Shown here piece by piece: positions 1-64,000 of a DNA stretch of 64,000 nt. Below the pieces are notes generated by a model. That model had not been told where the DNA came from. It saw only the letters and a list, made by a program, of their open reading frames with translations, and searched no databases. Made by a program: the position numbers and the translations under genes. The DNA is taken from NCBI GenBank assembly GCA_001028815.1, contig LDJB01000004.1:77733-141732 (forward strand). Direction: 5' to 3'. Numbering within the stretch: the first letter of the stretch is position 1; every line of letters begins with the position of its first letter. This stretch comes from Peptococcaceae bacterium 1109 (GTDB lineage: Bacteria; Bacillota; Limnochordia; Darwinibacteriales; Darwinibacteriaceae).

Positions 1-228
1 CAGAGGAGCCACATGGCAGCCCACTATCTTCAGCCCGAGATCATCGAGGCTTTTCTTCATATCTTCCGCAGGAACATTAAAGCCCAAGCCTGGGTCTGCC
101 TTAGCGTTGTGGTTTGCCCCTTCTACGTATTTGTAGCCGATTTCCGCGATCTTAGCCAAAGTCCCATAGGGATCCTTTGCCAAGGATTCCCGCACTGAGT
201 ACAGCTGAATTCCAGTTTTTATGGCCAT
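1..228 (-). CDS. Sugar phosphate isomerase/epimerase (partial, C-terminus off window)
   Basis: Only the first 76 codons lie in the window; the gene runs off the left edge. The N-terminus (MAIKTGIQLYSVRE, then a GTLAKIAEIGYKYVEG stretch) is typical of the xylose isomerase-like TIM-barrel family (AP endonuclease family 2), which contains IolE/IolI-like sugar and inosose isomerases or dehydratases. The first beta strand carries the QLYSVR signature common in this family. The ATG at 228 is preceded closely by GTGAGG. A hairpin at 311-338 separates it from the upstream gene, so it may have its own transcript. The substrate cannot be judged from this fragment. Confidence 0.8.
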   Translation of the reverse strand, partial: MAIKTGIQLYSVRESLAKDPYGTLAKIAEIGYKYVEGANHNAKADPGLGFNVPAEDMKKSLDDLGLKIVGCHVAPL

Positions 229-310
229 TTCCTCACGCCTTTCCAGGGTTATTCATTCCAATATTCTTCACAAGTAAAGCTTAACCTTCCTAGAGCGGCT
301 AGATCGCATA

Positions 311-338
311 GGGCCCCTAGAGATTTTCTAGGGGCCCC
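311..338 (-). terminator. Hairpin between the small gene at 351-659 and the isomerase
   Basis: GGGCCCCTAG and CTAGGGGCCC form a perfect 10-bp stem with a short AT-rich loop, just after the stop codon at 351. There is no good U-run after it on the minus strand, so it could be a weak terminator or an RNA 3'-end stabiliser. Confidence 0.5.
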
Positions 339-350
339 AGAGGCCTGATT

Positions 351-659
351 CTACTGAAACTCTACTGTACCGCCAGCCTTTTGAACGGCTTCAACCAAGG
401 AGTTGAGCTTCAGCCCACCGCACACGGCGGGAATACGCACGATGAGGCAAATCCCCGATGGCGACACCACTTCCAGCAAGTTCGCTAGGTTAATCACCGC
501 CCCTGGTGGAATGGACACCCGCAAAACAGTGCCCGGCAGGTGCGGGCAGTGAGGGCGGGGTTGGTGATGAGGCGGGCGCTGATGTGGATCGCCATATGCA
601 AACTGGCTCTCCTCCACTGGGTACTGCGCTGCTTGGCTTTCTGCCCAGTACTGGTACAT
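351..659 (-). CDS. Hypothetical protein with Gln/Tyr/Pro/His-rich N-terminus
   Basis: The product is 102 residues and I do not recognise the family. Residues 1-45 are rich in Gln, Tyr, Pro and His. The second half (from VLRVSIPPGAVINLANLLEV) looks like a folded domain with alternating hydrophobic residues and ends GGTVEFQ. The start was placed at the ATG at 659 because GGGAGGG lies 6 bases upstream; a further in-frame ATG upstream has no ribosome binding site. It follows rtcB by about 65 bases on the same strand and may be cotranscribed. The Pro/His-rich stretch around 545-600 also reads sensibly in another minus frame (beginning MAIHISARLITN), so a frameshift inside this gene cannot be ruled out. 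Confidence 0.5.
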   Translation of the reverse strand: MYQYWAESQAAQYPVEESQFAYGDPHQRPPHHQPRPHCPHLPGTVLRVSIPPGAVINLANLLEVVSPSGICLIVRIPAVCGGLKLNSLVEAVQKAGGTVEFQ

Positions 660-724
660 TAACATCCCTCCCAGACACATACTATGTGGAACAGCGTATC
701 TGGGACTAGGTTGTGGAGCTTAGT

Positions 725-1951
725 TTATCCCTTAATGACCACCAGGGTCTTCAGGCGGAGAACCGGCCTAACCAGCTCCAAGGAGTTCTGCATTACCTCA
801 TCGATGTTCTTGTACGCCATGCGGTACTCCTCCGGCACTTCTCTGCGGTTCCGCCTGCCGAAGGCCAACACACCTTGGCGCACCAGGTCCTCTTCCACTT
901 CCTCCACGCTGAAGCGGCGCACCGCTTCCCTGCGGCCCATGGCCCGCCCAGCACCGTGGCTGCACGAAGAGAAGGCTTCCTCGTTTCCAAGGCCCTCCAC
1001 GATGTACGAATAACTGCCCATCGCTCCAGGGACAATCCCCAATTCTCCTTTGCCGGCCCGGATGGCCCCTTTGCGGTGCACCCAAACCATCTCTCCAAAG
1101 TGCCTCTCCCGGGCTGCGTAGTTGTGGTGGGCATTCACTTCCATCTTCAGGGAAATATCTTTGAAGCCCAGTTCCTTCTGGACGCGCTTGAACACAATCT
1201 CTTTGACCTTGCTCAGCATTACAGCACGGTTTTCTCGGGCAAAATCTAAAGACAAGTTCATCCACTTGATGTATGCCTGCCCGAGTTCGTGCTCAACGGG
1301 CAAGTACGCCAGATCGTACTCCGGCGGCACGGGAGACTTCTCCTTGCGGTTCAACTCCTTAGCCTTTTTGTTGAAGTGCCCCGCCACTTTATACCCGAAG
1401 TTCCGGGAACCAGAGTGGACCATGATCCCCAAACAGCCGTGCTCATCTTCTTGCAGCTCGATGAAGTGGTTGCCGCCCCCTAAGGTGCCGATCTGGAAAT
1501 ATCCCTCCTTTATGGAAGGGAGTCCAGGGTCCCCTGCCAGAGGCATGCGTCCCGCCCTATCCAAGGTCTCAGAAGGCTGAGGCTTAGGGTGATGGTCAAA
1601 CCCTACAGGTACAGCAGCCATGATCTCATCTACCATGCGCTGGGCCACTTTTGGGCCCTTGCCTTCCTTTAAAAGTTCCACGGGGATGTTCGTGCTCACA
1701 AAGGCAATCCCGCAACCAATATCCACACCCACCGCATTTGGAATGATCACATCTGTAGTAGGCAAAACTCCCCCAATGGGCATGCCGAACCCAGAGTGGC
1801 AGTCAGGCATTAAGGCCACATGCTTGAACACAAAAGGCAGATTGGAAAGGTTCGTGGCTTGCTGCATGGTTCCTTCATCTAGATCTCCCACATCCCTGAG
1901 CCACACTTTAATGGGGAAGCGGTTCTTCCCTCTTTCAAAAATGGTAAACAA
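725..1951 (-). CDS. rtcB: RNA-splicing ligase RtcB
   Basis: This 408-residue protein is the GTP- and Mn-dependent 3'-phosphate/5'-hydroxyl RNA ligase RtcB, which seals broken or spliced tRNA and other cleaved RNA. Family signatures are clear: the metal-binding MPDCHSGFGMPIGG near residue 49, GVDIGCG near 75, GTLGGGNHFIE near 155, MVHSGSRNFG near 175, and the C-terminal SCSHGAGRAMGR that contains the guanylylated His. The length is near the short bacterial form (about 400). The start is TTG at 1951, with AGGTGGGAAG upstream and no in-frame ATG nearby. No archease or RtcA neighbour is visible. The gene is divergent from the exported protein at 2152. Confidence 0.95.
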   Translation of the reverse strand: MFTIFERGKNRFPIKVWLRDVGDLDEGTMQQATNLSNLPFVFKHVALMPDCHSGFGMPIGGVLPTTDVIIPNAVGVDIGCGIAFVSTNIPVELLKEGKGPKVAQRMVDEIMAAVPVGFDHHPKPQPSETLDRAGRMPLAGDPGLPSIKEGYFQIGTLGGGNHFIELQEDEHGCLGIMVHSGSRNFGYKVAGHFNKKAKELNRKEKSPVPPEYDLAYLPVEHELGQAYIKWMNLSLDFARENRAVMLSKVKEIVFKRVQKELGFKDISLKMEVNAHHNYAARERHFGEMVWVHRKGAIRAGKGELGIVPGAMGSYSYIVEGLGNEEAFSSCSHGAGRAMGRREAVRRFSVEEVEEDLVRQGVLAFGRRNRREVPEEYRMAYKNIDEVMQNSLELVRPVLRLKTLVVIKG

Positions 1952-2062
1952 GGGCTCTTCCCACCTTCCTTCACCGTAGTCTCTTTTGATGGTATCATGC
2001 TTGCTTTACAAGGGCAAGGAACGGCATTCCTACCCGTGGGGCGTACAGCGGTGAACTTTTCG

Positions 2063-2091
2063 TAGTAATATAACTTACTGCGTGATATAAT
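2063..2091 (+). promoter_or_regulatory. Possible promoter for the exported protein at 2152
   Basis: There is a perfect TATAAT at 2086-2091 in an AT-rich stretch of the divergent intergenic region, about 60 bases before the start codon. The -35 position (TAGTAA at 2063-2068, 17-base spacing) is poor, so this is only a weak prediction. Confidence 0.3.
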
Positions 2092-2151
2092 TATATAAAT
2101 CTACCTAATTTATGTCCCGCTGCACCACTAGCAAACCTAAGGAGGGTCACT

Positions 2152-2826
2152 ATGTACAGGAAAGCCGTGCTTTACATGCTGCTCATTGGTGTATTAACCC
2201 TCAGCCCCGCCTCGGGGCTACTGCGTTGGCTCGGGGATCAGCCAACAGTCCAGGCGTGGTCAGAACCTACCTACACTGCACCTTGGTCGGAAGGGCCGCT
2301 CACGAATGAGCAACCAGGTAACGAGTCAGAGGAACAAGTGGAAGAACAGCAGGAAGAACAGGAACCTGAGCAGGGCACGGGCCTCTGGAGCGAACAGCTC
2401 GATCTCTATCCCGAGCAGCCAGTGGACGAGGCTATGCTTGACTTCGAAAGGCTGTACGGCACATGGTACATCTGGACTCCAAGCAGTGCAACTAACCTGT
2501 TTAGCACTGATACAGGGGAATATGTCACCCATGACTTGACCCCCGGGGCCCAGCAGGGCGTAGTAGTGATCGACCCCAGCGGCACTTACACCATGTCCCA
2601 CGGGGCGTGGGGAGGTAGCCAGGTTGTGGAGGGGACATGGCGCCTTTCCTTTCCAGGAGAGATCAACGGCGAGCAACTCATCGCGATCATACTCCTCGAT
2701 GGCCCCACTGCTGTAGATTGGGCGGTGGCACCATCCCCAAGCGGAAAGGTGCGCCTCTTGTGGGCTACTGAATGGTCAGGTGGGGCCCCTCTCTGGGTCT
2801 TTGACTCGGAGCTATATCAAGAGTAA
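2152..2826 (+). CDS. Exported protein of unknown function with Glu/Gln-rich linker
   Basis: The product is 224 residues. Residues 1-25 form a signal peptide or membrane anchor (MYRKAVLYMLLIGVLTLSPA). Residues 50-75 are a low-complexity linker of Glu, Gln and Pro. The remaining 140 residues look like a beta-rich lipocalin-like domain: it has GTWYIWTP, a repeated GTW, and a central IDPSGTYTMSHGAWGG-type motif seen in small extracellular proteins that test a fit against a reference state. No lipobox Cys is seen. AAGGAGGGTC lies 5 bases before the ATG. It stands alone with its own terminator at 2842. The function is not known. Confidence 0.75.
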   Translation: MYRKAVLYMLLIGVLTLSPASGLLRWLGDQPTVQAWSEPTYTAPWSEGPLTNEQPGNESEEQVEEQQEEQEPEQGTGLWSEQLDLYPEQPVDEAMLDFERLYGTWYIWTPSSATNLFSTDTGEYVTHDLTPGAQQGVVVIDPSGTYTMSHGAWGGSQVVEGTWRLSFPGEINGEQLIAIILLDGPTAVDWAVAPSPSGKVRLLWATEWSGGAPLWVFDSELYQE

Positions 2827-2841
2827 GTGCTTGTTACTCAT

Positions 2842-2866
2842 GGGCCGCAGAGCGGCCCCTTTTTTC
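2842..2866 (+). terminator. Rho-independent terminator
   Basis: GGGCCGC, a three-base loop, GCGGCCC and then six T's follow the stop codon at 2826. This is a classic intrinsic terminator on the plus strand. Confidence 0.85.
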
Positions 2867-2955
2867 TGGAAAACATTAAGGGGTGTAGCCGAATTCAGCA
2901 GGTGGCATGGTATAAACGGCACCAATAATACCAAAGATCAGAGGAGTCGGCATCC

Positions 2956-3486
2956 ATGAGAATTCGGGACTCTATCCTCTTGGGCGTGACAGCAGGGATG
3001 CTCGCAGGCTTCCCGGCACGGTTCACCAACAACACCGCCTACAGGCTGGGCCTCACAGATCGGAAATACGGCCAAATGGCAGCTAGCTTGTTCTTACCAA
3101 CAGAGAAGCAAAAAGTACATCCCCGTGAAACACAGGTAGTGGGCTTTCTTGCCGATTACATCAACTGCGGGTTGATGGGCGTTGCCGTGGCCAGTGTCCT
3201 AGCGAGAACTGGCCGGGATAACGCTATCCTAAAAGGCATTGGCGTTGCTTCCCTTGCCTGGATGGCTCTGTACGGGCTCACCACGCGGCTTGGGGTAGCA
3301 CCTGCTAGCCGCAAACCCTTATCCTCCATCCTCAGCTTTGGCGACCATGTGCTCTTCGGAGCACTCTGCGGCTTGCTCGCCGGGGGAATCGGCCACCGCT
3401 CCCTCTTCCCCCGTGGCCCAAGGTTCAGCAAGGTACGGCAGCCAGCGGGCATGACAGCCACCCCATCCTATCCTCCACTAAACTAA
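2956..3486 (+). CDS. Small integral membrane protein of unknown function
   Basis: The product is 176 residues with about four hydrophobic segments (roughly residues 5-22, 62-83, 92-110 and 130-148) and a basic, Pro-rich C-terminal tail. The order of short helices, the cytoplasmic loop containing ETQVVGFLADY, and FGDHVLFGALCGLLAGG resemble small conserved Bacillota membrane proteins without known function. The ATG at 2956 has an AGAGGAG site 7 bases upstream. It is monocistronic, between terminators at 2842 and 3486. I do not recognise a named family. Confidence 0.7.
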   Translation: MRIRDSILLGVTAGMLAGFPARFTNNTAYRLGLTDRKYGQMAASLFLPTEKQKVHPRETQVVGFLADYINCGLMGVAVASVLARTGRDNAILKGIGVASLAWMALYGLTTRLGVAPASRKPLSSILSFGDHVLFGALCGLLAGGIGHRSLFPRGPRFSKVRQPAGMTATPSYPPLN

Positions 3487-3509
3487 AGCGCCGCTGGACA
3501 GCGGCGCTT
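3486..3509. terminator. Bidirectional terminator between convergent genes
   Basis: AAGCGCCGCTG and CAGCGGCGCTT make a perfect 11-bp stem with a two-base loop. It sits between the plus-strand membrane protein gene ending at 3486 and the minus-strand pruA ending at 3513, with T-rich sequence on both sides. Confidence 0.8.
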
Positions 3510-3512
3510 GTC

Positions 3513-5144
3513 TTACTCTGTATCCATATGGGGATAGGCGTAGTGCTCCGGCGGGAGCAAGGTCTCCTTGATGGCTCGAGGCGATACCCAGCGAAGGAGG
3601 TTGAGCATACTCCCTGCCTTGTCGTTGGTGCCTGAGGCCCGGCTTCCCCCAAAGGGTTGCTGCCCCACCACTGCCCCAGTGGGCTTGTCATTTACGTAGA
3701 AGTTCCCTGCAGCATGGGTGAGGGCCTTTGTGATGTGCTCGATGGCATAGCGGTCTTGAGCAAAGACCGAGCCAGTGAGCCCATAGGGTGATGTTGTATT
3801 GCAGAGCTCTAGAGCCCCTTCCAGGTCCCCATCATCGTATACATAAATGGTAAGGACGGGCCCGAAAATCTCTTCCTCCATCAGTTTGAACCTGGGGTTG
3901 GTAGTCTCGACGATGGTAGGCTCAATGAAGTAACCCACGCTGTCATCGCAACCGCCTCCCACAAGAATAGTAGCTTCACTGGAACTTGCGGCAAAGTCGA
4001 TATACGACTTAATGTTTTGGAAAGCTGCCTTATCGATGACCGCGGCCATGAAGTTAGTGAAGTTACGGACATCACCCATAGTGAGTTCCTTAGTCTCCTG
4101 GATCAAATCATCCCGGAGTTTCCCCCAAAGGCTTTTGGGGATGTAGGCCCGAGAAGCGGCGGAACACTTCTGCCCTTGATACTCAAAGGCTCCTCTAATC
4201 AAGGCTGTGCGGAGGGCGGCAATATCCGCTGAAGGATGGGCAAACACAAAATCTTTGCCCCCCGTTTCGCCTACCAAGCGAGGGTAGGTCCGGTAGCGGT
4301 GAATGTTGTTCCCCACTGTCCGCCACATATCCTGGAAAACAGCAGTGCTGCCCGTGAAGTGCACCCCAGCTAGCTCAGGGTGGGCTAGGATCTGCTCTCC
4401 CACGAGCCTTCCGGAGCCAGGCACGAAGTTTATGACTCCAGGGGGCAATCCAGCGGCTTCTAAGAGCTTCATGACGTAGTAGGCATTGTACACCGCGGAC
4501 GAGGCGGGCTTCCACACTACCGTGTTCCCCATGAGCGCAGGCGCTGTGGGCAGGTTCCCTGCAATAGCCGTAAAGTTGAAGGGGGTCACTGCAAAGACAA
4601 ACCCCTCTAAGGGACGGTGCTCTACCCTGTTCCACACTCCTGGGGAAGATTGGGGCTGTTCTTTGTAGATCGCCTCCATGTAGTGAGCATTGAACCGCCA
4701 AAAGTCGATAAGTTCACAGGCAGAGTCGATTTCCGCTTGGTACACAGTCTTGCTGATCCCCAGCATCGTTGCGGCATTGAGGGTGTAACGCCACTGCTTG
4801 GAAGCCATCTCCGCGGCTTTCAGGAATATGCCCGCACGCTGTTCCCAAGGAAGTTCTGCCCACGCCTTCTTAGCCGCGAGGGCTGCTTCGATGGCCTGAG
4901 CGACTTCGCTGCTCCCGGCCTTGTGGTACATGCCCAAGCGGTGGCCGTGGTTGTGGGGCATCACGCAAGTTCCTGTATCACCTGTGCGAATCTCTTTTCC
5001 CCCGATAATCAGGGGGATCTCCACTTCTGACGCGCTGAGCCTGGCCAGTTCCTCTTTCATGCGCTGCCGTTCAGGGCTGCCAGGCCCGTAAGCGTACCCA
5101 GGCTCGTTCTTGGGGACCGGCATGGTCCAAATTCCGTTCGACAC
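3513..5144 (-). CDS. pruA: 1-pyrroline-5-carboxylate dehydrogenase (L-glutamate gamma-semialdehyde dehydrogenase)
   Basis: This 543-residue NAD-dependent aldehyde dehydrogenase oxidises glutamate semialdehyde (from pyrroline-5-carboxylate) to glutamate, the last step of proline breakdown. The catalytic Cys sits in GQKCSAASR near residue 327 and the general-base Glu in VGETGGKDFVFAHPSAD near 293; both motifs and the length fit the ALDH4A1/PruA group rather than general aldehyde dehydrogenases. The N-terminal PVPKNEPGYAYGPGSPER is typical of the group. It is the third gene of an operon, 28 bases after the FAD subunit at 5173-6324, which supports a joint role in converting proline to glutamate. 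The ATG at 5144 has AGGTGAT upstream. A terminator at 3486-3509 closes the operon. Confidence 0.92.
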   Translation of the reverse strand: MSNGIWTMPVPKNEPGYAYGPGSPERQRMKEELARLSASEVEIPLIIGGKEIRTGDTGTCVMPHNHGHRLGMYHKAGSSEVAQAIEAALAAKKAWAELPWEQRAGIFLKAAEMASKQWRYTLNAATMLGISKTVYQAEIDSACELIDFWRFNAHYMEAIYKEQPQSSPGVWNRVEHRPLEGFVFAVTPFNFTAIAGNLPTAPALMGNTVVWKPASSAVYNAYYVMKLLEAAGLPPGVINFVPGSGRLVGEQILAHPELAGVHFTGSTAVFQDMWRTVGNNIHRYRTYPRLVGETGGKDFVFAHPSADIAALRTALIRGAFEYQGQKCSAASRAYIPKSLWGKLRDDLIQETKELTMGDVRNFTNFMAAVIDKAAFQNIKSYIDFAASSSEATILVGGGCDDSVGYFIEPTIVETTNPRFKLMEEEIFGPVLTIYVYDDGDLEGALELCNTTSPYGLTGSVFAQDRYAIEHITKALTHAAGNFYVNDKPTGAVVGQQPFGGSRASGTNDKAGSMLNLLRWVSPRAIKETLLPPEHYAYPHMDTE

Positions 5145-5172
5145 ATGATCACCTCGCAGTTAATACTTCTAC

Positions 5173-6324
5173 TTAACGCAACAGTTCCTTCGCGGTAAAA
5201 TCCCGATACGGAGACAAGAGCTCGAACACATCCTCATCTTCAGGAGCAAGCTCACCCACCAAGCGATCTGCCACAAGCTGGCCCAGTCCAGGCCCAAGCA
5301 TCAACCCTTGCCCGCACATGCCCACTGCGTGAAAAACGCCCTGCACGTTGCGGTCAAACCCGACTATGGGACGATCATCAGGAGTGCCAGGATACATGCC
5401 CCGCCACACCCGCCGCACCCTCAGATAGCGCAGCCGAGGACACAACCGCAAGAGGCGGGGCACCACCATGGGCAAGAACTCGGACGTAGAAGCCTTAGTT
5501 GCCCCGAGACGCTTGGGTTTCGGGGTGATGCAGAACAGTACGGAGCCTTCTGGGTCTTGATAGAAGTAGTAGTTCTCCGAATCGGCGGTAGGTTCAATAT
5601 CTACAACCATGGGGTAGAAAAAGCGTTCCACCGGCTCTGTAACACCCGCTTCATGGGCATCGGGGACTACAGGCAGATCAGTGCCTAAGAGAAGGCCAAT
5701 TTCCCGGGCGTTAGACCCTGCGGCGTTTATCACCAATCCCGGGCTGAGACTTGGCCCATCGGTCTTGATTTCAGCTACCCTGCCGCCCTCCAAGACAAAA
5801 CCAGTCACCCTTGTGCGGAAGTAAAATTCGACCCCAGCAGACAAAGCCATCTGGTAAAAGGCGCTTGCCAGCTTCAGGGGAGATAGATGGCCGTCACGGG
5901 GAGAGTAAGTCCCGCCAAGCAGCCCTTCTTCCCGAATGCCAGGCACCAGTGCAGCAACCTGATCCGGCCCGATCCAATCGATTTCGAGGCCGATTTTCTG
6001 CTGCACCGCAAGCAAGCTCTTAAGCTTGCTTGCAATAGACTCTTGGTAGGCAGGGAATAAGTAGCCCCCCTCCACGTAATCCACATCGAAACCAAACTCC
6101 CGCTCTAGCTCCCGGAGAAACTCCAATGAGCGCAGTCCGATCTTAATCTTCGCTGGGTCTGAATGGGTGGCCCGGACCCCGCCAATAGCTGCCCGGTGTT
6201 CACCCCTGCCCACGGATGCGTTTTTCTCGATGACAGCCACTTCCAGCCCCTTTTTGGCCAGCCAGTAGGAGAGTATCGTGCCGACGCTCCCCGCCCCGAT
6301 AATCACAACATCATAGCTTCTCAT
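5173..6324 (-). CDS. FAD-dependent amino acid dehydrogenase, beta-type subunit (proline dehydrogenase-like)
   Basis: The product is a 383-residue DAO-family flavoprotein. The FAD dinucleotide fold starts at residue 6 with VVIIGAGSVGTILSYWLAKKG and a conserved acidic residue in VIEKN; the C-terminal GMCGQGLMLGPGLGQLVADRL is the second FAD motif of the sarcosine oxidase beta/dye-linked L-proline dehydrogenase beta/HcnC group. This subunit would hold the substrate site and pass electrons to the alpha subunit encoded just upstream (stop and start overlap as TGATG). A GTG three bases earlier (6327) is an equally possible start. The neighbouring pruA makes L-proline the best substrate guess, with sarcosine, opines or hydroxyproline as alternatives. 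Confidence 0.8.
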   Translation of the reverse strand: MRSYDVVIIGAGSVGTILSYWLAKKGLEVAVIEKNASVGRGEHRAAIGGVRATHSDPAKIKIGLRSLEFLRELEREFGFDVDYVEGGYLFPAYQESIASKLKSLLAVQQKIGLEIDWIGPDQVAALVPGIREEGLLGGTYSPRDGHLSPLKLASAFYQMALSAGVEFYFRTRVTGFVLEGGRVAEIKTDGPSLSPGLVINAAGSNAREIGLLLGTDLPVVPDAHEAGVTEPVERFFYPMVVDIEPTADSENYYFYQDPEGSVLFCITPKPKRLGATKASTSEFLPMVVPRLLRLCPRLRYLRVRRVWRGMYPGTPDDRPIVGFDRNVQGVFHAVGMCGQGLMLGPGLGQLVADRLVGELAPEDEDVFELLSPYRDFTAKELLR

Positions 6325-8405
6325 CACGCTTCACCATCCTGTTCCTGGTTCCCAATAGCCCACATGGGAATCTCTACCGTCACAGGCCGGCGCGTTGCTG
6401 GGGCCAGGCTGCTTGGATCGACCCCCGCTTGCCCCAAAATGCGAGGGACAAGCACGTTGCAGGTCTTACCGCCGCATGCTCCCATACTGACCCTGATGGC
6501 CTTCAGCTGATTGAGATCGTGGATAGGATTCTCCCGGGCGAAGTCTAGGATTTCCTTGACGGTGACCCGCTCGCAGCGGCAAACAATCCCGTCCTCTGGG
6601 AAGTACTGGAACTCTGCTTCTGAAAGGGGCTGCACGTCCCCTTCCGGCTGCACCCGAATCCCCGCGGCCAAGTGCGCCCACTCCTCAGGGACTTCCACGG
6701 TGATCAGGTGAGTGCCGTACTTGCGGAAATACCGCTGTTTGAGCACGGTACCTTGGCCCAAAACATTCCCATCAAGATCACAAATGGGGATTTGGCTGCC
6801 TGCTTCGTAGGCCGTACTAAACTCGTGAGGCAGTACCACCTCTGCCATCCCCGGATTGGGGGATAGCCGCGCCAAGGTAATGGCCAGACCAGGACAGATA
6901 GCTGCGCACAAGCCGCAGGCAATACACTTGCCGTCAAACTCCGGCAAGTCCATGATTGTGCCTGTTTCGCCCTTCAACTTGATCGAGTCAAACTGACACA
7001 CAGTGGTGCATGGATCGCAAGGGATCTCTTGCATGCAGTGAAAGACGGGGCGGAATGTTTCCCGGGATAGTATAGGTTTCTCTCTTTCCATTACCCGTCC
7101 AGGCCTGCTCTTAAGGATCTCCATCTTTTCCCGCCACTCTTCTGGCACGGGCGTATCCTTTCCCAAAAGCCGGGCCATCTTCCGGCCGGCAATCCGGCCC
7201 CCTAACATCGCGGACGATGCTTCCGCAATTTCATCCGCATCGCCGGTTTTTACTACAGGAAAACCAAATTCCTGGGCATCCGCAAAGTACTCATCTACCG
7301 AGGCCAAGCCAACAGCAATGAGCACAGTATCCACGGCGAAGGTCTTAGCCTCCTCCAGGAGAGGCCTGCCGTCTGAGTCCACAGGGGCGATTGTGGCCCG
7401 CTCCACCATGCCATCCCCTTCCACACAGAGCACAGTGTGGCGGAGGTAGATGGGGACACCCATGCGTCTAATCTTATCTCCGTGAACTTTGTAGCCTGTA
7501 ACCTCAGGAGCAATGTCCACCAAACCCACCACTGTAATTCCAGCTTGAAGAGCATGATAGGCGGCGATCAGCCCTACGTTTCCGCACCCCACCACCAGGA
7601 CTCGCCCAGCAGCCTTCACCAGGTCTCGGTTGACTAGGGTCTGGAACGCGCCAGCACCGTAGACACCGGGCAGATCGTTTCCTGGGAAAACAAGCGACCT
7701 TTCTCGGGCACCTGTGGCTGCAATCAGGCCCCTAAAACTTACATGCGTATAGCGGCGGTTCTCTTCGAACACCGCGGCTTTACCGTCAGAGTAGAGAGCA
7801 GCCACAGTAGAGTTAGGTATGACCTTCACTCCTGGGGTTTGCCGCATCTCTTCTCCTAGGATCTGCCCAATAACGTGCCCCCTGGTGCCGGCAAAGCAGT
7901 CTTCCACCGAACCGAAGAACTTGTGGGTCTGGAGCACCAGTTTACCCCCTGGTTCTGCTTTATCATCTACCACTATCACCGAAAAACCCAGTTGTCCAAG
8001 CTCCACTGAGGCCCGGATGCCTGAAGGGCCCGCCCCCACAACCAACACATCACAGGTAAGTTCACGGGGTGGATGGGCTGGAAGGTCTGGCGCGGCATGA
8101 GGAAGCTTCGGCAGATGATTCAAGGTTTCTACGACCATTCCCTTTTCCAAGGGAGTAATGCAGCTCTTTACCGGAAGGCCGTTCACAATAACAGTGCATT
8201 GGGCGCACTGGCCGTTAGCACAAAAGATGCCCTGCGGAGCATCACCAGAGCGGTGCCGGGAAAAGACCTTCACCCCGTTGGCAATTAGGGCAGTAGAAAG
8301 CATTTCACCAGCTTGTCCCTGCATTTTTTTCCCGTCAAACGAAAATTCTACCAACTCGCCCTTGCGGACGTTGAGGATTGGATGTTCAGTGAGACGCGCG
8401 ATCAT
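6324..8405 (-). CDS. Multidomain FAD/Fe-S dehydrogenase alpha subunit (proline dehydrogenase-like fusion)
   Basis: This 693-residue protein fuses parts that are often separate subunits. Residues 1-95 are a [2Fe-2S] ferredoxin-like module (Cys near 62, 67, 70 and 82, in FCANGQCAQC). Residues about 117-440 are an FAD/NAD oxidoreductase with GAGPSG near 124 and a second Rossmann motif VVGCGNVG near 272. Residues about 450-520 are ferredoxin-like, with CDPCTTVC and CIACGLCAAICPG. The C-terminus has a BFD-like [2Fe-2S] module (CRCERVTVKE and GACGGKTC). This matches alpha plus gamma/delta parts of dye-linked proline, hydroxyproline and opine dehydrogenases and of HcnAB. It begins the operon that ends with pruA. 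The start is ATG at 8405 or GTG at 8408, after GGGGG. A 17-base palindrome lies upstream. Confidence 0.82.
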   Translation of the reverse strand: MIARLTEHPILNVRKGELVEFSFDGKKMQGQAGEMLSTALIANGVKVFSRHRSGDAPQGIFCANGQCAQCTVIVNGLPVKSCITPLEKGMVVETLNHLPKLPHAAPDLPAHPPRELTCDVLVVGAGPSGIRASVELGQLGFSVIVVDDKAEPGGKLVLQTHKFFGSVEDCFAGTRGHVIGQILGEEMRQTPGVKVIPNSTVAALYSDGKAAVFEENRRYTHVSFRGLIAATGARERSLVFPGNDLPGVYGAGAFQTLVNRDLVKAAGRVLVVGCGNVGLIAAYHALQAGITVVGLVDIAPEVTGYKVHGDKIRRMGVPIYLRHTVLCVEGDGMVERATIAPVDSDGRPLLEEAKTFAVDTVLIAVGLASVDEYFADAQEFGFPVVKTGDADEIAEASSAMLGGRIAGRKMARLLGKDTPVPEEWREKMEILKSRPGRVMEREKPILSRETFRPVFHCMQEIPCDPCTTVCQFDSIKLKGETGTIMDLPEFDGKCIACGLCAAICPGLAITLARLSPNPGMAEVVLPHEFSTAYEAGSQIPICDLDGNVLGQGTVLKQRYFRKYGTHLITVEVPEEWAHLAAGIRVQPEGDVQPLSEAEFQYFPEDGIVCRCERVTVKEILDFARENPIHDLNQLKAIRVSMGACGGKTCNVLVPRILGQAGVDPSSLAPATRRPVTVEIPMWAIGNQEQDGEA

Positions 8406-8430
8406 CACCCCCGATTTGATTCCCTCATAG

Positions 8431-8447
8431 CAAGAGATATTCTCTTG
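8431..8447 (-). promoter_or_regulatory. Palindrome in front of the proline-type operon (operator candidate)
   Basis: CAAGAGA-tat-TCTCTTG is a perfect 7-bp inverted repeat with a three-base spacer, 25-40 bases upstream of the first start codon of the dehydrogenase operon. A further TCTCTTG half-site overlaps at 8449-8455. It may bind a dimeric regulator; the regulator is unknown. Confidence 0.4.
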
Positions 8448-8499
8448 CTCTCTTGTTAATCCTCTTTTAACATATACCCTGGGTGAAGTTTTGGCGGAG

Positions 8500-8516
8500 G
8501 CCTGCTGAGCGCAGGC
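8500..8516 (-). terminator. Weak hairpin at the end of the VIT1-type gene
   Basis: GCCTGC and GCAGGC form a 6-bp stem that begins at the stop codon of the gene at 8516-9403. There is no U-run, so its role in termination is doubtful. Confidence 0.3.
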
Positions 8517-9403
8517 TAGAAGTCAATGCGGAGCATGCTCTTTACCCCATACCCCACCAGGAATGAGAGTCCCGCAACAGACAGGCTGATGCCTGCCATT
8601 TCCATAAATTTGGCCTTAAAGGGCTGGCCTTTCACTACAGAGACATAATAGGTAAAGATCCAGATCAAAGCCAGTACCACGGCGAGCATCCCCCCAAGTG
8701 CCAAACCATAGCGATGGTGCGGCGCTATAAGATACGGTGCAGTTAAGCACGCCACTGCCACCACATACATCACCCCTGTGTAAAGGGATGCCTTTAGAGC
8801 GTTGGGGTTTCCCTCGCTGCGTGCGGACAAGTATTCCGAAGAGGCCATGGAGAGGGTCGCAGAAACGCCAGTGATGAGCCCAGCTAGGGCAACAACCTTT
8901 GTGTCCCGCAGGGCAAAGGTCAACCCAGCCAAAGTCCCAGTTAGTTCCACTAAGGCATCGTTCAGGCCCAAAACCATGGAACCCACATACTGCAGCCGCT
9001 CTTCGTCTAAGAGGCTTGTGATCTGCTCCTCGTGAAGCTCCTCTTCCTCAGCGATTCGCTTTGCTTCTGGTATCTCATGGGCCAGGCGCAGGTAGATTTC
9101 CCGAGCATTGCGTTCTCCCCGCTCCATCACCTTGATGGCGAAAGTGTAGCCGAACACATAGCTCAGCAAGGTGAAAAACAGGACAGTAAGACCATGAGGG
9201 CGTAGGTTCGTCTTTGAGTACTGTGACCAAAAGGCCACATGCTCCCGCTCATCCTGGGCAATCGCCAAGAGCACGTCCCGGTCAGATTGTTTCTGCACCC
9301 TGCCCGCGAGCCGTTGGTAGACAGCCTGTTCGTTCATCTCGTTTTGCTGGAGCTCCAGGATGAGCCGGCGCGAGGCAGGAGACAGCTTAGAAAACTCTGT
9401 CAT
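8516..9403 (-). CDS. Ferritin-like/VIT1 (CCC1) family membrane iron or manganese transporter
   Basis: This 295-residue protein joins an N-terminal rubrerythrin/ferritin-like domain (residues about 8-140; metal ligands in EMNEQAVYQRL, DEREHVAFW and EEEELHEEQI) to a C-terminal VIT1/CCC1 membrane domain. The latter has about five helices and the family signature GLNDALVELTGTLAGL near 147 and STLSMASSEYLSARSE-like near 182. The arrangement matches bacterial MbfA-like proteins, which export iron or move it across the membrane, with the ferritin-like domain sensing or oxidising Fe(II). The ATG at 9403 follows GAGGAGG with 8-base spacing. It lies between the proline operon and a GyrI-like gene, apparently as a single-gene unit. 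Confidence 0.85.
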   Translation of the reverse strand: MTEFSKLSPASRRLILELQQNEMNEQAVYQRLAGRVQKQSDRDVLLAIAQDEREHVAFWSQYSKTNLRPHGLTVLFFTLLSYVFGYTFAIKVMERGERNAREIYLRLAHEIPEAKRIAEEEELHEEQITSLLDEERLQYVGSMVLGLNDALVELTGTLAGLTFALRDTKVVALAGLITGVSATLSMASSEYLSARSEGNPNALKASLYTGVMYVVAVACLTAPYLIAPHHRYGLALGGMLAVVLALIWIFTYYVSVVKGQPFKAKFMEMAGISLSVAGLSFLVGYGVKSMLRIDF

Positions 9404-9465
9404 TCAGTTAGCCTCCTCTATGCAGTCAATGTCATACCTATGAAGCCCAGCACGTACTCATGCAC

Positions 9466-9496
9466 ACAAAAAGCGGTGCAGCCTAGGCCACACCGC
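9466..9496 (-). terminator. Rho-independent terminator of the GyrI-like gene
   Basis: Read on the minus strand, GCGGTG, a 12-base loop and CACCGC are followed by TTTTTG, 15 bases after the stop codon at 9512. Confidence 0.75.
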
Positions 9497-9511
9497 CCCG
9501 CGCGCCGACAC

Positions 9512-10018
9512 TCAGCTTGCCAAGTAGAAGCAATAATCTAGGACCACGTTTCCTTCCCCATCAGGATCAGTGAACCGGGGGCAGTTATACCGTTCAAAAA
9601 ACCAGCCTTGCTCGTTGATTACCCAACCTTGCTCCCGAATCTGCTTAGTGCACTCTGTATGAACTTCGTGCCCGTAGAGTTCCCCCGTATCTTCCCTGCC
9701 CTTTACCCAGCAGACCCCGATGTCTCCTGCAGGGATGGAGATACTATCAAAACCCTCTGGCACTGGGCCTTCAGCGGTGGTGAACATGCCGATCCAATAC
9801 TCAAACTCCTCTCCCATCCGCATGCATCCTAGGTACCCGTTCATCTCATCTGGCAGTTGCGGCAAAGGCTCCAGCGCTGCAAAGTACCCTTTCTCAAACC
9901 ACTCTCCCCATAGGTGTGCATACATTCCTTGTGGCCCCCGGTCCTTGTCGGTATAACGCTTCCCGACTAAACGCACCGCAGGCAGGCTTTCCCGATAAAC
10001 CTTGATAATCTCTGGCAT
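9512..10018 (-). CDS. GyrI-like small-molecule-binding (effector-binding) domain protein
   Basis: The product is 168 residues and consists of a single SHS2-type GyrI-like/AraC effector-binding domain with no DNA-binding part. Family marks are the opening IIKVYRESLPAVRLVGKRY, the central EYWIGMFT, the PAGDIGVCWVKG strand, and the C-terminal FERYNCPRF followed by a Asp-rich turn and a final strand. Stand-alone members bind or hydrolyse hydrophobic small molecules or protect gyrase; the role here is not known. AAAGGAGG lies 7 bases before the ATG at 10018. It is divergent from rnz, and the 145-base gap contains the imperfect operator-like repeat GAATTG-5-CAATTC at 10043-10059. Confidence 0.85.
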   Translation of the reverse strand: MPEIIKVYRESLPAVRLVGKRYTDKDRGPQGMYAHLWGEWFEKGYFAALEPLPQLPDEMNGYLGCMRMGEEFEYWIGMFTTAEGPVPEGFDSISIPAGDIGVCWVKGREDTGELYGHEVHTECTKQIREQGWVINEQGWFFERYNCPRFTDPDGEGNVVLDYCFYLAS

Positions 10019-10092
10019 GTGCCCGCCTCCTTTTTAATGAGAGAATTGTGCGCCAATTCACCATCTCCTGCTCAGTCCTAATGTAAATTTCG

Positions 10093-10121
10093 TTGATTTG
10101 CATATCCGCCTCTGTTATCCT
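10093..10121 (+). promoter_or_regulatory. Promoter for rnz
   Basis: TTGATT at 10093-10098 and TATCCT at 10116-10121 are separated by exactly 17 bases. Transcription would start near 10128, which supports a translation start downstream of the first in-frame ATG. Confidence 0.5.
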
Positions 10122-10162
10122 TAAGCTATATGAAAACCGACTATCTCCAGGAGGAATTGGAC

Positions 10163-11092
10163 TTGCTGCTCTACTTTCTCGGCACTGGCGCGGGCAGGCC
10201 CTCCCTTCTGCGCAACGTAACAAGCATCGCTCTGCAGCTCTCTGCTCCAGAGCGCGATGTATGGCTGTTTGACTGCGGGGAAGGGACTCAGCATCAGCTG
10301 TTGTCTTCTCCCTTCACATTGCAGAAAATTACCAAGATTTTCATCACGCACCTCCACGGCGACCACATCTTTGGCCTCCCAGGCCTGTTGGGCAGCCGCT
10401 CTTTTCTCACCGCGGATGCGGAACTCACTGTTTATGGCCCTCCAGGGATCGAAAGGTTTATCCGGGAAGCCCTCGCCGTGAGCGGAACCCACTTGCGCTA
10501 CCCATTCCAGATCCGGGAGCTAGAGCCAGGGGAGAGCCTCCAACTTGATCCTTGGACAGTAAGGACAGCTCTCCTCGATCACGGGCTCACCTCGTTAGGT
10601 TACCGCATCGAGGAGCCGCCCCGCCCTGGCAGGCTCAGAGTTGAAGAACTCAAACGCCTGCAAGTCCCACCAGGCCCAATCTACGGCAGGCTAAAACAAG
10701 GTGAGGTTGTGGTGCTGGATGATGGGCGCGTCCTGCACGGCCCTGATTTCGTAGATCCCTCGATCCCTGGTAGATCCGTCGTGATTCTCGGCGATACCCG
10801 CTTCTGCCCTGCGGCAATTACTCTAGCCAAGGGTGCGGACGTGCTGGTCCACGAAGCGACGTTCGCCGCGGAACTCGTGGAAAATGCAGGGGCCTATCAT
10901 CACGCCACCACGGTACAGGGAGCAAAGACTGCGGCAGAGGCCGGCGTGGAAAAGCTGGTACTCACGCACATCAGCTCCCGCTACCGGCCTCAGGACTACG
11001 CCAGGCTCCTCTCTGAAGCGCGGGAGGTTTTCCCCAATACCATGTTGGCCGAGGATCACCTAGCTGTGGAGATTCCCAGGAAATCCAGATAA
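10163..11092 (+). CDS. rnz: Ribonuclease Z (tRNA 3'-processing endonuclease)
   Basis: This 309-residue zinc-dependent metallo-beta-lactamase-fold nuclease trims the 3' trailer of tRNA precursors. Its sequence is close to the short bacterial RNase Z/ElaC type: YFLGTGAGRPS at the start, WLFDCGEGTQHQ, the metal-binding HLHGDHIFGLPGLL, GYRIEE, LGDTR, VHEATF and the final THISSRY. I chose the TTG at 10163 because AGGAGG lies 8 bases upstream and the protein then begins exactly where family members do. An in-frame ATG at 10130 would start almost at the predicted transcription start and lacks a binding site. Residue order and length are normal. It stands alone between a divergent GyrI-like gene and a convergent CoA-binding gene. 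Confidence 0.92.
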   Translation: MLLYFLGTGAGRPSLLRNVTSIALQLSAPERDVWLFDCGEGTQHQLLSSPFTLQKITKIFITHLHGDHIFGLPGLLGSRSFLTADAELTVYGPPGIERFIREALAVSGTHLRYPFQIRELEPGESLQLDPWTVRTALLDHGLTSLGYRIEEPPRPGRLRVEELKRLQVPPGPIYGRLKQGEVVVLDDGRVLHGPDFVDPSIPGRSVVILGDTRFCPAAITLAKGADVLVHEATFAAELVENAGAYHHATTVQGAKTAAEAGVEKLVLTHISSRYRPQDYARLLSEAREVFPNTMLAEDHLAVEIPRKSR

Positions 11093-11102
11093 GCTAGCCT
11101 CC

Positions 11103-11531
11103 TCACCTCACTGGCTCATCACTACCCCGTTCTAGAGCCCGGTGCTCCACATACATGCAGCGGTCCTCCACAACCACCAAGCCGTGGCCCCGGGCTTTTT
11201 CCGCGGCCTCGGCGTGGCTGATCCCCAGCTGCATCCAAAACACCTTCACATCGGTCCGCTGCAGAGTGTCCTCTACAACCGCAGGGATGTCCTGAGGCGG
11301 CCGAAACGCGCAAACTACATCCACTTGGCCTGGGATCTCCGCCACCGACCGATAGACCTTCTGCCCAAGAATGTCCCCTTCTGCCCTTGGATTCACAGGG
11401 TAAACCACGTAACCCTGTTCCATAAGATACTTGGGTACCGTATGCGAAGGCTTGCTGGGGTTAGTGCTGAACCCTACCACCGCAATGCGTTCTAGAGCAA
11501 AGATATCCTTCATAGAGGCAATCTTCGACAC
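11103..11531 (-). CDS. CoA-binding domain protein (YccU-like)
   Basis: The product is 142 residues and a single Rossmann-like CoA-binding domain of the YccU/succinyl-CoA ligase alpha N-terminal type. Visible signatures are IAVVGFSTNPSKPSH near residue 18, the strand YVVYPVNPRAEG, VDVVCAFRPPQDIP, and KVFWMQLGISHAEAAEKA with the DRCMYVEH ending. Such stand-alone proteins bind CoA but have no fixed function. The start was set at the GTG at 11531, six bases after GGGGGG; 42 extra upstream codons lack a binding site and look non-coding. It ends 10 bases from the convergent rnz gene. Confidence 0.85.
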   Translation of the reverse strand: MSKIASMKDIFALERIAVVGFSTNPSKPSHTVPKYLMEQGYVVYPVNPRAEGDILGQKVYRSVAEIPGQVDVVCAFRPPQDIPAVVEDTLQRTDVKVFWMQLGISHAEAAEKARGHGLVVVEDRCMYVEHRALERGSDEPVR

Positions 11532-11647
11532 GTTGTTCCCCCCTCGCAATATTTCGTAAAGCATCCTTCCGTTTGACAAGAAGGATTTCCTGCAAGGAGC
11601 ATTAAAGAATGCCAGGTACACCCCTGCAGCCACTGCCTTGCAGTGTA

Positions 11648-11676
11648 TTGACAGCAAGGTAAAATGGGGCTACCAT
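11648..11676 (+). promoter_or_regulatory. Promoter for the MATE/OPA transporter operon
   Basis: A perfect TTGACA at 11648-11653 is followed after 17 bases by TACCAT at 11671-11676. It is about 30 bases upstream of the start codon at 11707. Confidence 0.6.
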
Positions 11677-11706
11677 TGAATAATCTGGATGCTTCGGAGG
11701 TACGAC

Positions 11707-13119
11707 ATGGCTACATCACGATTTAGAGCATTGCTTGCACCAAGGGATATGACGGAAGGCCAGCCTTGGAGAAGAATTGTGGAGTTTTCTATCCCTCTCC
11801 TCGTGGGCAACGTGGCCCAGCAGTTCTACAATACTGCAGACTCCATCGTTGTGGGCCGTTTCATTGGCGACAACGCACTGGCAGCAGTGGGCAGTGCAGG
11901 CCCCATTCTTAACCTACTCCTGGTGCTGTTTGTGGGCATAGCAGTGGGCGCAGGCATCATGGTATCCCAGTACTTTGGGGCGAAGGATCGCAAGAACCTT
12001 TCCCATACCATCGGTACCTGTATTACCCTCACGGCCATCGCCTCAGGGGTGATGATGGTGGTTGGGCCGCTGGTGAGCAGGCCCCTCCTGGAACTCCTGA
12101 ACACGCCACCGTCCATCATCGACTGGTGCACTGATTATCTGAATATTTTCTTTTTGGGAAGCGTAGGATTCTCCTACTTCAACATCCTTTCAGGGGTTCT
12201 GAGGGGCCTGGGGGACTCCATTTCCGCGCTCATCTACCTACTGGTAGCCACGGCCCTCAACGTAGTGCTGGACATTGTCTTCGTAGCTTATTTTCACATG
12301 GGCGTGCCAGGGGTAGCCTTAGCCACCGTCCTAGCTCAAATGGTTTCTGCCGTGCTGTGCCTGCGTAAGCTGCGGTCCATGGGGGATATTTTCGACCTTA
12401 ACTGGTCCGTGCTCAAGCTGAACCGGGAGCACTCCCTCACCGTCATTCGGCTCGGATTGCCCTCTGGCATTACCCAGGCCATTTTCTCCCTGGCCATGAT
12501 CGCCGTGCAGTCCCTTACCAACAGTTTTGGCGAGATGGTGATTGCCGCAAACGTGATCGTAATGCGGGTCGACGGCTTCGCCATGATGCCTAACTTCTCC
12601 TTCGGGAGCGCCATGACTACCTACGCTGGCCAGAACATCGGCGCTGGCCGCATGGACCGCGTGGAGAAAGGTACCAAGGAAGGTGTAAAGATTGCAGTAG
12701 GCGTTGCAGTCTTCCTCACTGCTATCATACTCCTCTTTGGGCACCACCTCATGAACATCTTTACCACCACGCCAGAATTGGTGCGCTTAAGCATGCGCAT
12801 GATGCGGATCTTGGCCGTGGGCTACGTGGCCATGGCGATAACTCAGTGCCTTTCTGGGGTCATGCGGGGCGCAGGAGATACGATGACGCCCATGTGGATT
12901 TCCGTCATCACCACTGTGCTTCTACGGGTCCCCACAGCGTACGGCATCGCTTATCTTACAAGAAGCGAGCTCTATCCTACAGGAAGGCCCGAGTCAGTCT
13001 TCATCTCTCTATTGGTCTCGTGGACATTAGGTGCCCTGATTACCGCTCTCTACTACCGCAAGGGTGCTTGGCGAAATAAAGCAGTTACAAAACAGCATGG
13101 ATCGGAGAAGCAGTTGTAG
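11707..13119 (+). CDS. MATE family efflux transporter
   Basis: This 470-residue, 12-helix inner membrane antiporter of the multidrug and toxin extrusion family is most like the DinF/NorM-type bacterial branch. The two internally repeated halves each have a conserved opening: IVEFSIPLLVGNVAQQFYNTAD near residue 25 and the matching VIRLGLPSGITQAIFSL near 245. Further family marks are VGRFIGDNALAAVG and SGVMRGAGDTMTPMW. It would export cationic or other compounds using Na+ or H+. The start is ATG at 11707, six bases after GGAGG. The OPA-type transporter follows after 18 bases, so the two are likely cotranscribed. Confidence 0.92.
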   Translation: MATSRFRALLAPRDMTEGQPWRRIVEFSIPLLVGNVAQQFYNTADSIVVGRFIGDNALAAVGSAGPILNLLLVLFVGIAVGAGIMVSQYFGAKDRKNLSHTIGTCITLTAIASGVMMVVGPLVSRPLLELLNTPPSIIDWCTDYLNIFFLGSVGFSYFNILSGVLRGLGDSISALIYLLVATALNVVLDIVFVAYFHMGVPGVALATVLAQMVSAVLCLRKLRSMGDIFDLNWSVLKLNREHSLTVIRLGLPSGITQAIFSLAMIAVQSLTNSFGEMVIAANVIVMRVDGFAMMPNFSFGSAMTTYAGQNIGAGRMDRVEKGTKEGVKIAVGVAVFLTAIILLFGHHLMNIFTTTPELVRLSMRMMRILAVGYVAMAITQCLSGVMRGAGDTMTPMWISVITTVLLRVPTAYGIAYLTRSELYPTGRPESVFISLLVSWTLGALITALYYRKGAWRNKAVTKQHGSEKQL

Positions 13120-13137
13120 GAAGGGAGTGGGCTGGGC

Positions 13138-14391
13138 ATGTTCAGGCAGGATCAGCGTACTTGGCAGGCCCGAATCCTCGGGACCCTGTGGTTGACTTAC
13201 AGCGTGTACTATGTGGGCAGGATGAACCTTGCCGTTGCTTTACCTGTCTTGGAAGAACAGTACAACCTGAGCACTGCTGCCTTAGGGCTGATCAGCAGCG
13301 CGTTCTACTGGGTCTACGCTTTCGGCCAGTTGATTAACGGATCCCTTGGGGACAGGGTCTCAGCCCGCAAATTCGTCTTTTTTGGCCTCATGGGCACTGC
13401 CGTATGCAACTTGCTGTTCGGCTTCAGCCGCACGCTGTGGGCCATGGTCCTCTTGTGGGGCCTGAACGGCATCTTCCAGTCCACAGGCTGGGGCCCAATC
13501 GTGAAAACTGCAGGGCGGTGGACTGCCCCGCACCAGCGCCACAACGTATCCGCTTTCCTGAGCACGTCCTTTGTCCTGGGCGCGCTTGCTTCCTGGTGGG
13601 TTTCAGGGCGCATCGTGACAGTGTGGGGCCGGGTTGAGTTCGTCTTTTGGCTCCCCGCCGCAATTCTTGCCTTACAAGCCCTTCTCTGGGTAACTCAGAT
13701 CAGAAACGATCCTGCTGATGTGGAACTGGCAATCGCGAGTGCATCCCCGGCGCCTTCTAGTGGAGTGCCCTTCAGGGAGCACCTTAAGGACACCTTGGCC
13801 TTCGTAAAGCTTCCATCACTCACTCTCTTGGCGGTAACCACCTTGATCCAGGGTATGATCAAAGAAGGGATCAACCTGTGGACTCCATCCCTGCTTATGC
13901 ACTCCCAGGGCCTGAGCATCTCAGCAGCTGCCCTCTATTCATTGATCGTACCTGTCATGGGTTTTCTGGGAGTCCTTGTTGCAGGTTTCTTAACCAGGTT
14001 TCTCCCTGATGAGCGCTGGGGAATAACCGTTCTGCTTTTTAGTGGCGCGCTCCTATCAGTGGGAGTACGAGGGGCACTAGGTTCTGCCAATGCCCTTTTG
14101 TTTAGTTTGGCCGTGGGCGCTTGTTCCATGGTGATCAACGGAACCAATGCCATCCTTCTTTCTACTCTGCCAATGAAGTACGGCGCGGCTGGCAAGTCAT
14201 CTACATTAGCTGGATATCTGGATTTCGCCTCCTACGTAGGGTCCGCATTGATGACCATCATTACCGGGTCCGTAATCAGCATGTGGGGATGGGCAGCTGT
14301 AGCCCCCCTGTGGACCGCCCTGTTCCTCATAGGAGGGGCAACGGCCCTTTACAATAAAAACATGCACCGCGTCCCTGGAACCAACAATTGA
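13138..14391 (+). CDS. MFS transporter, organophosphate:phosphate antiporter (GlpT/UhpT-like) family
   Basis: The product is 417 residues with 12 predicted membrane helices. The first helix region TYSVYYVGRMNLAVALPVLEEQ and the second-helix FGQLINGSLGDRVSARKF resemble GlpT/UhpT proteins, as does GIFQSTGWGPIVKTAGRW in helix 4-5 (compare the GLxQSxGWP pattern of the family). These usually exchange a phosphorylated organic compound for phosphate; the substrate here cannot be told. The ATG at 13138 lies 18 bases after the MATE gene, with GGAAGGGAG upstream. The promoter of the following M16 pair overlaps its stop codon. Confidence 0.85.
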   Translation: MFRQDQRTWQARILGTLWLTYSVYYVGRMNLAVALPVLEEQYNLSTAALGLISSAFYWVYAFGQLINGSLGDRVSARKFVFFGLMGTAVCNLLFGFSRTLWAMVLLWGLNGIFQSTGWGPIVKTAGRWTAPHQRHNVSAFLSTSFVLGALASWWVSGRIVTVWGRVEFVFWLPAAILALQALLWVTQIRNDPADVELAIASASPAPSSGVPFREHLKDTLAFVKLPSLTLLAVTTLIQGMIKEGINLWTPSLLMHSQGLSISAAALYSLIVPVMGFLGVLVAGFLTRFLPDERWGITVLLFSGALLSVGVRGALGSANALLFSLAVGACSMVINGTNAILLSTLPMKYGAAGKSSTLAGYLDFASYVGSALMTIITGSVISMWGWAAVAPLWTALFLIGGATALYNKNMHRVPGTNN

Positions 14392-14416
14392 CAATTTCCC
14401 TTCCCCAGACTATGCT
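14388..14416 (+). promoter_or_regulatory. Promoter for the M16 peptidase pair
   Basis: TTGACA at 14388-14393 overlaps the stop codon of the preceding gene; TATGCT lies 17 bases downstream at 14411-14416. The start codon follows about 38 bases later. Confidence 0.6.
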
Positions 14417-14454
14417 GGATTGTGAATAGCATTACAACCGAAGGAGGTCAATTG

Positions 14455-15786
14455 ATGAAGCGCAAGTTTGTGAGTGGTTTCCTTATCGTCGTCCTCGTCC
14501 TTTCTACCGTTCCTGCCTTTGCACTACCTGTGGATCCAGATTCGCCCCTGATCCCCATCGCCATGCGCGTCCTGGATAACGGCATGCGGATCATCGTTAA
14601 AGAGATCTCCACATACCCCATTGCTACAGTAAATGTGTGGGTGGGTGCAGGAGCCAAGGATGATCCTCCTGGCCTTTCTGGCCTAGCCCACTTCTTTGAA
14701 CACCTTACCTTTAAAGGAACCCCTTCCCGCCCCCGGGGCCAGATCGCCTATGAAGTTGAGTCCGTTGGGGGATATCTCAATGCCATGACGAGTCTCGACT
14801 TCACCACGTACTTTATCGTGGTTCCTTCCGATTACGCAGGCCTGGCTATGGAAATCCAGGCAGATGCCCTCAGGAACTCTCTCTTTGAACCAGGTGAAAT
14901 TGACCAAGAACGCTATGTCATCCATGAAGAAATTCGCCTGCGCCAAGATAGCCCCCAGACCCACCTACTAGATATGGTTTTGGCACACCTCTTCCCTGGC
15001 ACACCCTATGCCAAACAACCCATTGGGACCTTTGAGGAGTTGGCCAATGTGGATCGAAACGCTATGGTGGACTTCCATGCACAGTACTATGTACCCAACA
15101 ACATGGTCCTGGTAGTCGCGGGGAACGTCAGCGCCAAGGAGATCTTTGCCCAAGCAGAAGAGCTCTATGGCGACATGGAGCCTAAGGCTCTTCCTCCTAG
15201 CCAGTATATTCCCATTCCCAAGCTCGACAGCGTGATTACCGTGGACGAGGAGCGGGAGGTCAGCCAAAGCTACGTGTTCATTGGTTATCCCGCACCGGGC
15301 CTCAACACTCGGGATGCAGCGGCTTTGACCATGGCCAGCGTGATTCTGGGCCAAGGCCGAGCTTCCCGGCTGTACCGGGCAGTAGTTGAAGAGGAACAGT
15401 TAGTTAATGATGTAACTGCCCTTTACGACGGCTTCGCTGACATTGGCCTCTTTGGTATCTACGGAGAGGTCCCCTCTGAGAACGTAGAGCGTTTCACCGC
15501 TGCTGCTTTGGCAGAGATCGCTCGCTTGCAGGAGGAACTGGTTACCGAGGAAGAACTCGCCCGGGCTAAGACTGTAGCCCGCAGCAGCCTCGCATTCTCC
15601 AATCAGTCTTCCGATAACGTGGCTGTCTTTCTCGGCATCCGGGAGCTTTACGGCAGTGTGATGGAGGCAGTGAATCAAATCGCCATCCTTGAACAGGTCA
15701 CAGCTGAAGACATCCAGCGCGCTGCCCAGAGTTACCTGAGCTCCCAAGCCTATGTTCTTGGCCACATCCGGCCCGAGGGGAGGTAA
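14455..15786 (+). CDS. Exported M16 zinc peptidase, catalytic subunit
   Basis: The product is 443 residues. Residues 1-24 are a signal peptide (ends VPAFA). The M16 N-terminal domain carries the inverted zinc motif HFFEH near residue 76 and the distal Glu in HEEIRLRQD, so metal binding is intact. The C-terminal domain keeps SRLYRAV near 310, but where active single-chain M16 enzymes have an aromatic-Tyr motif (like GLAYSV) it has LVNDVTA. The missing substrate-binding Tyr is supplied by the partner gene six bases downstream. The ATG at 14455 is 7 bases after GGAGG; codons upstream are not translated. It likely works outside the cytoplasmic membrane as a heterodimer. Confidence 0.9.
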   Translation: MKRKFVSGFLIVVLVLSTVPAFALPVDPDSPLIPIAMRVLDNGMRIIVKEISTYPIATVNVWVGAGAKDDPPGLSGLAHFFEHLTFKGTPSRPRGQIAYEVESVGGYLNAMTSLDFTTYFIVVPSDYAGLAMEIQADALRNSLFEPGEIDQERYVIHEEIRLRQDSPQTHLLDMVLAHLFPGTPYAKQPIGTFEELANVDRNAMVDFHAQYYVPNNMVLVVAGNVSAKEIFAQAEELYGDMEPKALPPSQYIPIPKLDSVITVDEEREVSQSYVFIGYPAPGLNTRDAAALTMASVILGQGRASRLYRAVVEEEQLVNDVTALYDGFADIGLFGIYGEVPSENVERFTAAALAEIARLQEELVTEEELARAKTVARSSLAFSNQSSDNVAVFLGIRELYGSVMEAVNQIAILEQVTAEDIQRAAQSYLSSQAYVLGHIRPEGR

Positions 15787-15792
15787 TTAATA

Positions 15793-17112
15793 ATGAAGAG
15801 ATCTGTATGCCTAACTTTGGCAATCCTGTTAACACTTGCCACAAGTGCCATAGGGTCAGCCGCGGAACTGTCCATCACCGCCACCGTTGAGAAGGTGGTT
15901 CTCGACAATGGAGTCACTCTTTTGTTGAAAGAAAACCCCGCATTCGATATCATCGCGCTGAGCCTGTTAACTGGAGCTGGTTCGGTACACGATCCTGAAG
16001 GCTTAGAAGGGCTTACCTACCTCACCCAGCGCAACTTGCTCTCCGGGACTCACACCCGCTCTGGGCAGGATCTCGTTGTTGCTTTGGAATCTTTGGGTAT
16101 ACAGCTTCAGGCTACCGCCTCATATGACTACTCTGCCGTCCTGATGCAGGCAACTCCCAGCGCCTTTAGGCCAGGGCTAGATATCCTCATGGACATGCTG
16201 GAGAATCCTGCCTTCCCCGAGGCAGAGTTTGAGCGGGAGAGGCATACAGGTTTAGCCGAGTATGAGAGCCTGTATGACGAGCCCATAAACGCAGTGCTCT
16301 TTGGCTTTCTGGAAGTGTTCTACGGCGATCACCCGTACCGCTATTCCCCCTACGGCTCCGGGGAAGGGCTGCTGGCGGCAACAAGAGAGGATGCAGCCAA
16401 CTGGCATCGCTACATTTATCAGCCAGAGAAAATGGTCGTGGCGGTAGTGGGGAACTTCGCCACCGCCGAAATACTCCCTGTGCTTGAGGACCGCTTCGGC
16501 CGCTTGAAGGACAGCTTCCCAGGCACCCCCGTCCCCCGGGCGGATCAAAAATTCATCTATCCTGATGAAGACAGGCAGTTGGTCATTAACCTACCGACCC
16601 AAGCCGCGTTCATGGTGATCGGGTATCCCGCACCGGAAACCTTTGGGGAAGATGCCCCAGCCATGGCTGTGATCAACAGCGTGCTGGGGGAAGGTATGTC
16701 ATCCAGGCTGTTTACGGAGATCAGGGATAAGCGAGGCCTGGCCTACACCGTGCTCTCTCAGTATTCAGACCGCTTGGGCCCCTCGAGCCTCTTCACCTTC
16801 CTCGCCACCCATCCAGACAATGTGGATGAAGCTCGGGAACATGTGCTCTTGGAGATCCAGAGGTTTGCAGAAGAAGGGCTGTCGCCAGAAAAAATCGCGT
16901 GGGTGGCCGGGCAAAAACGCGGTGCCTTCATCAGGCAAAACGAGACCAACCTCAGCCAAAGCGCTCTCCTCGCGGTCGCTGAATTGGTTGGCTTTGGTTA
17001 CCAGTGGGTCGATGAGTACCTTCGCTTCTACGAAGAGGTCACTCCTGAGGATATCACTGCTGCAGCTCAGAAATACTTCCAGAACTACACAGAAGTGTTG
17101 ATTACCCCATGA
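15793..17112 (+). CDS. Exported M16-like subunit lacking the zinc site
   Basis: The product is 439 residues with a signal peptide (residues 1-23). The M16 fold is clear (VVLDNGVTLLLKENPAFDI, EGLEGLTYL, then NPAFPEAEFERE), but the zinc motif is gone: the position of HxxEH reads YLTQR. The C-terminal half keeps the Arg/Tyr substrate-binding motif SRLFTEIRDKRGLAYTV near residue 305. This is the expected partner of the preceding catalytic subunit, as in heterodimeric mitochondrial processing peptidase and some bacterial two-subunit M16 enzymes. The genes are six bases apart and end at a terminator at 17120. Confidence 0.9.
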   Translation: MKRSVCLTLAILLTLATSAIGSAAELSITATVEKVVLDNGVTLLLKENPAFDIIALSLLTGAGSVHDPEGLEGLTYLTQRNLLSGTHTRSGQDLVVALESLGIQLQATASYDYSAVLMQATPSAFRPGLDILMDMLENPAFPEAEFERERHTGLAEYESLYDEPINAVLFGFLEVFYGDHPYRYSPYGSGEGLLAATREDAANWHRYIYQPEKMVVAVVGNFATAEILPVLEDRFGRLKDSFPGTPVPRADQKFIYPDEDRQLVINLPTQAAFMVIGYPAPETFGEDAPAMAVINSVLGEGMSSRLFTEIRDKRGLAYTVLSQYSDRLGPSSLFTFLATHPDNVDEAREHVLLEIQRFAEEGLSPEKIAWVAGQKRGAFIRQNETNLSQSALLAVAELVGFGYQWVDEYLRFYEEVTPEDITAAAQKYFQNYTEVLITP

Positions 17113-17119
17113 ATCAAAG

Positions 17120-17150
17120 AGGCCCAGGCGCTCTTACAGCACCTGGGCCT
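17120..17150. terminator. Terminator between convergent M16 and amidohydrolase genes
   Basis: AGGCCCAGG and CCTGGGCCT form a 9-bp stem around a 13-base loop, followed by TGTTTAT on the plus strand. It can also serve the minus-strand operon that ends at 17163. Confidence 0.7.
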
Positions 17151-17162
17151 TGTTTATCTCCT

Positions 17163-18434
17163 CTAGAGGTTATAAAGCTCCTTGGGATTGTGGTATAAGA
17201 GATGTTCTCCAATCTTGACCGCCTGCTCCACTCCAAAGACTCCCAGCTTGACCTTCTCCGCAAGCACCCTGCTGATATTCTCCCTGGCCAGCACCAAGTG
17301 TCCGTAAACCCCATCCACAAACCCGTAGTCACCGCCAAAGCCCATGATTTTATTGAAGGGCACCCCGTCCAAAAAGTCCGCGAGAGCAGCGGTAACCGCA
17401 GCAGGAGAGATAATGTGGGCCCAGCACATGTCAATGAAGACATTGGGGAACATCTTAGCCAGTGCAGCCGCCTCCCCAGAATAGGGATAGCTGATGTGGA
17501 ACAAATCGAACTTCACATTGGGGTAGGCCAAGAAGAGATTATTGAGGAGCCGGGGGCGGCCGTTGGCCAGCATATTGCCACTACCTTCTAGGATGCCTGT
17601 ATGCACCTGCATGACTAGGCCCCTGGCATCCGCCTCCTCCAACAGGTAATGCATGAGGAAGTCTTGCACTGGCTTGGGCAGGAAGATGGGATCGCCTCCC
17701 GTTTCCAGGGCCCATCGCCACTGCACCAGGGTATCAGCAAACAGGGCCCTGGCCTCAGCGTACTCTACTTCTTCATAATAGAGGGTTCTTTCATAGGCCA
17801 TTGCGTTTTTCAAGGCCACCACACCTCGGCCCAGGTTCTCCTCGAGAGCACCGGCAAAGGCCTCCAGCCAATCATCGATGCCATTTACAGTGATACCGCC
17901 GGCCTCCACCCTTCTTAGTTTATCCTGGGCCGCGACAATAAAGGGGGTAGGCTGCCAGGCGTAGCGGAACAGTTCCCGGTCGTAGGGCTCATGGCTGGCC
18001 CAAGAGTCCAAAATGCTGACCTCGATGTTGCACAAGTCTTGCAGGACAAACCGCATGTGCCCGTCGGTGGGCCTGGCCTTGTACAGCTGCCCCAACTGCA
18101 AGATGGTATCCTTGCGAATGCCGTCTATGCCGTAGATCCCCTGCACCGCGATGTCCAAGGCCCGGCCATAGCCGGTGTAGCGGCAGAACTCCCAATAGGG
18201 CGCAATCATTTCCCACCGTTCTTCCAGGGGAACCTCTTTGCTGCGTGCCCTCTCCAAGTCTGCTGCACTGAGGCCGGCAGATCGCAGATCGCTGCTCATG
18301 TAATGGATGAGGTAATCCGCAAGAATGTCTGATTCACAAGCATCAACCCGATCGTGATGAGGCAGATGCTCGTGGGTGTCGATCACTGGGATCGCCTTAA
18401 TCTGTTCATGGATGGCTTGAAAAAGCGCTTCCAT
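17163..18434 (-). CDS. Amidohydrolase family metal-dependent hydrolase
   Basis: The product is 423 residues and a TIM-barrel hydrolase. The first strand has the HxH metal motif in VIDTHEHLPHHDR (residues 17-29). Other likely ligands are the His in LVMQVHTGI near 272, the His in FDLFHISYPYSG near 307 and the Asp in MGFGGDYGFVDG near 378. The pattern is that of the amidohydrolase-related/uronate-isomerase-like group; members act as hydrolases, decarboxylases or lyases, and the substrate here is not evident. GAGGG lies five bases before the ATG. It follows pepF by 10 bases on the same strand, so the two probably share a transcript. Confidence 0.82.
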   Translation of the reverse strand: MEALFQAIHEQIKAIPVIDTHEHLPHHDRVDACESDILADYLIHYMSSDLRSAGLSAADLERARSKEVPLEERWEMIAPYWEFCRYTGYGRALDIAVQGIYGIDGIRKDTILQLGQLYKARPTDGHMRFVLQDLCNIEVSILDSWASHEPYDRELFRYAWQPTPFIVAAQDKLRRVEAGGITVNGIDDWLEAFAGALEENLGRGVVALKNAMAYERTLYYEEVEYAEARALFADTLVQWRWALETGGDPIFLPKPVQDFLMHYLLEEADARGLVMQVHTGILEGSGNMLANGRPRLLNNLFLAYPNVKFDLFHISYPYSGEAAALAKMFPNVFIDMCWAHIISPAAVTAALADFLDGVPFNKIMGFGGDYGFVDGVYGHLVLARENISRVLAEKVKLGVFGVEQAVKIGEHLLYHNPKELYNL

Positions 18435-18444
18435 TTAATCCCTC

Positions 18445-20232
18445 TCACCTTTCCTCCAGTAGGTCCAAAAACTTCTCCACATCGGCTAAGCTGGTCTGGA
18501 CCGCCCGCTCCCAGAAGTCCTGCTTGGTCAGGTCTTCCCCTAAATGGGTGCGAGCCAGTTCTTCTACTGTCATTCGCCCTGTATCCTGCAAGAACCCTCT
18601 GTAAGCATGAGCGAAGCTAGGCCCTTCCTGGAGGGCTCGGCCGTAAATCCCCTGGCTCAAGAGATAGCCAAAGGTGTATGGGAAGTTGTAGAACGGTACT
18701 CCAGTAATGTAGAAATGCAGTTTAGAAGCCCAGAAATGGGGGTGGTACGATTTTAACCCATCGGCATAGGCTTCCCGCTGTGCCTCTTCCATCAGCTGGT
18801 TGAGCTCTGCCGCACTGACCAGCCCCTTCTTTCTCCGTTCGTAAAAGCGGGTTTCAAAGAGGAAGCGGGCATAGATATTCATGAACATAGCTGCAGCCTG
18901 GCCGATTTTGTTGTCCAGCAAGGCGAGGCGCTCGTCCTTCGATTGGGCCGTTCTAATAGCTGCATCGGCTACTACCAACTCCGCAAAGGTGGATGCGGTC
19001 TCTGCAACCCCCATGGCATAGCGCTGGTTCAAGGGCGGCATATCCTTGAGGACACTGCCGTGATACGCGTGGCCTAGCTCATGGGCGAGGGTGAAGACGT
19101 TGTCTGCAGTTCCGCTAAAGGTCATGAACACCCTGGATGCCTTAGACTTGGGGAAAGTGGTGCAGAAAGCACCAGGGCGCTTGCCTGGACGGTCCTCAGC
19201 CTCAATCCAGCGCTCTCGAAAGGCCTTAGCAGCAAGCTCTGCCATATCTTGGCTGAACTTGCCGAACTGCTCCAAGACAAACTGGGCCCCTTCTTCGTAG
19301 GTATATGTTTTCTGGGTCTCGCCAACAGGGGCGCTCACATCAAACCAGTCCAGGCCATCCAGGCCCAGAAGTCCTGCCTTTGCCTGGAAATAATCCAACA
19401 GGCGGGCCCGGCCCCCTTCCACCGCTGCCCACATAGCATCCAGTGTCTCCCGGGACATACGGTTAATCATCAAGGGTTCCTCAAGCACCGAATCCCAACC
19501 CCGGGCCTTGTACAAGCTGAGGCGGAATCCAGCGAGGTGATTTAGGGCCGCGGCACACAGCTCCCCCGCCTCGCCCCATGCAGCCTCGAACTTGGCAAAC
19601 GCCTGCTGCCGCAAGGCACGATCAGGGCTGGCAAAAAGATTGGCAACCTGCCCCACAGACATCTCCTGAACTTGCCCTTCCCGCTCGATGGAGATGCTCA
19701 TCCGCCCAACGATTTTCGTGTTGTACAGTTCTCCCCAGGCATGATAGCCATCCACCGCCAACGCGCTGGCCAAAGCCTCCTGGCTTGCAGGGAGCCGCCG
19801 CCGGGCCTGAGTGCGCATTTCGTTTAGGGAAAAGGCCACTGGGCTCAGGCTAGGATGGGCGAGGACCGCCTCCCACTCCTCGTCGCTGAGCTGGAGCATT
19901 TGCTCCTCAATGCTGCTGCCGATGGAGCTCATCTCCGCGCGGATGCTCTGCACCTCTGCGCCGAGTTTCTGCGCTTCCAGATCTTTCACATTTTGAGCAG
20001 TTAGGCAGCTGATAAACGCAGAGGCCTGCCTCAGCTGTGCACCAACCTCTTGGAGGAGGTTCACCAAGCCCACCCACGACTCACTGCATGATTTTCCGCG
20101 ATTCTCAAAAACTGCATCCCTTAGTCTAGCTAGGTTTTCGTTCAGGTCCCGCAAGTATGAGCGGAAATCCGGGGAAGAACTCCCACCAGAAAAAAGGGTT
20201 TCTAGTTCCCAAGTAGAAGTATATTGTTTCAT
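18445..20232 (-). CDS. pepF: M3 family oligoendopeptidase F
   Basis: This 595-residue cytoplasmic zinc endopeptidase degrades short peptides. The catalytic motif HELGHAYHG lies near residue 386, with the third ligand in GVAETASTFAELVVAD near residue 412. The N-terminal helical half and ARFLFETRFYERRKKG are typical of the PepF clade, and length matches (about 600). GGGAGG lies 7 bases before the ATG at 20232. It leads an operon with the amidohydrolase and is divergent from the oligopeptide ABC importer at 20531, which would supply its substrates. Confidence 0.93.
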   Translation of the reverse strand: MKQYTSTWELETLFSGGSSSPDFRSYLRDLNENLARLRDAVFENRGKSCSESWVGLVNLLQEVGAQLRQASAFISCLTAQNVKDLEAQKLGAEVQSIRAEMSSIGSSIEEQMLQLSDEEWEAVLAHPSLSPVAFSLNEMRTQARRRLPASQEALASALAVDGYHAWGELYNTKIVGRMSISIEREGQVQEMSVGQVANLFASPDRALRQQAFAKFEAAWGEAGELCAAALNHLAGFRLSLYKARGWDSVLEEPLMINRMSRETLDAMWAAVEGGRARLLDYFQAKAGLLGLDGLDWFDVSAPVGETQKTYTYEEGAQFVLEQFGKFSQDMAELAAKAFRERWIEAEDRPGKRPGAFCTTFPKSKASRVFMTFSGTADNVFTLAHELGHAYHGSVLKDMPPLNQRYAMGVAETASTFAELVVADAAIRTAQSKDERLALLDNKIGQAAAMFMNIYARFLFETRFYERRKKGLVSAAELNQLMEEAQREAYADGLKSYHPHFWASKLHFYITGVPFYNFPYTFGYLLSQGIYGRALQEGPSFAHAYRGFLQDTGRMTVEELARTHLGEDLTKQDFWERAVQTSLADVEKFLDLLEER

Positions 20233-20530
20233 ATAACGGCCTCCCTAAAATTCCAGTTTTTCTGAGGTTCCAGGGATACACTGGGAATTCCTGCTTTGCT
20301 TTAACCAGATCTTGCCCAACATTTTCCCCAGAGTTTGTGCGTTTTTTTCAAATCCAGGCAGGCTAAAGAAGGGAATTCGTAGGCGGGGTCGAAATAGTCA
20401 TATCAAGTTCGTACTGCTTATCATTGGGAAGTTCCATACAGGGAACGCCTAGGAGGTGGTTGTACCGTAGCTCTAAGCGCTGGGTATGTGTGGTTGTGAG
20501 AAATGACAAAAAAGGAAGGTGACAGTTTTC
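20233..20530. other. Divergent intergenic region between pepF and the peptide importer
   Basis: This 298-base gap contains no convincing gene. A short inverted repeat (GTTCC-6-GGAAC, about 20431-20446) and an isolated AGGAGGTGG at 20451-20459 are visible. The latter could serve a 20-codon frame starting at a TTG at 20460 and ending at the importer's own ribosome binding site, but support is weak. No consensus promoter was found. Confidence 0.4.
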
Positions 20531-22987
20531 ATGAAACGCAAGCTAATCGTTGCTCTCTCACTCTTGCTGGTTTGTGCCTTTTCGGTTGGCGCCTTGGCTG
20601 CCACAGACCGCAAAGGAACCTGGGTAGATGAGGTAATCATCGTTGAAGAAAGCTCAATCAACACCGCAATATCCCGGTTGCAAGCTGGCGATATTGATGT
20701 CTGGGCAAGCACATCTTCTGATGTGACCGCCTTCAACACCGTTGTGAATGACCCCAATTTGGACTACTTCCAGGTGTTCGGTTCCTACACTGAAATCACC
20801 TTTAACCCGGTGGGGCCGTTCTTTAACGATGGCCGCTTCAATCCTCTGCATAACATGAAGATCAGGGAAGCGACCAACATCCTCATTGACCGCGACTACA
20901 TCGCGCAGGAAATCTACGGCGGCTTGGCTGTACCGAAGTACACCTTGCTGAACAGCTCCTTCGCAGATTATGCCCGTGTCGTGGAAAAGGCTCGGGAGCT
21001 TGAACTGAGATATGCTCCTGACTTCGAAGCTGCCAAAGCAACCATCCATGCTGAAATGATCGCCATGGGTGCCGAGCTCGTCAATGGCGTGTGGCACTAT
21101 GAAGGCCAACCCGTCGAGCTGAAGGTTCTTGCCCGCAGCGAGGACGAGCGGAAGGCCTTAGGTGAGTACTTCGCTGAACAGCTTGAAAAGGTCGGCTTCG
21201 CCACCACCGTTGAATACCGGACTGGTGCAGAAGCTTCCCCAATCTGGCTGATGGGCGATCCTTGGGAAGGCCAATGGCATGTTTACACCGGTGGCTGGAG
21301 TGCTCCTGTTGTCTATCGTGACCAAGGGCACATCTTCAACCAGATGTACACTCGCCGGACCATGACCCAACCGCTCTTCCAAGCTCTCGAACCCATTCCT
21401 GAGCTGGATGAACTTTCTGATAAGCTGTATCGGAAAGAGTTCACCACAATGGCAGAGCGCAAGGCACTTTACGAGCGTGCGCTAGAACTCGCATTCCTCG
21501 ATTCGCCACGGATCTTTGTCGTTGACCAAGTATCCTTCCTGCCTCGCCGTGCGGAAATCGCCGTTGCTTCTGACCTGGCAGGTGGCGTATCCGGAACTGG
21601 CCTGTGGCCAAGCACTCTCCGGAGAGGCAACGAAATCGGCGGAACCATCACCTTTGGTTCACAGCAAGTCTTGGTTGAGCCTTGGAACCCTGTAGCTGGC
21701 TCCAACTGGACATTTGACCAGCTGCCAATTAGGGCTACATTCGACCGTGGCTTCATGACCAACCCATTCACCGGTAACTACCATCCGCACCGCATCGAGC
21801 GCATGGAAGTAACCGTTGAAGCAGGCCTGCCAGTTTCCAAGTCTATGGACTGGGTAGATCTCAGCTTTGAAGATGAGATCGTAGTGCCTGGCGACGCTTG
21901 GGCAGAATGGGATCCTGTGGAACAGCGGTTCATCACCGTGGCCGAGAAGTGGCCCGAGGGTATCACTGCTAAGCGCAAGAGCGTAATGTTCTACAGAGAA
22001 GACCTGTATGATACAGTGAAGTGGCATGATGGCAGCAAGTGGCACATCGTAGACGCACTCCTGCCCTTCATCATGAGCTTTGACCAAGGCATGGAAGACA
22101 GCCCGTTCTACGATCCGGCAGCTGCCGCTAGCCTCCAGACTCTGTTGGCAGCCTTCAGAGGCCTGAAGATTCTCTCCATCGATCCATTCATCTACGAGTA
22201 CTACACAGAATCGTGGTCACTGGATGCGGAGCAGAACCTCAGCGACATCTTCGCTGTAATGTACAACTATGGTAAGGCACCATGGCATACACTGTCCATC
22301 GGCTTGCTGGCCGAACTCAACGGTGAGCTGGCATTCTCCGCCTCCAAGGCTAACACCCTGGACGCTGAGTGGCTTGGCTATCAGTCCGGCCCAAGCTTGC
22401 CTATCCTGGACAAGTGGCTTGACTACGCTATCGAGAACAACTACATTCCTTACGCCGACTTCCTCAAGGATTACATCACCGAGGAAGAGATCGCCGCTCG
22501 CTACGCAAATGCGAAGAAGTGGTATCAAGAGAAGGGACACTTCTGGATCGGCGACGGCCCAATGTATCTCGAGCGGGCATACCCAGTGGAGAAGATGGTC
22601 CACCTCAAGCGGTTTGAGGACTACTCGGAGCCTGCAGACAAGTGGTCCATGTTCGATGAGCCACGGGTAGCCGAAGTTGAAGTCAATGGTCCTTCACGGG
22701 TCCGTGCCGGTGCCGAGGCAGTCTTTGAAGTAGCAATCTCCTTCAAGGGCGAACCATACGCTATCGAGCACATCCAAGAAGTAAAGTTCCTCGTGCTTGA
22801 CGCAGCTGGTAATGTTGCATTGAGCGGCGTTGGTGAAGGCGTTGTGGATGGTCTGTTCCAGGTCGTGCTCACTCCTGAGCAAACAGCTAGCTTGCCTGTG
22901 GGTTCCAACACCCTGGATGTGATTGTCCTTCCAACCCTGGTCGGAGGCGCAACATTCGGTTCGCACACCTTCGTGACACTGCCATAA
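20531..22987 (+). CDS. Family 5 (peptide-type) ABC substrate-binding protein, apparently circularly permuted
   Basis: The product is 818 residues, far above the usual 530-600. Residues 1-27 are a signal peptide (ends ALA). The mature protein opens with the part normally in the middle of the family: WVDEVIIVEES, a LQAGDIDVWA motif near 58, and REATNILIDRDYIAQEIYGG near 117. The sequence that normally opens the family comes later: GGTITFGSQQ near 378, then NP, and VKWHDGSKW near 500; GDGPMYLERAYPVEKMVHLKR near 680 matches the end of the first lobe. A C-terminal Ig-like domain of about 95 residues follows. There is no lipobox. Codon use is more uniform than in its neighbours, as expected for an abundant protein. 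GGAAGGTGA precedes the ATG. Confidence 0.9.
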   Translation: MKRKLIVALSLLLVCAFSVGALAATDRKGTWVDEVIIVEESSINTAISRLQAGDIDVWASTSSDVTAFNTVVNDPNLDYFQVFGSYTEITFNPVGPFFNDGRFNPLHNMKIREATNILIDRDYIAQEIYGGLAVPKYTLLNSSFADYARVVEKARELELRYAPDFEAAKATIHAEMIAMGAELVNGVWHYEGQPVELKVLARSEDERKALGEYFAEQLEKVGFATTVEYRTGAEASPIWLMGDPWEGQWHVYTGGWSAPVVYRDQGHIFNQMYTRRTMTQPLFQALEPIPELDELSDKLYRKEFTTMAERKALYERALELAFLDSPRIFVVDQVSFLPRRAEIAVASDLAGGVSGTGLWPSTLRRGNEIGGTITFGSQQVLVEPWNPVAGSNWTFDQLPIRATFDRGFMTNPFTGNYHPHRIERMEVTVEAGLPVSKSMDWVDLSFEDEIVVPGDAWAEWDPVEQRFITVAEKWPEGITAKRKSVMFYREDLYDTVKWHDGSKWHIVDALLPFIMSFDQGMEDSPFYDPAAAASLQTLLAAFRGLKILSIDPFIYEYYTESWSLDAEQNLSDIFAVMYNYGKAPWHTLSIGLLAELNGELAFSASKANTLDAEWLGYQSGPSLPILDKWLDYAIENNYIPYADFLKDYITEEEIAARYANAKKWYQEKGHFWIGDGPMYLERAYPVEKMVHLKRFEDYSEPADKWSMFDEPRVAEVEVNGPSRVRAGAEAVFEVAISFKGEPYAIEHIQEVKFLVLDAAGNVALSGVGEGVVDGLFQVVLTPEQTASLPVGSNTLDVIVLPTLVGGATFGSHTFVTLP

Positions 22988-23023
22988 CTGCTGCAGCATA
23001 CCGTAAGCTAAAAGCAACGGATG

Positions 23024-23050
23024 CGGAGGGCGTGGAGTCCACGCCCTCCG
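23024..23050 (+). terminator. Strong hairpin between binding-protein gene and permease genes
   Basis: CGGAGGGCGTGG, three bases and CCACGCCCTCCG form a perfect 12-bp stem; a moderately T-rich stretch follows. Position after the binding-protein gene suggests partial termination or protection of its mRNA, giving more binding protein than permease. Confidence 0.65.
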
Positions 23051-23096
23051 TTCGCCGTTCTTTGTTTGTTACAGGTCCATATTGGGAGGGGTAGTT

Positions 23097-24230
23097 GTGT
23101 CGAAAATTGAAACAACCGCTGATCGTGCCGTTCCTGCGAGGAGATCCGCGTCAGGGACTTTTGCGCGAATTGCCCGCTATACGCTGGTGCGGGGGTTGAC
23201 TCTTGTTATCACGGTTATTATTGGTGTCTACCTTGCTATCCTCATCGCTAATGGAGGCGGCTACGTAGACAAGATTCGGGAAGGGCAAATCCGGGAGCAA
23301 ATCAGTCTTTCCATTGCAGGGAACGAAGCGCTCCGGGATATGACCATGCAGGAACGGCGAGAGTACGAACAGAACTTAGTCGCCATCGAGCTTTCCCGCC
23401 GCGGTCTTGATCAGCCGTTTATGGTTCGGAGTTTCCGCTATCTGTGGAACGGCCTCACCCTTGATTTGGGTTCCGCGGAATATTTGCTCAGCGACAGCGG
23501 GTCTCGCCAAGTACGAAGCATTTTAGGGGAACGCTTAGGCCCCACTCTGCTCTTAATGGCTACCGGTCAATTGCTGCTCTTTTTCACAAGCGTCTTTTTT
23601 GCCCTCTTCTTATCTCGGCGCTACGGCAGTGTTATTGACCGTATTGTCGTGGCAATGGCTCCAACATCTGCAGCCCCAGCATGGTTTTACGGTATTTTTC
23701 TCATCTTGATATTTGCTGGACTCTTAGGCTGGCTGCCTTTCGGAGGCATGGTGGATGCACCGCCACCACCAAGCCCGTGGCTGCGGGCATTGAGTGTCAT
23801 CAAGCACCTTGTGCTCCCTGTAGGTGCGATTGTAATCAGTTCTATCTTCTATACTTCATACTACTGGCGGACTTTTTTCTTGATTTATTCCAGCGAAGAT
23901 TATGTGGATATGGCGAAGGCCAAAGGGCTGCCTTCCGGAGCAATTGAACGGCGTTATGTGCTCAGGCCTACCCTGCCCACCATCGTGACTAGTTTTGCCT
24001 TGACCTTAATCGGCTTGTGGACAGGCGCGATCGTCTTGGAAACTGTCTTTGGCTGGCCAGGAATCGGGCGCTTGACGCAGATGGCCATCAACCTGTTTGA
24101 CACGCCAGTTATCGTAGGGACGGTAGTGATTTACGCCTACCTCCTTGCCCTGACAGTCTTCTTGCTTGACATTGTGTATGCAATTGTCGACCCAAGAGTA
24201 AAACTTGGTGGAGGGGAACGCCGGTCATGA
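23097..24230 (+). CDS. Peptide-type ABC transporter permease (OppB/DppB-like)
   Basis: The product is 377 residues. The first helix (residues about 27-48) is followed by a long external loop of roughly 90 residues (through the segment around EQISLSIAG and MTMQERREYEQNLVAIELSRRG), then the usual five-helix permease core. The coupling motif that contacts the ATPase is DMAKAKGLPSGAIERRYVLRPTLP near residue 275. The start was set at GTG 23097, five bases after GGGAGGGG; the reading frame also has a TTG at 23082. The stop overlaps the next start (ATGA). It would form the importer pore with the next gene. Confidence 0.92.
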   Translation: MSKIETTADRAVPARRSASGTFARIARYTLVRGLTLVITVIIGVYLAILIANGGGYVDKIREGQIREQISLSIAGNEALRDMTMQERREYEQNLVAIELSRRGLDQPFMVRSFRYLWNGLTLDLGSAEYLLSDSGSRQVRSILGERLGPTLLLMATGQLLLFFTSVFFALFLSRRYGSVIDRIVVAMAPTSAAPAWFYGIFLILIFAGLLGWLPFGGMVDAPPPPSPWLRALSVIKHLVLPVGAIVISSIFYTSYYWRTFFLIYSSEDYVDMAKAKGLPSGAIERRYVLRPTLPTIVTSFALTLIGLWTGAIVLETVFGWPGIGRLTQMAINLFDTPVIVGTVVIYAYLLALTVFLLDIVYAIVDPRVKLGGGERRS

Positions 24231-25567
24231 CAAGACTTGCTAATCTTTTTCGAGAACTGCGAAGCTATCCCAGCGCTGTAGCTGGTGTATCCGTTATTGT
24301 AATCATGGTAATCATCGCTATCTACGCCATGGTTACCATCCCGTACAGTGAAGCTGTCCGCCTCTGGCGGGGCGGCGACAACGTGTGGCTGGAAACGCCC
24401 CGCAATGCTCGGCCCGCGTGGATCAACAACTTCCGCCGGGAAAAGCTGCCTGAGAGCATCATCATGAAGACCACCGAGGATCCCAGCCTCAAGACCGTTA
24501 TGGATCTAGGCGGTGGACTGGCCACGTCGGACATGTTGTTTGAGTTCGACTACTATTACGATGCATTTCCAAGTGAAATCTCCATGTTCTTTACCGCTCA
24601 GTTCAAGTCAGCCCGCCCTAACGTTTCTATCAAGTGGGTTACGCCAGATGGCCGTGAGATTCGCCTCACAGACCTGACTGTGCGCCAGAGCGAATCGTAC
24701 CGGATTTCCCAGGACAGTGCGGTCTCCCGCCGCTTGGGCGGCGTTCTCCCCGAAAAGGGGCTGTTTGCTGACCCCAATGACCCGAGCAAGGTGAACAAGG
24801 GTACCTATCAGGTTGTTGTGGAAGGACTCGTTTTTGAGGAAGGCTCAACCCTTGACGGATCACTCATCGTCTACGGGCAAGTCCACGGCCTCGCCGGTAC
24901 TGACCACAGGCGTCGGGACATCATGGTTGCTCTCCTGTGGGGGACACCCGTGGCCTTGGCCTTCGGCCTCTTGGCAGCAGTGGGGTCGTCGTTGACCACC
25001 ATGACTCTGGCTGCTGCAGCAGTATGGTTTGGCGGCTGGATAGACTACGCTATCCGCCGGATCAATGAAATCGTAATGATCTTACCGCTCCTCCCCATTT
25101 TGATTATGGTGGGCCTGTTCTACTCGCGAAGCATATGGGCCATCTTGGGAGTGGTAATCCTGCTGAGTATTTTCGGGTCAGGCATTTTGACCTACCGTTC
25201 AATGTTCCTCCAGGTGAAACAATCAGGGTATATCGAAGCGGCTCGGGCCTACGGCGCCAGCAATGCACGGATTATCTTCCGCTACATGGTGCCAAAAGTC
25301 ATTCCTGTTTTGATTCCCCAGTTTGTGGCACAGGTCCCCAACTACGTTTTTCTTGAAGCCACTTTGGCGGTCCTGGGGCTTGGCGACCCAGTCCTTCCCA
25401 CCTGGGGCAAACTCTTGAACGATGCTTATACCAGCGGCGCTCTGTTTAACGGCCACTATTATTGGGTTTTAGAACCAGCATTCCTGTTGGTAGTCACCGG
25501 CTTAGGCTTTGCCATGCTTGGCTTTGCCCTTGACCGAATCTTCAACCCACGTCTGAGGGGGTTATAG
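24227..25567 (+). CDS. Peptide-type ABC transporter permease (OppC/DppC-like) with large external insert
   Basis: The product is 446 residues, about 150 more than typical OppC. Helix 1 (residues 18-38) is followed by an insert of about 180 residues (to about 220) that looks like a soluble beta-rich domain, ending at GLAGTDHRRRDIMVALLWG, which corresponds to the family motif HxLGTDxxGRD. The five-helix core follows, with the ATPase-contacting EAARAYGASNARIIFRYMVPKVIP near residue 345. The insert probably faces outside and may contact the unusual binding protein encoded upstream. Translation is coupled to the preceding gene through the ATGA overlap. Confidence 0.92.
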   Translation: MTRLANLFRELRSYPSAVAGVSVIVIMVIIAIYAMVTIPYSEAVRLWRGGDNVWLETPRNARPAWINNFRREKLPESIIMKTTEDPSLKTVMDLGGGLATSDMLFEFDYYYDAFPSEISMFFTAQFKSARPNVSIKWVTPDGREIRLTDLTVRQSESYRISQDSAVSRRLGGVLPEKGLFADPNDPSKVNKGTYQVVVEGLVFEEGSTLDGSLIVYGQVHGLAGTDHRRRDIMVALLWGTPVALAFGLLAAVGSSLTTMTLAAAAVWFGGWIDYAIRRINEIVMILPLLPILIMVGLFYSRSIWAILGVVILLSIFGSGILTYRSMFLQVKQSGYIEAARAYGASNARIIFRYMVPKVIPVLIPQFVAQVPNYVFLEATLAVLGLGDPVLPTWGKLLNDAYTSGALFNGHYYWVLEPAFLLVVTGLGFAMLGFALDRIFNPRLRGL

Positions 25568-25572
25568 ATAGC

Positions 25573-26562
25573 ATGAAAAGCGATATTATACTAGATGTCC
25601 GCGACCTAAAGCTGCACTTCCGAACCAGAAAAGGTCCTGTCCAAGCAGTGGATGGCGTCACGTTCCAGCTGAAGCGTGGCCAGACCCTGGCGGTTGTAGG
25701 TGAGTCAGGCTGCGGCAAGACCTCTTTGGTAAAGGCTATTCTCCGCCTTCTACCGCGCAACATTGAAACATTCACCGGAGAAGTCTTTTTCAACGGTGTT
25801 GATGTAATGAAGTACAACGATGAGCGCTTCCGGAAAGAGATTCGGTGGACAAAGATGGCCATGGTGCCTCAAGCGTCCATGAACTCCCTCAACCCGGTCA
25901 TCCGGATTGAGGACCAGATTGCGGAGCCACTCTTCCTCCACGAGCCCGGCATCTCCCGGGAAAAGGCGATGCAGCGGGTTGCAGAAGTGTTCAAGGTGGT
26001 CGGCTTACCTCTGGACTTCCTCCAGCGCTATCCCTTTGAGCTGAGCGGAGGTATGCGCCAGCGTGCAACCATCGCCATGGCACTGGTTACTAACCCTGAA
26101 TTGGTTGTACTGGACGAGCCGTCCTCCGCTTTGGACCTGCTCACCCAGGCTAACCTGATGAACGTCTTGAAAAAGATTAAGCACGAATACGGCACCACCT
26201 TCATCCTCATCACACACGACATTGGCACAGCCAGCGAGCTCGCTGATGAGATCGCAGTGATGTACGCTGGAGAAATGGTGGAGCAGTGCAGTGCAGAATA
26301 CTTCTATACAGATGCAAGGCATCCATACTCACGCAAGCTCATGGCAAGCGTGCCCACTTTGCGGGAGGACAAGGAGCTCCAGTTCATTCCTGGCCAGCCC
26401 CCTTCCCTCATCAACCCACCCACAGGATGCCGGTTTGCAGACAGATGTGAACAGCGCTTTGGGAAGTGCAGTGAGCATCCGCCTGTAACAGAACTAGAGC
26501 ACCGCCAGCAAGTGCAGTGCTGGCTGTACGTTAATGGAAAGGGGGAGGTAAAGCATGCCTAA
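25573..26562 (+). CDS. Peptide-type ABC transporter ATP-binding protein (OppD/DppD-like)
   Basis: This 329-residue ATPase powers the importer. Walker A is GESGCGKTS near residue 43, the ABC signature LSGGMRQRATIAMAL near 158, Walker B LVVLDEPSSALD near 181 and the switch His in LITHD near 216. The C-terminal oligopeptide ATPase extension is present, with the Cys-containing TGCRFADRCEQRFGKC and final VQCWLY, which can hold an Fe-S cluster in some members. It starts six bases after the OppC-like gene and overlaps the next ATPase by eight bases. Confidence 0.93.
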   Translation: MKSDIILDVRDLKLHFRTRKGPVQAVDGVTFQLKRGQTLAVVGESGCGKTSLVKAILRLLPRNIETFTGEVFFNGVDVMKYNDERFRKEIRWTKMAMVPQASMNSLNPVIRIEDQIAEPLFLHEPGISREKAMQRVAEVFKVVGLPLDFLQRYPFELSGGMRQRATIAMALVTNPELVVLDEPSSALDLLTQANLMNVLKKIKHEYGTTFILITHDIGTASELADEIAVMYAGEMVEQCSAEYFYTDARHPYSRKLMASVPTLREDKELQFIPGQPPSLINPPTGCRFADRCEQRFGKCSEHPPVTELEHRQQVQCWLYVNGKGEVKHA

Positions 26563-27580
26563 CGCAGCACTGAAAGGGCAGCAAAAGCCAGCGGAAGAAA
26601 GAACACCGATTTTGGCTGTGGAAAACCTCCATACCTGGTTTGAAGTACGGCGTATGGGCTTCTTGAAAGCCGGTGACGTACGGGCCCTGGACGGGGTAAC
26701 ATTTGAGCTTTACGAGGGAGAAGCTCTCTCCATCGTGGGCGAGAGCGGCTGCGGCAAGAGCACCCTGGCCAAGACCATCCTCGGCCTGCACCATCCCACC
26801 AAGGGTAAGATTTATTTCCAAGGTACTGACGTCACGCAGCTAGACAAGGAGCAGACTAAGCAGTACCGGGCCAAAGTTGGCTATATTCAGCAGGATCCTT
26901 ACGGTGCACTTCCGCCCTTTATGACGGTGGAGCGCATCTTACGGGAACCCATGCTCATCAACGGCATTACAGATAAGGACGAGCAGAAGCGCCGCATCAG
27001 GCAGGTCTTGGAGGAAGTGAAGCTTGCTCCAATCGAGGACTTCTTGCCCAAGTTCCCGCACATGCTCAGCGGTGGGCAGCAACAGCGCTTGGTCATCGCC
27101 CGAGCCATGATCCTCGAGCCCAAGCTTCTGGTGGCCGACGAGCCAGTTTCCATGCTAGACGCCTCCGTGAGGGTGGAAATCCTCCAACTTCTCCGGAAGA
27201 TCCAGTATGACCATAACTTGGCCATCATCTATATCACCCACGACTTGTCAACTGTACGGTATTTCTCGGAGCGGATCTTCTCCATGTACGGTGCAAAGAT
27301 CATCGAGAAAGCCTCTACCAAGGCTCTCTTGAAGAACCCGCTTCACCCGTACACCAAGGCCCTGTTTGAGGCCACATCTGATCCTGATGCTGAAAACCTA
27401 AAGACCTTTAAGGAAGTACCAGCTGGGGAGCCGCCGAGCCTCATGAATCCGCCCAGTGGGTGCCGGTTCCACCCTCGCTGTTCCAAGATGATCCCAGGTC
27501 TGTGCGATCGGGAAATACCCCCTGAGTTCCAGGTAACAGACGACCAGTTTGCTGCCTGTTGGCTGTATCGGGAGTCATGA
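26555..27580 (+). CDS. Peptide-type ABC transporter ATP-binding protein (OppF/DppF-like)
   Basis: The product is 341 residues and the second ATPase of the importer. Walker A is GESGCGKST near residue 66, the signature LSGGQQQRLVIARAM near 172, and Walker B LLVADEPVSMLD near 195. The Cys-containing C-terminal extension SGCRFHPRCSKMIPGLC and AACWLY is present, matching that of its partner. GGGGGAGG lies 8 bases upstream of the ATG. The stop overlaps the start of the small membrane gene that ends the operon. Confidence 0.93.
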   Translation: MPNAALKGQQKPAEERTPILAVENLHTWFEVRRMGFLKAGDVRALDGVTFELYEGEALSIVGESGCGKSTLAKTILGLHHPTKGKIYFQGTDVTQLDKEQTKQYRAKVGYIQQDPYGALPPFMTVERILREPMLINGITDKDEQKRRIRQVLEEVKLAPIEDFLPKFPHMLSGGQQQRLVIARAMILEPKLLVADEPVSMLDASVRVEILQLLRKIQYDHNLAIIYITHDLSTVRYFSERIFSMYGAKIIEKASTKALLKNPLHPYTKALFEATSDPDAENLKTFKEVPAGEPPSLMNPPSGCRFHPRCSKMIPGLCDREIPPEFQVTDDQFAACWLYRES

Positions 27581-27783
27581 AGCGCGAAGAGCGGCAAATG
27601 ATTGTGGGCGGATCAATGCTAATTGTGGGATGGTTGGTGCTCTTGGGAACTGTGATTGAGGTGATTCCATCCCATGTGGCCTTAAACTTGGCTGCGTATT
27701 GCTTGACTTTGGTCGGATTTATGATTGGAGTCGTGGGCGCCCTCGCCAAGATCCGCGCCAACCGCTCAAAGGATGAGTTTTAG
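27577..27783 (+). CDS. Small membrane protein at the end of the peptide importer operon
   Basis: The product is 68 residues with two hydrophobic segments (about 10-30 and 37-58) joined by a short loop and a charged tail (RANRSKDEF). Its ATG overlaps the TGA of the ATPase gene as ATGA, so translation is coupled, and a terminator follows at 27791. The family is not recognised; a small accessory of the transporter is possible only by position. Confidence 0.7.
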   Translation: MKREERQMIVGGSMLIVGWLVLLGTVIEVIPSHVALNLAAYCLTLVGFMIGVVGALAKIRANRSKDEF

Positions 27784-27790
27784 CAATCAG

Positions 27791-27817
27791 AGAGGCACAT
27801 CGAAACGATGTGCCTCT
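27791..27817. terminator. Terminator closing the importer operon and the facing glycosyltransferase gene
   Basis: AGAGGCACATCG, three A's and CGATGTGCCTCT form a perfect 12-bp stem, with TTCC following on the plus strand. It separates convergent genes ending at 27783 and 27821. Confidence 0.8.
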
Positions 27818-27820
27818 TTC

Positions 27821-28822
27821 CTATGCTGTGGCAGCAGAGTAGACAGCGAGGGTGCGGCGGCCCATGAGCTCCAATGAGAAAAATTCCTCGGCAATCTCCC
27901 GGGCCTCCCGCCGCAGGGTAGGAAGCTCTCCTGATTCTGCTATTTCTAGAATATCTCGTAGGAGCACCTCTGGCCGGGGGCGAGGCAGATGGTACTGCGG
28001 CAGGGCATCTACAGCATAATTAGGGTTTAGAAGACGCTCTCTAGTCACTCGGCCGCCGTAGCCATGGCCCACAAGCATTCCTACACTGCCGCAGGCCATC
28101 GCTTCCCTGAGGGACCGCCCATGAGCAAAGGTGATATGGCTGGCCTGCAGCTGCTTGATGGGGTCATCGGTCCATCCTGTGAAAGGCATGTTTTGCACAG
28201 ACACATCTGCCTGGCCCAGGCCTGCGATGCGAATGTGTTGGGGCAGGCCTGGCGCCAGCTGATCGAGGGCCACAAGGCCCCGGTTGAGCCTTCCATCCAC
28301 TCTTCCGTACCACAGAACTGTAATCGGGTTGTCTGCAAGCTCATCCCCTGGTGTGAACACTGTTGTATCGATTCCGTTGGGGATGATCACGGTCTTATCC
28401 TTCCAAGGCCCCACAAACCGAGCTTGAGCAGGGCCTACCGCGATAATCCGGTTTGCCCCCGCCAGTACGCTCCAGTAGAATGGTGCCCACAGGTATACGG
28501 AATGGAGAGTTACAACCAAGGGGATCTCAAGCCGTTCTGAAGCAGACCGGGCTGCGTTAAACGTTAGATAGGAATGGGCATGGATCAAGTCGCACTGAGC
28601 TGCTTCTGCAATTTGCAGCAGCTCTGCATCGTCTTCATATTCCCAAATCTCCGTATCTCCCAGGCGCTGTTTGATAGCGAGGGCCTGCTCAGGAGAGGCA
28701 AAATCGGTTTTCAGAAATGCCGCGCTCACAGCCACAGAGTTCTGCTGACAGTACTTGATTAAGTCCAGCACGTGGGTCATCAGCCCGCTCTGGCACAGAA
28801 TTGAGGTCATAAGGACTCTCAT
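27821..28822 (-). CDS. Glycosyltransferase family 4 protein
   Basis: The product is 333 residues and a GT-B-fold glycosyltransferase. The N-terminal lobe has MRVLMTSILCQSGLMTHVLDL and LIHAHSYLTFNAA; the hinge has VIIPNGIDTTVFTPG near residue 145. The donor-binding lobe is short and its usual EAMACG motif is present as LREAMACGSVGMLVG near residue 247. The start was set at ATG 28822, six bases after GGAGG. It may act with the glycosyltransferase/pyruvyl transferase genes at 29122-32159, with which it is divergent. The acceptor and sugar are unknown. Confidence 0.85.
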   Translation of the reverse strand: MRVLMTSILCQSGLMTHVLDLIKYCQQNSVAVSAAFLKTDFASPEQALAIKQRLGDTEIWEYEDDAELLQIAEAAQCDLIHAHSYLTFNAARSASERLEIPLVVTLHSVYLWAPFYWSVLAGANRIIAVGPAQARFVGPWKDKTVIIPNGIDTTVFTPGDELADNPITVLWYGRVDGRLNRGLVALDQLAPGLPQHIRIAGLGQADVSVQNMPFTGWTDDPIKQLQASHITFAHGRSLREAMACGSVGMLVGHGYGGRVTRERLLNPNYAVDALPQYHLPRPRPEVLLRDILEIAESGELPTLRREAREIAEEFFSLELMGRRTLAVYSAATA

Positions 28823-28842
28823 GGACAACCTCCTGGCCTAGG

Positions 28843-28926
28843 CTATGAGCCGATATAGATGAGGGCAAGCAGTAAAAGGATCAAGCTGACCAGTATTATG
28901 ATGTTCACATTCAGTCCTGGATACAT
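28843..28926 (-). CDS. 27-residue YjcZ-like membrane peptide
   Basis: The predicted product is 27 residues: MYPGLNVN followed by one unbroken hydrophobic helix (about residues 9-25) and GS. GGGGGAGGG lies a few bases upstream of the ATG at 28926. The Tyr/Gly start and single Leu/Ile helix resemble the small YjcZ-type sporulation membrane proteins of Bacillota, though similarity at this length is weak. It is 21 bases upstream of, and on the same strand as, the family 4 glycosyltransferase and could be cotranscribed. Confidence 0.5.
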   Translation of the reverse strand: MYPGLNVNIIILVSLILLLLALIYIGS

Positions 28927-29082
28927 AGACTCCCTCCCCCTCTGTCTTGGTATTCCGGATGAACCGGGGCATATGTATTACTATGCTCTTGCGGCGAGAA
29001 GAGCCATGGTAACCTCGGACTAACCTGCAGCCATATGGGAACGCAATCTTAGCGCCTATCAGCCGACAGGCTCATATGCTGT

Positions 29083-29095
29083 AATGATTATCATT
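29083..29095 (+). promoter_or_regulatory. AATGATTATCATT palindrome, Fur-like half-matching box
   Basis: This perfect 13-base palindrome lies 27 bases before the start codon at 29122. With flanking bases it matches 11 of 14 specified positions of the Fur consensus TGATAATnATTATCA. It could bind Fur or PerR, but one match near a glycosyltransferase gene may be chance. Confidence 0.3.
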
Positions 29096-29121
29096 CCATC
29101 GCTACAGAGGAGGACCAGATC

Positions 29122-31110
29122 ATGAGCGAAGGCCCTAACACAGTCCAGAACGAACCGCTAAACATTCTCATGCTTGTAGACTCCCTCGGCATCGGGGGAA
29201 CGGAGACCCATGTCCTCGCCATAGCCAAAGTTCTGCAGAAGAAAGGCCATAACGTTATTATCGGAACAGGCGGCGGCCCCATGGCTTCCCGATACAAAGA
29301 CGCGGGCTTGGAAGTTTTCCTTATGCCTTTTCAATCAGACAATCCCCTTTACACGAACTATACTGCCCTCTTAGACCAGACTCGCAAGTTGGTGCGGGAA
29401 CGACAGATTCAGCTGATTCACGCCCACCAAATTGCCGGCCTCAAGGTGGCAGCGCAAATTTGGCAGGAACTGCTGGTTCCCCTGGTCTTTACAATACACG
29501 GTATGTTTTACCCTCGCAGGCGTCTGCAAAGCCTCATCGACAGCTGTGCCCACGTTATCGCGGTGAGCCCCCCCGCAGCGGCGTGGGCGAAAAAGCAGCT
29601 AGGGCTTCCCGCGTCCCAGATTAGCGTGATTCCTAACGGCATTGACATCAGCCACTTCAAACCTGGCACTGCTTCCTCCTTCAAGAATGAGCTGGGTATG
29701 GATGAGAAGCAGCCTCTCATCACGCTTTGCAGTAGAATCGCGTGGGGCAAGACGCGAGTGATCGAAGATGCTATCTATGCTGTGGAGGAGCTCCACCAAG
29801 CAGAAGGGGTGCACCTCGCCATTGTGGGCAGCGGCCCAGATAGCCCCTTTGTCCATGCGTTGGCCAACATGGTGAATCAACGGCAGGGATACGACATCAT
29901 CCATCTTACGGGAGCTATGCTCGACCCTGTAGATGCCTATCGGGCCGCTGACATCGTTATCGGTACTGCCCGAGTGGCTCTTGAAGCCATGAGTACGTGC
30001 ACTCCCGTAATCGCCGCTGGTAACTCTGGGTACTTTGGCCCTGTTACCCCTAGCAACTTCTCTCGGGGATGGGAAGTGTATTTTGGAGATCATGATTTCC
30101 TCACGCTCCCCAGCAAGAGCCAGCTTCAGCATGACATCACAGCGATGCTGCACGGCCGCATCAGAGCAGAACAGGACGTGCTGCGCAGATTAGTTGCTGC
30201 CCACTTCCGCATAGAAACCGTGGCTGGAGCTGTGGAAGAACTCTACCACCAAGTCATGGCGGGGGAAATTCGTCCCCGTGTAACCAACGTCAAGGCGGTA
30301 CCTACCCTACCTCAAGCTACGCCCAGCCCTGCGCCCCGCCCTGAGGCAAAGAAAGAGGCGGCTCCCGCCACACCTCCAGCTCAAATAGAGGCTAGCAGCC
30401 CCTTAGTGAGCGTTGTAATACCCACTTACAACAGAGCAAACCTTCTCAACGAATGCCTGAAATCCGTCTTTGAACAGACCTACCGTCCCCTAGAGGTGAT
30501 TGTTATCGATGATCATTCAACCGATGACACGGAGACAGTGGTAGCTAGCTGGGCCAAGAAGGCGGAAGAGACGGACGGCTTAACCTTCCACTACCACCGT
30601 TTGCACCGTAACCTAGGTTTTGCCAAGGCAGTGACCATGGGCTATCTGTTCGCTCAAGGAGCGTTTATCGCGAACCACGACTCAGATGACATCAGCCACC
30701 CTGACCGCATCACCCAACAAGTGCAGTTTCTCCAGCTTAACCCAGATCACAGCCTTGTTGGAACAAACTACGAAGTCTTCTCCGATGACGTCACCCAGCG
30801 CAAGAAGGCCTTTCTGGTCCGCTATGACAAGAACATCATCAGTTCTTACCGCGCGGGCCATCACTGCGTTTGCTTCGGCTCTCTCCTGATGCGGCGGGAG
30901 GTTATCGAACGCTTGGGGGGCCTCACTACGTTCCTTCAGGGCGCGGAAGACTACGAGTTCGTATCCAGAGCCATTGTCCAGGGCTTCAATGTGCAAAACC
31001 TCCGTACACCCCTCTATTACTACCGCGAACATGGCACACAGCGCTCTAAGGAGTTCTACGGGGTGCGCAGTGCCCTCACAAGCCAAGCGGTAGAAGGAGA
31101 AGGGGCATGA
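29122..31110 (+). CDS. Two-domain glycosyltransferase (family 4 plus family 2)
   Basis: This 662-residue fusion has two enzymes. Residues about 12-385 are a GT4, GT-B-fold unit (LGIGGTETHVLAIA near residue 21, HAHQIAGLKVAA near 94, VIPNGIDISHFKPG near 170 and EAMSTCTPVIAAGN near 290). Residues 390-430 are a Pro/Ala/Lys linker. Residues about 433-650 are a GT2, GT-A-fold unit with VSVVIPTYNRANLLNECLKS, VIDDHSTDDT and the metal motif HDSDD near 520. GAGGAGG precedes the ATG. The stop overlaps the pyruvyl transferase start as ATGA. Likely role: making a surface or spore-coat polysaccharide. Confidence 0.92.
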   Translation: MSEGPNTVQNEPLNILMLVDSLGIGGTETHVLAIAKVLQKKGHNVIIGTGGGPMASRYKDAGLEVFLMPFQSDNPLYTNYTALLDQTRKLVRERQIQLIHAHQIAGLKVAAQIWQELLVPLVFTIHGMFYPRRRLQSLIDSCAHVIAVSPPAAAWAKKQLGLPASQISVIPNGIDISHFKPGTASSFKNELGMDEKQPLITLCSRIAWGKTRVIEDAIYAVEELHQAEGVHLAIVGSGPDSPFVHALANMVNQRQGYDIIHLTGAMLDPVDAYRAADIVIGTARVALEAMSTCTPVIAAGNSGYFGPVTPSNFSRGWEVYFGDHDFLTLPSKSQLQHDITAMLHGRIRAEQDVLRRLVAAHFRIETVAGAVEELYHQVMAGEIRPRVTNVKAVPTLPQATPSPAPRPEAKKEAAPATPPAQIEASSPLVSVVIPTYNRANLLNECLKSVFEQTYRPLEVIVIDDHSTDDTETVVASWAKKAEETDGLTFHYHRLHRNLGFAKAVTMGYLFAQGAFIANHDSDDISHPDRITQQVQFLQLNPDHSLVGTNYEVFSDDVTQRKKAFLVRYDKNIISSYRAGHHCVCFGSLLMRREVIERLGGLTTFLQGAEDYEFVSRAIVQGFNVQNLRTPLYYYREHGTQRSKEFYGVRSALTSQAVEGEGA

Positions 31111-32159
31111 TGAAGCGCAAGGTGCTGTATGTCGGTTGGGTGGGATTCGGCAATCACGGCGATGATATCTGCCTGGACATCTTTACCAACCGTTTCCGCT
31201 CAGCAGGACAGAAAGCTGGACTGGAACTAGAAGTTGTTTCACTCTTCCCTTCGCGGTTTGACGAGTTCACTCTGGCGCGCATCAGCCCCCATCTGGTAGT
31301 CCTGGGAGCTGGCTCCCTATTTGAGATGGTCTATCTAAAGCCGCTGGCCCTGGCTCAACAGGCAGGAATCCCAACGGCCATCTGGGGTTCGGGCTATGAC
31401 AGTGCGGGGCAGGACATGGCAATACCCCACGACTTAGCCTATGCCCTGCGGCAAGTGGTTGCCGGTGCTCGAGCCGTGGGGATCCGGGGCCCTTATACTC
31501 TCGAGGCTCTGAAGTCCATTGGGGTGGAACACGACAGCCTTACTGTCACAGGTGACCCAGGCCTCCTATGGCCACCTGAGGGCCCGCAGGAGCCTCACGG
31601 TGAGGAAAGCCTTCCTCAGATCGCTGTAAACTGGGGGACTGCCAACAATAACGTGCTTGGCCGCAACGAGAAGCATACGGGAGCGCAGCTTGCACGGGTA
31701 CTCCAGGAACTAGCCGATGAACATCGCCTCCTCATCTACCCCATGTGGCCCAAAGACGTTGATCCCTGTCTCACCCTGGCTCATGCAGTAAATCGGCCAG
31801 ATCGAGTGCAAGTCTTAAGTGAGGTGCCCAGTCCGTCGGAACTGAAAGCCATCTACCTTGAGAGCATGTTCTCCATCAACATGAAGCTCCATGCAAACGT
31901 CTTTTCCGCAGCCCAAGGCTGTCCCTTTATTGCCCTAGCCTACCGCTGGAAATGCATGGACTTCGCAGAGTCCGTAGGCTGTGCCCATCTGGCAATCCCC
32001 TTTTCCGAGCCCAACTTGCAGGATAGACTCGGGGCCGCTGTAGCCTACGTCATTGGCCAATATGAAAGGCACAAGGCCCATGTGGAGAAGGAAGTCGCTG
32101 AAGCCCGGCTGCGCCTGAGGAAGCTTGAGGACCAGATGTTAGCACTCCTGAAAATGTAA
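31107..32159 (+). CDS. Polysaccharide pyruvyl transferase family protein (CsaB-like)
   Basis: The product is 350 residues. Members of this family add a pyruvate ketal from phosphoenolpyruvate to a sugar in cell-wall or spore-coat polymers; CsaB in bacilli does so to anchor S-layer proteins. Visible marks are GWVGFGNHGDDICLDIF near residue 10, VVLGAGSLFE near 67, GIRGPYTLEAL near 127, TGDPGLLW near 149 and the C-terminal MKLHANVFSAAQGCPFIAL near 262. The family's active site His/Arg region is intact as far as can be judged. It is translationally coupled to the upstream glycosyltransferase fusion. Confidence 0.88.
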   Translation: MMKRKVLYVGWVGFGNHGDDICLDIFTNRFRSAGQKAGLELEVVSLFPSRFDEFTLARISPHLVVLGAGSLFEMVYLKPLALAQQAGIPTAIWGSGYDSAGQDMAIPHDLAYALRQVVAGARAVGIRGPYTLEALKSIGVEHDSLTVTGDPGLLWPPEGPQEPHGEESLPQIAVNWGTANNNVLGRNEKHTGAQLARVLQELADEHRLLIYPMWPKDVDPCLTLAHAVNRPDRVQVLSEVPSPSELKAIYLESMFSINMKLHANVFSAAQGCPFIALAYRWKCMDFAESVGCAHLAIPFSEPNLQDRLGAAVAYVIGQYERHKAHVEKEVAEARLRLRKLEDQMLALLKM

Positions 32160-32160
32160 A

Positions 32161-32189
32161 AGATGCACTGGCCCTTTGCCAGTGCATCT
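32161..32189. terminator. Bidirectional terminator
   Basis: AGATGCACTGGC and GCCAGTGCATCT form a perfect 12-bp stem around five bases. It lies between the pyruvyl transferase gene (stop near 32159) and the convergent binding-protein gene (stop at 32193). Confidence 0.85.
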
Positions 32190-32192
32190 TCC

Positions 32193-33104
32193 TCATAAAA
32201 GCTCATCGATGGGAACAGGTTTGCGGATTACCCCTTCCTTGAAAAGGAAAGCAACGGTGTCTTCTATTGCCTGCAGCACCTCTGGAGTGATATCCCGCTG
32301 GAATGAATACTTCTCTGCAACGTGCTCAACCAGTTCCAGGGGGAGTCCCAAAACCTCTGCGGCTGCCTGCAGCGCTGCCCCCCGTTCCTCAGTGAGAATA
32401 CGCAGGCTTTTCCCGTGGGCATCTTCAAACACTTTCAGGGCGGGGCTTCCCAGCATCCGTTCAGGAATCACCGTGACAGTCATCCCGGAGATGAGCCCCG
32501 TACCGTCCCGGATCACTTCGATTTGGCCCGCTGATTCTAAGCGGCTCATCACTGGCTCCACCACCATCGCCCCATCTACCTGGCCGCTCTGGAGGGCAGC
32601 AAGGCCATCAGGAATCAGCATGTTCACCAGCTGGACGTCCCGGATGGTGAGGCCTTGTTCAGCCAAAATCTGGGTAAGGAGCAGATGGGCTTCTGTACCG
32701 ATAGGTACAGCGATGCGCGCTCCCAAGAGGCCCCCTAGATCCAGCGTGCCTGGCTTAACTGCCAACCCAAAAGCCGCAGGTGCTTGGCTGTACACGCCAG
32801 TGATCTTGATGTCTCTCCCCCCCGCCCGGGCAACCACCGCTGAAGTGAGGCCCATGGCAGGAGCTATGTCCAGGCTGCCCGCGGCCATGGCTTCGCTCAT
32901 GGCATAGCCCACAGTAAAGCTTTCGTACTCAACCTCAATGCCTTCCTGCTGCAGAAGGGCCCAAGTCCGCTCAATAATGCTGGGAAGGTTGAAAGGCATA
33001 GGGTTATATGCAACCTTGAGCCTGAGAGGTTCCCCATAAGCAACACCACTGGCCAAGGTTAACAGTAAGCAGAAAACAAGTGCTGCAGTACAGCGCTTCT
33101 TCAC
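32193..33104 (-). CDS. NrtA/SsuA/TauA-type ABC substrate-binding protein
   Basis: The product is 303 residues. A signal peptide (about residues 1-24, ending VAYG) is followed by a two-lobe solute-binding domain of the nitrate/sulfonate/taurine/thiamine-precursor type: LKVAYNPMPFNLPSIIE, GYAMSEAMAAGSLDIAPAMG near residue 65 and DGLAALQSGQVDGAMVVEP near 170. No lipobox Cys is apparent. The start was set at GTG 33104, five bases after GGAGGAG. It ends the transcript that begins with the hydrogenase genes and overlaps the ATPase gene by four bases. The ligand cannot be inferred. Confidence 0.88.
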   Translation of the reverse strand: MKKRCTAALVFCLLLTLASGVAYGEPLRLKVAYNPMPFNLPSIIERTWALLQQEGIEVEYESFTVGYAMSEAMAAGSLDIAPAMGLTSAVVARAGGRDIKITGVYSQAPAAFGLAVKPGTLDLGGLLGARIAVPIGTEAHLLLTQILAEQGLTIRDVQLVNMLIPDGLAALQSGQVDGAMVVEPVMSRLESAGQIEVIRDGTGLISGMTVTVIPERMLGSPALKVFEDAHGKSLRILTEERGAALQAAAEVLGLPLELVEHVAEKYSFQRDITPEVLQAIEDTVAFLFKEGVIRKPVPIDELL

Positions 33105-33700
33105 CGCAACTCCTCCTCCACGCGGCCCGGGCACCCTACGAGCTTAAGGACTCCCGTTGTAAAGCCTTCAACTTCTCGCAAGTCATGAGTCACAATGATA
33201 CAGGTAGTACCATTCTCCCAGATATCCCGCACAAGGCCGATGGCCCGTTCCTTGGTGTCCTGGTCTAGGTTGGCAAAGGGTTCGTCCAGTAAAAGCAGCT
33301 CAGGGCTTGCAGCGAGTGCCCTAGCAAGCGCGACCCTTTTAGCCATCCCTCCAGATAGTTCATATGGGTATGCCTGCCCGATACTCCCAAGGCCGACTGC
33401 CTGGAGCAGCCCTTCCCCACCTGGGCCCCCCAGTTCCACATTCTCCAGGACAGTCAGCCACGGGAAAAGGCGAGGCTCTTGAAAGATGTATCCCCGCTTT
33501 CGGCTGGTACCCCTTATCGCCTGGTTGCGGTAAAGGCACCGGCCTTCAGTAGGCGTGGTCAAGCCAGCGATAATGCGGAGCAAGGTAGTCTTTCCACAAC
33601 CGCTAGGGCCAACAACGGCCAAGCAATCGCGAGGATAGACCTCAAGATTGATACCCTTCAGGACATACCCGCGGTCATACTTCTTGCAGACGTTCTCCAA
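33101..33700 (-). CDS. NrtD/SsuB/TauB-type ABC ATP-binding protein
   Basis: The product is 199 residues, on the short side (usual 240-260) because the C-terminal part after the switch region is trimmed. Walker A is GPSGCGKTT near residue 32, the signature LSGGMAKRVALARAL near 114 and Walker B LLLLDEPFANLD near 137, with THD as switch. The start codon is not obvious: the frame opens right after an in-frame TGA, and both TTG 33700 and the CTG nine bases earlier (giving LLRLENV, family-like) are possible. It overlaps the permease gene by 26 bases. Confidence 0.88.
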   Translation of the reverse strand: MENVCKKYDRGYVLKGINLEVYPRDCLAVVGPSGCGKTTLLRIIAGLTTPTEGRCLYRNQAIRGTSRKRGYIFQEPRLFPWLTVLENVELGGPGGEGLLQAVGLGSIGQAYPYELSGGMAKRVALARALAASPELLLLDEPFANLDQDTKERAIGLVRDIWENGTTCIIVTHDLREVEGFTTGVLKLVGCPGRVEEELR

Positions 33701-34487
33701 TCGGAGCAGGGGTGTGCTGATGGCCCGTCACCACCTCATGGGACATGCTCAATCGGCTTTCCACTATCCCAAAAACCCATTCAATCCACAGACCGATAAA
33801 CCCGATACACAAGACACCTACAAGCATCTCATCAACTCTAACGAGCACTCGCCCGGACATTACTAGGTACCCCAGGCCGCTGCTGCCTGCGAGCATCTCA
33901 GCAGCCACCAGCGCCCGCCAGCTTAGCCCTAAGGCCACCCGGAGCCCTGTATACACTGCCTTCCTGCTTCCAGGCCAGATAAGTCGCTTAAGGACCGTCC
34001 AGGGCCCGAGGCAGAACACCCGTGCCACTTCCCAGAATTCCTGGGAGATGCTCTGAGCCCCCAAGGACGTGTTGAGGATGACCGGGCCCACCGCGGCATA
34101 GAAAATTACGGCAAACTTGGTCAGCTCTCCGATTCCCAGCCAGACCAAGAACAGGGGGATCCATGCTACCGGTGGAATCTGGCGCAGGAAGTGGACTGCT
34201 GGGCCCAGCACGGCCTCAGCCCGCCTGCTGCAGCCCATCATAAGCCCAAGGGGAACGCCAACGAGGACAGCAGCGAACCAGCCGCACACCACCCTCGTGA
34301 GGCTAGAGGTGATGTGGTTCCACAGCTCACCGCTGCGTCCCATGATCAGGGCCGCTTCCCCCACCTGCGGTAGGGTTGGGAACAACCCGCTCTTAATCCT
34401 TCCGGTATATCCTGCCCACAGCCACAGCCCCACGAGCATCCCGGGGATGATCAGTCCGCAGTATGGGCTGAGCTTACCTCTGCGCAT
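33675..34487 (-). CDS. NrtB/SsuC/TauC-type ABC permease
   Basis: This 270-residue inner-membrane permease has six hydrophobic segments. Family marks are LWNHITSSLTRVVCGWFAAVLVGVP-like sequence in the first half, QIPPVAWIPLFLVWLGIGE near residue 108, and the ATPase-contacting EVARVFCLGPWTVLKRLIWPGS near 153. It overlaps the 3' end of hydA by 37 bases, so the importer genes are physically joined to the hydrogenase transcript. The C-terminus extends 40 residues past the last helix and overlaps the ATPase gene. The transported solute is unknown. Confidence 0.88.
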   Translation of the reverse strand: MRRGKLSPYCGLIIPGMLVGLWLWAGYTGRIKSGLFPTLPQVGEAALIMGRSGELWNHITSSLTRVVCGWFAAVLVGVPLGLMMGCSRRAEAVLGPAVHFLRQIPPVAWIPLFLVWLGIGELTKFAVIFYAAVGPVILNTSLGAQSISQEFWEVARVFCLGPWTVLKRLIWPGSRKAVYTGLRVALGLSWRALVAAEMLAGSSGLGYLVMSGRVLVRVDEMLVGVLCIGFIGLWIEWVFGIVESRLSMSHEVVTGHQHTPAPIGERLQEV

Positions 34488-36238
34488 GCCCCATCATCCC
34501 CACTTCTGTTCCCCCGGCGCGGGGTATAAGCTGTGTGCAATGCGTCATGAGCTTCTGCGCTGCCAGGCTCACCCAGCCAGCGCTGGTAAAGGGCGGTCAC
34601 AGCAGGGTTTTCTTGTGCTCGGCGCACTTCTTGTTCGCTGTCACCCTGGTAGAGCCCGGCACCTCTGCGGCGCCGCACCCTCCCATCTCCTCTGGTGAGG
34701 GGCTGCCCCGCTCCGCCAACGCATCCGCCTGGGCAGGCCATCACTTCTACCATATCATAGTGGACAGTGCCTGCCTGGATTTCCTTAAGGAGTGCCGCGG
34801 CGTTCGAAAGCCCGTGCACCACCCCTAGTCGGAGAGTGCGGTCCCCGAAGGATAGCTCACAGCTGCGCAGCCCATCAAAACCCCTTACCTCAGTAAACTC
34901 TACTGCGTGGGCTGGCTCACTGGCCAACACTTCATAGGCCCGGCGAAGCACCGCTTCGGACACGCCGCCGGTTACGCCGAAGATAATCCCCGCTCCAGTT
35001 GGCTTAGCAAAAGGTTCATCTAACGGTTCCTCAGGAAGAGCGGTATAGTCCAATCCCTGCTCCCTGATCATATCCGCGAGTTCTTGAGTGGTAATGACGA
35101 AATCAACATCTGGAGCCCCGCCGGTAGTGAACTCCGGCCGTTGTGCTTCAAACTTCTTGGCAGTGCAAGGCATGATGCTGATCATGACAACCTGCTTGGG
35201 GCTCACGCCCAGCTCCCCGCTGTAATAGCGCTTCACCAACGAGCCCAGCATCTGTTGGGGAGAACGGCAGGTGGAAAGATTGACTAGGTACTCAGGGTAG
35301 AACTGCTCCGCGTACTTCACCCACGCTGGACAGCAGGAAGTAAATAAGGGTAAGCGCTCTCCAGCATCAAACCGCTTGAGGAACTCCGACGTTTCTTCCA
35401 AGACTGTTAAGTCCGCGGCCAGACTGGTGTCGAAGATATGGTCAGCTCCCAGCCTTCTTAGGGCCGCCGACAGCCTGCCAATTGTGGAATCGCCAGGAGG
35501 CAGTCCGAACTCCTCGCCGATAGATACTCGTACCGCGGGTGCGATTTGGACGCACACGATTTTTTCTGGATCGTGGAGGGCTTCCCAAACGTGGTCAATG
35601 TGGGATTTCACCACCAGTGCCCCGGTGGGGCACACTGCGGCGCACTGCCCGCAGTTGACGCACTCCGTTTCACTAATGGGCAGATCAAAGGCTGTGCTCA
35701 CAGACATGTGTGAACCCCGCTGGCTAAAGCTGAGCACCCCGATGCCCTGCCACTCCGAACAGATGCGGACACATTCTCCACAGAGGATGCACTTGTTTGG
35801 ATCTCGAACCAAGGCTGGGCCGCTAGCATCGATGGATCTGCCCCTATGGCTCTGACCGTTCGCCCCGTTCTTAAAGCGGGGCTGATGGACCTGAAAACGC
35901 TCCGCGAGTTCCTGCAGGCGGCAGGTTCCGCTTCGGCTGCAGCTGGTGCATTCCCGGTCATGCCTTGCCAAAATGAGCTCCAGGGCGATCTTCCGTAGAC
36001 GACGCAACTCCCCTGTGTTAGTTTCGATGGCCATTCCTTCTTGTGGGGGAGTGTGGCAGGCGGCCACGATGCCCCAACCCTTAACCTCCACCAGGCAAAG
36101 CCGGCAAGCGCCGTAAACTGAAAGCTCCGGATGGTAACACAAGGTGGGCAGATCAATCCCTGCTTTACGCACAACATCAAGAAGGGACTTCTCCCCATTC
36201 AACGCAACTCGTTCTCCGTTTACCAGTACCCAGCTCAT
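34451..36238 (-). CDS. hydA: [FeFe]-hydrogenase catalytic subunit HydA
   Basis: The product is 595 residues. N-terminal [2Fe-2S] domain (CYHPELSVYGACRLC, near residues 34-48), then a His/Cys [4Fe-4S] site (RHDRECTSCSRSGTC near 90), two [4Fe-4S] motifs (CILCGECVRIC and CVNCGQCAAVC), then the H-cluster domain. All three H-cluster motifs are intact: TSCCPAW, MPCTAKKFE and MACPGGCVGGAGQP. The small-subunit-like tail ends near LHTAYTPRRG; about 19 odd residues follow and overlap the permease gene. The start is ATG 36238 (GAGGTGAG upstream), overlapping the stop of hydB as ATGA. With HydB and HydC it forms an NAD(P)H-linked, probably electron-bifurcating enzyme. Confidence 0.95.
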   Translation of the reverse strand: MSWVLVNGERVALNGEKSLLDVVRKAGIDLPTLCYHPELSVYGACRLCLVEVKGWGIVAACHTPPQEGMAIETNTGELRRLRKIALELILARHDRECTSCSRSGTCRLQELAERFQVHQPRFKNGANGQSHRGRSIDASGPALVRDPNKCILCGECVRICSEWQGIGVLSFSQRGSHMSVSTAFDLPISETECVNCGQCAAVCPTGALVVKSHIDHVWEALHDPEKIVCVQIAPAVRVSIGEEFGLPPGDSTIGRLSAALRRLGADHIFDTSLAADLTVLEETSEFLKRFDAGERLPLFTSCCPAWVKYAEQFYPEYLVNLSTCRSPQQMLGSLVKRYYSGELGVSPKQVVMISIMPCTAKKFEAQRPEFTTGGAPDVDFVITTQELADMIREQGLDYTALPEEPLDEPFAKPTGAGIIFGVTGGVSEAVLRRAYEVLASEPAHAVEFTEVRGFDGLRSCELSFGDRTLRLGVVHGLSNAAALLKEIQAGTVHYDMVEVMACPGGCVGGAGQPLTRGDGRVRRRRGAGLYQGDSEQEVRRAQENPAVTALYQRWLGEPGSAEAHDALHTAYTPRRGNRSGDDGACAEVSSAHTAD

Positions 36239-38121
36239 GCTCTCACCTCGATTGCCTGGAATTTGCAGCTGTCCACACAGGCCCCGCACCGCAGGCACTT
36301 TTCTTGGTCGATCATATATGGGCTTCCCACATTACCGCCGATAGCCCCTGCAGGGCAAGCCTTAACGCAGCGGCCGCATCCGCGGCAGCGCTCTCCATCG
36401 ATGAGGTAGCGCTGCAGCGCCTGACAAACCCCTGCGGGGCAGCGCTTTTCTACAATGTGGGAGATGTACTCAGAATGGAAGTACTCCAATGTTGAGAGGA
36501 CGGGATTAGGAGCGCTCTTGCCCAAGCCGCACAGAGATCCTTGGCGGATAGCTCGTCCTAGCTCTTCCAACAGATCGAGGTCTTCCAAATTGCCCTTCCC
36601 CTTGGTAATACGCTCTAAGATCTCCAGCATCTGGAGAGTACCCTCCCGGCAGAAGGTGCACTTGCCGCATGACTCCGCTTGGATGAACTGCATGAAGAAG
36701 CGGGCAACTTCCACCATGCAGGTCTGTTGCCCCATCACCACAAGGCCCCCAGACCCAATCATTGCCCCTGCCTTTTGAAGGGAGTCAAAATCTAAGGGGA
36801 CATCCAGCAGCTCCCCAGGGAGGCATCCTCCTGAGGGGCCGCCAATTTGCACTGCCTTGAGCGTATCGCCCTGACGCATGCCGCCGCCGATCTTAAAGAC
36901 AATGTCCCCGATGGTCAGGCCCATGGGCACCTCAACCAACCCCGTATTGGCCACATCCCCTGTGAGGGCAAAGGTCTTTGTGCCAGGGCTGTCTGCGGTC
37001 CCCACTTTGCGAAACCACTTGGCACCTTGCTGCAAAATGCGGGGGACGTTAGCCAGAGTCTCCACATTATTGATAACCGTAGGCTTGCCCCACAGGCCCG
37101 CCACCGAGGGGAAAGGCGGCTTTGGCTTGGGCATGCCTCTCATACCCTCAATAGAAGCGATCAGGGCCGTTTCTTCACCGCACACAAAGGCCCCTGCACC
37201 CTGCTTGATGGCTATATCAAAGGAAAAGCCAGATCCGAGGATGTCATCCCCTAAGAGTCCCCATTCCTTCGCTTCCTGCACCGCCTTTTGCAAGCGCTTG
37301 ACAGCCAAAGGATACTCTGCCCGGACGTAGATAAACCCTTGGCTGGCGCCAATCGCGTATCCCGCGATGGCCATGCCCTCAAGGACGCTGTGGGGATCCC
37401 CTTCCATGATGCTTCGGTCCATAAAGGCGCCAGGATCACCCTCATCGCCGTTGCAGATTATGAATTTATCAGTGCTGTCTTGGGCTGCGGCGATGGCCCA
37501 CTTGCGCGCCGCGGGGAATCCGCCACCGCCTCTGCCCCGCAAATTTGCCTGATCCAGCTCCTCAATAACATCTTGTTTTTCCATGGTAAGGGCCCTGGCT
37601 AAACCTTGGTAGCCCTTCTTGCCCAGGTATGCTCGGATGTCCTCTGGATCGATCGCGCCGCAGTTATGCAAAGCAATCCGCACCTGGTCTTGGTAAAACG
37701 GGATATCCTGTTCCCTGGCATAGACTTCTCCGGTGGCTGGATCACTGTACAGAAGGCGATCCAAGATCTTGCCTTCTATCACCGCTTCCACCAGTTCTGG
37801 TACATCCTCCGGGTGCACCTTGGTATACAGCAAACCTTCAGGCTCTATCCTTACGAGGGGGCCTTTTTGGCAAAACCCTTGGCAGCCGCTTTCCAGCGCG
37901 ACAATGCCGGAGCCTGGTTTGGCCCCGTTTTCCATCAGATAATCCACAGTCACATGGCTGCCCCGTTCTGTAAGCTCTTCCACAAGCCTGTCGTAGACGG
38001 CCCTAGACCCACTAGCCGCGCAGCCAGGGCCTGCACACACCACGATCCGAGCTGCGGCGCCTGCGAGGGCCGAATTGTAACTGTGTTCCAGTTCAGCTAG
38101 CTGTTTTGCAGACTTGATCAC
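36235..38121 (-). CDS. hydB: Hydrogenase NADH-binding/flavin subunit HydB (NuoF-like)
   Basis: The product is 628 residues. Residues about 25-115 are a thioredoxin-like [2Fe-2S] module (CAGPGC near residue 30 and GCQGFC near 80). The NuoF core binds NADH and FMN (LRGRGGGGFPAARKW near residue 195, ICNGDEGDPGAF near 222 and CGEETALIASIEG near 312), with a [4Fe-4S] site ESCGKCTFCREG near 487. The C-terminus adds two [4Fe-4S] motifs (CRGCGRCVKACP and CLRCGACVDSCK). The domain order is that of the bifurcating HydB. The start is GTG 38121, six bases after GGAGG; the frame also has an ATG six bases upstream that overlaps that site. Confidence 0.93.
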   Translation of the reverse strand: MIKSAKQLAELEHSYNSALAGAAARIVVCAGPGCAASGSRAVYDRLVEELTERGSHVTVDYLMENGAKPGSGIVALESGCQGFCQKGPLVRIEPEGLLYTKVHPEDVPELVEAVIEGKILDRLLYSDPATGEVYAREQDIPFYQDQVRIALHNCGAIDPEDIRAYLGKKGYQGLARALTMEKQDVIEELDQANLRGRGGGGFPAARKWAIAAAQDSTDKFIICNGDEGDPGAFMDRSIMEGDPHSVLEGMAIAGYAIGASQGFIYVRAEYPLAVKRLQKAVQEAKEWGLLGDDILGSGFSFDIAIKQGAGAFVCGEETALIASIEGMRGMPKPKPPFPSVAGLWGKPTVINNVETLANVPRILQQGAKWFRKVGTADSPGTKTFALTGDVANTGLVEVPMGLTIGDIVFKIGGGMRQGDTLKAVQIGGPSGGCLPGELLDVPLDFDSLQKAGAMIGSGGLVVMGQQTCMVEVARFFMQFIQAESCGKCTFCREGTLQMLEILERITKGKGNLEDLDLLEELGRAIRQGSLCGLGKSAPNPVLSTLEYFHSEYISHIVEKRCPAGVCQALQRYLIDGERCRGCGRCVKACPAGAIGGNVGSPYMIDQEKCLRCGACVDSCKFQAIEVRA

Positions 38122-38608
38122 GGCCATCCTCCTTCTCCAGCTCGTCAATGATGAGATTAATGGCCTCTGGCGTCATCTGGCCGTAGGCTTTGTCATTAAT
38201 AACCACCACTGGCGCAATCACGCACGCCCCAAGGCACGCCACTGTTTCCACTGTGAAAAGGCCGTTCTTCGAAGTGGCCTTGCCGTTTTCCAACTTCACC
38301 CGCTTGCAAATGGCCTGGTAAAGGGGTGATGACCCACGCACATGGCAGGCGGTGCCATCGCACACTTTGATAATGTACTTCCCTCTGGGTTCAAGGGAAA
38401 ACTGGGCATAAAAAGTGGCCACTCCGTAAGCAGTGGCAGGAGAGATGCCTAAACCATGGGCAACCATCGTGAGGCAGTCTTCAGGAAGGTACCGCAGTTC
38501 GTCTTGAAGGTCCTGCAGAACAGGAATCAGTGAGGAGGGGGCTTTTTTGTGACGAGTGAGGATGCTGTCGACGAGTTCGCGCATTTCCACAGCAGTAGCA
38601 CCGGGCAT
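38093..38608 (-). CDS. hydC: Hydrogenase [2Fe-2S] subunit HydC (NuoE-like)
   Basis: This 171-residue thioredoxin-like [2Fe-2S] protein is the first gene of the hydrogenase operon. Cluster Cys are in VCDGTACHVRGS (near residue 92) and ETVACLGACVIAPVVVIN (near 131). The N-terminal helical region LIPVLQDLQDELRYLPED is typical of NuoE/HydC. The start was set at ATG 38608, eight bases after GGAG; 27 upstream codons in the same frame cover the promoter and Rex-like site. It overlaps hydB by 29 bases. It passes electrons between HydB and other subunits. Confidence 0.93.
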   Translation of the reverse strand: MPGATAVEMRELVDSILTRHKKAPSSLIPVLQDLQDELRYLPEDCLTMVAHGLGISPATAYGVATFYAQFSLEPRGKYIIKVCDGTACHVRGSSPLYQAICKRVKLENGKATSKNGLFTVETVACLGACVIAPVVVINDKAYGQMTPEAINLIIDELEKEDGRDQVCKTAS

Positions 38609-38639
38609 AAGTCCAACTCCTTTGGGCCGAACTGGCATA

Positions 38640-38657
38640 TTGTGATTTTCATCACAA
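38640..38657 (-). promoter_or_regulatory. Rex-like operator in front of hydCBA
   Basis: TTGTGA-TTTTCA-TCACAA is an inverted repeat of 18 bases that matches the Rex consensus TTGTGAA-4-TTCACAA except for one symmetric pair. On the minus strand it lies about 30-50 bases upstream of the hydC start, just beside a TATTAT that could be the -10 box. Rex represses fermentation and hydrogen genes when NADH/NAD is low. Confidence 0.65.
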
Positions 38658-38740
38658 TAATACCACAAAAGAATCCCACAGAGGGTCATTTGCTAAAAAA
38701 TTAACGAACTATTTGCCCTGCACCCGCAGTTGGAACAATA

Positions 38741-38767
38741 AAAAAACAGGAGCTCACGCCCCTGTTT
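38741..38767 (-). terminator. Rho-independent terminator of the suf operon
   Basis: On the minus strand CAGG, a 10-base loop and CCTG are flanked by an A-run and a run of seven T's. The A and T runs can pair to extend the stem. It overlaps the end of sufU. Confidence 0.7.
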
Positions 38768-39185
38768 TCATCGCTTGCTGGAGAGTGTGCCATGCGAGAA
38801 CCGCACACTTCACCCGGGCCGGCATCTGTGCCACCCCTTGGAGCGCAACCGCATCGCCAAGGACATCTAGTTCCGCACCCTGTGGTAGTTCGTGTTTGAT
38901 CATGGCAAGGAAAGTCTCCGCGAGCTCCCTAGCTTCCTCTTCAGTTTTCCCTTTGATCAGGTCAATCATGATGGAAGTGGAAGCCTGAGAGATAGCGCAG
39001 CCCTGGCCGGTAAAGGCTGCATCCACCACTCGCCCGCCCTCAAGCTGCAGTTCTAGGACGATGTCATCACCGCAGCTGGGGTTGTGCCCCCGTTCATGGC
39101 AGGTAGCACAGGGAAGGTGCCGCCGATTCTGGGAACTCCGGCTGTGCTGCAATATGATTTCTGTATAAAGGGTACTAAGATCCAT
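38754..39185 (-). CDS. sufU: SufU iron-sulfur cluster assembly sulfurtransferase/scaffold
   Basis: The product is 143 residues and a SufU-type (NifU-like) zinc protein that takes sulfur from SufS. Conserved Cys are in NPSCGDDIVL (near residue 38), GQGCAISQASTSIM (near 62) and RVKCAVLAW (near 126), with Asp 40 in between. The Gly-rich insertion typical of SufU against IscU follows. It is the last gene of sufCBDSU and overlaps sufS by 11 bases. Confidence 0.95.
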   Translation of the reverse strand: MDLSTLYTEIILQHSRSSQNRRHLPCATCHERGHNPSCGDDIVLELQLEGGRVVDAAFTGQGCAISQASTSIMIDLIKGKTEEEARELAETFLAMIKHELPQGAELDVLGDAVALQGVAQMPARVKCAVLAWHTLQQAMKTGA

Positions 39186-40407
39186 AGCCTAACCACTTCC
39201 TTACCTTGAAAATGCTGTCCACTAAGGCCTCTACTTCTGCAGGAGTATTGTACAGCCCGAAGCTGGCCCTAGATGAAGCGGGAATCTTGAGATAGTGCAT
39301 CAGGGGCTGCGCACAGTGATGTCCAGCCCGCACCGCCACCCCACAGCTGTCCATGATGGTAGCCACATCGTGAGGGTGGCACCCCTCAACCCCAAAGGAG
39401 ATCACTGGGCCTCGCTCAGATAGATCCTGAGGCCCATAGATGGTCACCCAGGGAAGTTTCTTCAGCTCTTCCAGCGCGTAGACTGTGAGCTCCTGTTCGT
39501 GGCGGAGAATACTCTCCAATCCAAGCCCGTCGACGTAGTCAAGGGCAGCGGCGAGGCCCACTGCTCCCTCCACGTTGGGGGTGCCTGCCTCAAACTTCTG
39601 AGGCACAGGGGCAAAGGTTGAGCTCTGCTCTTCCACGTACTCGATCATATCGCCGCCGTACTGATAGGGTGCCATCCGCTCCAAGAGTTCCGCCCTGCCG
39701 TAGAGCACCCCGATACCTGTAGGCCCGTAAACCTTGTGGCCAGAAAAGACCAGGAAATCTGCGTCCAAGGATTCAACGTCCACGGTGAGGTGGGGTACGC
39801 TCTGGGCTGCATCCACTACCACCACGGCGCCCTGGCGGTGGGCCCAAGCTGCGATTTCGGCCACAGGGTAGATGGTCCCCAACACATTGGACATATGGGC
39901 AATAGCAGTGATTTTTGTGTTGCTAGTGATCTTGGTGCGCACCTCATCCCACGGGAGGCGGTAGGCCTCATCCACGTACAGGTACTTCAGAGTTGCCCCT
40001 GTAAGGCGGGCAACCTGCTGCCAAGGGACAAGGTTGCTGTGGTGCTCAGAAATGCAGAGCACGATCTCGTCTCCGGGCCTTAGATTTGCCACCCCATAAC
40101 TGAATGCCACCAAGTTTAGCGCAGCCGTCGCGTTCCTGGTAAAGATCACTTCCTGAGGCGATGCGTTGATAAACCGGGCCACACGCTCCCGGGCCCCTTC
40201 ATAGGCTTGGGTGGCTGCCACTGCCAGATAGTGCACGCCCCGGTGGGGGTTGCCATGGGATGCCTCGTTGTAACGGGCTACTGCATCCAGCACTTGCACA
40301 GGCTTCTGAGTGGTAGCCGCGCTGTCCAGGTAGGCCAAGGGGTGCCCATTTGCCTCCACACTCAGCGCAGGGAAATCCAAGCGCACCTGGTTTACGTCGA
40401 AGGGCAT
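39175..40407 (-). CDS. sufS: SufS cysteine desulfurase
   Basis: This 410-residue group II PLP-dependent cysteine desulfurase takes sulfur from cysteine. The PLP lysine is in FSGHKVYGPTGIGVLYG near residue 225, NATAALNLVA binds phosphate near 90, and the catalytic Cys lies in AGHHCAQPLM near 360. The start was set at ATG 40407, where GGAGG lies 8 bases upstream; an ATG 15 bases upstream (40422) is also possible. It overlaps sufD by 16 bases and forms the desulfurase pair with SufU. Confidence 0.95.
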   Translation of the reverse strand: MPFDVNQVRLDFPALSVEANGHPLAYLDSAATTQKPVQVLDAVARYNEASHGNPHRGVHYLAVAATQAYEGARERVARFINASPQEVIFTRNATAALNLVAFSYGVANLRPGDEIVLCISEHHSNLVPWQQVARLTGATLKYLYVDEAYRLPWDEVRTKITSNTKITAIAHMSNVLGTIYPVAEIAAWAHRQGAVVVVDAAQSVPHLTVDVESLDADFLVFSGHKVYGPTGIGVLYGRAELLERMAPYQYGGDMIEYVEEQSSTFAPVPQKFEAGTPNVEGAVGLAAALDYVDGLGLESILRHEQELTVYALEELKKLPWVTIYGPQDLSERGPVISFGVEGCHPHDVATIMDSCGVAVRAGHHCAQPLMHYLKIPASSRASFGLYNTPAEVEALVDSIFKVRKWLGYGS

Positions 40408-41498
40408 TGGCTGAGCCTCCATCCTAGCTCCTGCCTCACCAAGGCCCTCCATGCATCGCTGGGCAGTCTGTCTAATACAGGCTGGAACGCTGCTTCCACC
40501 AACAGCTGAGTGGCTTGCCGTTCGCTCAGGCCCCTGGCCATGAGGTAATGGAGTTTCTTCGCATCTACCTTTCCTGCACTGGCCGCATGTTCACCTTCCA
40601 CATCATCTTCCCCTGCCAGCAGTAGAGGCACCGCGATGGAGCGGGCCCTTTCATCCAGGAGGAGTACGGACTCAAGTTCACGGCCCTTGGACCCTCGTGC
40701 CCCTCGCTTGAGATCAATGGTTCCCCGAAAGATCTTCTTTGCTTCTCCCTGAAGGGCACCGTGTATCAGAATCTGGCTGGAACTGCCTTCGCCGTAGTGC
40801 TCCGCCAAGTAGTTTAAATCCAGGCGCCCCTTACCTCCACCGAAATATGCTCCGGAAATGTCCAAGGCTCCCCGGGCCTGCAGCTCTGCTTTATAGTTCA
40901 CAGCGGACAGCGCTCCGCCTAGTTCCACGTGAACGAAGTTGACCTGGGCACCTTCCCCCACGAATGCCGCGATGGAATCAAAGTGATGGGCATCATCAGG
41001 CATGTGCTGAATCCTGATCACATTGATCTCTGCACCAGGCTGGGCATAGACCTTAAGGGTGCCGTTATGCACTGCAGAGCTGCCATCCCCAGTATACTGG
41101 AAGATCACCGTGAGGGAGCTCCCCTCTTCCCCGTAGATGACGTTGTGGTCCACTACCACAGGGCTATCTGAGCTGCACTGGTACGAGACTACAATCGGAT
41201 CAGGGCACTTTACCCCCCGGCCAGCATGTACCTGTACACCAGCATTGTGCTGAGTCTCACTCAGGCTTACCAGTTCTGGAGATGCTCCGTAAGCAGCGTG
41301 ATCCACGCCTAACCGGTCCTTGAGGTGCACCTCAGGCATAGCCTGGACAGTAAGTCCCGCCATGGGGGTAAAGGTGAGATAAGCCTTTGGATAGGGCTGC
41401 ACTGTTAGTTCTAGCGGCTCGGGCAGAGTCAGCCCGTTCACTTTTAGCCAGCGGTATGTCTTTACTGGTAATTCATTGAGCTGTTCCGTGATGACCAC
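40392..41498 (-). CDS. sufD: SufD Fe-S cluster scaffold complex subunit
   Basis: The product is 368 residues with the right-handed beta-helix fold of SufB/SufD. The C-terminal signature DLKRGARGSKGRELESVLLLDERARSIAVP-like block near residue 265 (GTIDLKRGARGSKGRELES and LLDERARS) and the helical end LHYLMARGLSERQATQLLV identify it. In the SufBC2D complex it assembles clusters with SufB. The start is GTG 41498, six bases after GGAGG. SufB ends 11 bases upstream. Confidence 0.92.
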   Translation of the reverse strand: MVITEQLNELPVKTYRWLKVNGLTLPEPLELTVQPYPKAYLTFTPMAGLTVQAMPEVHLKDRLGVDHAAYGASPELVSLSETQHNAGVQVHAGRGVKCPDPIVVSYQCSSDSPVVVDHNVIYGEEGSSLTVIFQYTGDGSSAVHNGTLKVYAQPGAEINVIRIQHMPDDAHHFDSIAAFVGEGAQVNFVHVELGGALSAVNYKAELQARGALDISGAYFGGGKGRLDLNYLAEHYGEGSSSQILIHGALQGEAKKIFRGTIDLKRGARGSKGRELESVLLLDERARSIAVPLLLAGEDDVEGEHAASAGKVDAKKLHYLMARGLSERQATQLLVEAAFQPVLDRLPSDAWRALVRQELGWRLSQCPST

Positions 41499-41508
41499 AT
41501 TATCCCTC

Positions 41509-42924
41509 CTATCCAATGGTCCCCTCAAGTTCTAAGTTGATCAGGTTGTTCATCTCCACCGCATATTCCAAGGGGAGTTCCTTGGCTATGGGCTCCACGA
41601 AACCTCGGACGATCATGGCCTTCGCCTCTTCTTCAGAAATGCCCCGGCTCATGAGATAGAAAATCGCGGCATCGCTGATTCGGCCGATCTTGGCTTCGTG
41701 GCCCATGTCCACCTCATCAGTGGCAATGTCAATCACAGGGATGGTATCTGAACGGGACTGGGCATCGAGCATCAAAGATTCGCAGGACACTGTGGACTTC
41801 GAATGCTTTGCCCGCTCGGTGATCTTGACCACTCCTCGGTAAACCGCGGTTCCTCCGCCCTTGGAGATGGACTTCGAGTTTATGTTGGAGGTGGTATACG
41901 GCGCAGCATGCACCACCTTAGCGCCTGTGTCCAGATACTGCCCTTCCCCAGCAAAGGTTATGCCGGTAAACTCCGCCTTGGCCCCTTCCCCCCGGAGGAT
42001 ACTCATGGGATAGAGCATGGATACCCGAGACCCAAAGGAGCCCGAGACCCATTCGATTACGCCGTTTTTGTCCACCAAACACCGCTTGGTGTTAAGGTTA
42101 AACATGTTCTTCGACCAGTTCTCAATTGTGCTGTAGCGGAGCCTGGCCCCTTCCTTTACAAACAGCTCCACGCAGCCTGCATGGAGATTGTTTACAGAGT
42201 ACTTCGGAGCCGAACACCCTTCAATAAAGTGAAGGTATGACCCCTCATCCACGATGATTAAAGTGTGCTCAAACTGTCCCGCACCAGGGGCGTTAGCCCG
42301 AAAATATGACTGTAAGGGAATCTCCACGTGCCGGCCTGGAGGTACGTACACGAAAGATCCCCCGGACCACACCGCTCCGTGCAGGGCAGCAAACTTGTGG
42401 TCAGAAGGGGGCACCAGGCTCATGAAGTATTCCTTGATCAGGCCTTCATACTCCCGCAGTGCGCTTTCCATATCTAAATAGACCACGCCCTGCTTTGCGA
42501 TGCTCTCCTTAACGCTGTGGTAAACCACCTCCGAGTCGTATTGGGCACCGACCCCTGCGAGGGAAGCATGCTCAGCCTGGGGGATGCCCAGGCGGACGAA
42601 GGTGTTCTTGATGTCTTCCGGAACATCGTCCCAGCTGTAGCGCATATCTGTGGGGGGCTTGACGTAGGTAATGATGTTGTCAATGTCCAGCTCATCCAAG
42701 TTGGGCCCCCAAGGCGGCACATCCAGCTGGTAATAGATGTCCAGGGACTGGAGGCGAAACTCCGTCATCCAGCTCGGTTCGTTCTTACGTTTGGAAATCT
42801 CCCTGACGATGTCTGGGGTAAGCCCCCGCTCAGCTTTGTAGCTGTAGGTGAATGGATTATACTCATCGTAAAGGTCCCGGGATATATCCTCAACATAGGT
42901 TTTCTTCCTTGCCGCTTCGCTCAT
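41509..42924 (-). CDS. sufB: SufB Fe-S cluster scaffold protein
   Basis: The product is 471 residues and among the most conserved Suf proteins. SWDDVPEDIKNTFVRLGIPQAE, GSFVYVPPGRHVEIPLQSYF, the C-rich EGCSAPKYSVNNLHAGCVELFV near residue 235, CESLMLDAQSRSDTIP and GRISDAAIFYLMSRGISEEEA are all present; the last two blocks are the SufB hallmark. The start was set at ATG 42924 (AGGG nine bases upstream), with an in-frame ATG nine bases earlier as alternative. It holds the nascent cluster in the SufBC2D complex. Confidence 0.96.
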   Translation of the reverse strand: MSEAARKKTYVEDISRDLYDEYNPFTYSYKAERGLTPDIVREISKRKNEPSWMTEFRLQSLDIYYQLDVPPWGPNLDELDIDNIITYVKPPTDMRYSWDDVPEDIKNTFVRLGIPQAEHASLAGVGAQYDSEVVYHSVKESIAKQGVVYLDMESALREYEGLIKEYFMSLVPPSDHKFAALHGAVWSGGSFVYVPPGRHVEIPLQSYFRANAPGAGQFEHTLIIVDEGSYLHFIEGCSAPKYSVNNLHAGCVELFVKEGARLRYSTIENWSKNMFNLNTKRCLVDKNGVIEWVSGSFGSRVSMLYPMSILRGEGAKAEFTGITFAGEGQYLDTGAKVVHAAPYTTSNINSKSISKGGGTAVYRGVVKITERAKHSKSTVSCESLMLDAQSRSDTIPVIDIATDEVDMGHEAKIGRISDAAIFYLMSRGISEEEAKAMIVRGFVEPIAKELPLEYAVEMNNLINLELEGTIG

Positions 42925-42936
42925 AGCCACCATCCC

Positions 42937-43677
42937 TCAGCTTCCCAAGGCTGCAAATCCGTATTGCTCAACTTGATCCACAAGCTCAGGCCCGCCACTC
43001 TCCACAATCCGCCCGTCGAGTAAGAGGTGCACTCGGTCAACGGGAAGATCCTCTGTAATGCGGCTGTGATGCGTGATAATAATCAGGGAGTTGTCCTTGG
43101 TATGGAACTTCTGGACACCTGCGGACACGATCCGAACCGCATCTACATCCAGGCCTGAATCTGTTTCATCAAGGATTGCAAGCTTAGGCTCTAAGACAAG
43201 CATCTGCAAGATTTCGCTCTTCTTTTTCTCACCGCCGGAAAAACCCATGTTAAGGTAGCGGGCAGCGTACTGGCCGTCCATATTGAGCAGGGCCATCTTC
43301 TGCTGCAGCTCCCGGTGGAAATCCAGCAGGCTGATTTGTTCCCCCGTTACAGCGGACTTGGCCGTGCGAAGGAAGTTTTCCATGGTAATTCCGGGAATCT
43401 CCTCAGGATACTGAAACGACAGGAACAAGCCTGCTTTGGCCCGCTCGTGGGGCTTGAGGCCGTTGATGACCTCGCCGCGAAACTCAATGGTGCCGCTGGT
43501 TATTTCATATTGGGGATGTCCCATGAGGACATTGGCGAGGGTTGATTTTCCCGCGCCGTTAGGGCCCATGATCGCATGAACCTCGCCTTGGCCCACAGTA
43601 AGGCTGAGGCCTTTCAAGATTTCCATGTCCCCTGTCTGGACATGGAGATCGTGGATTCGCAAGAAATGTGCGCCCAT
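42937..43677 (-). CDS. sufC: SufC ATPase of the Fe-S assembly complex
   Basis: This 246-residue soluble ABC-type ATPase drives SufBD. Walker A is GPNGAGKST near residue 38, the signature FSGGEKKKSEILQML near 144 and Walker B KLAILDETDSGLDVDAV near 165, with ITHHS as switch. The ERAKAGLFLSFQYPEEIPG loop is SufC-specific. It is the first gene of sufCBDSU. AAGGAG is about 9 bases before the ATG. A TATAAA in the 60 bases upstream (43703-43708) may be the -10 box, with a poor -35. Confidence 0.96.
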   Translation of the reverse strand: MGAHFLRIHDLHVQTGDMEILKGLSLTVGQGEVHAIMGPNGAGKSTLANVLMGHPQYEITSGTIEFRGEVINGLKPHERAKAGLFLSFQYPEEIPGITMENFLRTAKSAVTGEQISLLDFHRELQQKMALLNMDGQYAARYLNMGFSGGEKKKSEILQMLVLEPKLAILDETDSGLDVDAVRIVSAGVQKFHTKDNSLIIITHHSRITEDLPVDRVHLLLDGRIVESGGPELVDQVEQYGFAALGS

Positions 43678-43758
43678 AATTTATTACTCCTTGGCTTCGT
43701 TATTTATATCCTCAGAATACCATATCTCCACGTCTGGCGCAACATTCCTCGTGTGGGC

Positions 43759-43792
43759 AAAAAAAGAGCCACAGACGGAATACGTCCATGGC
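43759..43792 (-). terminator. Rho-independent terminator of the lipoprotein gene
   Basis: On the minus strand GCCATGGACG pairs with CGTCTGTGGC (two wobble pairs) around TATTC, followed by a run of seven T's. It lies about 15 bases after the stop codon at 43805. Confidence 0.8.
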
Positions 43793-43804
43793 CCAAATGG
43801 CTGC

Positions 43805-44176
43805 CTATCTCAGATAGATGGAGGTATAAATGGCTTCTGGGAGCCGCCAGTGCTCGATTTTGAGAGTAATGTAGCGGTCAGGCCCAGGTACCCCCCTAAA
43901 CTGAAAGTAGCCGTAGCGGTCTGTCCAGGTGACTTGACCTGTTTCCAGCAAAGTGATCCGGGCTTCCTCAAGGGCTCGATACGATGAACGGGTATTCATG
44001 TCCGAAGTAACCCGCACCTGCTTCCCCCGATAAGAAATGTACCCATCCACGTTCGTGCGGTATGGTAACTCGATGATGATGGGCTGATCCAAGCGAATTA
44101 AGACGCTTGTATCGCAGCCCGCCAAGAGAACCACCGCCAACAAGAGAGCCGCCAACAGCGGAATCCGTTTTTTCAT
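43805..44176 (-). CDS. Lipoprotein with carboxypeptidase-regulatory-like (transthyretin-like) domain
   Basis: The product is 123 residues. A lipoprotein signal with lipobox LLAGC (Cys near residue 21) anchors it outside. The remaining 100 residues form a small beta-sandwich of the carboxypeptidase-D regulatory-like type: VDGYISYRGKQVRV, LEEARITLLETGQVTWTDRYGYFQF and GPDRYITLKIE, the usual pattern for adhesion-type or sugar-binding modules. The start was set at ATG 44176, seven bases after GGAGG. It stands alone, with its own terminator, between suf and the ABC transporter. Confidence 0.8.
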   Translation of the reverse strand: MKKRIPLLAALLLAVVLLAGCDTSVLIRLDQPIIIELPYRTNVDGYISYRGKQVRVTSDMNTRSSYRALEEARITLLETGQVTWTDRYGYFQFRGVPGPDRYITLKIEHWRLPEAIYTSIYLR

Positions 44177-44242
44177 CCTCACCCCTCCTCGCCTATAGTG
44201 TACGCACTATATGAAACAATTACGTCCCAAGTTAGGATTTTC

Positions 44243-45439
44243 CTACTCTTCCTTATAGCGGAGCCACTTAACAATTTCCCCCAGAGAGGCGGTCTTGCCG
44301 TACATGAGCATCCCCACTCGGAAGATTTTGGCAGACATCACAGCTATAGCAAACACCGCAAGCAGCAGCAAGCCCACGCTGAAAGCCATCTGCCACAGGG
44401 GCACCTGGGTGAGGGCAGTCCGCATAATCATGATGACCGGGCTTGTAAAGGGAAGAAAACTTGCCAGCACAGCCACGGAACCGTTGGGATTGGACACTAC
44501 GGGGCCGATGAACAAGAAGGCCAGCATAGGGAGCATAACCACTAGGCCTTGAGAGTTCCCCGCGCTTTGGATATCCTCCATGGTGGCCCCTATCCCCACA
44601 AAGAGGGCAGCATACAAAAGGTAGCCGCACAGGCCAAAGACGGCTAACATGCCTAAATCGGCCTTAAGAAGGGCTTCCCACACTGGGAAGTCTAAGAAGT
44701 AGATTGCCGCTGGGATAACAAGTGCTAACCAGAAGGCTAACTGCAGGACACCCAAAAGGAAATGCCCGAAAATCTTACCTTTCATCAGGGTCTGGGGGGT
44801 GATGGAGCTTAACACTACCTCGGCCATGCGGTCCCTCTTCTCCTGAACAGCGCTCTGCATGAGCATGGTACCAGAAGAGAGCACCAAGATGTAAATCAAC
44901 ACGACAAAGACTCCCGAGACAGCGATCTCCTCTCCCCCCGGCAGTTTTACATGGGCCATGGTCTCCACCTGAACTTGGGCAGTGGCGGAAACATATTGGA
45001 GAGCTTCCCAATCTAGGGCGGCCTCTTGCATGCGCCACTGTTGGAGGAACTGAGTCAGAATTGCCTGGATGTAGCCTCTCCCCTCTGTGGAGTGCTCACT
45101 GAGATACAAGTAGGCGTTCCCTGTGTGGAGGAAGGTGCTATCCACCAACAAGTAACCTGCAGCATTCCCTTCCTGCACTTCTTCTGCAATCCGATCCCGA
45201 TCGTTAGGAATGAGAAAGTGCAGATTGTCCGGGGCACCCTCCTCTAACAAGGGAAGGACACCCACATCATCCACAACGTAGTAAGTTACTTCTGGAGGCT
45301 TGTTCCAGCGCTCCAGGAGGACAGGAAGGCCTGCAAAAGCCACCATGATGAGGGGCGTAATGAGCAAACCAATGATGAACTGCTTGTTGGTGACATAGCG
45401 CATAAACTCCCAGCGTGCTACTTTCCAGATTTCCTTCAT
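44243..45439 (-). CDS. ABC-2 type transporter permease (NatB-like)
   Basis: The product is 398 residues. One N-terminal helix (about 20-42) is followed by a large external domain to about residue 170, then five to six helices in the C-terminal half. EIWKVARWEFMRYVTNKQF at the start, EKRDRMAEVVLSSITPQTLMKGKI near 205 and the ABC-2 FLPFTSPVIMIMR near 333 identify the NatB/YhaP group, which exports Na+ or other compounds. It is coupled to the ATPase gene by a four-base overlap. Confidence 0.9.
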   Translation of the reverse strand: MKEIWKVARWEFMRYVTNKQFIIGLLITPLIMVAFAGLPVLLERWNKPPEVTYYVVDDVGVLPLLEEGAPDNLHFLIPNDRDRIAEEVQEGNAAGYLLVDSTFLHTGNAYLYLSEHSTEGRGYIQAILTQFLQQWRMQEAALDWEALQYVSATAQVQVETMAHVKLPGGEEIAVSGVFVVLIYILVLSSGTMLMQSAVQEKRDRMAEVVLSSITPQTLMKGKIFGHFLLGVLQLAFWLALVIPAAIYFLDFPVWEALLKADLGMLAVFGLCGYLLYAALFVGIGATMEDIQSAGNSQGLVVMLPMLAFLFIGPVVSNPNGSVAVLASFLPFTSPVIMIMRTALTQVPLWQMAFSVGLLLLAVFAIAVMSAKIFRVGMLMYGKTASLGEIVKWLRYKEE

Positions 45440-46356
45440 GCCCCATGCCTCCCTGTGGCAATTTTGACAAAGATGTCGTGCAGTGATGGGCGGGTTATGC
45501 TGAGCTCCCGCACCCCAGCATCAGGGGGTACCTGCCGGAGAAACTCCTCCGGAGAAACATGATCCTTTAAGTACAAAACCCAGCGGTTGCTGTTCACCTG
45601 CTCTGCTCCGGCTACCATGGGCAAACGCACCAAGGGATCTGCATCCTTACCAAGCTCAACATGGACTCGGAAGGTGCCGTATTTTTCCCTAATCTCCCCC
45701 AAGGGGCCTGAAACCACTTCTGTACCCTTGTCGATCAAGAAGATCCGGTCGCAGAGTTCTTCCACAATGTTCATCTGGTGGCTGGACAGGAGTACTACAG
45801 CCCCACCTGCCGCGAGCGTCCTTATCTCCTCTTTAAACAGGTCTTGGCTGACAGGGTCCAGCCCGGAAAATGGTTCGTCCAGCACGATAAAGCGAGGCTG
45901 ATGCAGGACAGCGGCAATAAACTGCACTTTCTGGGCCATTCCCTTGGACAGCTGTTCCACCTTTGCATTTGCGTAATCGGCAAGGCCGAACTTGGCCAGC
46001 CACTCCCTTGCCCTGCTCGCCACAACTGGCTTGGGCACGTTCTTTAAGCTTGCTAAGAACTGCAGGATATGCATGACCCGTGCTTCCTTGTACAAACCCC
46101 GCTCTTCTGGGAGATAACCTACGAGGTCCTTAGGGACGCTGGCGGCCTTGCGGTTTTGGCTCTGAAAAGCAACCGTGCCTGAATCTGGGGCCGTAATACC
46201 CATAATCATGCGAATGATCGTGGTCTTGCCCGCCCCGTTAGGCCCTAGAATACCCATGATCTCCCCCGCCTTGGCTTGAAAGGAGACATCCCTCACGACG
46301 CGCTTCTCTCCATATGTTTTACTTACTGCGTTGACAACTAAGGCATCAGCAACCAT
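45436..46356 (-). CDS. ABC transporter ATP-binding protein (NatA-like)
   Basis: This 306-residue ATPase partners the ABC-2 permease. Walker A is GPNGAGKTT near residue 41, the signature LSKGMAQKVQFIAAV near 134 (Gln-to-Lys type common in this family) and Walker B FIVLDEPFSGLDPV near 157. A C-terminal domain of about 80 residues follows (the DUF4162-type domain of these ATPases). The start was set at ATG 46356, eight bases after GGAGG. It is divergent from the ECF sigma factor gene; TATACT/TATAGT sequences in the gap (46420-46427) could serve both directions. Confidence 0.9.
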   Translation of the reverse strand: MVADALVVNAVSKTYGEKRVVRDVSFQAKAGEIMGILGPNGAGKTTIIRMIMGITAPDSGTVAFQSQNRKAASVPKDLVGYLPEERGLYKEARVMHILQFLASLKNVPKPVVASRAREWLAKFGLADYANAKVEQLSKGMAQKVQFIAAVLHQPRFIVLDEPFSGLDPVSQDLFKEEIRTLAAGGAVVLLSSHQMNIVEELCDRIFLIDKGTEVVSGPLGEIREKYGTFRVHVELGKDADPLVRLPMVAGAEQVNSNRWVLYLKDHVSPEEFLRQVPPDAGVRELSITRPSLHDIFVKIATGRHGA

Positions 46357-46498
46357 GTGCAACTCCTCCCTCACTGTGGGGAATATTCCTGATAATCCCT
46401 GAGGAATCCTCTCTGATGATATACTATAGACAAAACTCTCCCTTAAGTGATTTCCATCAAATGGGATAAACTTTTCCCGCGGTCAAGGGATATATAAG

Positions 46499-47113
46499 GT
46501 GAAAGCCACAGGAAAGGGGGCAGCCGGGAATTTGGAGGAGCAAGAACTTATCCGCCGCGCCAAGCAGGGGGACAAACCAAGCATGGAAGCCTTGTTTCGC
46601 ATCCATGTGGACAGTGCGGTACGCACCGCTTATATGATCACCCGGAGCTGGGACACGGCCGAAGACGCAGTTCAAGAAGCTTTTCTTCAAGCCTTCCGCT
46701 CCCTGGACAAGTTTCAGGACGGAAGGCCCTTCAAGCCCTGGTTCGCCAAAATCGTGGTGAACAAGAGCAGAAAACTCTGGGCCAGGTTCGGGGCATCGTG
46801 GGACGAACTTGACCCGCAGCATGCCGATGACTCTGCCCGGGGGCTCCCTGAGGCGCAGGTTTTGGAAGGGGAAAGGCGGGCAAGGCTCATTGAGGCCCTT
46901 AAGCTTCTAGGAGAGAACCACCGCCTGGTCTTGGTCCTCAAGTACCTAAGCGGCCTCACGGAGGCAGAGATCGGGGAAGTGCTGGGTGTCCCTGTATCAA
47001 CAGTGAAGTCTAGGTTATTTGTGGCACGTAAACAGCTCGGACAGAAGCTGGCACTTATCGAAGGGGGTGATCCAAATGGAAAAGCGCAATCAGGCCGTTC
47101 CCAACGAAGATGA
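46499..47113 (+). CDS. ECF-type RNA polymerase sigma factor
   Basis: The product is 204 residues. Region 2 spans residues about 24-95 (EALFRIHVDSAVRTAYMITR, DTAEDAVQEAFLQAFRSLDKF, PFKPWFAKIVVNKSRKLW); region 4 spans about 130-185 (LTEAEIGEVLGVPVSTVKSRLFVARKQL, helix-turn-helix). The start is uncertain: GTG 46499 has a weak site, while TTG 46532 follows AAGGGGG after 11 bases and gives a typical ECF N-terminus. It overlaps the downstream likely anti-sigma gene by 38 bases. The anti-sigma pairing suggests it is released by an envelope signal. Confidence 0.9.
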   Translation: MKATGKGAAGNLEEQELIRRAKQGDKPSMEALFRIHVDSAVRTAYMITRSWDTAEDAVQEAFLQAFRSLDKFQDGRPFKPWFAKIVVNKSRKLWARFGASWDELDPQHADDSARGLPEAQVLEGERRARLIEALKLLGENHRLVLVLKYLSGLTEAEIGEVLGVPVSTVKSRLFVARKQLGQKLALIEGGDPNGKAQSGRSQRR

Positions 47114-47687
47114 GATTCGGGGGGCTTTGGCATCCTACACCGCTCACCCCATCTCCGCTGAGGCCATGTGGGAGAAGATCAGCGAAGCGCTGGAGGAGGC
47201 AGAACCGAGCCCGCCGTGGCTTAGGTTCCAACCCTGGCTTGCCTTTGGCAGTGTCGCTGCGGTACTCTGCTTGATCCTGCTCTTGAACTGGACTGGTCCA
47301 GGACCGGGCCCAGGCCCTGCGCCTCTTGGGGATGTGGGGCCGCAAATCATGCGCTTTTCTGCTTTTGCCCCGGTAAGCGCATCCGCAAGTGTGGAACAGG
47401 GCCAGCTGATGGTGGAACTTACAGCTGCCAGCGATGTGAAGTTTGGCCCTGACCCTGCAGTAGTGCGCATCCTCACGCTAGATCAAAGTGAGGTGAGCAC
47501 AGGTTACACCACAGAGCTTGCTGGCCTCGAGCTTGCCCAAGGCGAGGCACACGTTCTGCCCCGCGCTGTTCCTGCCCCTATTGAACCGGGGGCATACCAA
47601 GTCCACCTACAGCTAGAAGTGGAAACGGCAGATGGTTCCCAAAGGATTGACGTTTTTGCACCCTTTACTATCAATGGAGAGGACTGA
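47076..47687 (+). CDS. Membrane protein, probable anti-sigma factor
   Basis: The product is 203 residues. Residues 1-50 are cytoplasmic and helical (EIRGALASYTAHPISAEAMWEKISEALEE); one membrane helix spans about 54-72; a GPGPGPGP spacer leads to an external domain of about 120 residues with beta-rich sequence ending HLQLEVETADGSQRIDVFAPFTI. Such single-pass proteins coded just after an ECF factor usually hold it inactive. No zinc-binding HxxxCxxC motif is present. The start was set at ATG 47076, five bases after GGGGGTGA. The anti-sigma role is inferred from position and topology. Confidence 0.75.
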   Translation: MEKRNQAVPNEDEIRGALASYTAHPISAEAMWEKISEALEEAEPSPPWLRFQPWLAFGSVAAVLCLILLLNWTGPGPGPGPAPLGDVGPQIMRFSAFAPVSASASVEQGQLMVELTAASDVKFGPDPAVVRILTLDQSEVSTGYTTELAGLELAQGEAHVLPRAVPAPIEPGAYQVHLQLEVETADGSQRIDVFAPFTINGED

Positions 47688-47692
47688 TTTAA

Positions 47693-48439
47693 GTGACAAA
47701 CAAACTGAGTTTACGGGTAGTTTTAGTAAGCGTAGCGTTGGTTTTACTGGCTGGTGCTGTAGGCAGCGCCCTTCTTCCCCACACCGGGGCCGCGGCCCAA
47801 GAAAAGGAGCTGCAAGGTTCCATGAACGTTTCTGGCCGGGCAGTTGTGACCGGCACCCCCGATATCTCCTACATCTCCCTTGGGGTTGAAACCAGGAATG
47901 AGTCCGCACAGCAAGCAGCAAGAGAAAATGCGGAGCTGATGACAAATGTGATGGCTGCCTTGAAGGAACTTGGGCTCACTGAAGCAGATCTCAGCACAAG
48001 CGGCTACAACGTCTACAGCTACCAGCAGTCGAACCGCAGTGATTCCTCTGCCCCGCCCATCACTTATTACGTTGTGCATAACCGCCTGGATATCACCGTC
48101 AAAGACCTAGACATGGTGGGAGAAGTGATCGACACGGCCATCGGCGCAGGGGCAAATCAGGTCCAAAGCGTTAGCTTTGACATTCAGGACAAGCAAGCCA
48201 TGCAAATCCAAGCCTTGGAGAACGCTGTTGCGCAAGCTAGGATGAAAGGGGAAGCCCTGGCTCGGGCCGCAGGAGTCACTTTAGGGGGCATCAAGGTCAT
48301 CACAGAGCAGAACACCTCGTATATCCCCTACACTGATACCGCTGCCCTGCGGAGCTTCGCGGTTGCAGAGGCAAAGACCCAGATCACACCGGGTGATGTG
48401 GAAGTGTCTGCAGAGGTTTACGTAGAGTTTTGGTTCTAA
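47693..48439 (+). CDS. SIMPL domain-containing (DUF541) exported protein
   Basis: The product is 248 residues: a signal peptide or anchor (about 1-35), then a SIMPL domain (DUF541/YggE-like). Family marks are VSGRAVVTGTPDISYISLGVETRNESAQ near residue 45, LTEADLSTSGYNVYSYQ near 95, NRLDITVKDLDMVG near 128 and the C-terminal TPGDVEVSAEVYVEFWF. YggE-type proteins reduce oxidative or envelope stress by unknown means. It starts at GTG 47693, five bases after the anti-sigma gene, and ends at a terminator, so the three genes form one stress-response unit. Confidence 0.88.
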   Translation: MTNKLSLRVVLVSVALVLLAGAVGSALLPHTGAAAQEKELQGSMNVSGRAVVTGTPDISYISLGVETRNESAQQAARENAELMTNVMAALKELGLTEADLSTSGYNVYSYQQSNRSDSSAPPITYYVVHNRLDITVKDLDMVGEVIDTAIGAGANQVQSVSFDIQDKQAMQIQALENAVAQARMKGEALARAAGVTLGGIKVITEQNTSYIPYTDTAALRSFAVAEAKTQITPGDVEVSAEVYVEFWF

Positions 48440-48464
48440 CCTTACAAGCAAGACAATACAAGGG

Positions 48465-48501
48465 CCGCTAGGTGTTACCTCGCCTAGCGGTTTCCTTTAT
48501 T
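48465..48501 (+). terminator. Rho-independent terminator of the sigma/anti-sigma/SIMPL operon
   Basis: CCGCTAGG and CCTAGCGG form an 8-bp stem around ten bases, followed by TTTCCTTTATTT. Confidence 0.75.
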
Positions 48502-48613
48502 TACCACAGCCGAAACACCCATAACATCAGGGTTTTTTTCATTACAAAAGTATGTTCTTTGTTCAAGAGACAGCGGGAGATTTCTCCATGAGCAAGAATA
48601 TAGGAGGTGTAAT

Positions 48614-48625
48614 GGAAACGTTACC
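48614..48625 (+). promoter_or_regulatory. LacI-family operator candidate 1
   Basis: GGAAACGTTACC is an inverted repeat (two of twelve bases off symmetry) around a central CG, the form bound by LacI/GalR-family regulators. It lies about 180 bases before the sugar importer. A second copy is 78 bases downstream. It also overlaps an AGGAGG-ATG frame of seven codons (METLPVR), likely chance. Confidence 0.5.
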
Positions 48626-48691
48626 CGTTAGGTAAGTCCCTATAACTGGTCGTTTATTGATCGGATATAGGGAAAATGTTGAAAGACATAT

Positions 48692-48703
48692 GGAAACGAT
48701 TCC
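48692..48703 (+). promoter_or_regulatory. LacI-family operator candidate 2
   Basis: GGAAACGATTCC is a near-palindrome around a central CG, like the copy at 48614. It sits 8 bases before a TTGACA (48711-48716) for which no convincing -10 is found. Confidence 0.5.
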
Positions 48704-48795
48704 CTGTTATTTGACATACAGGAAAGGAGGCCTCTGGCGTAAAGCCGCGCACAGAATCATCTTCACCAAAAACACGATCTAAGGAGGAACGTCAA

Positions 48796-50061
48796 TTGAA
48801 CAAACGGATTCGGCATTTAGTATTGGCAGTGCTGCTCAGCCTCGTCGTGACTGGCGCAGTGTGGGCATAGGAAAAAGTGACATTGACCATCATGTGGCAA
48901 AATGCAGGAGTAGACTCCACGGACAACTGGATGCGGGATACTCTCACGCTCTTCCAGGAGCAGAATCCCAATGTAGAGTTCGAACTGATGGACAACACCT
49001 GGGGTGACCAATACCTCACCCAAATCACAACCCTCATGGCCACAGGCCGCACACCTGACGTGTTCGCAACATGGACATCAGGTAGAATGGAGCCTTTTGT
49101 TGAGGCAGGCCGGATGTACGACCTCAAGCCACTTCTGGAACAAGACCCTGAGTTCTACAACTTCCTCCAAGCTGGGCCGCTTGCGTCCACAACTTTTGAT
49201 GGGGGAATCTACGCTATTCCGTATAACCTGAACGGCGAGTTCATCTACTACAACAAGCAAGTCTTTGCAGATCTGGGCCTGACCGTTCCCGAGACTTGGG
49301 AAGATTTCCTGAACATCATCAAGACAACTAAGGAAAACGGCATCATCCCCATCGCTCTCGGCAATGCAGAGATCTGGACCGGAGCAATCCCGTTCATGAT
49401 GATTGCTGAGCGTGTTGGCGGCCTGGAAGCCATCAACGAGACTCTCGCTGGCGAAAGAAAATGGACCGATGAGATCTTCGCGAGATCTGGCGAAGTTCTC
49501 CAAGAGCTCATGAACATGGGCGCCTTTGAGCCTAACGTTAACGGTATCAAGCCTGATGAAGCCCGGAGCAAGTTCGTCATGGGCCAAGCTGCTCTTTGGA
49601 TCAACGGCACCTGGGAAATCAGCATCCTCAACGCTCAAATGGGCCCCGAGAACTACGGCATCTTCTCCCTGCCAGAAATCCCCGGCGGCAAAGGCAGCAT
49701 CGATCACCACATCGTCTTTGCAGACCAAGCATATGCCATTGGAGCAAACAGCGAGCATAAAGACGTTGCGTGGTCGCTCCTGAAGTTCATGTTCTCCCAA
49801 GAGCGTCAAGAAGCCGTCGTCAGGAGCAATGTGCTTCCTGCCACCAAGGTGGAAGTAGATCCGGCCACAGCCGATGCACGGCTGGTTGAAGCCCTTGACC
49901 TGATGGCTGGTGCCTCTGGAACCATGTTCCCCTGGGATATCCCTCTGGGCACCTTCCTTGGAACTGAGCTCAACAAGGCTGTTCAGCTTCTCTACATGGG
50001 CCAAAGCCCTGCCTCCGTCATGCAGCAATTCCAACGCACAGTTGATGACGCCGCTTTCTAG
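48796..50061 (+). CDS. Family 1 sugar ABC substrate-binding protein with in-frame amber codon
   Basis: The frame starts at TTG 48796 (AAGGAGGA 8 bases upstream) and encodes a signal peptide of 24 residues ending TGAVWA. Codon 25 is TAG (48868-48870), and the mature protein follows in the same frame: EKVTLTIMWQNAG, TPDVFATWTSGRMEPFVEAG, YAIPYNLNGEFIYYNKQVF, GQAALWINGTWE and the SQERQEAVVRS end, all typical of sugar-binding proteins. Without readthrough, translation could begin only at GTG 48877 and give a 394-residue protein without a signal peptide, useless for an importer. The stop probably reflects CAG-to-TAG (Gln at position +1 is common). Codon use is uniform and suggests high expression. 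An error in the sequence is possible. Confidence 0.85.
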
Positions 50062-50082
50062 AGTCTTGTAATAGCAGTGTTC

Positions 50083-50118
50083 CTTGAGGGCCTAACCCAT
50101 AGGGCTTAGGCCCTCAAG
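50083..50118 (+). terminator. Hairpin between sugar-binding protein and permease genes
   Basis: CTTGAGGGCCTAA and TTAGGCCCTCAAG make a perfect 13-bp stem around ten bases. There is no U-run, so partial attenuation or mRNA protection that raises binding-protein yield is more likely than full termination. Confidence 0.6.
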
Positions 50119-50143
50119 TGTAACACCCGGGAGGTTGCACCAG

Positions 50144-51028
50144 ATGCAGAAAATGCTTAGTAACAAATGGGTGATCCTGGCCTTTGTGGCTCCGGCCGTA
50201 CTGCTCTACGCTATGGTTGTGCCTTACCCCTTGCTGAAATCTATCCAGTATTCCTTTTATCGGTGGAACATCATCGGGACAGCCCAGTTCGTCGGTTTCC
50301 AGAACTACGTGCGCATTTTTACATCCGACTATGTCTTTACTACCGCGTTAAAGAATACCGCGCTGTTCACCATCGGGTCCATCGTCCTTCAAATCCCACT
50401 GGCCTTCATTCTAGCCGTATCCCTTACCAAAGTTACGCGGCTGAACAAGTTCTTTAAAAGTGTCTACTTTCTTCCTTGTACCATCTCTGGCGCGGCGGTC
50501 AGCCTGCTTTGGCAGTTCATCTATCATCCGAACATGGGTATCATCAACGCTGTGCTAAAGAGCCTTGGCTTGGGCGGCTGGGCTCGGACCTGGCTGGCAG
50601 AGCCTGATTTTGCCCTTTGGGCGGTAGTAATCAGCATTTCATGGCAGTGGTTTGGCTATCACATGGTGATCTTCCTAACGTCCCTTTCCACCATTTCTCC
50701 TGAGATCTTTGAGGCTGCGGAGGTGGACGGGGCTACCGGTTGGAAGAAGGTGTGGTACATTACCTATCCCCTGATGAAGCCGTTTATCAAGATCAGCATG
50801 ATCTTAATTACGACCAGTTCCATCAAAGCCTTTGACAACGTATACGTTCTCACTGGAGAGGGCCCCGCGAATTCGTCCACGGTCCTGGCCCTGCACATGT
50901 ACAACCGGGCCTTTCTGCAGCTGCAGTACGGCTATGGTGCGGCCCTCGCAGTAATCCTGTTAATCCTGTGCGTTGTCCTATCCGGTGTTTTGAACAAAGT
51001 GTTTGGCACCAAGAATGCCGAGTACTAG
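50144..51028 (+). CDS. Sugar ABC transporter permease (MalF/UgpA-like)
   Basis: This 294-residue membrane protein has six helices; the start of the second (residues 65-90, NTALFTIGSIVLQIPLAFILA) opens the core. The coupling loop EAAEVDGATGWKKVWYITYPLMKP near residue 190 contacts the ATPase. The start was set at ATG 50144, nine bases after GGAGG. The next permease gene follows after 17 bases. No ATPase gene is nearby, so the importer probably uses a shared MsmK-type ATPase encoded elsewhere. Confidence 0.93.
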   Translation: MQKMLSNKWVILAFVAPAVLLYAMVVPYPLLKSIQYSFYRWNIIGTAQFVGFQNYVRIFTSDYVFTTALKNTALFTIGSIVLQIPLAFILAVSLTKVTRLNKFFKSVYFLPCTISGAAVSLLWQFIYHPNMGIINAVLKSLGLGGWARTWLAEPDFALWAVVISISWQWFGYHMVIFLTSLSTISPEIFEAAEVDGATGWKKVWYITYPLMKPFIKISMILITTSSIKAFDNVYVLTGEGPANSSTVLALHMYNRAFLQLQYGYGAALAVILLILCVVLSGVLNKVFGTKNAEY

Positions 51029-51045
51029 AAAGGAAGGTATTTGCC

Positions 51046-51903
51046 GTGAGCAGCCGGTCTAATATAGCCGCCATTGCATTCCTCAAACTCAAGCGTGGCC
51101 TTGCGGTAGTCCTCCTCATGGGCTTGGCAATCTCAGTGCTGTATCCGCTGGCCTGGACTGTCATGAGCTCCATCCGGAATCCGCAGGAGTTTTTCTTAAA
51201 TCCCTGGGGCCTGCCCACTTCGATCAACTTTTCCGTCTATAAGAAAGTCTGGAACGAGTTTTATGTGGGCCGTGCGCTGCTTAACAGCCTCACCATTGCT
51301 AGCCTGACGGTGATCCTGTCCCTGGCCTTTTCTCTTACAGCCTCGTTTGCCATCGCCCGTATGCGCTGGCGTTTCAGCAACGTGGTCTTGGCCTTCCTTC
51401 TGACAGGGCTGATGATCCCAGGGCATTCCACAATCATCCCCCTGTACCTCACCTTGATTCCTGTAATCGAAGCGGTAGGGGCTAAGAACGCGATCCTCAT
51501 CCCGTATGTTGCAGGCACACTGCCCATTTCTGTATTCATCATCAGCAGTTACATGCGGTCCCTTCCCAACAGCGTGGAGGAAGCTGCAATTATCGATGGC
51601 TGCAACATTCGCCAGCTTTTCTTCCGCATCATTATACCCATGAGCCTGCCTGCAGTGGCCTCTGTCACCATCTTTAACTTCCTGGGTGTGTGGAATGAAC
51701 TCATGCTTGCCCTGGTATTCCTTACCAAGAATGCGGAGCAAACCTTGCCTCTGGCCCTTCTTAGGTTCTCCGGGCGCTTTGGCACCCAGTGGTCGGAAAC
51801 CCTGGCCACGGTTTCTATTGCAGTCATCCCCAGCATCCTGCTCTATGTGATCCTCCAAGAAAAACTGATCAAGGGTATGACCGCTGGGTCAGTGAAAGGC
51901 TGA
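51046..51903 (+). CDS. Sugar ABC transporter permease (MalG/UgpE-like)
   Basis: The product is 285 residues with six hydrophobic segments. Family marks are MSSIRNPQEFFLNPWGLP near residue 42, NSLTIASLTVILSLAFSL near 82, and the coupling loop EEAAIIDGCNIRQLFFRIIIPMSLP near 180. The start was set at GTG 51046, with AAAGGAAGG upstream; earlier codons of the open frame lie inside the preceding gene. It is the last gene of the sugar importer operon. The stop is only seven bases from the convergent ABC-F stop. Confidence 0.93.
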   Translation: MSSRSNIAAIAFLKLKRGLAVVLLMGLAISVLYPLAWTVMSSIRNPQEFFLNPWGLPTSINFSVYKKVWNEFYVGRALLNSLTIASLTVILSLAFSLTASFAIARMRWRFSNVVLAFLLTGLMIPGHSTIIPLYLTLIPVIEAVGAKNAILIPYVAGTLPISVFIISSYMRSLPNSVEEAAIIDGCNIRQLFFRIIIPMSLPAVASVTIFNFLGVWNELMLALVFLTKNAEQTLPLALLRFSGRFGTQWSETLATVSIAVIPSILLYVILQEKLIKGMTAGSVKG

Positions 51904-51910
51904 GGCCAGA

Positions 51911-53545
51911 TTAGCTGTGCTGGGATTTGAGGCGGCGGATCTCTTCCACCAGCTCCCTAAATTGCTGGTCCAAGAGCTCCATGTCGTCCTCAGGCCCTGG
52001 CACAGCCAACCGGCCCGTTATTTCCGCAAGGCGGTTTTGCAGAACAAGCAATTTATCGTTGGAACGATCTGCACTACGCCGGCGCGACTGGTATTCGTCA
52101 TACGTACCGGCGAAGTCCACAATGTACTGGTCTTCCACAGCTAGGATGCGGTTGGCCACTTGCCGGATAAAGCGCCGGTCATGGGAGACAAACAGGACCG
52201 TCCCGGCGTAATCCTGCAGCACACTTCCTAGGGCTTCTATGGAATCGATATCCAGGTAATTAGTGGGTTCATCTAGTATCAAGAAGTTCACGTCTGCCAA
52301 GAACACCTTCGCGAACGCGCACTTCACCCGCTCTCCCCCGCTAAGGACGGCCACGGGCTTGTGCACATCATCCCCCCTAAACAGCAGCCTCGCTAGGACG
52401 GTCCGCACCAGTTCGGGGCGGTAGGCCGTTGTTTCCAAAACGTTCTCCAAGACAGTCTTATCCTCCCGGAGCACCTCCAAACCCTGGCTGAACCAACCCA
52501 GCTTCACGCTACCTGCCAGCTTCACACCATGTGCGCCCCCAACGATCCGCTTCAGAAGAGTGGTCTTCCCCGTACCATTGGGGCCCACCAACGCGGCCTT
52601 CTCACCCCGGCGCACTACGAAACTCACCGCTTTGAGCAAATCCTTCCCTGGGAAGCCTACGGATAGCTCATGCACCATGAGGGCGATCTCACTGCCAATG
52701 GGGCTGGGAGGCTGGAGATCCACTGTGGGCCCCTGCAGCTCCATCGGTTTCTCCTTCACTTCCAACCTGGCCAGGCGGGATTCCAAGGCCCGGACAGACT
52801 GTTCCAACTTACTCCCCTTGGCCTTCGCGGTACCCTTGTGCAGGCGGGCTTCTGAAATGCCCATCCGCGAAGGGGCCTTCTTAATGGAACGAGCCTTGGA
52901 AGCTTGCGTCCTGATAGCCTGCTGCAAGTGTTCCCGTTCTCTAACGTACGCTTCATACTCGGCCATGGCCGTCTCATACTTGAGCTGGCGCAAGCGCAAG
53001 AAGTCGGTGTAGTTTCCAGGGTAGGTCGTAAGCTTACCCTGCTCCAGTTCCCAAATCTCGCTGCACACGCCGTCCAACAACTCCCGATCGTGGGATACAA
53101 GCAAGATGGCCCCAGAAAACCGCTTCAGTTTGTCTTCCAGCATGGCAATGCCCTGCATATCCAGGTTAGTGGTGGGTTCATCTACCACCAAGAGATGGGC
53201 CTCTTTAGAAAAGAGGTGGGCCAGTTTCACACGGGTTTCCTCGCCGCCGCTCATGTTGGCGTGAACATCCCCCTCTCCCAGCCACATGCGTAACAGCGCC
53301 CCATCGGGAGAAGCGCCCGCCGCTTCTTCTAGCTGGGGAAGATAAGCTGCCTCACCAAAGACTTCCACAACCCCCTCATCTGGCTTGATCATCCCGAGTA
53401 GAATCTTGAGCAGGGTTGTTTTCCCAACACCGTTCCTTCCTAAAAGCCCAATCCGATCGCCCATGTAAACGTCAAGGGCGGGTATGTCGACTATGCACCG
53501 TGGCCCGAAATAGTGCTTCAAGTTGCGTGCTCTAAGCAGAAGCAT
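51911..53545 (-). CDS. ABC-F family ATPase, antibiotic-resistance (ribosomal protection) type
   Basis: This 544-residue soluble protein has two ABC domains and no membrane part. Walker A motifs are GRNGVGKTT (residues 36-44) and GPNGTGKTT (near 317); signatures are MSGGEETRVKLA and LSGGERVKCAFA; Walker B LLVVDEPTTNLD and FLILDEPTNYLD. The basic linker between them (about residues 185-275, with SIKKAPSRMGISEARLHKG) is the ribosome-facing arm. DRIGLLGRNGVGKTTL and the PEDxxL-type C-terminus resemble VmlR/VgaA/Lsa-type proteins that release drugs from the ribosome. The leader upstream suggests drug-induced expression. ATG 53545 follows GGAGG with 9 bases. Confidence 0.9.
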   Translation of the reverse strand: MLLLRARNLKHYFGPRCIVDIPALDVYMGDRIGLLGRNGVGKTTLLKILLGMIKPDEGVVEVFGEAAYLPQLEEAAGASPDGALLRMWLGEGDVHANMSGGEETRVKLAHLFSKEAHLLVVDEPTTNLDMQGIAMLEDKLKRFSGAILLVSHDRELLDGVCSEIWELEQGKLTTYPGNYTDFLRLRQLKYETAMAEYEAYVREREHLQQAIRTQASKARSIKKAPSRMGISEARLHKGTAKAKGSKLEQSVRALESRLARLEVKEKPMELQGPTVDLQPPSPIGSEIALMVHELSVGFPGKDLLKAVSFVVRRGEKAALVGPNGTGKTTLLKRIVGGAHGVKLAGSVKLGWFSQGLEVLREDKTVLENVLETTAYRPELVRTVLARLLFRGDDVHKPVAVLSGGERVKCAFAKVFLADVNFLILDEPTNYLDIDSIEALGSVLQDYAGTVLFVSHDRRFIRQVANRILAVEDQYIVDFAGTYDEYQSRRRSADRSNDKLLVLQNRLAEITGRLAVPGPEDDMELLDQQFRELVEEIRRLKSQHS

Positions 53546-53665
53546 AAAAAAAACCCTCCAGTCATGTCTAGAGAGGATTGCTGCACACCAAACCTAAGCC
53601 CCCAAGGGGCCAAGTTGAGCATCGCTATTTGCAGCCAGCAATCCAAACTAGAACAGATTCACAGC

Positions 53666-53694
53666 AAAAAACAGCCTCCAGGACAGGCCCTGGA
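53666..53694 (-). terminator. Internal terminator in the ABC-F leader
   Basis: On the minus strand TCCAGG and CCTGGA form a 6-bp stem around six bases, with GGCTGTTTTTTG after it. It lies about 125 bases before the ABC-F start and after the candidate leader peptide. Confidence 0.5.
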
Positions 53695-53729
53695 CGCCAC
53701 CCCATGTGCGATTCGGTGTTCTAATCGGA

Positions 53730-53750
53730 TTACAGCCGCATTCCTGTCAC
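53730..53750 (-). CDS. Candidate leader peptide MTGMRL in the ABC-F leader
   Basis: A GTG at 53750 starts a frame of six codons then TAA, encoding MTGMRL; an internal ATG gives MRL. AAAGGG lies five bases before the GTG. It precedes the internal terminator at 53666. MTHSMRL is the start of the known ErmD leader peptide, on which macrolides stall ribosomes through the RLR motif, so this frame could act likewise. Short frames also occur by chance. Confidence 0.35.
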   Translation of the reverse strand: MTGMRL

Positions 53751-53785
53751 TCTTACCCTTTCTCCTGTTCTGAGTTTAATATACC

Positions 53786-54577
53786 TCAAAGGCCATCTGT
53801 CTGCAACTCCTTGAGGCGCACATGATACAAACGGGGCCATAACTTGCCGGTAACAAACAGCCTCCCCGCCTCTCCATCATAGGCGATGCCGTTCAACACA
53901 TCTACCGGGCCTTCTTGGGCAAGCTCCGCGCTGAGTAGGCCGGTGAAGTCGATCCAGCCCGTCACCTGGCCATCCCTGGGATCTATGCGCACCACAGAGT
54001 CCGTTAGCCACACGTTGGCGTAGATCTCACCAGCAATATACTCGAGCTCGTTTAGACGGGGAATCACATCGTTCCCATCGCGCACTTCAAGCTCGTGCAC
54101 AACCTCAAAGTCTTCCGGATCCAAAAAATAGAGGATGTGGCTGCCATCGCTCATGATCAGGTGCTGCCCGTCTGTGGTAAGCCCCCAGCCCTCCGTAGGG
54201 TAGGAAAAGGACCCTAAGGGAGCAAAGCTTTCCAGGTCATAGACAAAACCGGTCTTCTCCCGCCAAGTGAGCTGGTACACCCGGCTGCCAAGCACCGCGA
54301 TCCCTTCCCCAAAGTACTCCGGGGGTAAGCTCACTGACTGGAGCACTTCCCCTGTTTCCAGATCCACTTGCCGCAGGCTGGAACTGCCGTAGAGGCCTGT
54401 CCCTTCATAAAGGCGCCCCTCATGCCAGACCAAACCTTGAGTGAAGGCTTGGGGATCATGGTGATAAGCCTCCACCACTTCGTAGGTATAGCGGGCCGCC
54501 AAGGAGTTGGCGGCCCCAGTCTGGCAGCAAACAGCCAGGCATAGGAAAAACAACAAGCTCAAGACACTATATCTCAT
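53786..54577 (-). CDS. Glutaminyl-peptide cyclotransferase family protein
   Basis: The product is 263 residues with a signal peptide (about 1-23). The mature part is a five-bladed beta-propeller of the glutamine cyclotransferase family, which converts N-terminal Gln to pyroglutamate. Marks are FTQGLVWHEGRLYEGTGLYG near residue 45, LPPEYFGEGIAVLGSRVYQLTWRE near 83, EGWGLTTDGQHLIMSDGS near 128 and VDVLNGIAYDGEAGRLFVTGKLWPRLYHV near 225. It lies 10 bases after the aldo/keto reductase gene. It is followed by the ABC-F leader. Confidence 0.9.
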   Translation of the reverse strand: MRYSVLSLLFFLCLAVCCQTGAANSLAARYTYEVVEAYHHDPQAFTQGLVWHEGRLYEGTGLYGSSSLRQVDLETGEVLQSVSLPPEYFGEGIAVLGSRVYQLTWREKTGFVYDLESFAPLGSFSYPTEGWGLTTDGQHLIMSDGSHILYFLDPEDFEVVHELEVRDGNDVIPRLNELEYIAGEIYANVWLTDSVVRIDPRDGQVTGWIDFTGLLSAELAQEGPVDVLNGIAYDGEAGRLFVTGKLWPRLYHVRLKELQTDGL

Positions 54578-54586
54578 GGCGTGGCC

Positions 54587-55534
54587 TTAGGCGGGGCAGA
54601 TTTCGTCGATGCGGGCCAAGACTTCCGCAGGCAGCTCCACATCCACGGCCTTCACATTCTGTTCAATCTGCTCGGGCCTGCTCGCGCCCACGAGGGCACT
54701 AGCAACGTTTTCTTCCCGCAGTATCCAGGCAAGAGCCAGTTCTACGAGGGTGATGCCCAGCTCCCCAGCGATTTTCTCCAGCGCTTCTACCTTTGCAAGC
54801 ATCTCAGGCTGGAGGAAACGCTGCACGAAGGCACTGATCTCCTCGTTAGCAGCCCGGCTGCCCTCAGGCACCTTGCCGCCCTTGTACTTTCCGGTAAGGA
54901 CGCCTTGAGCCAGGGGCGAGAAGACCACTTGGCCGATACCGTACTTCTTGGATACGGGGATTATCTCATGCTCAATGCGGCGGTTCAAGAGGTTGTACTG
55001 TGGCTGGTTGACCACAATGCGGTCGAGGAGGTAGCGATCGGCAACAGCAACGGCCTCTTCAATCTGCGCGGCACTCCACTCGCTCACCCCCGCGTAGAGA
55101 ATCTTACCCTGGGTTATCAAATCGTCGATCACCCGGAGGGTCTCCTCCACCGGAGTTTCAGGATCATAGCGATGGCAGTAGAAAATGTCCACGTAATCAA
55201 GGCGCATCCGTCTCAGACTCTGGTGCAGCTGTTCAAAGACGTGTTTCCGAGACAAGCCCCGATCGTTGGGGCCGTCGCCCATGGGCCAAAACGCCTTTGT
55301 GGTGATCACATACGACTCCCGGGGATAGGAGCGCAAGGCCTGCGCCATCACCCGCTCCCCTTCGCCTTGTTCATACACATTGGCAGAGTCAAAGAAGTTG
55401 ATCCCCAGTTCATAGGCGCGGTGGATAGTGCGTTCAGCAACGTTGTCTTCCACAGTCTTGCCATACGTGAGCCAACTGCCAAGACTAATGACACTTACCT
55501 TCAGGCCTGAGCTTCCCAACCTGCGATACTTCAC
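54587..55534 (-). CDS. Aldo/keto reductase (potassium channel beta subunit-like)
   Basis: This 315-residue NADPH-dependent TIM-barrel oxidoreductase has an intact catalytic tetrad: Asp and Tyr in FFDSANVYEQG (near residue 49 and 54), Lys in VITTKAF near 80 and His in IFYCHRYDPETP near 117. MKYRRLGSSGLKVSVISLGSW opens the protein, and the C-terminal ALVGASRPEQIEQNVKA binds the cofactor. The clade is that of the voltage-gated K+ channel beta subunit, YghZ-like. The physiological substrate is not known. It lies between the ABC exporter gene and the glutamine cyclotransferase gene. Confidence 0.93.
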   Translation of the reverse strand: MKYRRLGSSGLKVSVISLGSWLTYGKTVEDNVAERTIHRAYELGINFFDSANVYEQGEGERVMAQALRSYPRESYVITTKAFWPMGDGPNDRGLSRKHVFEQLHQSLRRMRLDYVDIFYCHRYDPETPVEETLRVIDDLITQGKILYAGVSEWSAAQIEEAVAVADRYLLDRIVVNQPQYNLLNRRIEHEIIPVSKKYGIGQVVFSPLAQGVLTGKYKGGKVPEGSRAANEEISAFVQRFLQPEMLAKVEALEKIAGELGITLVELALAWILREENVASALVGASRPEQIEQNVKAVDVELPAEVLARIDEICPA

Positions 55535-55567
55535 TGATCAGCACCTCTCTTCCTTGAGATCTATGCA

Positions 55568-57316
55568 TCAACCCACGAGTGGGGCTGTTTCCGCTTGACT
55601 GCGGTGCAAAGCCGCATACATTCCCCTCTTGGCCAGGAGTTCTTCATGGGTGCCTTGCTCGGCGATGCGGCCATCCGCTAAGACCACGATATTGTCCGCA
55701 TGCTGAATGGTGGACAAGCGGTGGGCGATGATAATGGTGGTGCGATCCTTGGCGAGCCGGGCAAGAGCCTCTTGGATCTCGTACTCCGTAGCCGTATCTA
55801 GGGCAGAAGTAGCTTCATCCAGAATCAAGATGGGGGGATTCTTGAGGAACACCCGAGCGATAGAGATGCGCTGTTTCTGCCCCCCTGAGAGCTTCACCCC
55901 CCGCTCTCCTACATAGGTATCGTATCCATCAGGGAGAGACATGACAAACTCATGGATTTGGGCCTGCTTCGCTGCTTCAATCATCTGGGCTTCACTAGCT
56001 TCCGGATTCCCATAGAGGATATTGTCTCGGATTGTCCCGGTGAATAGGAAAACGTCCTGCTGAACCAAGCCGATGTTCCGCCGCAGCGAGCTTAGGGTAA
56101 GCTCCCTAACGTCACGGCCATCCACTAAGATGGCCCCATCCACTACGTCGTAGAACCGGGGAATGAGATGGCACAAAGTGGTTTTGCCGCCCCCGGACGG
56201 GCCCACAAAAGCAGTGGTAGTACCGGCAGGAATCTTCAGGGAGATGTTGTTCAGCACCTCTGTATTGGAGTCGCTGTAGTGGAAAGACACATCTCGCAGT
56301 TCAATATTACCTTTTACATTCTTAAGCTCGACGGCATGAGGAACATCAGTTATACTTGGCTTAATCTCCATCAACTCAACGAATCGCTTAAAGCCGCTCA
56401 TCCCCTGCTCAAATTGCTGGGTAAAGCTGATCAGCCTGCGGATGGGCTGGAGGAAAAAACTGATGAACATCAAGTAGGCCGTCAAGTCTGCTAGGTCAAT
56501 CTGGCCCATATACATGAACCAAGCTCCAGCACCGAGAACCGCAACATTGAGAACGTTGGTGAAGAAGTTCAGGCCCGAAGAATACTCGGCCATGGCCCGA
56601 AAGGCATTCTTTCTTGACAGGCGGAATGCTTCATTTGCCTGATCAAAGCGGCGCTCCTCGTACCCCTCATTTACAAAGCTCTTAGCCACTCTAATGCCGG
56701 CTAGGCTGTTCTCTAGATCCGCGTTCACATCTGCAATCCGCTTGCGTTCTTGTGTAAATGCTGCCTCCATCTTGCGCCTTCTGGTGAGGGCAAACCACCC
56801 GATGATGGGTATGAAGCCAAAGGAAATCAAGGTCAGAGGCACGTTGATGGTGAGGAGATAGACAAACGAGCCGATCAGCATAAGTGTAGCAATGAACAGG
56901 TCTTCCGGGCCGTGGTGGGCCAGTTCCACAACATCCCTCAGATCGTTTACAATGCGAGACATGAGGTGTCCCGTCTTGTGGTTATCAAAGAACTGGAAAT
57001 CTAAGGTCTGAAGATGGGTGAACAGATCACGCCGCATGCGGTACTCCATGTTGATACCCACCACATGGCCGTAGTAGTCTACGAAATACTGGCAACCCAG
57101 CCGCACAACATACATCAAGATAAGAGCTAATACCCAAATGCCTACCGCCCGCATATTCTGATTAGGTATATAATCTCGCATGAATTCTCTGGTAATGATG
57201 GGAAAAACCAAGTCCAGCGCCGCAATTAAGCTGGCACAAGCCATGTCCATGAAAAACAGGCGTCGTTCTGCTTTGTAGTAGGATACAAATCTCCGCAAAA
57301 TGCTCAGCCTGACCAC
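55568..57316 (-). CDS. ABC exporter, fused membrane and ATPase domains (lipid/multidrug type)
   Basis: This 582-residue half-transporter works as a homodimer. Residues about 15-310 hold six membrane helices (RRFVSYYKAERRLFFMDMACA near the start, then DVNADLENSLAGIRVAKSF near 200). The ATPase part has Walker A GPSGGGKTT near 374, signature LSGGQKQRISIARVFL near 475, Walker B ILILDEATSALD near 497 and the switch His in IIIAHRLST. It fits the MsbA/BmrA-type group. It starts at GTG 57316, with GGGAAGGGA close upstream. It heads the minus-strand gene group down to the ABC-F gene. Confidence 0.92.
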   Translation of the reverse strand: MVRLSILRRFVSYYKAERRLFFMDMACASLIAALDLVFPIITREFMRDYIPNQNMRAVGIWVLALILMYVVRLGCQYFVDYYGHVVGINMEYRMRRDLFTHLQTLDFQFFDNHKTGHLMSRIVNDLRDVVELAHHGPEDLFIATLMLIGSFVYLLTINVPLTLISFGFIPIIGWFALTRRRKMEAAFTQERKRIADVNADLENSLAGIRVAKSFVNEGYEERRFDQANEAFRLSRKNAFRAMAEYSSGLNFFTNVLNVAVLGAGAWFMYMGQIDLADLTAYLMFISFFLQPIRRLISFTQQFEQGMSGFKRFVELMEIKPSITDVPHAVELKNVKGNIELRDVSFHYSDSNTEVLNNISLKIPAGTTTAFVGPSGGGKTTLCHLIPRFYDVVDGAILVDGRDVRELTLSSLRRNIGLVQQDVFLFTGTIRDNILYGNPEASEAQMIEAAKQAQIHEFVMSLPDGYDTYVGERGVKLSGGQKQRISIARVFLKNPPILILDEATSALDTATEYEIQEALARLAKDRTTIIIAHRLSTIQHADNIVVLADGRIAEQGTHEELLAKRGMYAALHRSQAETAPLVG

Positions 57317-57458
57317 TCCCTTCCCTTCTGAGCCTATGTGTGCACTTCAATATTCGGTGGATTTACTTAATCCCCTGCCTGTGCCCGGGCAACCACCATA
57401 AACAGAAAACTGCTGCGAATCTACTACTCGTAGCACGGCCTATCTCGGAGGAGATTAT

Positions 57459-58343
57459 ATGACAAGTCCAGAAGTACTATTCCGCTTGGCACTGCTTGTA
57501 CTCTCGTTCATTGCTTTAACCCTAGGCTGGCGCTTTGCCTTCCAAAAAAGCTTCAGGTTGTTTTCTAAAGCTGAGCTTAACCGGGCGGTGCTCACCATCC
57601 CCGCGGCTGTCCTCGCGGTCCTCACCATCTGGGGAGTGCTCACTCTGTACGTGTACCATGGGTTTGGCCACCAACCGGATATCTACCGGCGCGGCCGTAA
57701 AGATACGAATATGGTCGCCCTTACCTTCGATGATGGGCCAAGCCCTGAGTTTACCCCTGCAATCCTGGACATTCTCAAGGAGTACAACGTGCCCGCTGCC
57801 TTCTTCATGGTAGGAACTCATGTGGAAAAATACCCCGAAATCGCCCGGCGAATCGTGGAAGAAGGGCATGAAATTGGCAACCATACCCATAACCACAGAA
57901 ACGTTCCCACCTTAAGTGCGAAGGATCTGCAGTACGAACTCGTTCAGGCCACAGCGGCGATCGTAGAGGCTACGGGCCAGTACCCCCAGTATGTGCGCCC
58001 CCCCAGGGGAATGTACGATGGGCGCTTTCGCCGCCTTGCTAACTTGATGGGGCAGGAGATCATTTTGTGGACCATCTCCAGCCGAGACTGGCGGTACGGG
58101 GTGTCTCCCCAGGCCATCATCAGGAACGTCATCTCCCGAGTCAAGGGAGGGGACATCATCCTATTCCACGACAGCGGCGCCCTCATCCGCAACGAGGGCG
58201 GAGACCGCCGCGCGACAGTGTTAGCCCTGCCGCAGGTGATCGAAGCGCTGCAAGCCAAGGGCCTTCAGATCGTACCTTTAGCAGAACTTCTCCACGGCTA
58301 CGAGCCCACTGAAGTGTATCCATCGGTGGATATGCCTGAGTAA
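57459..58343 (+). CDS. Polysaccharide deacetylase (NodB-type)
   Basis: The product is 294 residues with two membrane helices (about 5-25 and 44-64) at the N-terminus; the NodB domain (about 80-280) lies outside. Motif 1 TFDDGP (residues 89-94) has the catalytic Asp and metal Asp, motif 2 HTHNH near 142 has the metal His, motif 3 RPPRGMYDGR near 186, and IILFHDSG near 232. It probably deacetylates peptidoglycan or a surface polysaccharide, as in PdaA/PgdA. GGAGGAG precedes the ATG. The GNAT gene follows by 14 bases. Confidence 0.93.
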   Translation: MTSPEVLFRLALLVLSFIALTLGWRFAFQKSFRLFSKAELNRAVLTIPAAVLAVLTIWGVLTLYVYHGFGHQPDIYRRGRKDTNMVALTFDDGPSPEFTPAILDILKEYNVPAAFFMVGTHVEKYPEIARRIVEEGHEIGNHTHNHRNVPTLSAKDLQYELVQATAAIVEATGQYPQYVRPPRGMYDGRFRRLANLMGQEIILWTISSRDWRYGVSPQAIIRNVISRVKGGDIILFHDSGALIRNEGGDRRATVLALPQVIEALQAKGLQIVPLAELLHGYEPTEVYPSVDMPE

Positions 58344-58357
58344 AGGGTGAGAACAAA

Positions 58358-58987
58358 GTGAGGATTGTACCTGGCAAGCTCGAGGATGCTGGGCAGATCG
58401 CCCAGGTTTACATCGATGCCTTTCCCGACAGCACAGCCTTCTACTTCCCCCACAAAGACCGAAAGCGCCTGGAAGAAGCGGTGAAGTGTGGGTTCCAGCT
58501 TATTCTCCAGCTAGGCGCCGAGGCCCTGGTGGCAGTAGACCAAGACGGCGCGGTTGCGGGATACTGCATATTCTCCAGCCAAGCCCTGCCGCACCGGGGC
58601 AAAGCTTGGGGAAGCATCATCAAAACTGGCCTGCGTGCCCTTGCTTACCTTTCCCCCTGGGAACTGGGGAAGCTTGCGTACAGCCGAGTTTTGTTCCGCA
58701 GGCACGTCCAGCTTAGGGACAAACTGCCCCCAGAAGGGGGGCGGATTGTCTCCATTGCTGTAAGCAGAAGGTTCCAGGGAAAAGGGCTCGGACGCAAGCT
58801 CCTTGTCCAGGCATTGACGGAGATGGGCCCCGCAGCAGTCCTCTTGGAAGTGCGAGCCAATAATGCCAGTGCCAAAGCCCTCTACCACAGCTGTGGCTTC
58901 CGCAGCTTTGGCACTACCCGAGACAGCTTAGGGCCGTGGGTGATTATGGCCCGCCCCGCCCCCGGCGGCGCAAAAGATCCAGTTTAG
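58358..58987 (+). CDS. GNAT family N-acetyltransferase
   Basis: The product is 209 residues. The acetyl-CoA loop is RRFQGKGLGRKLL near residue 137, preceded by the strand IVSIAVS; the C-terminal LEVRANNASAKALYHSCGF is the family's last strand-helix. The substrate is unknown. It starts at GTG 58358, 9 bases after GGGTGAG, and is likely cotranscribed with the deacetylase. Its 3' end overlaps the convergent DUF3006 gene by 44 bases. Confidence 0.88.
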   Translation: MRIVPGKLEDAGQIAQVYIDAFPDSTAFYFPHKDRKRLEEAVKCGFQLILQLGAEALVAVDQDGAVAGYCIFSSQALPHRGKAWGSIIKTGLRALAYLSPWELGKLAYSRVLFRRHVQLRDKLPPEGGRIVSIAVSRRFQGKGLGRKLLVQALTEMGPAAVLLEVRANNASAKALYHSCGFRSFGTTRDSLGPWVIMARPAPGGAKDPV

Positions 58988-59198
58988 CTCTTACTCTATC
59001 CCTTGCTGCCGCAGTTTTCTCCTGATCAAGCTCTGTCCCTACCACCTCTCCCCCCTCCAACTCCACTAGCAGCCACATGCCTGGCTCACAGCCGTCGGGT
59101 AGGGCATCCACAGGGCAGAGGATGGGGCTGCCGCGCCCTTCCCGGAGAAGCACCGCTGTGTGGCCGTCCTCGATGCGATCCAACACAACCGACAGCAA
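58944..59198 (-). CDS. DUF3006 family protein
   Basis: The product is 84 residues, matching the small DUF3006 family (VVLDRIEDGHTAVLL near the start, a central PDGCEPGMWLLVEL, and a charged helix RDRVRAKLDLLRR). The family is often coded beside secreted metallo-beta-lactamase-fold proteins, as here. It starts at TTG 59198, seven bases after GGGGAG, and follows the MBL gene by four bases. The function is unknown; it may regulate or bind the partner. Confidence 0.82.
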   Translation of the reverse strand: MLSVVLDRIEDGHTAVLLREGRGSPILCPVDALPDGCEPGMWLLVELEGGEVVGTELDQEKTAAARDRVRAKLDLLRRRGRGGP

Positions 59199-59202
59199 AT
59201 TA

Positions 59203-60249
59203 TCACTCCCCTACAAATGCGATCCCTTGGGCTTTAATGGCTTCGAGAGTTGCAGGGCCAATTCCTGGTACCTTGAGCAGATCATCTAGGCTGGAAAAGG
59301 GCCGCAAGCGCAGGATTTCCCCAGCGCGCTTCGCCCCGATCTGCACAATCTTAAGGAGCTCTTCATAGGGGGCCCGGTTGATTTCGATCTGTCCGAAGAC
59401 TCCCCCATAGAGCTCCGGAACCCGCTCCGTGCTAATCCAATAGTCCGTCCCGTCAGTTTCCACCACAATTGTCCCGTAAGCATCTGTCCCGTACAAGGTG
59501 ATGCCTCGCTGCAAAATTCGTTGTACAACACTGATGTGGGGATGCCCATAGGGGTTGCAGATCCCCGCGGAATACACCGCCACCTCCGGATTGACTGCCT
59601 CTAGGAACGCACTTCCCGTGGAGGTTTGGGATCCGTGGTGACCCAACTGGAGGACCTGAGCGCTTACATCTGCCCCTCGCTTGACTATTTCCTCTTCAGT
59701 AGGCACTTCAATATCCCCTGTTAAGACCAGGGCAAAATCGTCATACACCGCCCGCACCGCCAGGCAAGCGCCGTGAATATCCCCTGTCACTTCTAGGGGG
59801 TTTAGGATCTCCAGCACTAGAGAGCCGATGGGAATCCTCTCCCCTGCCCGGGGCTCGTAGTAGCCAGCAGTTGATTCCAGCAGCGCATCAATGGCCTCCT
59901 CAAATACAGGCGTGGGATGTTCGTACCCGCTCATCCACACCTCCTTCACAGGAAACGCCTCTACAACTTCTTTCAGCTGGCCCATGTGGTCCCCATGGGG
60001 ATGGGTGATGATCACCACATCCAGCTCCTCAACGCCGGCGCGCCTTAGAAGTGGCACCACATCATATCTCCCCACATCCCCTGCATCCACCAGAACAGCA
60101 AAATCTGGGCCCTTAAGCAGTACCGCCTCGGCCTGGCCCACATAGAAGAAATGGGCAGACATGTGTGCCTGTGAGGCCGCACTGCCTGCTAGGCACAGCA
60201 CAAGTATGATCCAGATTAGCGCCGCCCACCGAAAGCCAGATCTACGCAT
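59203..60249 (-). CDS. Secreted metallo-beta-lactamase-fold protein with HhH domain (ComEC-like)
   Basis: The product is 348 residues. A signal peptide (about 1-28) leads to an MBL domain of the ComEC C-terminal type: THPHGDHMGQL near residue 81 is the metal motif, LTGDIE near 176 and LGHHGSQTSTGS near 202 are the further ligands. Residues about 285-345 are a ComEA-like helix-hairpin-helix (INRAPYEELLKIVQIGAKRAGEIL and DLLKVPGIGPATLEAI), a DNA-binding fold. The combination suggests extracellular nuclease or DNA-handling activity. It lies between pbp and DUF3006 as a likely operon. Confidence 0.9.
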   Translation of the reverse strand: MRRSGFRWAALIWIILVLCLAGSAASQAHMSAHFFYVGQAEAVLLKGPDFAVLVDAGDVGRYDVVPLLRRAGVEELDVVIITHPHGDHMGQLKEVVEAFPVKEVWMSGYEHPTPVFEEAIDALLESTAGYYEPRAGERIPIGSLVLEILNPLEVTGDIHGACLAVRAVYDDFALVLTGDIEVPTEEEIVKRGADVSAQVLQLGHHGSQTSTGSAFLEAVNPEVAVYSAGICNPYGHPHISVVQRILQRGITLYGTDAYGTIVVETDGTDYWISTERVPELYGGVFGQIEINRAPYEELLKIVQIGAKRAGEILRLRPFSSLDDLLKVPGIGPATLEAIKAQGIAFVGE

Positions 60250-60266
60250 GGGCTTTGCCCTCCCTT

Positions 60267-62237
60267 CTACTGCCCGCTCAACCTAGAAAAGAGTTCCCGA
60301 GCTAGGGGGGCCGCAATTCGGCCGCCGATTCCGCCCCCTTCCACCAAGATGGCGAAGGCTAAGTCTCTCCCTGCCACGTCAAAGGCTAACCCCCCAAACC
60401 ACGCGTGGGTGGTTCCCGAAGTCTCCGCAGTCCCTGTTTTGCCAATCAGGTCGATGCCGCTCACTTGGGCCGCGGTACCTGTCCCCTCCTGGACAACTCG
60501 TGCGAGGATAGTGCGCATTTCTCCAGCAGTATCTGGAGTCAAGACCTCATACAGCTGCGGCTCCTCCCCTTCGCCCCGGGGCTGTAAAACAATTTCCGGC
60601 ACTAATCCGTCCCCAGCAAAGACTGTAAATAGCTGTGCCACATGTAGGGGGGTCAAGAGCACCCGATCTTGCCCAATCGCGCTCCAAGCCAAGGCGACCC
60701 GGCTGCGGGCAGGATCTCCGATCTGCCCTTCCCTGACGCTCAAACCCAGATCCCAGCCGGTATTAAGCTTCCAGCGGGAGAAATATTCCTGGAGAAGGGG
60801 AGCGCCCAGATCCAGACCCACCTGAGCCATGGTAGTGTTGATGGACTGGATCACCGCATCGGGGAAAACGTGCAGGCCAAAAGCTTGCTGTTCGAAGTTG
60901 CGCACGATGTTCCCTTCCACCCTGAGTTCCCCAGAATCATTAAACTGGCTTGCCACGGTATGCACTCCCTGATCAAGGGCGGCAGCGGCAGTAAGTACTT
61001 TGAAGATGGAACCAGGGGGATATAGGCCTTGGAACGCCCGGTTAAAGAGGGGCTGCAGCGGGTCATTGCTCAAATCCGCCCAGCGCTGCGCACTGATGCC
61101 CATGACGAACTCCGTAGGGTCGTAACTGGGGGCCGAGGCAGCCGCTAAGACTTCACCAGTATTGGCATCAAGGACCACAATGGCCCCCGCGTAATCTCCC
61201 AGGACCGCCGCGGCAGTCGCTTGGTACCCCCCATCAATGGTAAGATAGATGTCCTTCCCATGGACAAGCGGCCTTTCCGCAAGGAGCACGGCCTCCCCGC
61301 CAGAAGGTTCTACGTAGAGCTTCAATCCGGGCCTGCCCCGAAGCACATCATCAAAGGCCCCCTCCAAGCCCGACCTGCCCACCACTTCACCAGTGGTGTA
61401 CTCCCGCTCAGGGAAGCGCTCGATCATGTTTGCTGTAACTTCCCCGATATACCCTGTTAAGTGGCCGGCAGCTGTTCCCAGGGGATAGGCACGAGACTCT
61501 TCCCTGCGGAAGAAGATGCCCGGGATGGGGCGAAGAATAGGATCAACGCGAGCGTACTCCTCCTCAGAGACAGTAGCCAGGGGGACAAACCAGTGCCCCT
61601 GCACCCCGGGAGCCTCGTACTGGCTCTGGACGTAGGTGGGATCCAGGCCGAGCTGTTCCTGTAAGGCCTGGTGGAGCCGGGGCGGATCGGAAATGCGGTT
61701 GGGCTGCACGCCGATGGCCACAACTGACCCTTGTCCAGCCAGGACATCGCCATTCCGGTCATAGATGTATCCCCGGGCCGGCTGTTCCCGCTCCCTGCGG
61801 TACGCAGCATCGAGACCGTATTCTGGAAGGGGAAGATCATCTCCCCACTCCACTTTCCAGGCAAACAGCCCGCTGCGGCTGAGTCTCAGCGTAGATCCTA
61901 CCTCCAAAGGTTCAAAGAACCGGGAGGTGTACCTCAGTTTGTAGGTGTACTCCGCGGCCCGCCAAGCTTCAGATTGGGCTTCTAGCTGAGTCCGCTCAAT
62001 CTCTTCCAGGCCAAAAGCCTGGGCAAAGCGGCGAAAGCCCTCTTCCAGTTCTGCGCTGGTAGGATGGGGCTTGTCCTCAGCAAAATACTGTTCAATACCG
62101 GCAAAGTCCCTGCTTGCGATTTGCTCCAAATACTGCTCCGCAGCTGCCAATGGCGAGGGCCCCGCGTACATGATGGCCAAAAACCCCGCGGCTGCGGCCA
62201 CTACCAGGGCCAACCCAATAAATACTGCTGTACGCAT
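60267..62237 (-). CDS. Class B penicillin-binding protein (transpeptidase, MecA-N-type)
   Basis: The product is 656 residues. One membrane helix (about 5-25) is followed by an NTF2-like MecA N-terminal domain (about 30-135, AAEQYLEQIASRDFAGIEQYF), a dimer domain (about 150-320, RGYIYDRNGDVLAG near 155) and the transpeptidase domain. The catalytic SxxK is SIFK near residue 410, SxN is SIN near 465 and KTG is GKTGTAE near 600. It cross-links peptidoglycan and may be beta-lactam tolerant, as MecA-N proteins often are. The start was set at ATG 62237 (GGAGAG upstream). Confidence 0.93.
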   Translation of the reverse strand: MRTAVFIGLALVVAAAAGFLAIMYAGPSPLAAAEQYLEQIASRDFAGIEQYFAEDKPHPTSAELEEGFRRFAQAFGLEEIERTQLEAQSEAWRAAEYTYKLRYTSRFFEPLEVGSTLRLSRSGLFAWKVEWGDDLPLPEYGLDAAYRREREQPARGYIYDRNGDVLAGQGSVVAIGVQPNRISDPPRLHQALQEQLGLDPTYVQSQYEAPGVQGHWFVPLATVSEEEYARVDPILRPIPGIFFRREESRAYPLGTAAGHLTGYIGEVTANMIERFPEREYTTGEVVGRSGLEGAFDDVLRGRPGLKLYVEPSGGEAVLLAERPLVHGKDIYLTIDGGYQATAAAVLGDYAGAIVVLDANTGEVLAAASAPSYDPTEFVMGISAQRWADLSNDPLQPLFNRAFQGLYPPGSIFKVLTAAAALDQGVHTVASQFNDSGELRVEGNIVRNFEQQAFGLHVFPDAVIQSINTTMAQVGLDLGAPLLQEYFSRWKLNTGWDLGLSVREGQIGDPARSRVALAWSAIGQDRVLLTPLHVAQLFTVFAGDGLVPEIVLQPRGEGEEPQLYEVLTPDTAGEMRTILARVVQEGTGTAAQVSGIDLIGKTGTAETSGTTHAWFGGLAFDVAGRDLAFAILVEGGGIGGRIAAPLARELFSRLSGQ

Positions 62238-62358
62238 CCCGCATCTCTCCTTCGGACATAGTTTTTCCAATTTCGGAAAAAACTCTCACCTTTCACATCA
62301 AAAGATCACAAGAATGCCTCTCTAATACATTCATTCTGAACACGTACAGCAAAGCTGA

Positions 62359-63804
62359 CTATGCTTCCCGCCAAAAGCTGGGGCTGAGCAAAATAAGCAT
62401 GGTAAAAAGCTCTAAGCGCCCCACAAGCATAAGGAACACCAAGAGCGCTTTTACAGAGCCGCTAAAAAAGCCAAAGCTGCCCGAGGGGCCTACCAAGCCG
62501 AATCCCACGCCCACGTTGCCTAGGGACAGGGCCACTGCGCTTGCGGAAGTGACAAGGTCTGTGCCCGATAAAGCCACACACAGCGTTCCCGCGCTGAATA
62601 GGAATAGGTACAAGACGATGAAACTCGTGATCCCCGCGACCGTTTCTTGAGGGACTGCCCGGCCGTTGATAGTAACGGGGACAAGTGCTTGCGAATGGAG
62701 CATGCGCCTAATCTCCCGGCCAACTGACTTCGCTGCCACAAGCCAGCGGATGACCTTGATTCCCCCTGCTGTAGAGCCCGCACTCCCGCCCACGAACAGC
62801 AGCAGGAACAGCACTGCCTGGCTGAACGCTGGCCACTGGCCGTAATCTGCTGCGGCGTATCCCGTGGTAGTCATAATGGAACTCACGTGGAATAGGGCCT
62901 GCCGCACGCTTTCCCCTACGCCGTAATGTGATGATATGCTCAGGTTCAGCGCGATCAAAGCCGTGCTGATCAGAACGGCTCCCAAGTACACCTTAAGCTC
63001 CGTATTAACCCGCACAGCCTGCCACCGCCGCCGCCAAAGCTCATAGTATAAAGAGAAGTTCACTCCCGCCAGAACCATAAGCAAAGACAGGGCCCAAGCA
63101 GCGGTTGCTCCTCCCGCCCTGCCCACGGTGGTATTGTAGGGTGTAAACCCCCCCGTACCTACCGTGCCAAAACCGAGCAGCACCGAGTCAAACAAGGGGA
63201 TTCCGGTCAGAACCAGGGACAGTACCGCCACGATCGTAATCCCTACATAGACCGTGTAAAGCAGCTTGGCAGTGTTGGCCAGGCGGGGCACCAGCTTGTC
63301 CGCGGTAGGGCCAGGAGCCTCTGCTTTATAGATCTGCATGCCGCCCACTCCGATGGCAGGGAGCAGGGCTAGGGTGAAGACCAATATACCCATCCCCCCC
63401 AACCAGTGGGTGAAGGAACGCCAAAAGAGGATGCCTTTAGGAAGAGCTTCCACATCTTCAAGGACTGTGGCTCCTGTGGTAGTCAGGCCGGACGTAGCCT
63501 CAAACAGCGCATCGATGAAACTCGGCGCTGCTCCAGCAAACACGAAAGGCAGTGCCCCAAACACTGCCGCGGCAATCCAGCCCAGCGTGACGATGAGCAA
63601 ACCTTCCCTGGCCTTGATGCTCTCAGATCTAGGCTCAATCCCCTTGAGGACAAAGCCCACCGCGGCTGTAATGACCAAGGACCAAGCAAAGGCAGCTGCG
63701 GCCAGTTCTCCGTAAAGCATAGAAACGATCAAGGGAACGGCTAAGACCAGCGCCTCAATTAGCAGGAGATTTCCCAGGATCCTTGCGACCATGCCATAGT
63801 TCAC
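62359..63804 (-). CDS. trkH: TrkH/KtrB family potassium transporter
   Basis: This 481-residue membrane protein has the four-fold MPM repeats of K+ channel-like transporters. Selectivity-filter regions are ATSGLTTTGAT near residue 103, GFGTVGTGGFTPYN near 210, HVSSIMTTTGYAAADYG near 305 and SLGNVGVGFGLVGP near 425. FVGGSAGSTAGGIKVIR near 340 is also a hallmark. The NAD-binding partner TrkA is coded just upstream and overlaps by 50 bases. It takes up K+ under osmotic or membrane-potential control. Confidence 0.93.
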   Translation of the reverse strand: MNYGMVARILGNLLLIEALVLAVPLIVSMLYGELAAAAFAWSLVITAAVGFVLKGIEPRSESIKAREGLLIVTLGWIAAAVFGALPFVFAGAAPSFIDALFEATSGLTTTGATVLEDVEALPKGILFWRSFTHWLGGMGILVFTLALLPAIGVGGMQIYKAEAPGPTADKLVPRLANTAKLLYTVYVGITIVAVLSLVLTGIPLFDSVLLGFGTVGTGGFTPYNTTVGRAGGATAAWALSLLMVLAGVNFSLYYELWRRRWQAVRVNTELKVYLGAVLISTALIALNLSISSHYGVGESVRQALFHVSSIMTTTGYAAADYGQWPAFSQAVLFLLLFVGGSAGSTAGGIKVIRWLVAAKSVGREIRRMLHSQALVPVTINGRAVPQETVAGITSFIVLYLFLFSAGTLCVALSGTDLVTSASAVALSLGNVGVGFGLVGPSGSFGFFSGSVKALLVFLMLVGRLELFTMLILLSPSFWREA

Positions 63805-64000
63805 GGAAAAGCCCCCCCTTCTGGCGATAGAACAGTTTTTCCAGCTGATGAACTAGGGAAGCCACACAAAAGACGACAACCCGATCCCCAGCTTGGATCA
63901 CTGTATCCCCTGTAGGGATGGTAACCTGCCCGCCCCGCACTACCGCGCCAACGATGATGCCCTGAGGCAGGTTTAGGTCTCTGAGCGAAACACCGATCAC
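63755..64000 (-). CDS. trkA: TrkA potassium uptake regulator (partial, N-terminus off window)
   Basis: Only the last 81 residues are in the window: a TrkA-C (RCK C) domain with VSLRDLNLPQGIIVGAVVRGGQVTIPTGDTVI-like sequence (key blocks LNLPQGIIVGAV and IPTGDTVIQAGDRVVVF), then a basic tail. It regulates TrkH by binding nucleotide in its missing N-terminal domains. The frame continues past the right edge, so the apparent start at 64000 is not real. It overlaps trkH by 50 bases. Confidence 0.85.
   Translation of the reverse strand: MIGVSLRDLNLPQGIIVGAVVRGGQVTIPTGDTVIQAGDRVVVFCVASLVHQLEKLFYRQKGGLFRELWHGRKDPGKSPAN

Follow-up and report, generated by a model that had tools for sequence, protein, structure and literature searches.

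A predicted circularly permuted cluster C substrate-binding protein heads a complete oppABCDF-type operon

In addition to oligopeptides, the ligands of cluster C substrate-binding proteins include nickel chelates, sugars and others. The solved structure closest to the protein described here is 7fi3, the archaeal OppA of Thermococcus kodakarensis (Yokoyama et al. 2022, Proteins 90:1434, as cited in PMC12136057), which according to the structure title was solved with a pentapeptide. A naturally permuted binding protein of an ABC importer has been described in Treponema pallidum, namely Tp0684/MglB-2, assigned to ‘Type Ic / cluster Bc’; it has a cluster B glucose-binding fold, and its permutation adds a fourth inter-lobe crossover (PMC4990184). 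In the open-access literature this cluster B glucose-binding protein was the only natural permutation found, with none for cluster C, and binding proteins seem to be naturally permuted only rarely.

The window analyzed here is the whole stretch of 64,000 nt that spans positions 77,733 to 141,732 on the forward strand of contig LDJB01000004.1, and window coordinates count from its position 1. It carries an intact open reading frame (20531-22987, + strand, ATG at 20531) encoding 818 aa, which are arranged from the N- to the C-terminus as a signal peptide with one hydrophobic segment (residues 5-23), two blocks of ~335 and ~350 residues, and a C-terminal domain that is ~107 residues long (Table 1). 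The first block comprises the final portion of domain I, the two crossovers, domain III and the canonical C-terminus, and the second contains the motifs GGTITFG..., KWHDGS and WIGDGPMYLE. The same genome encodes at least six canonical SBP_bac_5 proteins (paralogues L079-L084), which measure ~500-660 aa as open frames, in agreement with the ~550 aa against which the 818 aa had been set in the original prediction.

Table 1. Window coordinates of the parts of the 818-aa protein and of its gene neighbors
Feature	Position	Strand	Details
Signal peptide	20531..20599	+	AxA-type cleavage site, no lipobox; cleavage between MKRKLIVALSLLLVCAFSVGALA and ATD read directly
Canonical C-terminal half, placed first	20612..21616	+	Residues 28-362; Pfam, 7fi3, hhalign
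Canonical N-terminal half, placed second	21617..22666	+	Residues 363-712; 7fi3, hhalign
C-terminal Ig-like domain	22664..22984	+	Residues 712-818; pLDDT and structural matches
OppB-type permease	23082..24230	+	PF00528; start codon uncertain
OppC-type permease	24227..25567	+	PF00528 and OppC_N; beta-rich ectodomain of ~190 aa after TM1
OppD-type ATPase	25573..26562	+	ABC_tran and oligo_HPY
OppF-type ATPase	26555..27580	+	ABC_tran and oligo_HPY
Oligoendopeptidase F-type (PepF-type) peptidase, divergent	18445..20232	-	Peptidase_M3 and Peptidase_M3_N

The Pfam SBP_bac_5 profile matched residues 32-259 only, and the matched section corresponded to profile positions 148-349, with positions 1-147 missing ahead of it, as is expected of a permuted gene. 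When the protein was compared with 7fi3 by phmmer against the PDB, residues 76-258 aligned with chain residues 367-568 (i-E 2.8e-15) and residues 488-720 with chain residues 97-329 (i-E 9.6e-8), that is, in swapped order. A family profile of 15 members again yielded two swapped segments (i-E 1.1e-12 and 1.7e-26), with the N-terminal block corresponding to 7fi3 368-584, and a profile built from just the second block found 7fi3 102-310 (E 3.2e-14). Through hhalign against a template profile of the canonical-order paralogues from the same genome, query residues 5-320 matched template positions 221-514 and residues 358-677 matched positions 38-216, a swapped pair meeting at 216/221; after the blocks were exchanged, a single end-to-end match over template positions 31-514 was obtained, with a score of 165 vs 128 as encoded. 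Scanning all rotations of the core placed the score maximum at starts of ~residues 337-441, close to where the canonical termini meet, with a low score for the encoded order.

The strongest single test came from L115 (genome G138), a distant permuted relative 26% identical to the window protein, which aligns in swapped order with almost the entire 7fi3 chain. Its residues 28-315 matched chain residues 316-603 (i-E 1.5e-43), residues 391-717 matched 3-306 (i-E 3.9e-28), and residues 319-388 gave a weak match to 653-721. This indicates that the canonical C- and N-termini abut with ~2 residues between them, and places the new ends somewhere between residues 306 and 316 of the 7fi3 chain. By these alignments, the window protein is identified as a circularly permuted family-5 (cluster C) substrate-binding protein, as originally predicted from second-lobe motifs that precede first-lobe ones; the swapped alignments to 7fi3 and to the paralogues agree with that motif order, and the single match upon block exchange, the rotation scan and L115 bear out the permutation. 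Two complete domains in tandem are ruled out, since the two halves of the protein correspond to different halves of the profile. As the protein is homologous to both halves of SBP_bac_5 proteins but lacks their half order, it is, on the sequence comparisons, classed as a permuted variant related to cluster C and not as a canonical member. The permutation also explains why Pfam and NCBIfam recognize the protein only in part.

Comparison of a predicted structure with OppA, which had been proposed as a check, succeeded for one half only. The AlphaFold model of the full-length protein, built from 12 close relatives, was poor; its residues 1-363 had 7fi3 345-618 as their best structural match (Z 11.1, rmsd 9.1 over 219 residues), with numerous cluster C proteins ranking next, but the rejoined domain I was not seen in it. 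That residues 363-712 would complete domain I together with the first block is suggested by the alignments and not by this model. A published division of EppA into domains has the two hinge strands flanking domain III (PMC7312458). Based on the alignment and on stand-alone domain III paralogues, which span query residues ~84-335, both inter-lobe crossover regions were located within residues 28-362, the model itself, with a mean pLDDT of 46.6, being too poor for the strands to be made out. With both crossovers inside the contiguous first block, the hinge would be left intact by the permutation and flytrap closure is presumably unchanged, which lends no support to the earlier suggestion of a different lobe closing. 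Likewise, the proposed order of lobe 2 before lobe 1 holds for the swapped halves but not strictly for the structure, because the cut falls within the sequence of domain I, at Pfam position ~147.

Among relatives, the order of the halves was identical in all 38 complete proteins compared, as well as in an alignment of 15 members with identities as low as 46%. Matches were found in 43 of the 73 genomes of the class, a few of them being fragments or domain-III-only paralogues. With a query able to reveal either order, every core-spanning match in 398 phylum genomes was permuted, including members only 26-31% identical; the Pfam match starts at profile positions 146-148 in the window protein and the three most distant members. 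No canonical-order close relative was found in the 398 Bacillota genomes with either tandem queries or a profile of the canonical N-terminal half. A canonical-order binding protein of genome G425 (L137:1306-3183) showed similarity to distant permuted members, and its match covered domain III only. The viral contigs searched contained no relative, and among the plasmids searched, ordinary binding proteins matched, and only in part. Separately, several secreted proteins were observed to hold domain III only (query ~84-335), located behind InlB-B-repeat, Big or PKD-like domains (L015:3511-7035, at ~609.5-613.0 kb of C2 in the window's own genome, L017, L041 and L042); the L015 gene is interrupted by an IS3-type transposase insertion.

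In trees of the N-terminal half, the C-terminal half and both halves together, the canonical-order 7fi3 fell inside the permuted group, adjoining L072/L073, with supports of 97/94, 100/99 and 100/100, respectively. This nesting indicates that the order has probably changed at least twice. With L071 placed outside 7fi3 and L072/L073, a permutation followed by a return takes two changes, and independent permutations take three. A permuted-only clade was rejected when the two halves were combined (p-AU 0.0026 and 0.005) and with the canonical C-terminal half (p-AU 0.011), but the canonical N-terminal half alone is compatible with one clade (p-AU 0.13); moreover, the trees include a single archaeal sequence, in which part of the chain is missing, and they have long branches and an odd composition of L071-L073. 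Weighing the nesting and the rejected clade against these points, we consider the chances evenly balanced that the permuted order was not a single event, but either originated repeatedly at the same loop or was reverted to canonical in the archaeal OppA. This reading is compatible with the permutation itself. Leaning slightly toward doubt, we also consider that an order reversed two or more times at that loop, through a permuted ancestor and an archaeal return or through at least two independent permutations, might represent a natural topological switch.

The permuted gene opens a complete oppABCDF-type operon with intergenic gaps of ~95, -3, 6 and -7 bases, and the opp gene order is conserved beside the permuted gene in relatives. 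A model of the OppC-type permease matched DppC/OppC (Z 18.5), with its ectodomain (residues ~70-220) forming a beta sandwich; a weak structural likeness of the ectodomain to seipin and CBM folds (Z 7-8) was also observed. OppC proteins are 422-483 aa long beside permuted proteins, vs mostly 260-289 aa in the canonical operons of the same genome, where two reach 388 and 392 aa.

Based on its relatives and partner genes, the window protein most likely binds oligopeptides, closing on them like an ordinary Venus flytrap. Import of a non-peptide, such as a metallophore or an oligosaccharide, appears unlikely: the varied ligands of cluster C proteins would permit it, and the poor model drew Foldseek matches to NikA/NikZ, MelB and chitin-oligosaccharide binders, among others, but the closest relative of known ligand is the pentapeptide-bound 7fi3, and the permeases and ATPases bear Opp/Dpp-type signatures. 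The PepF-type neighbor was found again only in L004 of the same genus and was thus dropped as general evidence for peptides. Its gene points away from the operon and lies near two adjacent M16-type zinc peptidase-like genes (14422-17112), the first with an HFFEH motif. After the operon, a CsaB-like pyruvyl transferase (31107-32159) and glycosyltransferases (27821-31110) were read from the sequence only.

A chimera, in which the second half came from a different protein and reached the canonical fold by convergence, is very improbable, although the authors of the MglB-2 study considered such an origin for their own protein (PMC4990184) and Pfam leaves the canonical N-terminal half of the window protein unrecognized. 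Both halves match one and the same 7fi3 chain, and the canonical termini abut in L115; in addition, the deep branching, with the placement of 7fi3, is the same whichever half the tree is built from, which indicates that the halves share one history and favors permutation over a chimera. Mis-assembly, a frameshift or fused fragments of two neighboring binding-protein genes can be discarded, given a single open frame without stops and an order that, with near-identical length, recurs in independent assemblies at 45-82% identity and in all the complete relatives.

The extra C-terminal Ig-like domain, correctly anticipated in the original prediction, is the best-predicted part of the model, with a pLDDT of ~80-90 over most of model residues 690-775. 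It matched a filamin Ig domain and the MG domains of alpha-2-macroglobulin in structure (Z 8.4-8.6), with no Pfam family found and no sequence match in the PDB. A lipobox was present in three of the 38 complete permuted proteins (L067, L069 and L070, with FTAC, LAGC and ITGC, respectively), and exactly these three end after the second block and have no Ig-like domain, while the other 35 have a further C-terminal stretch at the Ig position and no lipobox. Two of the three are sisters in the tree, which reduces the mutual exclusion to about two independent cases. This exclusion suggests that the Ig-like domain may act as a tether, most likely replacing the lipid anchor and holding the protein near the transporter or the envelope. 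Docking of the Ig-like domain to the OppC ectodomain was dropped as an explanation, since genome G275 has the ectodomain without the domain, and a tie to the outer membrane was inconsistent with G321, which keeps the Ig-like domain and gave no Omp85 match. In the window's own genome Omp85 was present and LpxC, when looked for, was not found, which makes a soluble periplasmic binding protein reasonable. Among the Bacillota carriers of permuted proteins, G275, G251 and G321 gave no Omp85 match and possibly have no outer membrane; the other 15 tested gave an Omp85 match.

Taken as a whole, the locus is likely best explained by a permuted cluster C binding protein that serves an Opp/Dpp-type importer. 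The permutation, its conservation and the operon are demonstrated, and from these the following scheme may be drawn. The canonical termini, both in domain I, would have been joined by a very short linker, and new termini opened in the domain I loop between the canonical ‘NPDYW’ and ‘DEV-F’ strands. After export and cleavage of the signal peptide, the mature chain would start at the canonical mid-protein, run through domain III and back, continue into the canonical N-terminal half and end in the added Ig-like domain, which might take the place of a lipid anchor. The cleft would close on an oligopeptide in the usual Venus-flytrap manner, both the ligand class and the mode of closing being inferred, and the peptide would be handed to OppB/OppC with ATP energy from OppD/OppF.

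A permuted family that has its own operon and canonical relatives in the same genomes allows the effects of chain ends on closure, delivery and anchoring to be tested, and offers ready-made permuted scaffolds for biosensors. Like canonical SBP_bac_5/cluster C proteins (OppA, DppA, NikA, EppA and the paralogues L079-L084), the window protein is homologous in both halves and is accompanied by Opp/Dpp-type partner genes; unlike them, it has swapped halves, a cut at Pfam position ~147 and a C-terminal Ig-like domain, and its operon has an enlarged OppC ectodomain. With the archaeal OppA the homology likewise extends over both halves, but that protein has the canonical order, its halves running on at chain 306/316 with no Ig-like domain between them. 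Concerning MglB-2, the window protein matched SBP_bac_5 only and no sugar-binding family, so a cluster B sugar-binding fold was not found, and in contrast to the crossover added in MglB-2, the crossovers of the window protein appear unchanged.
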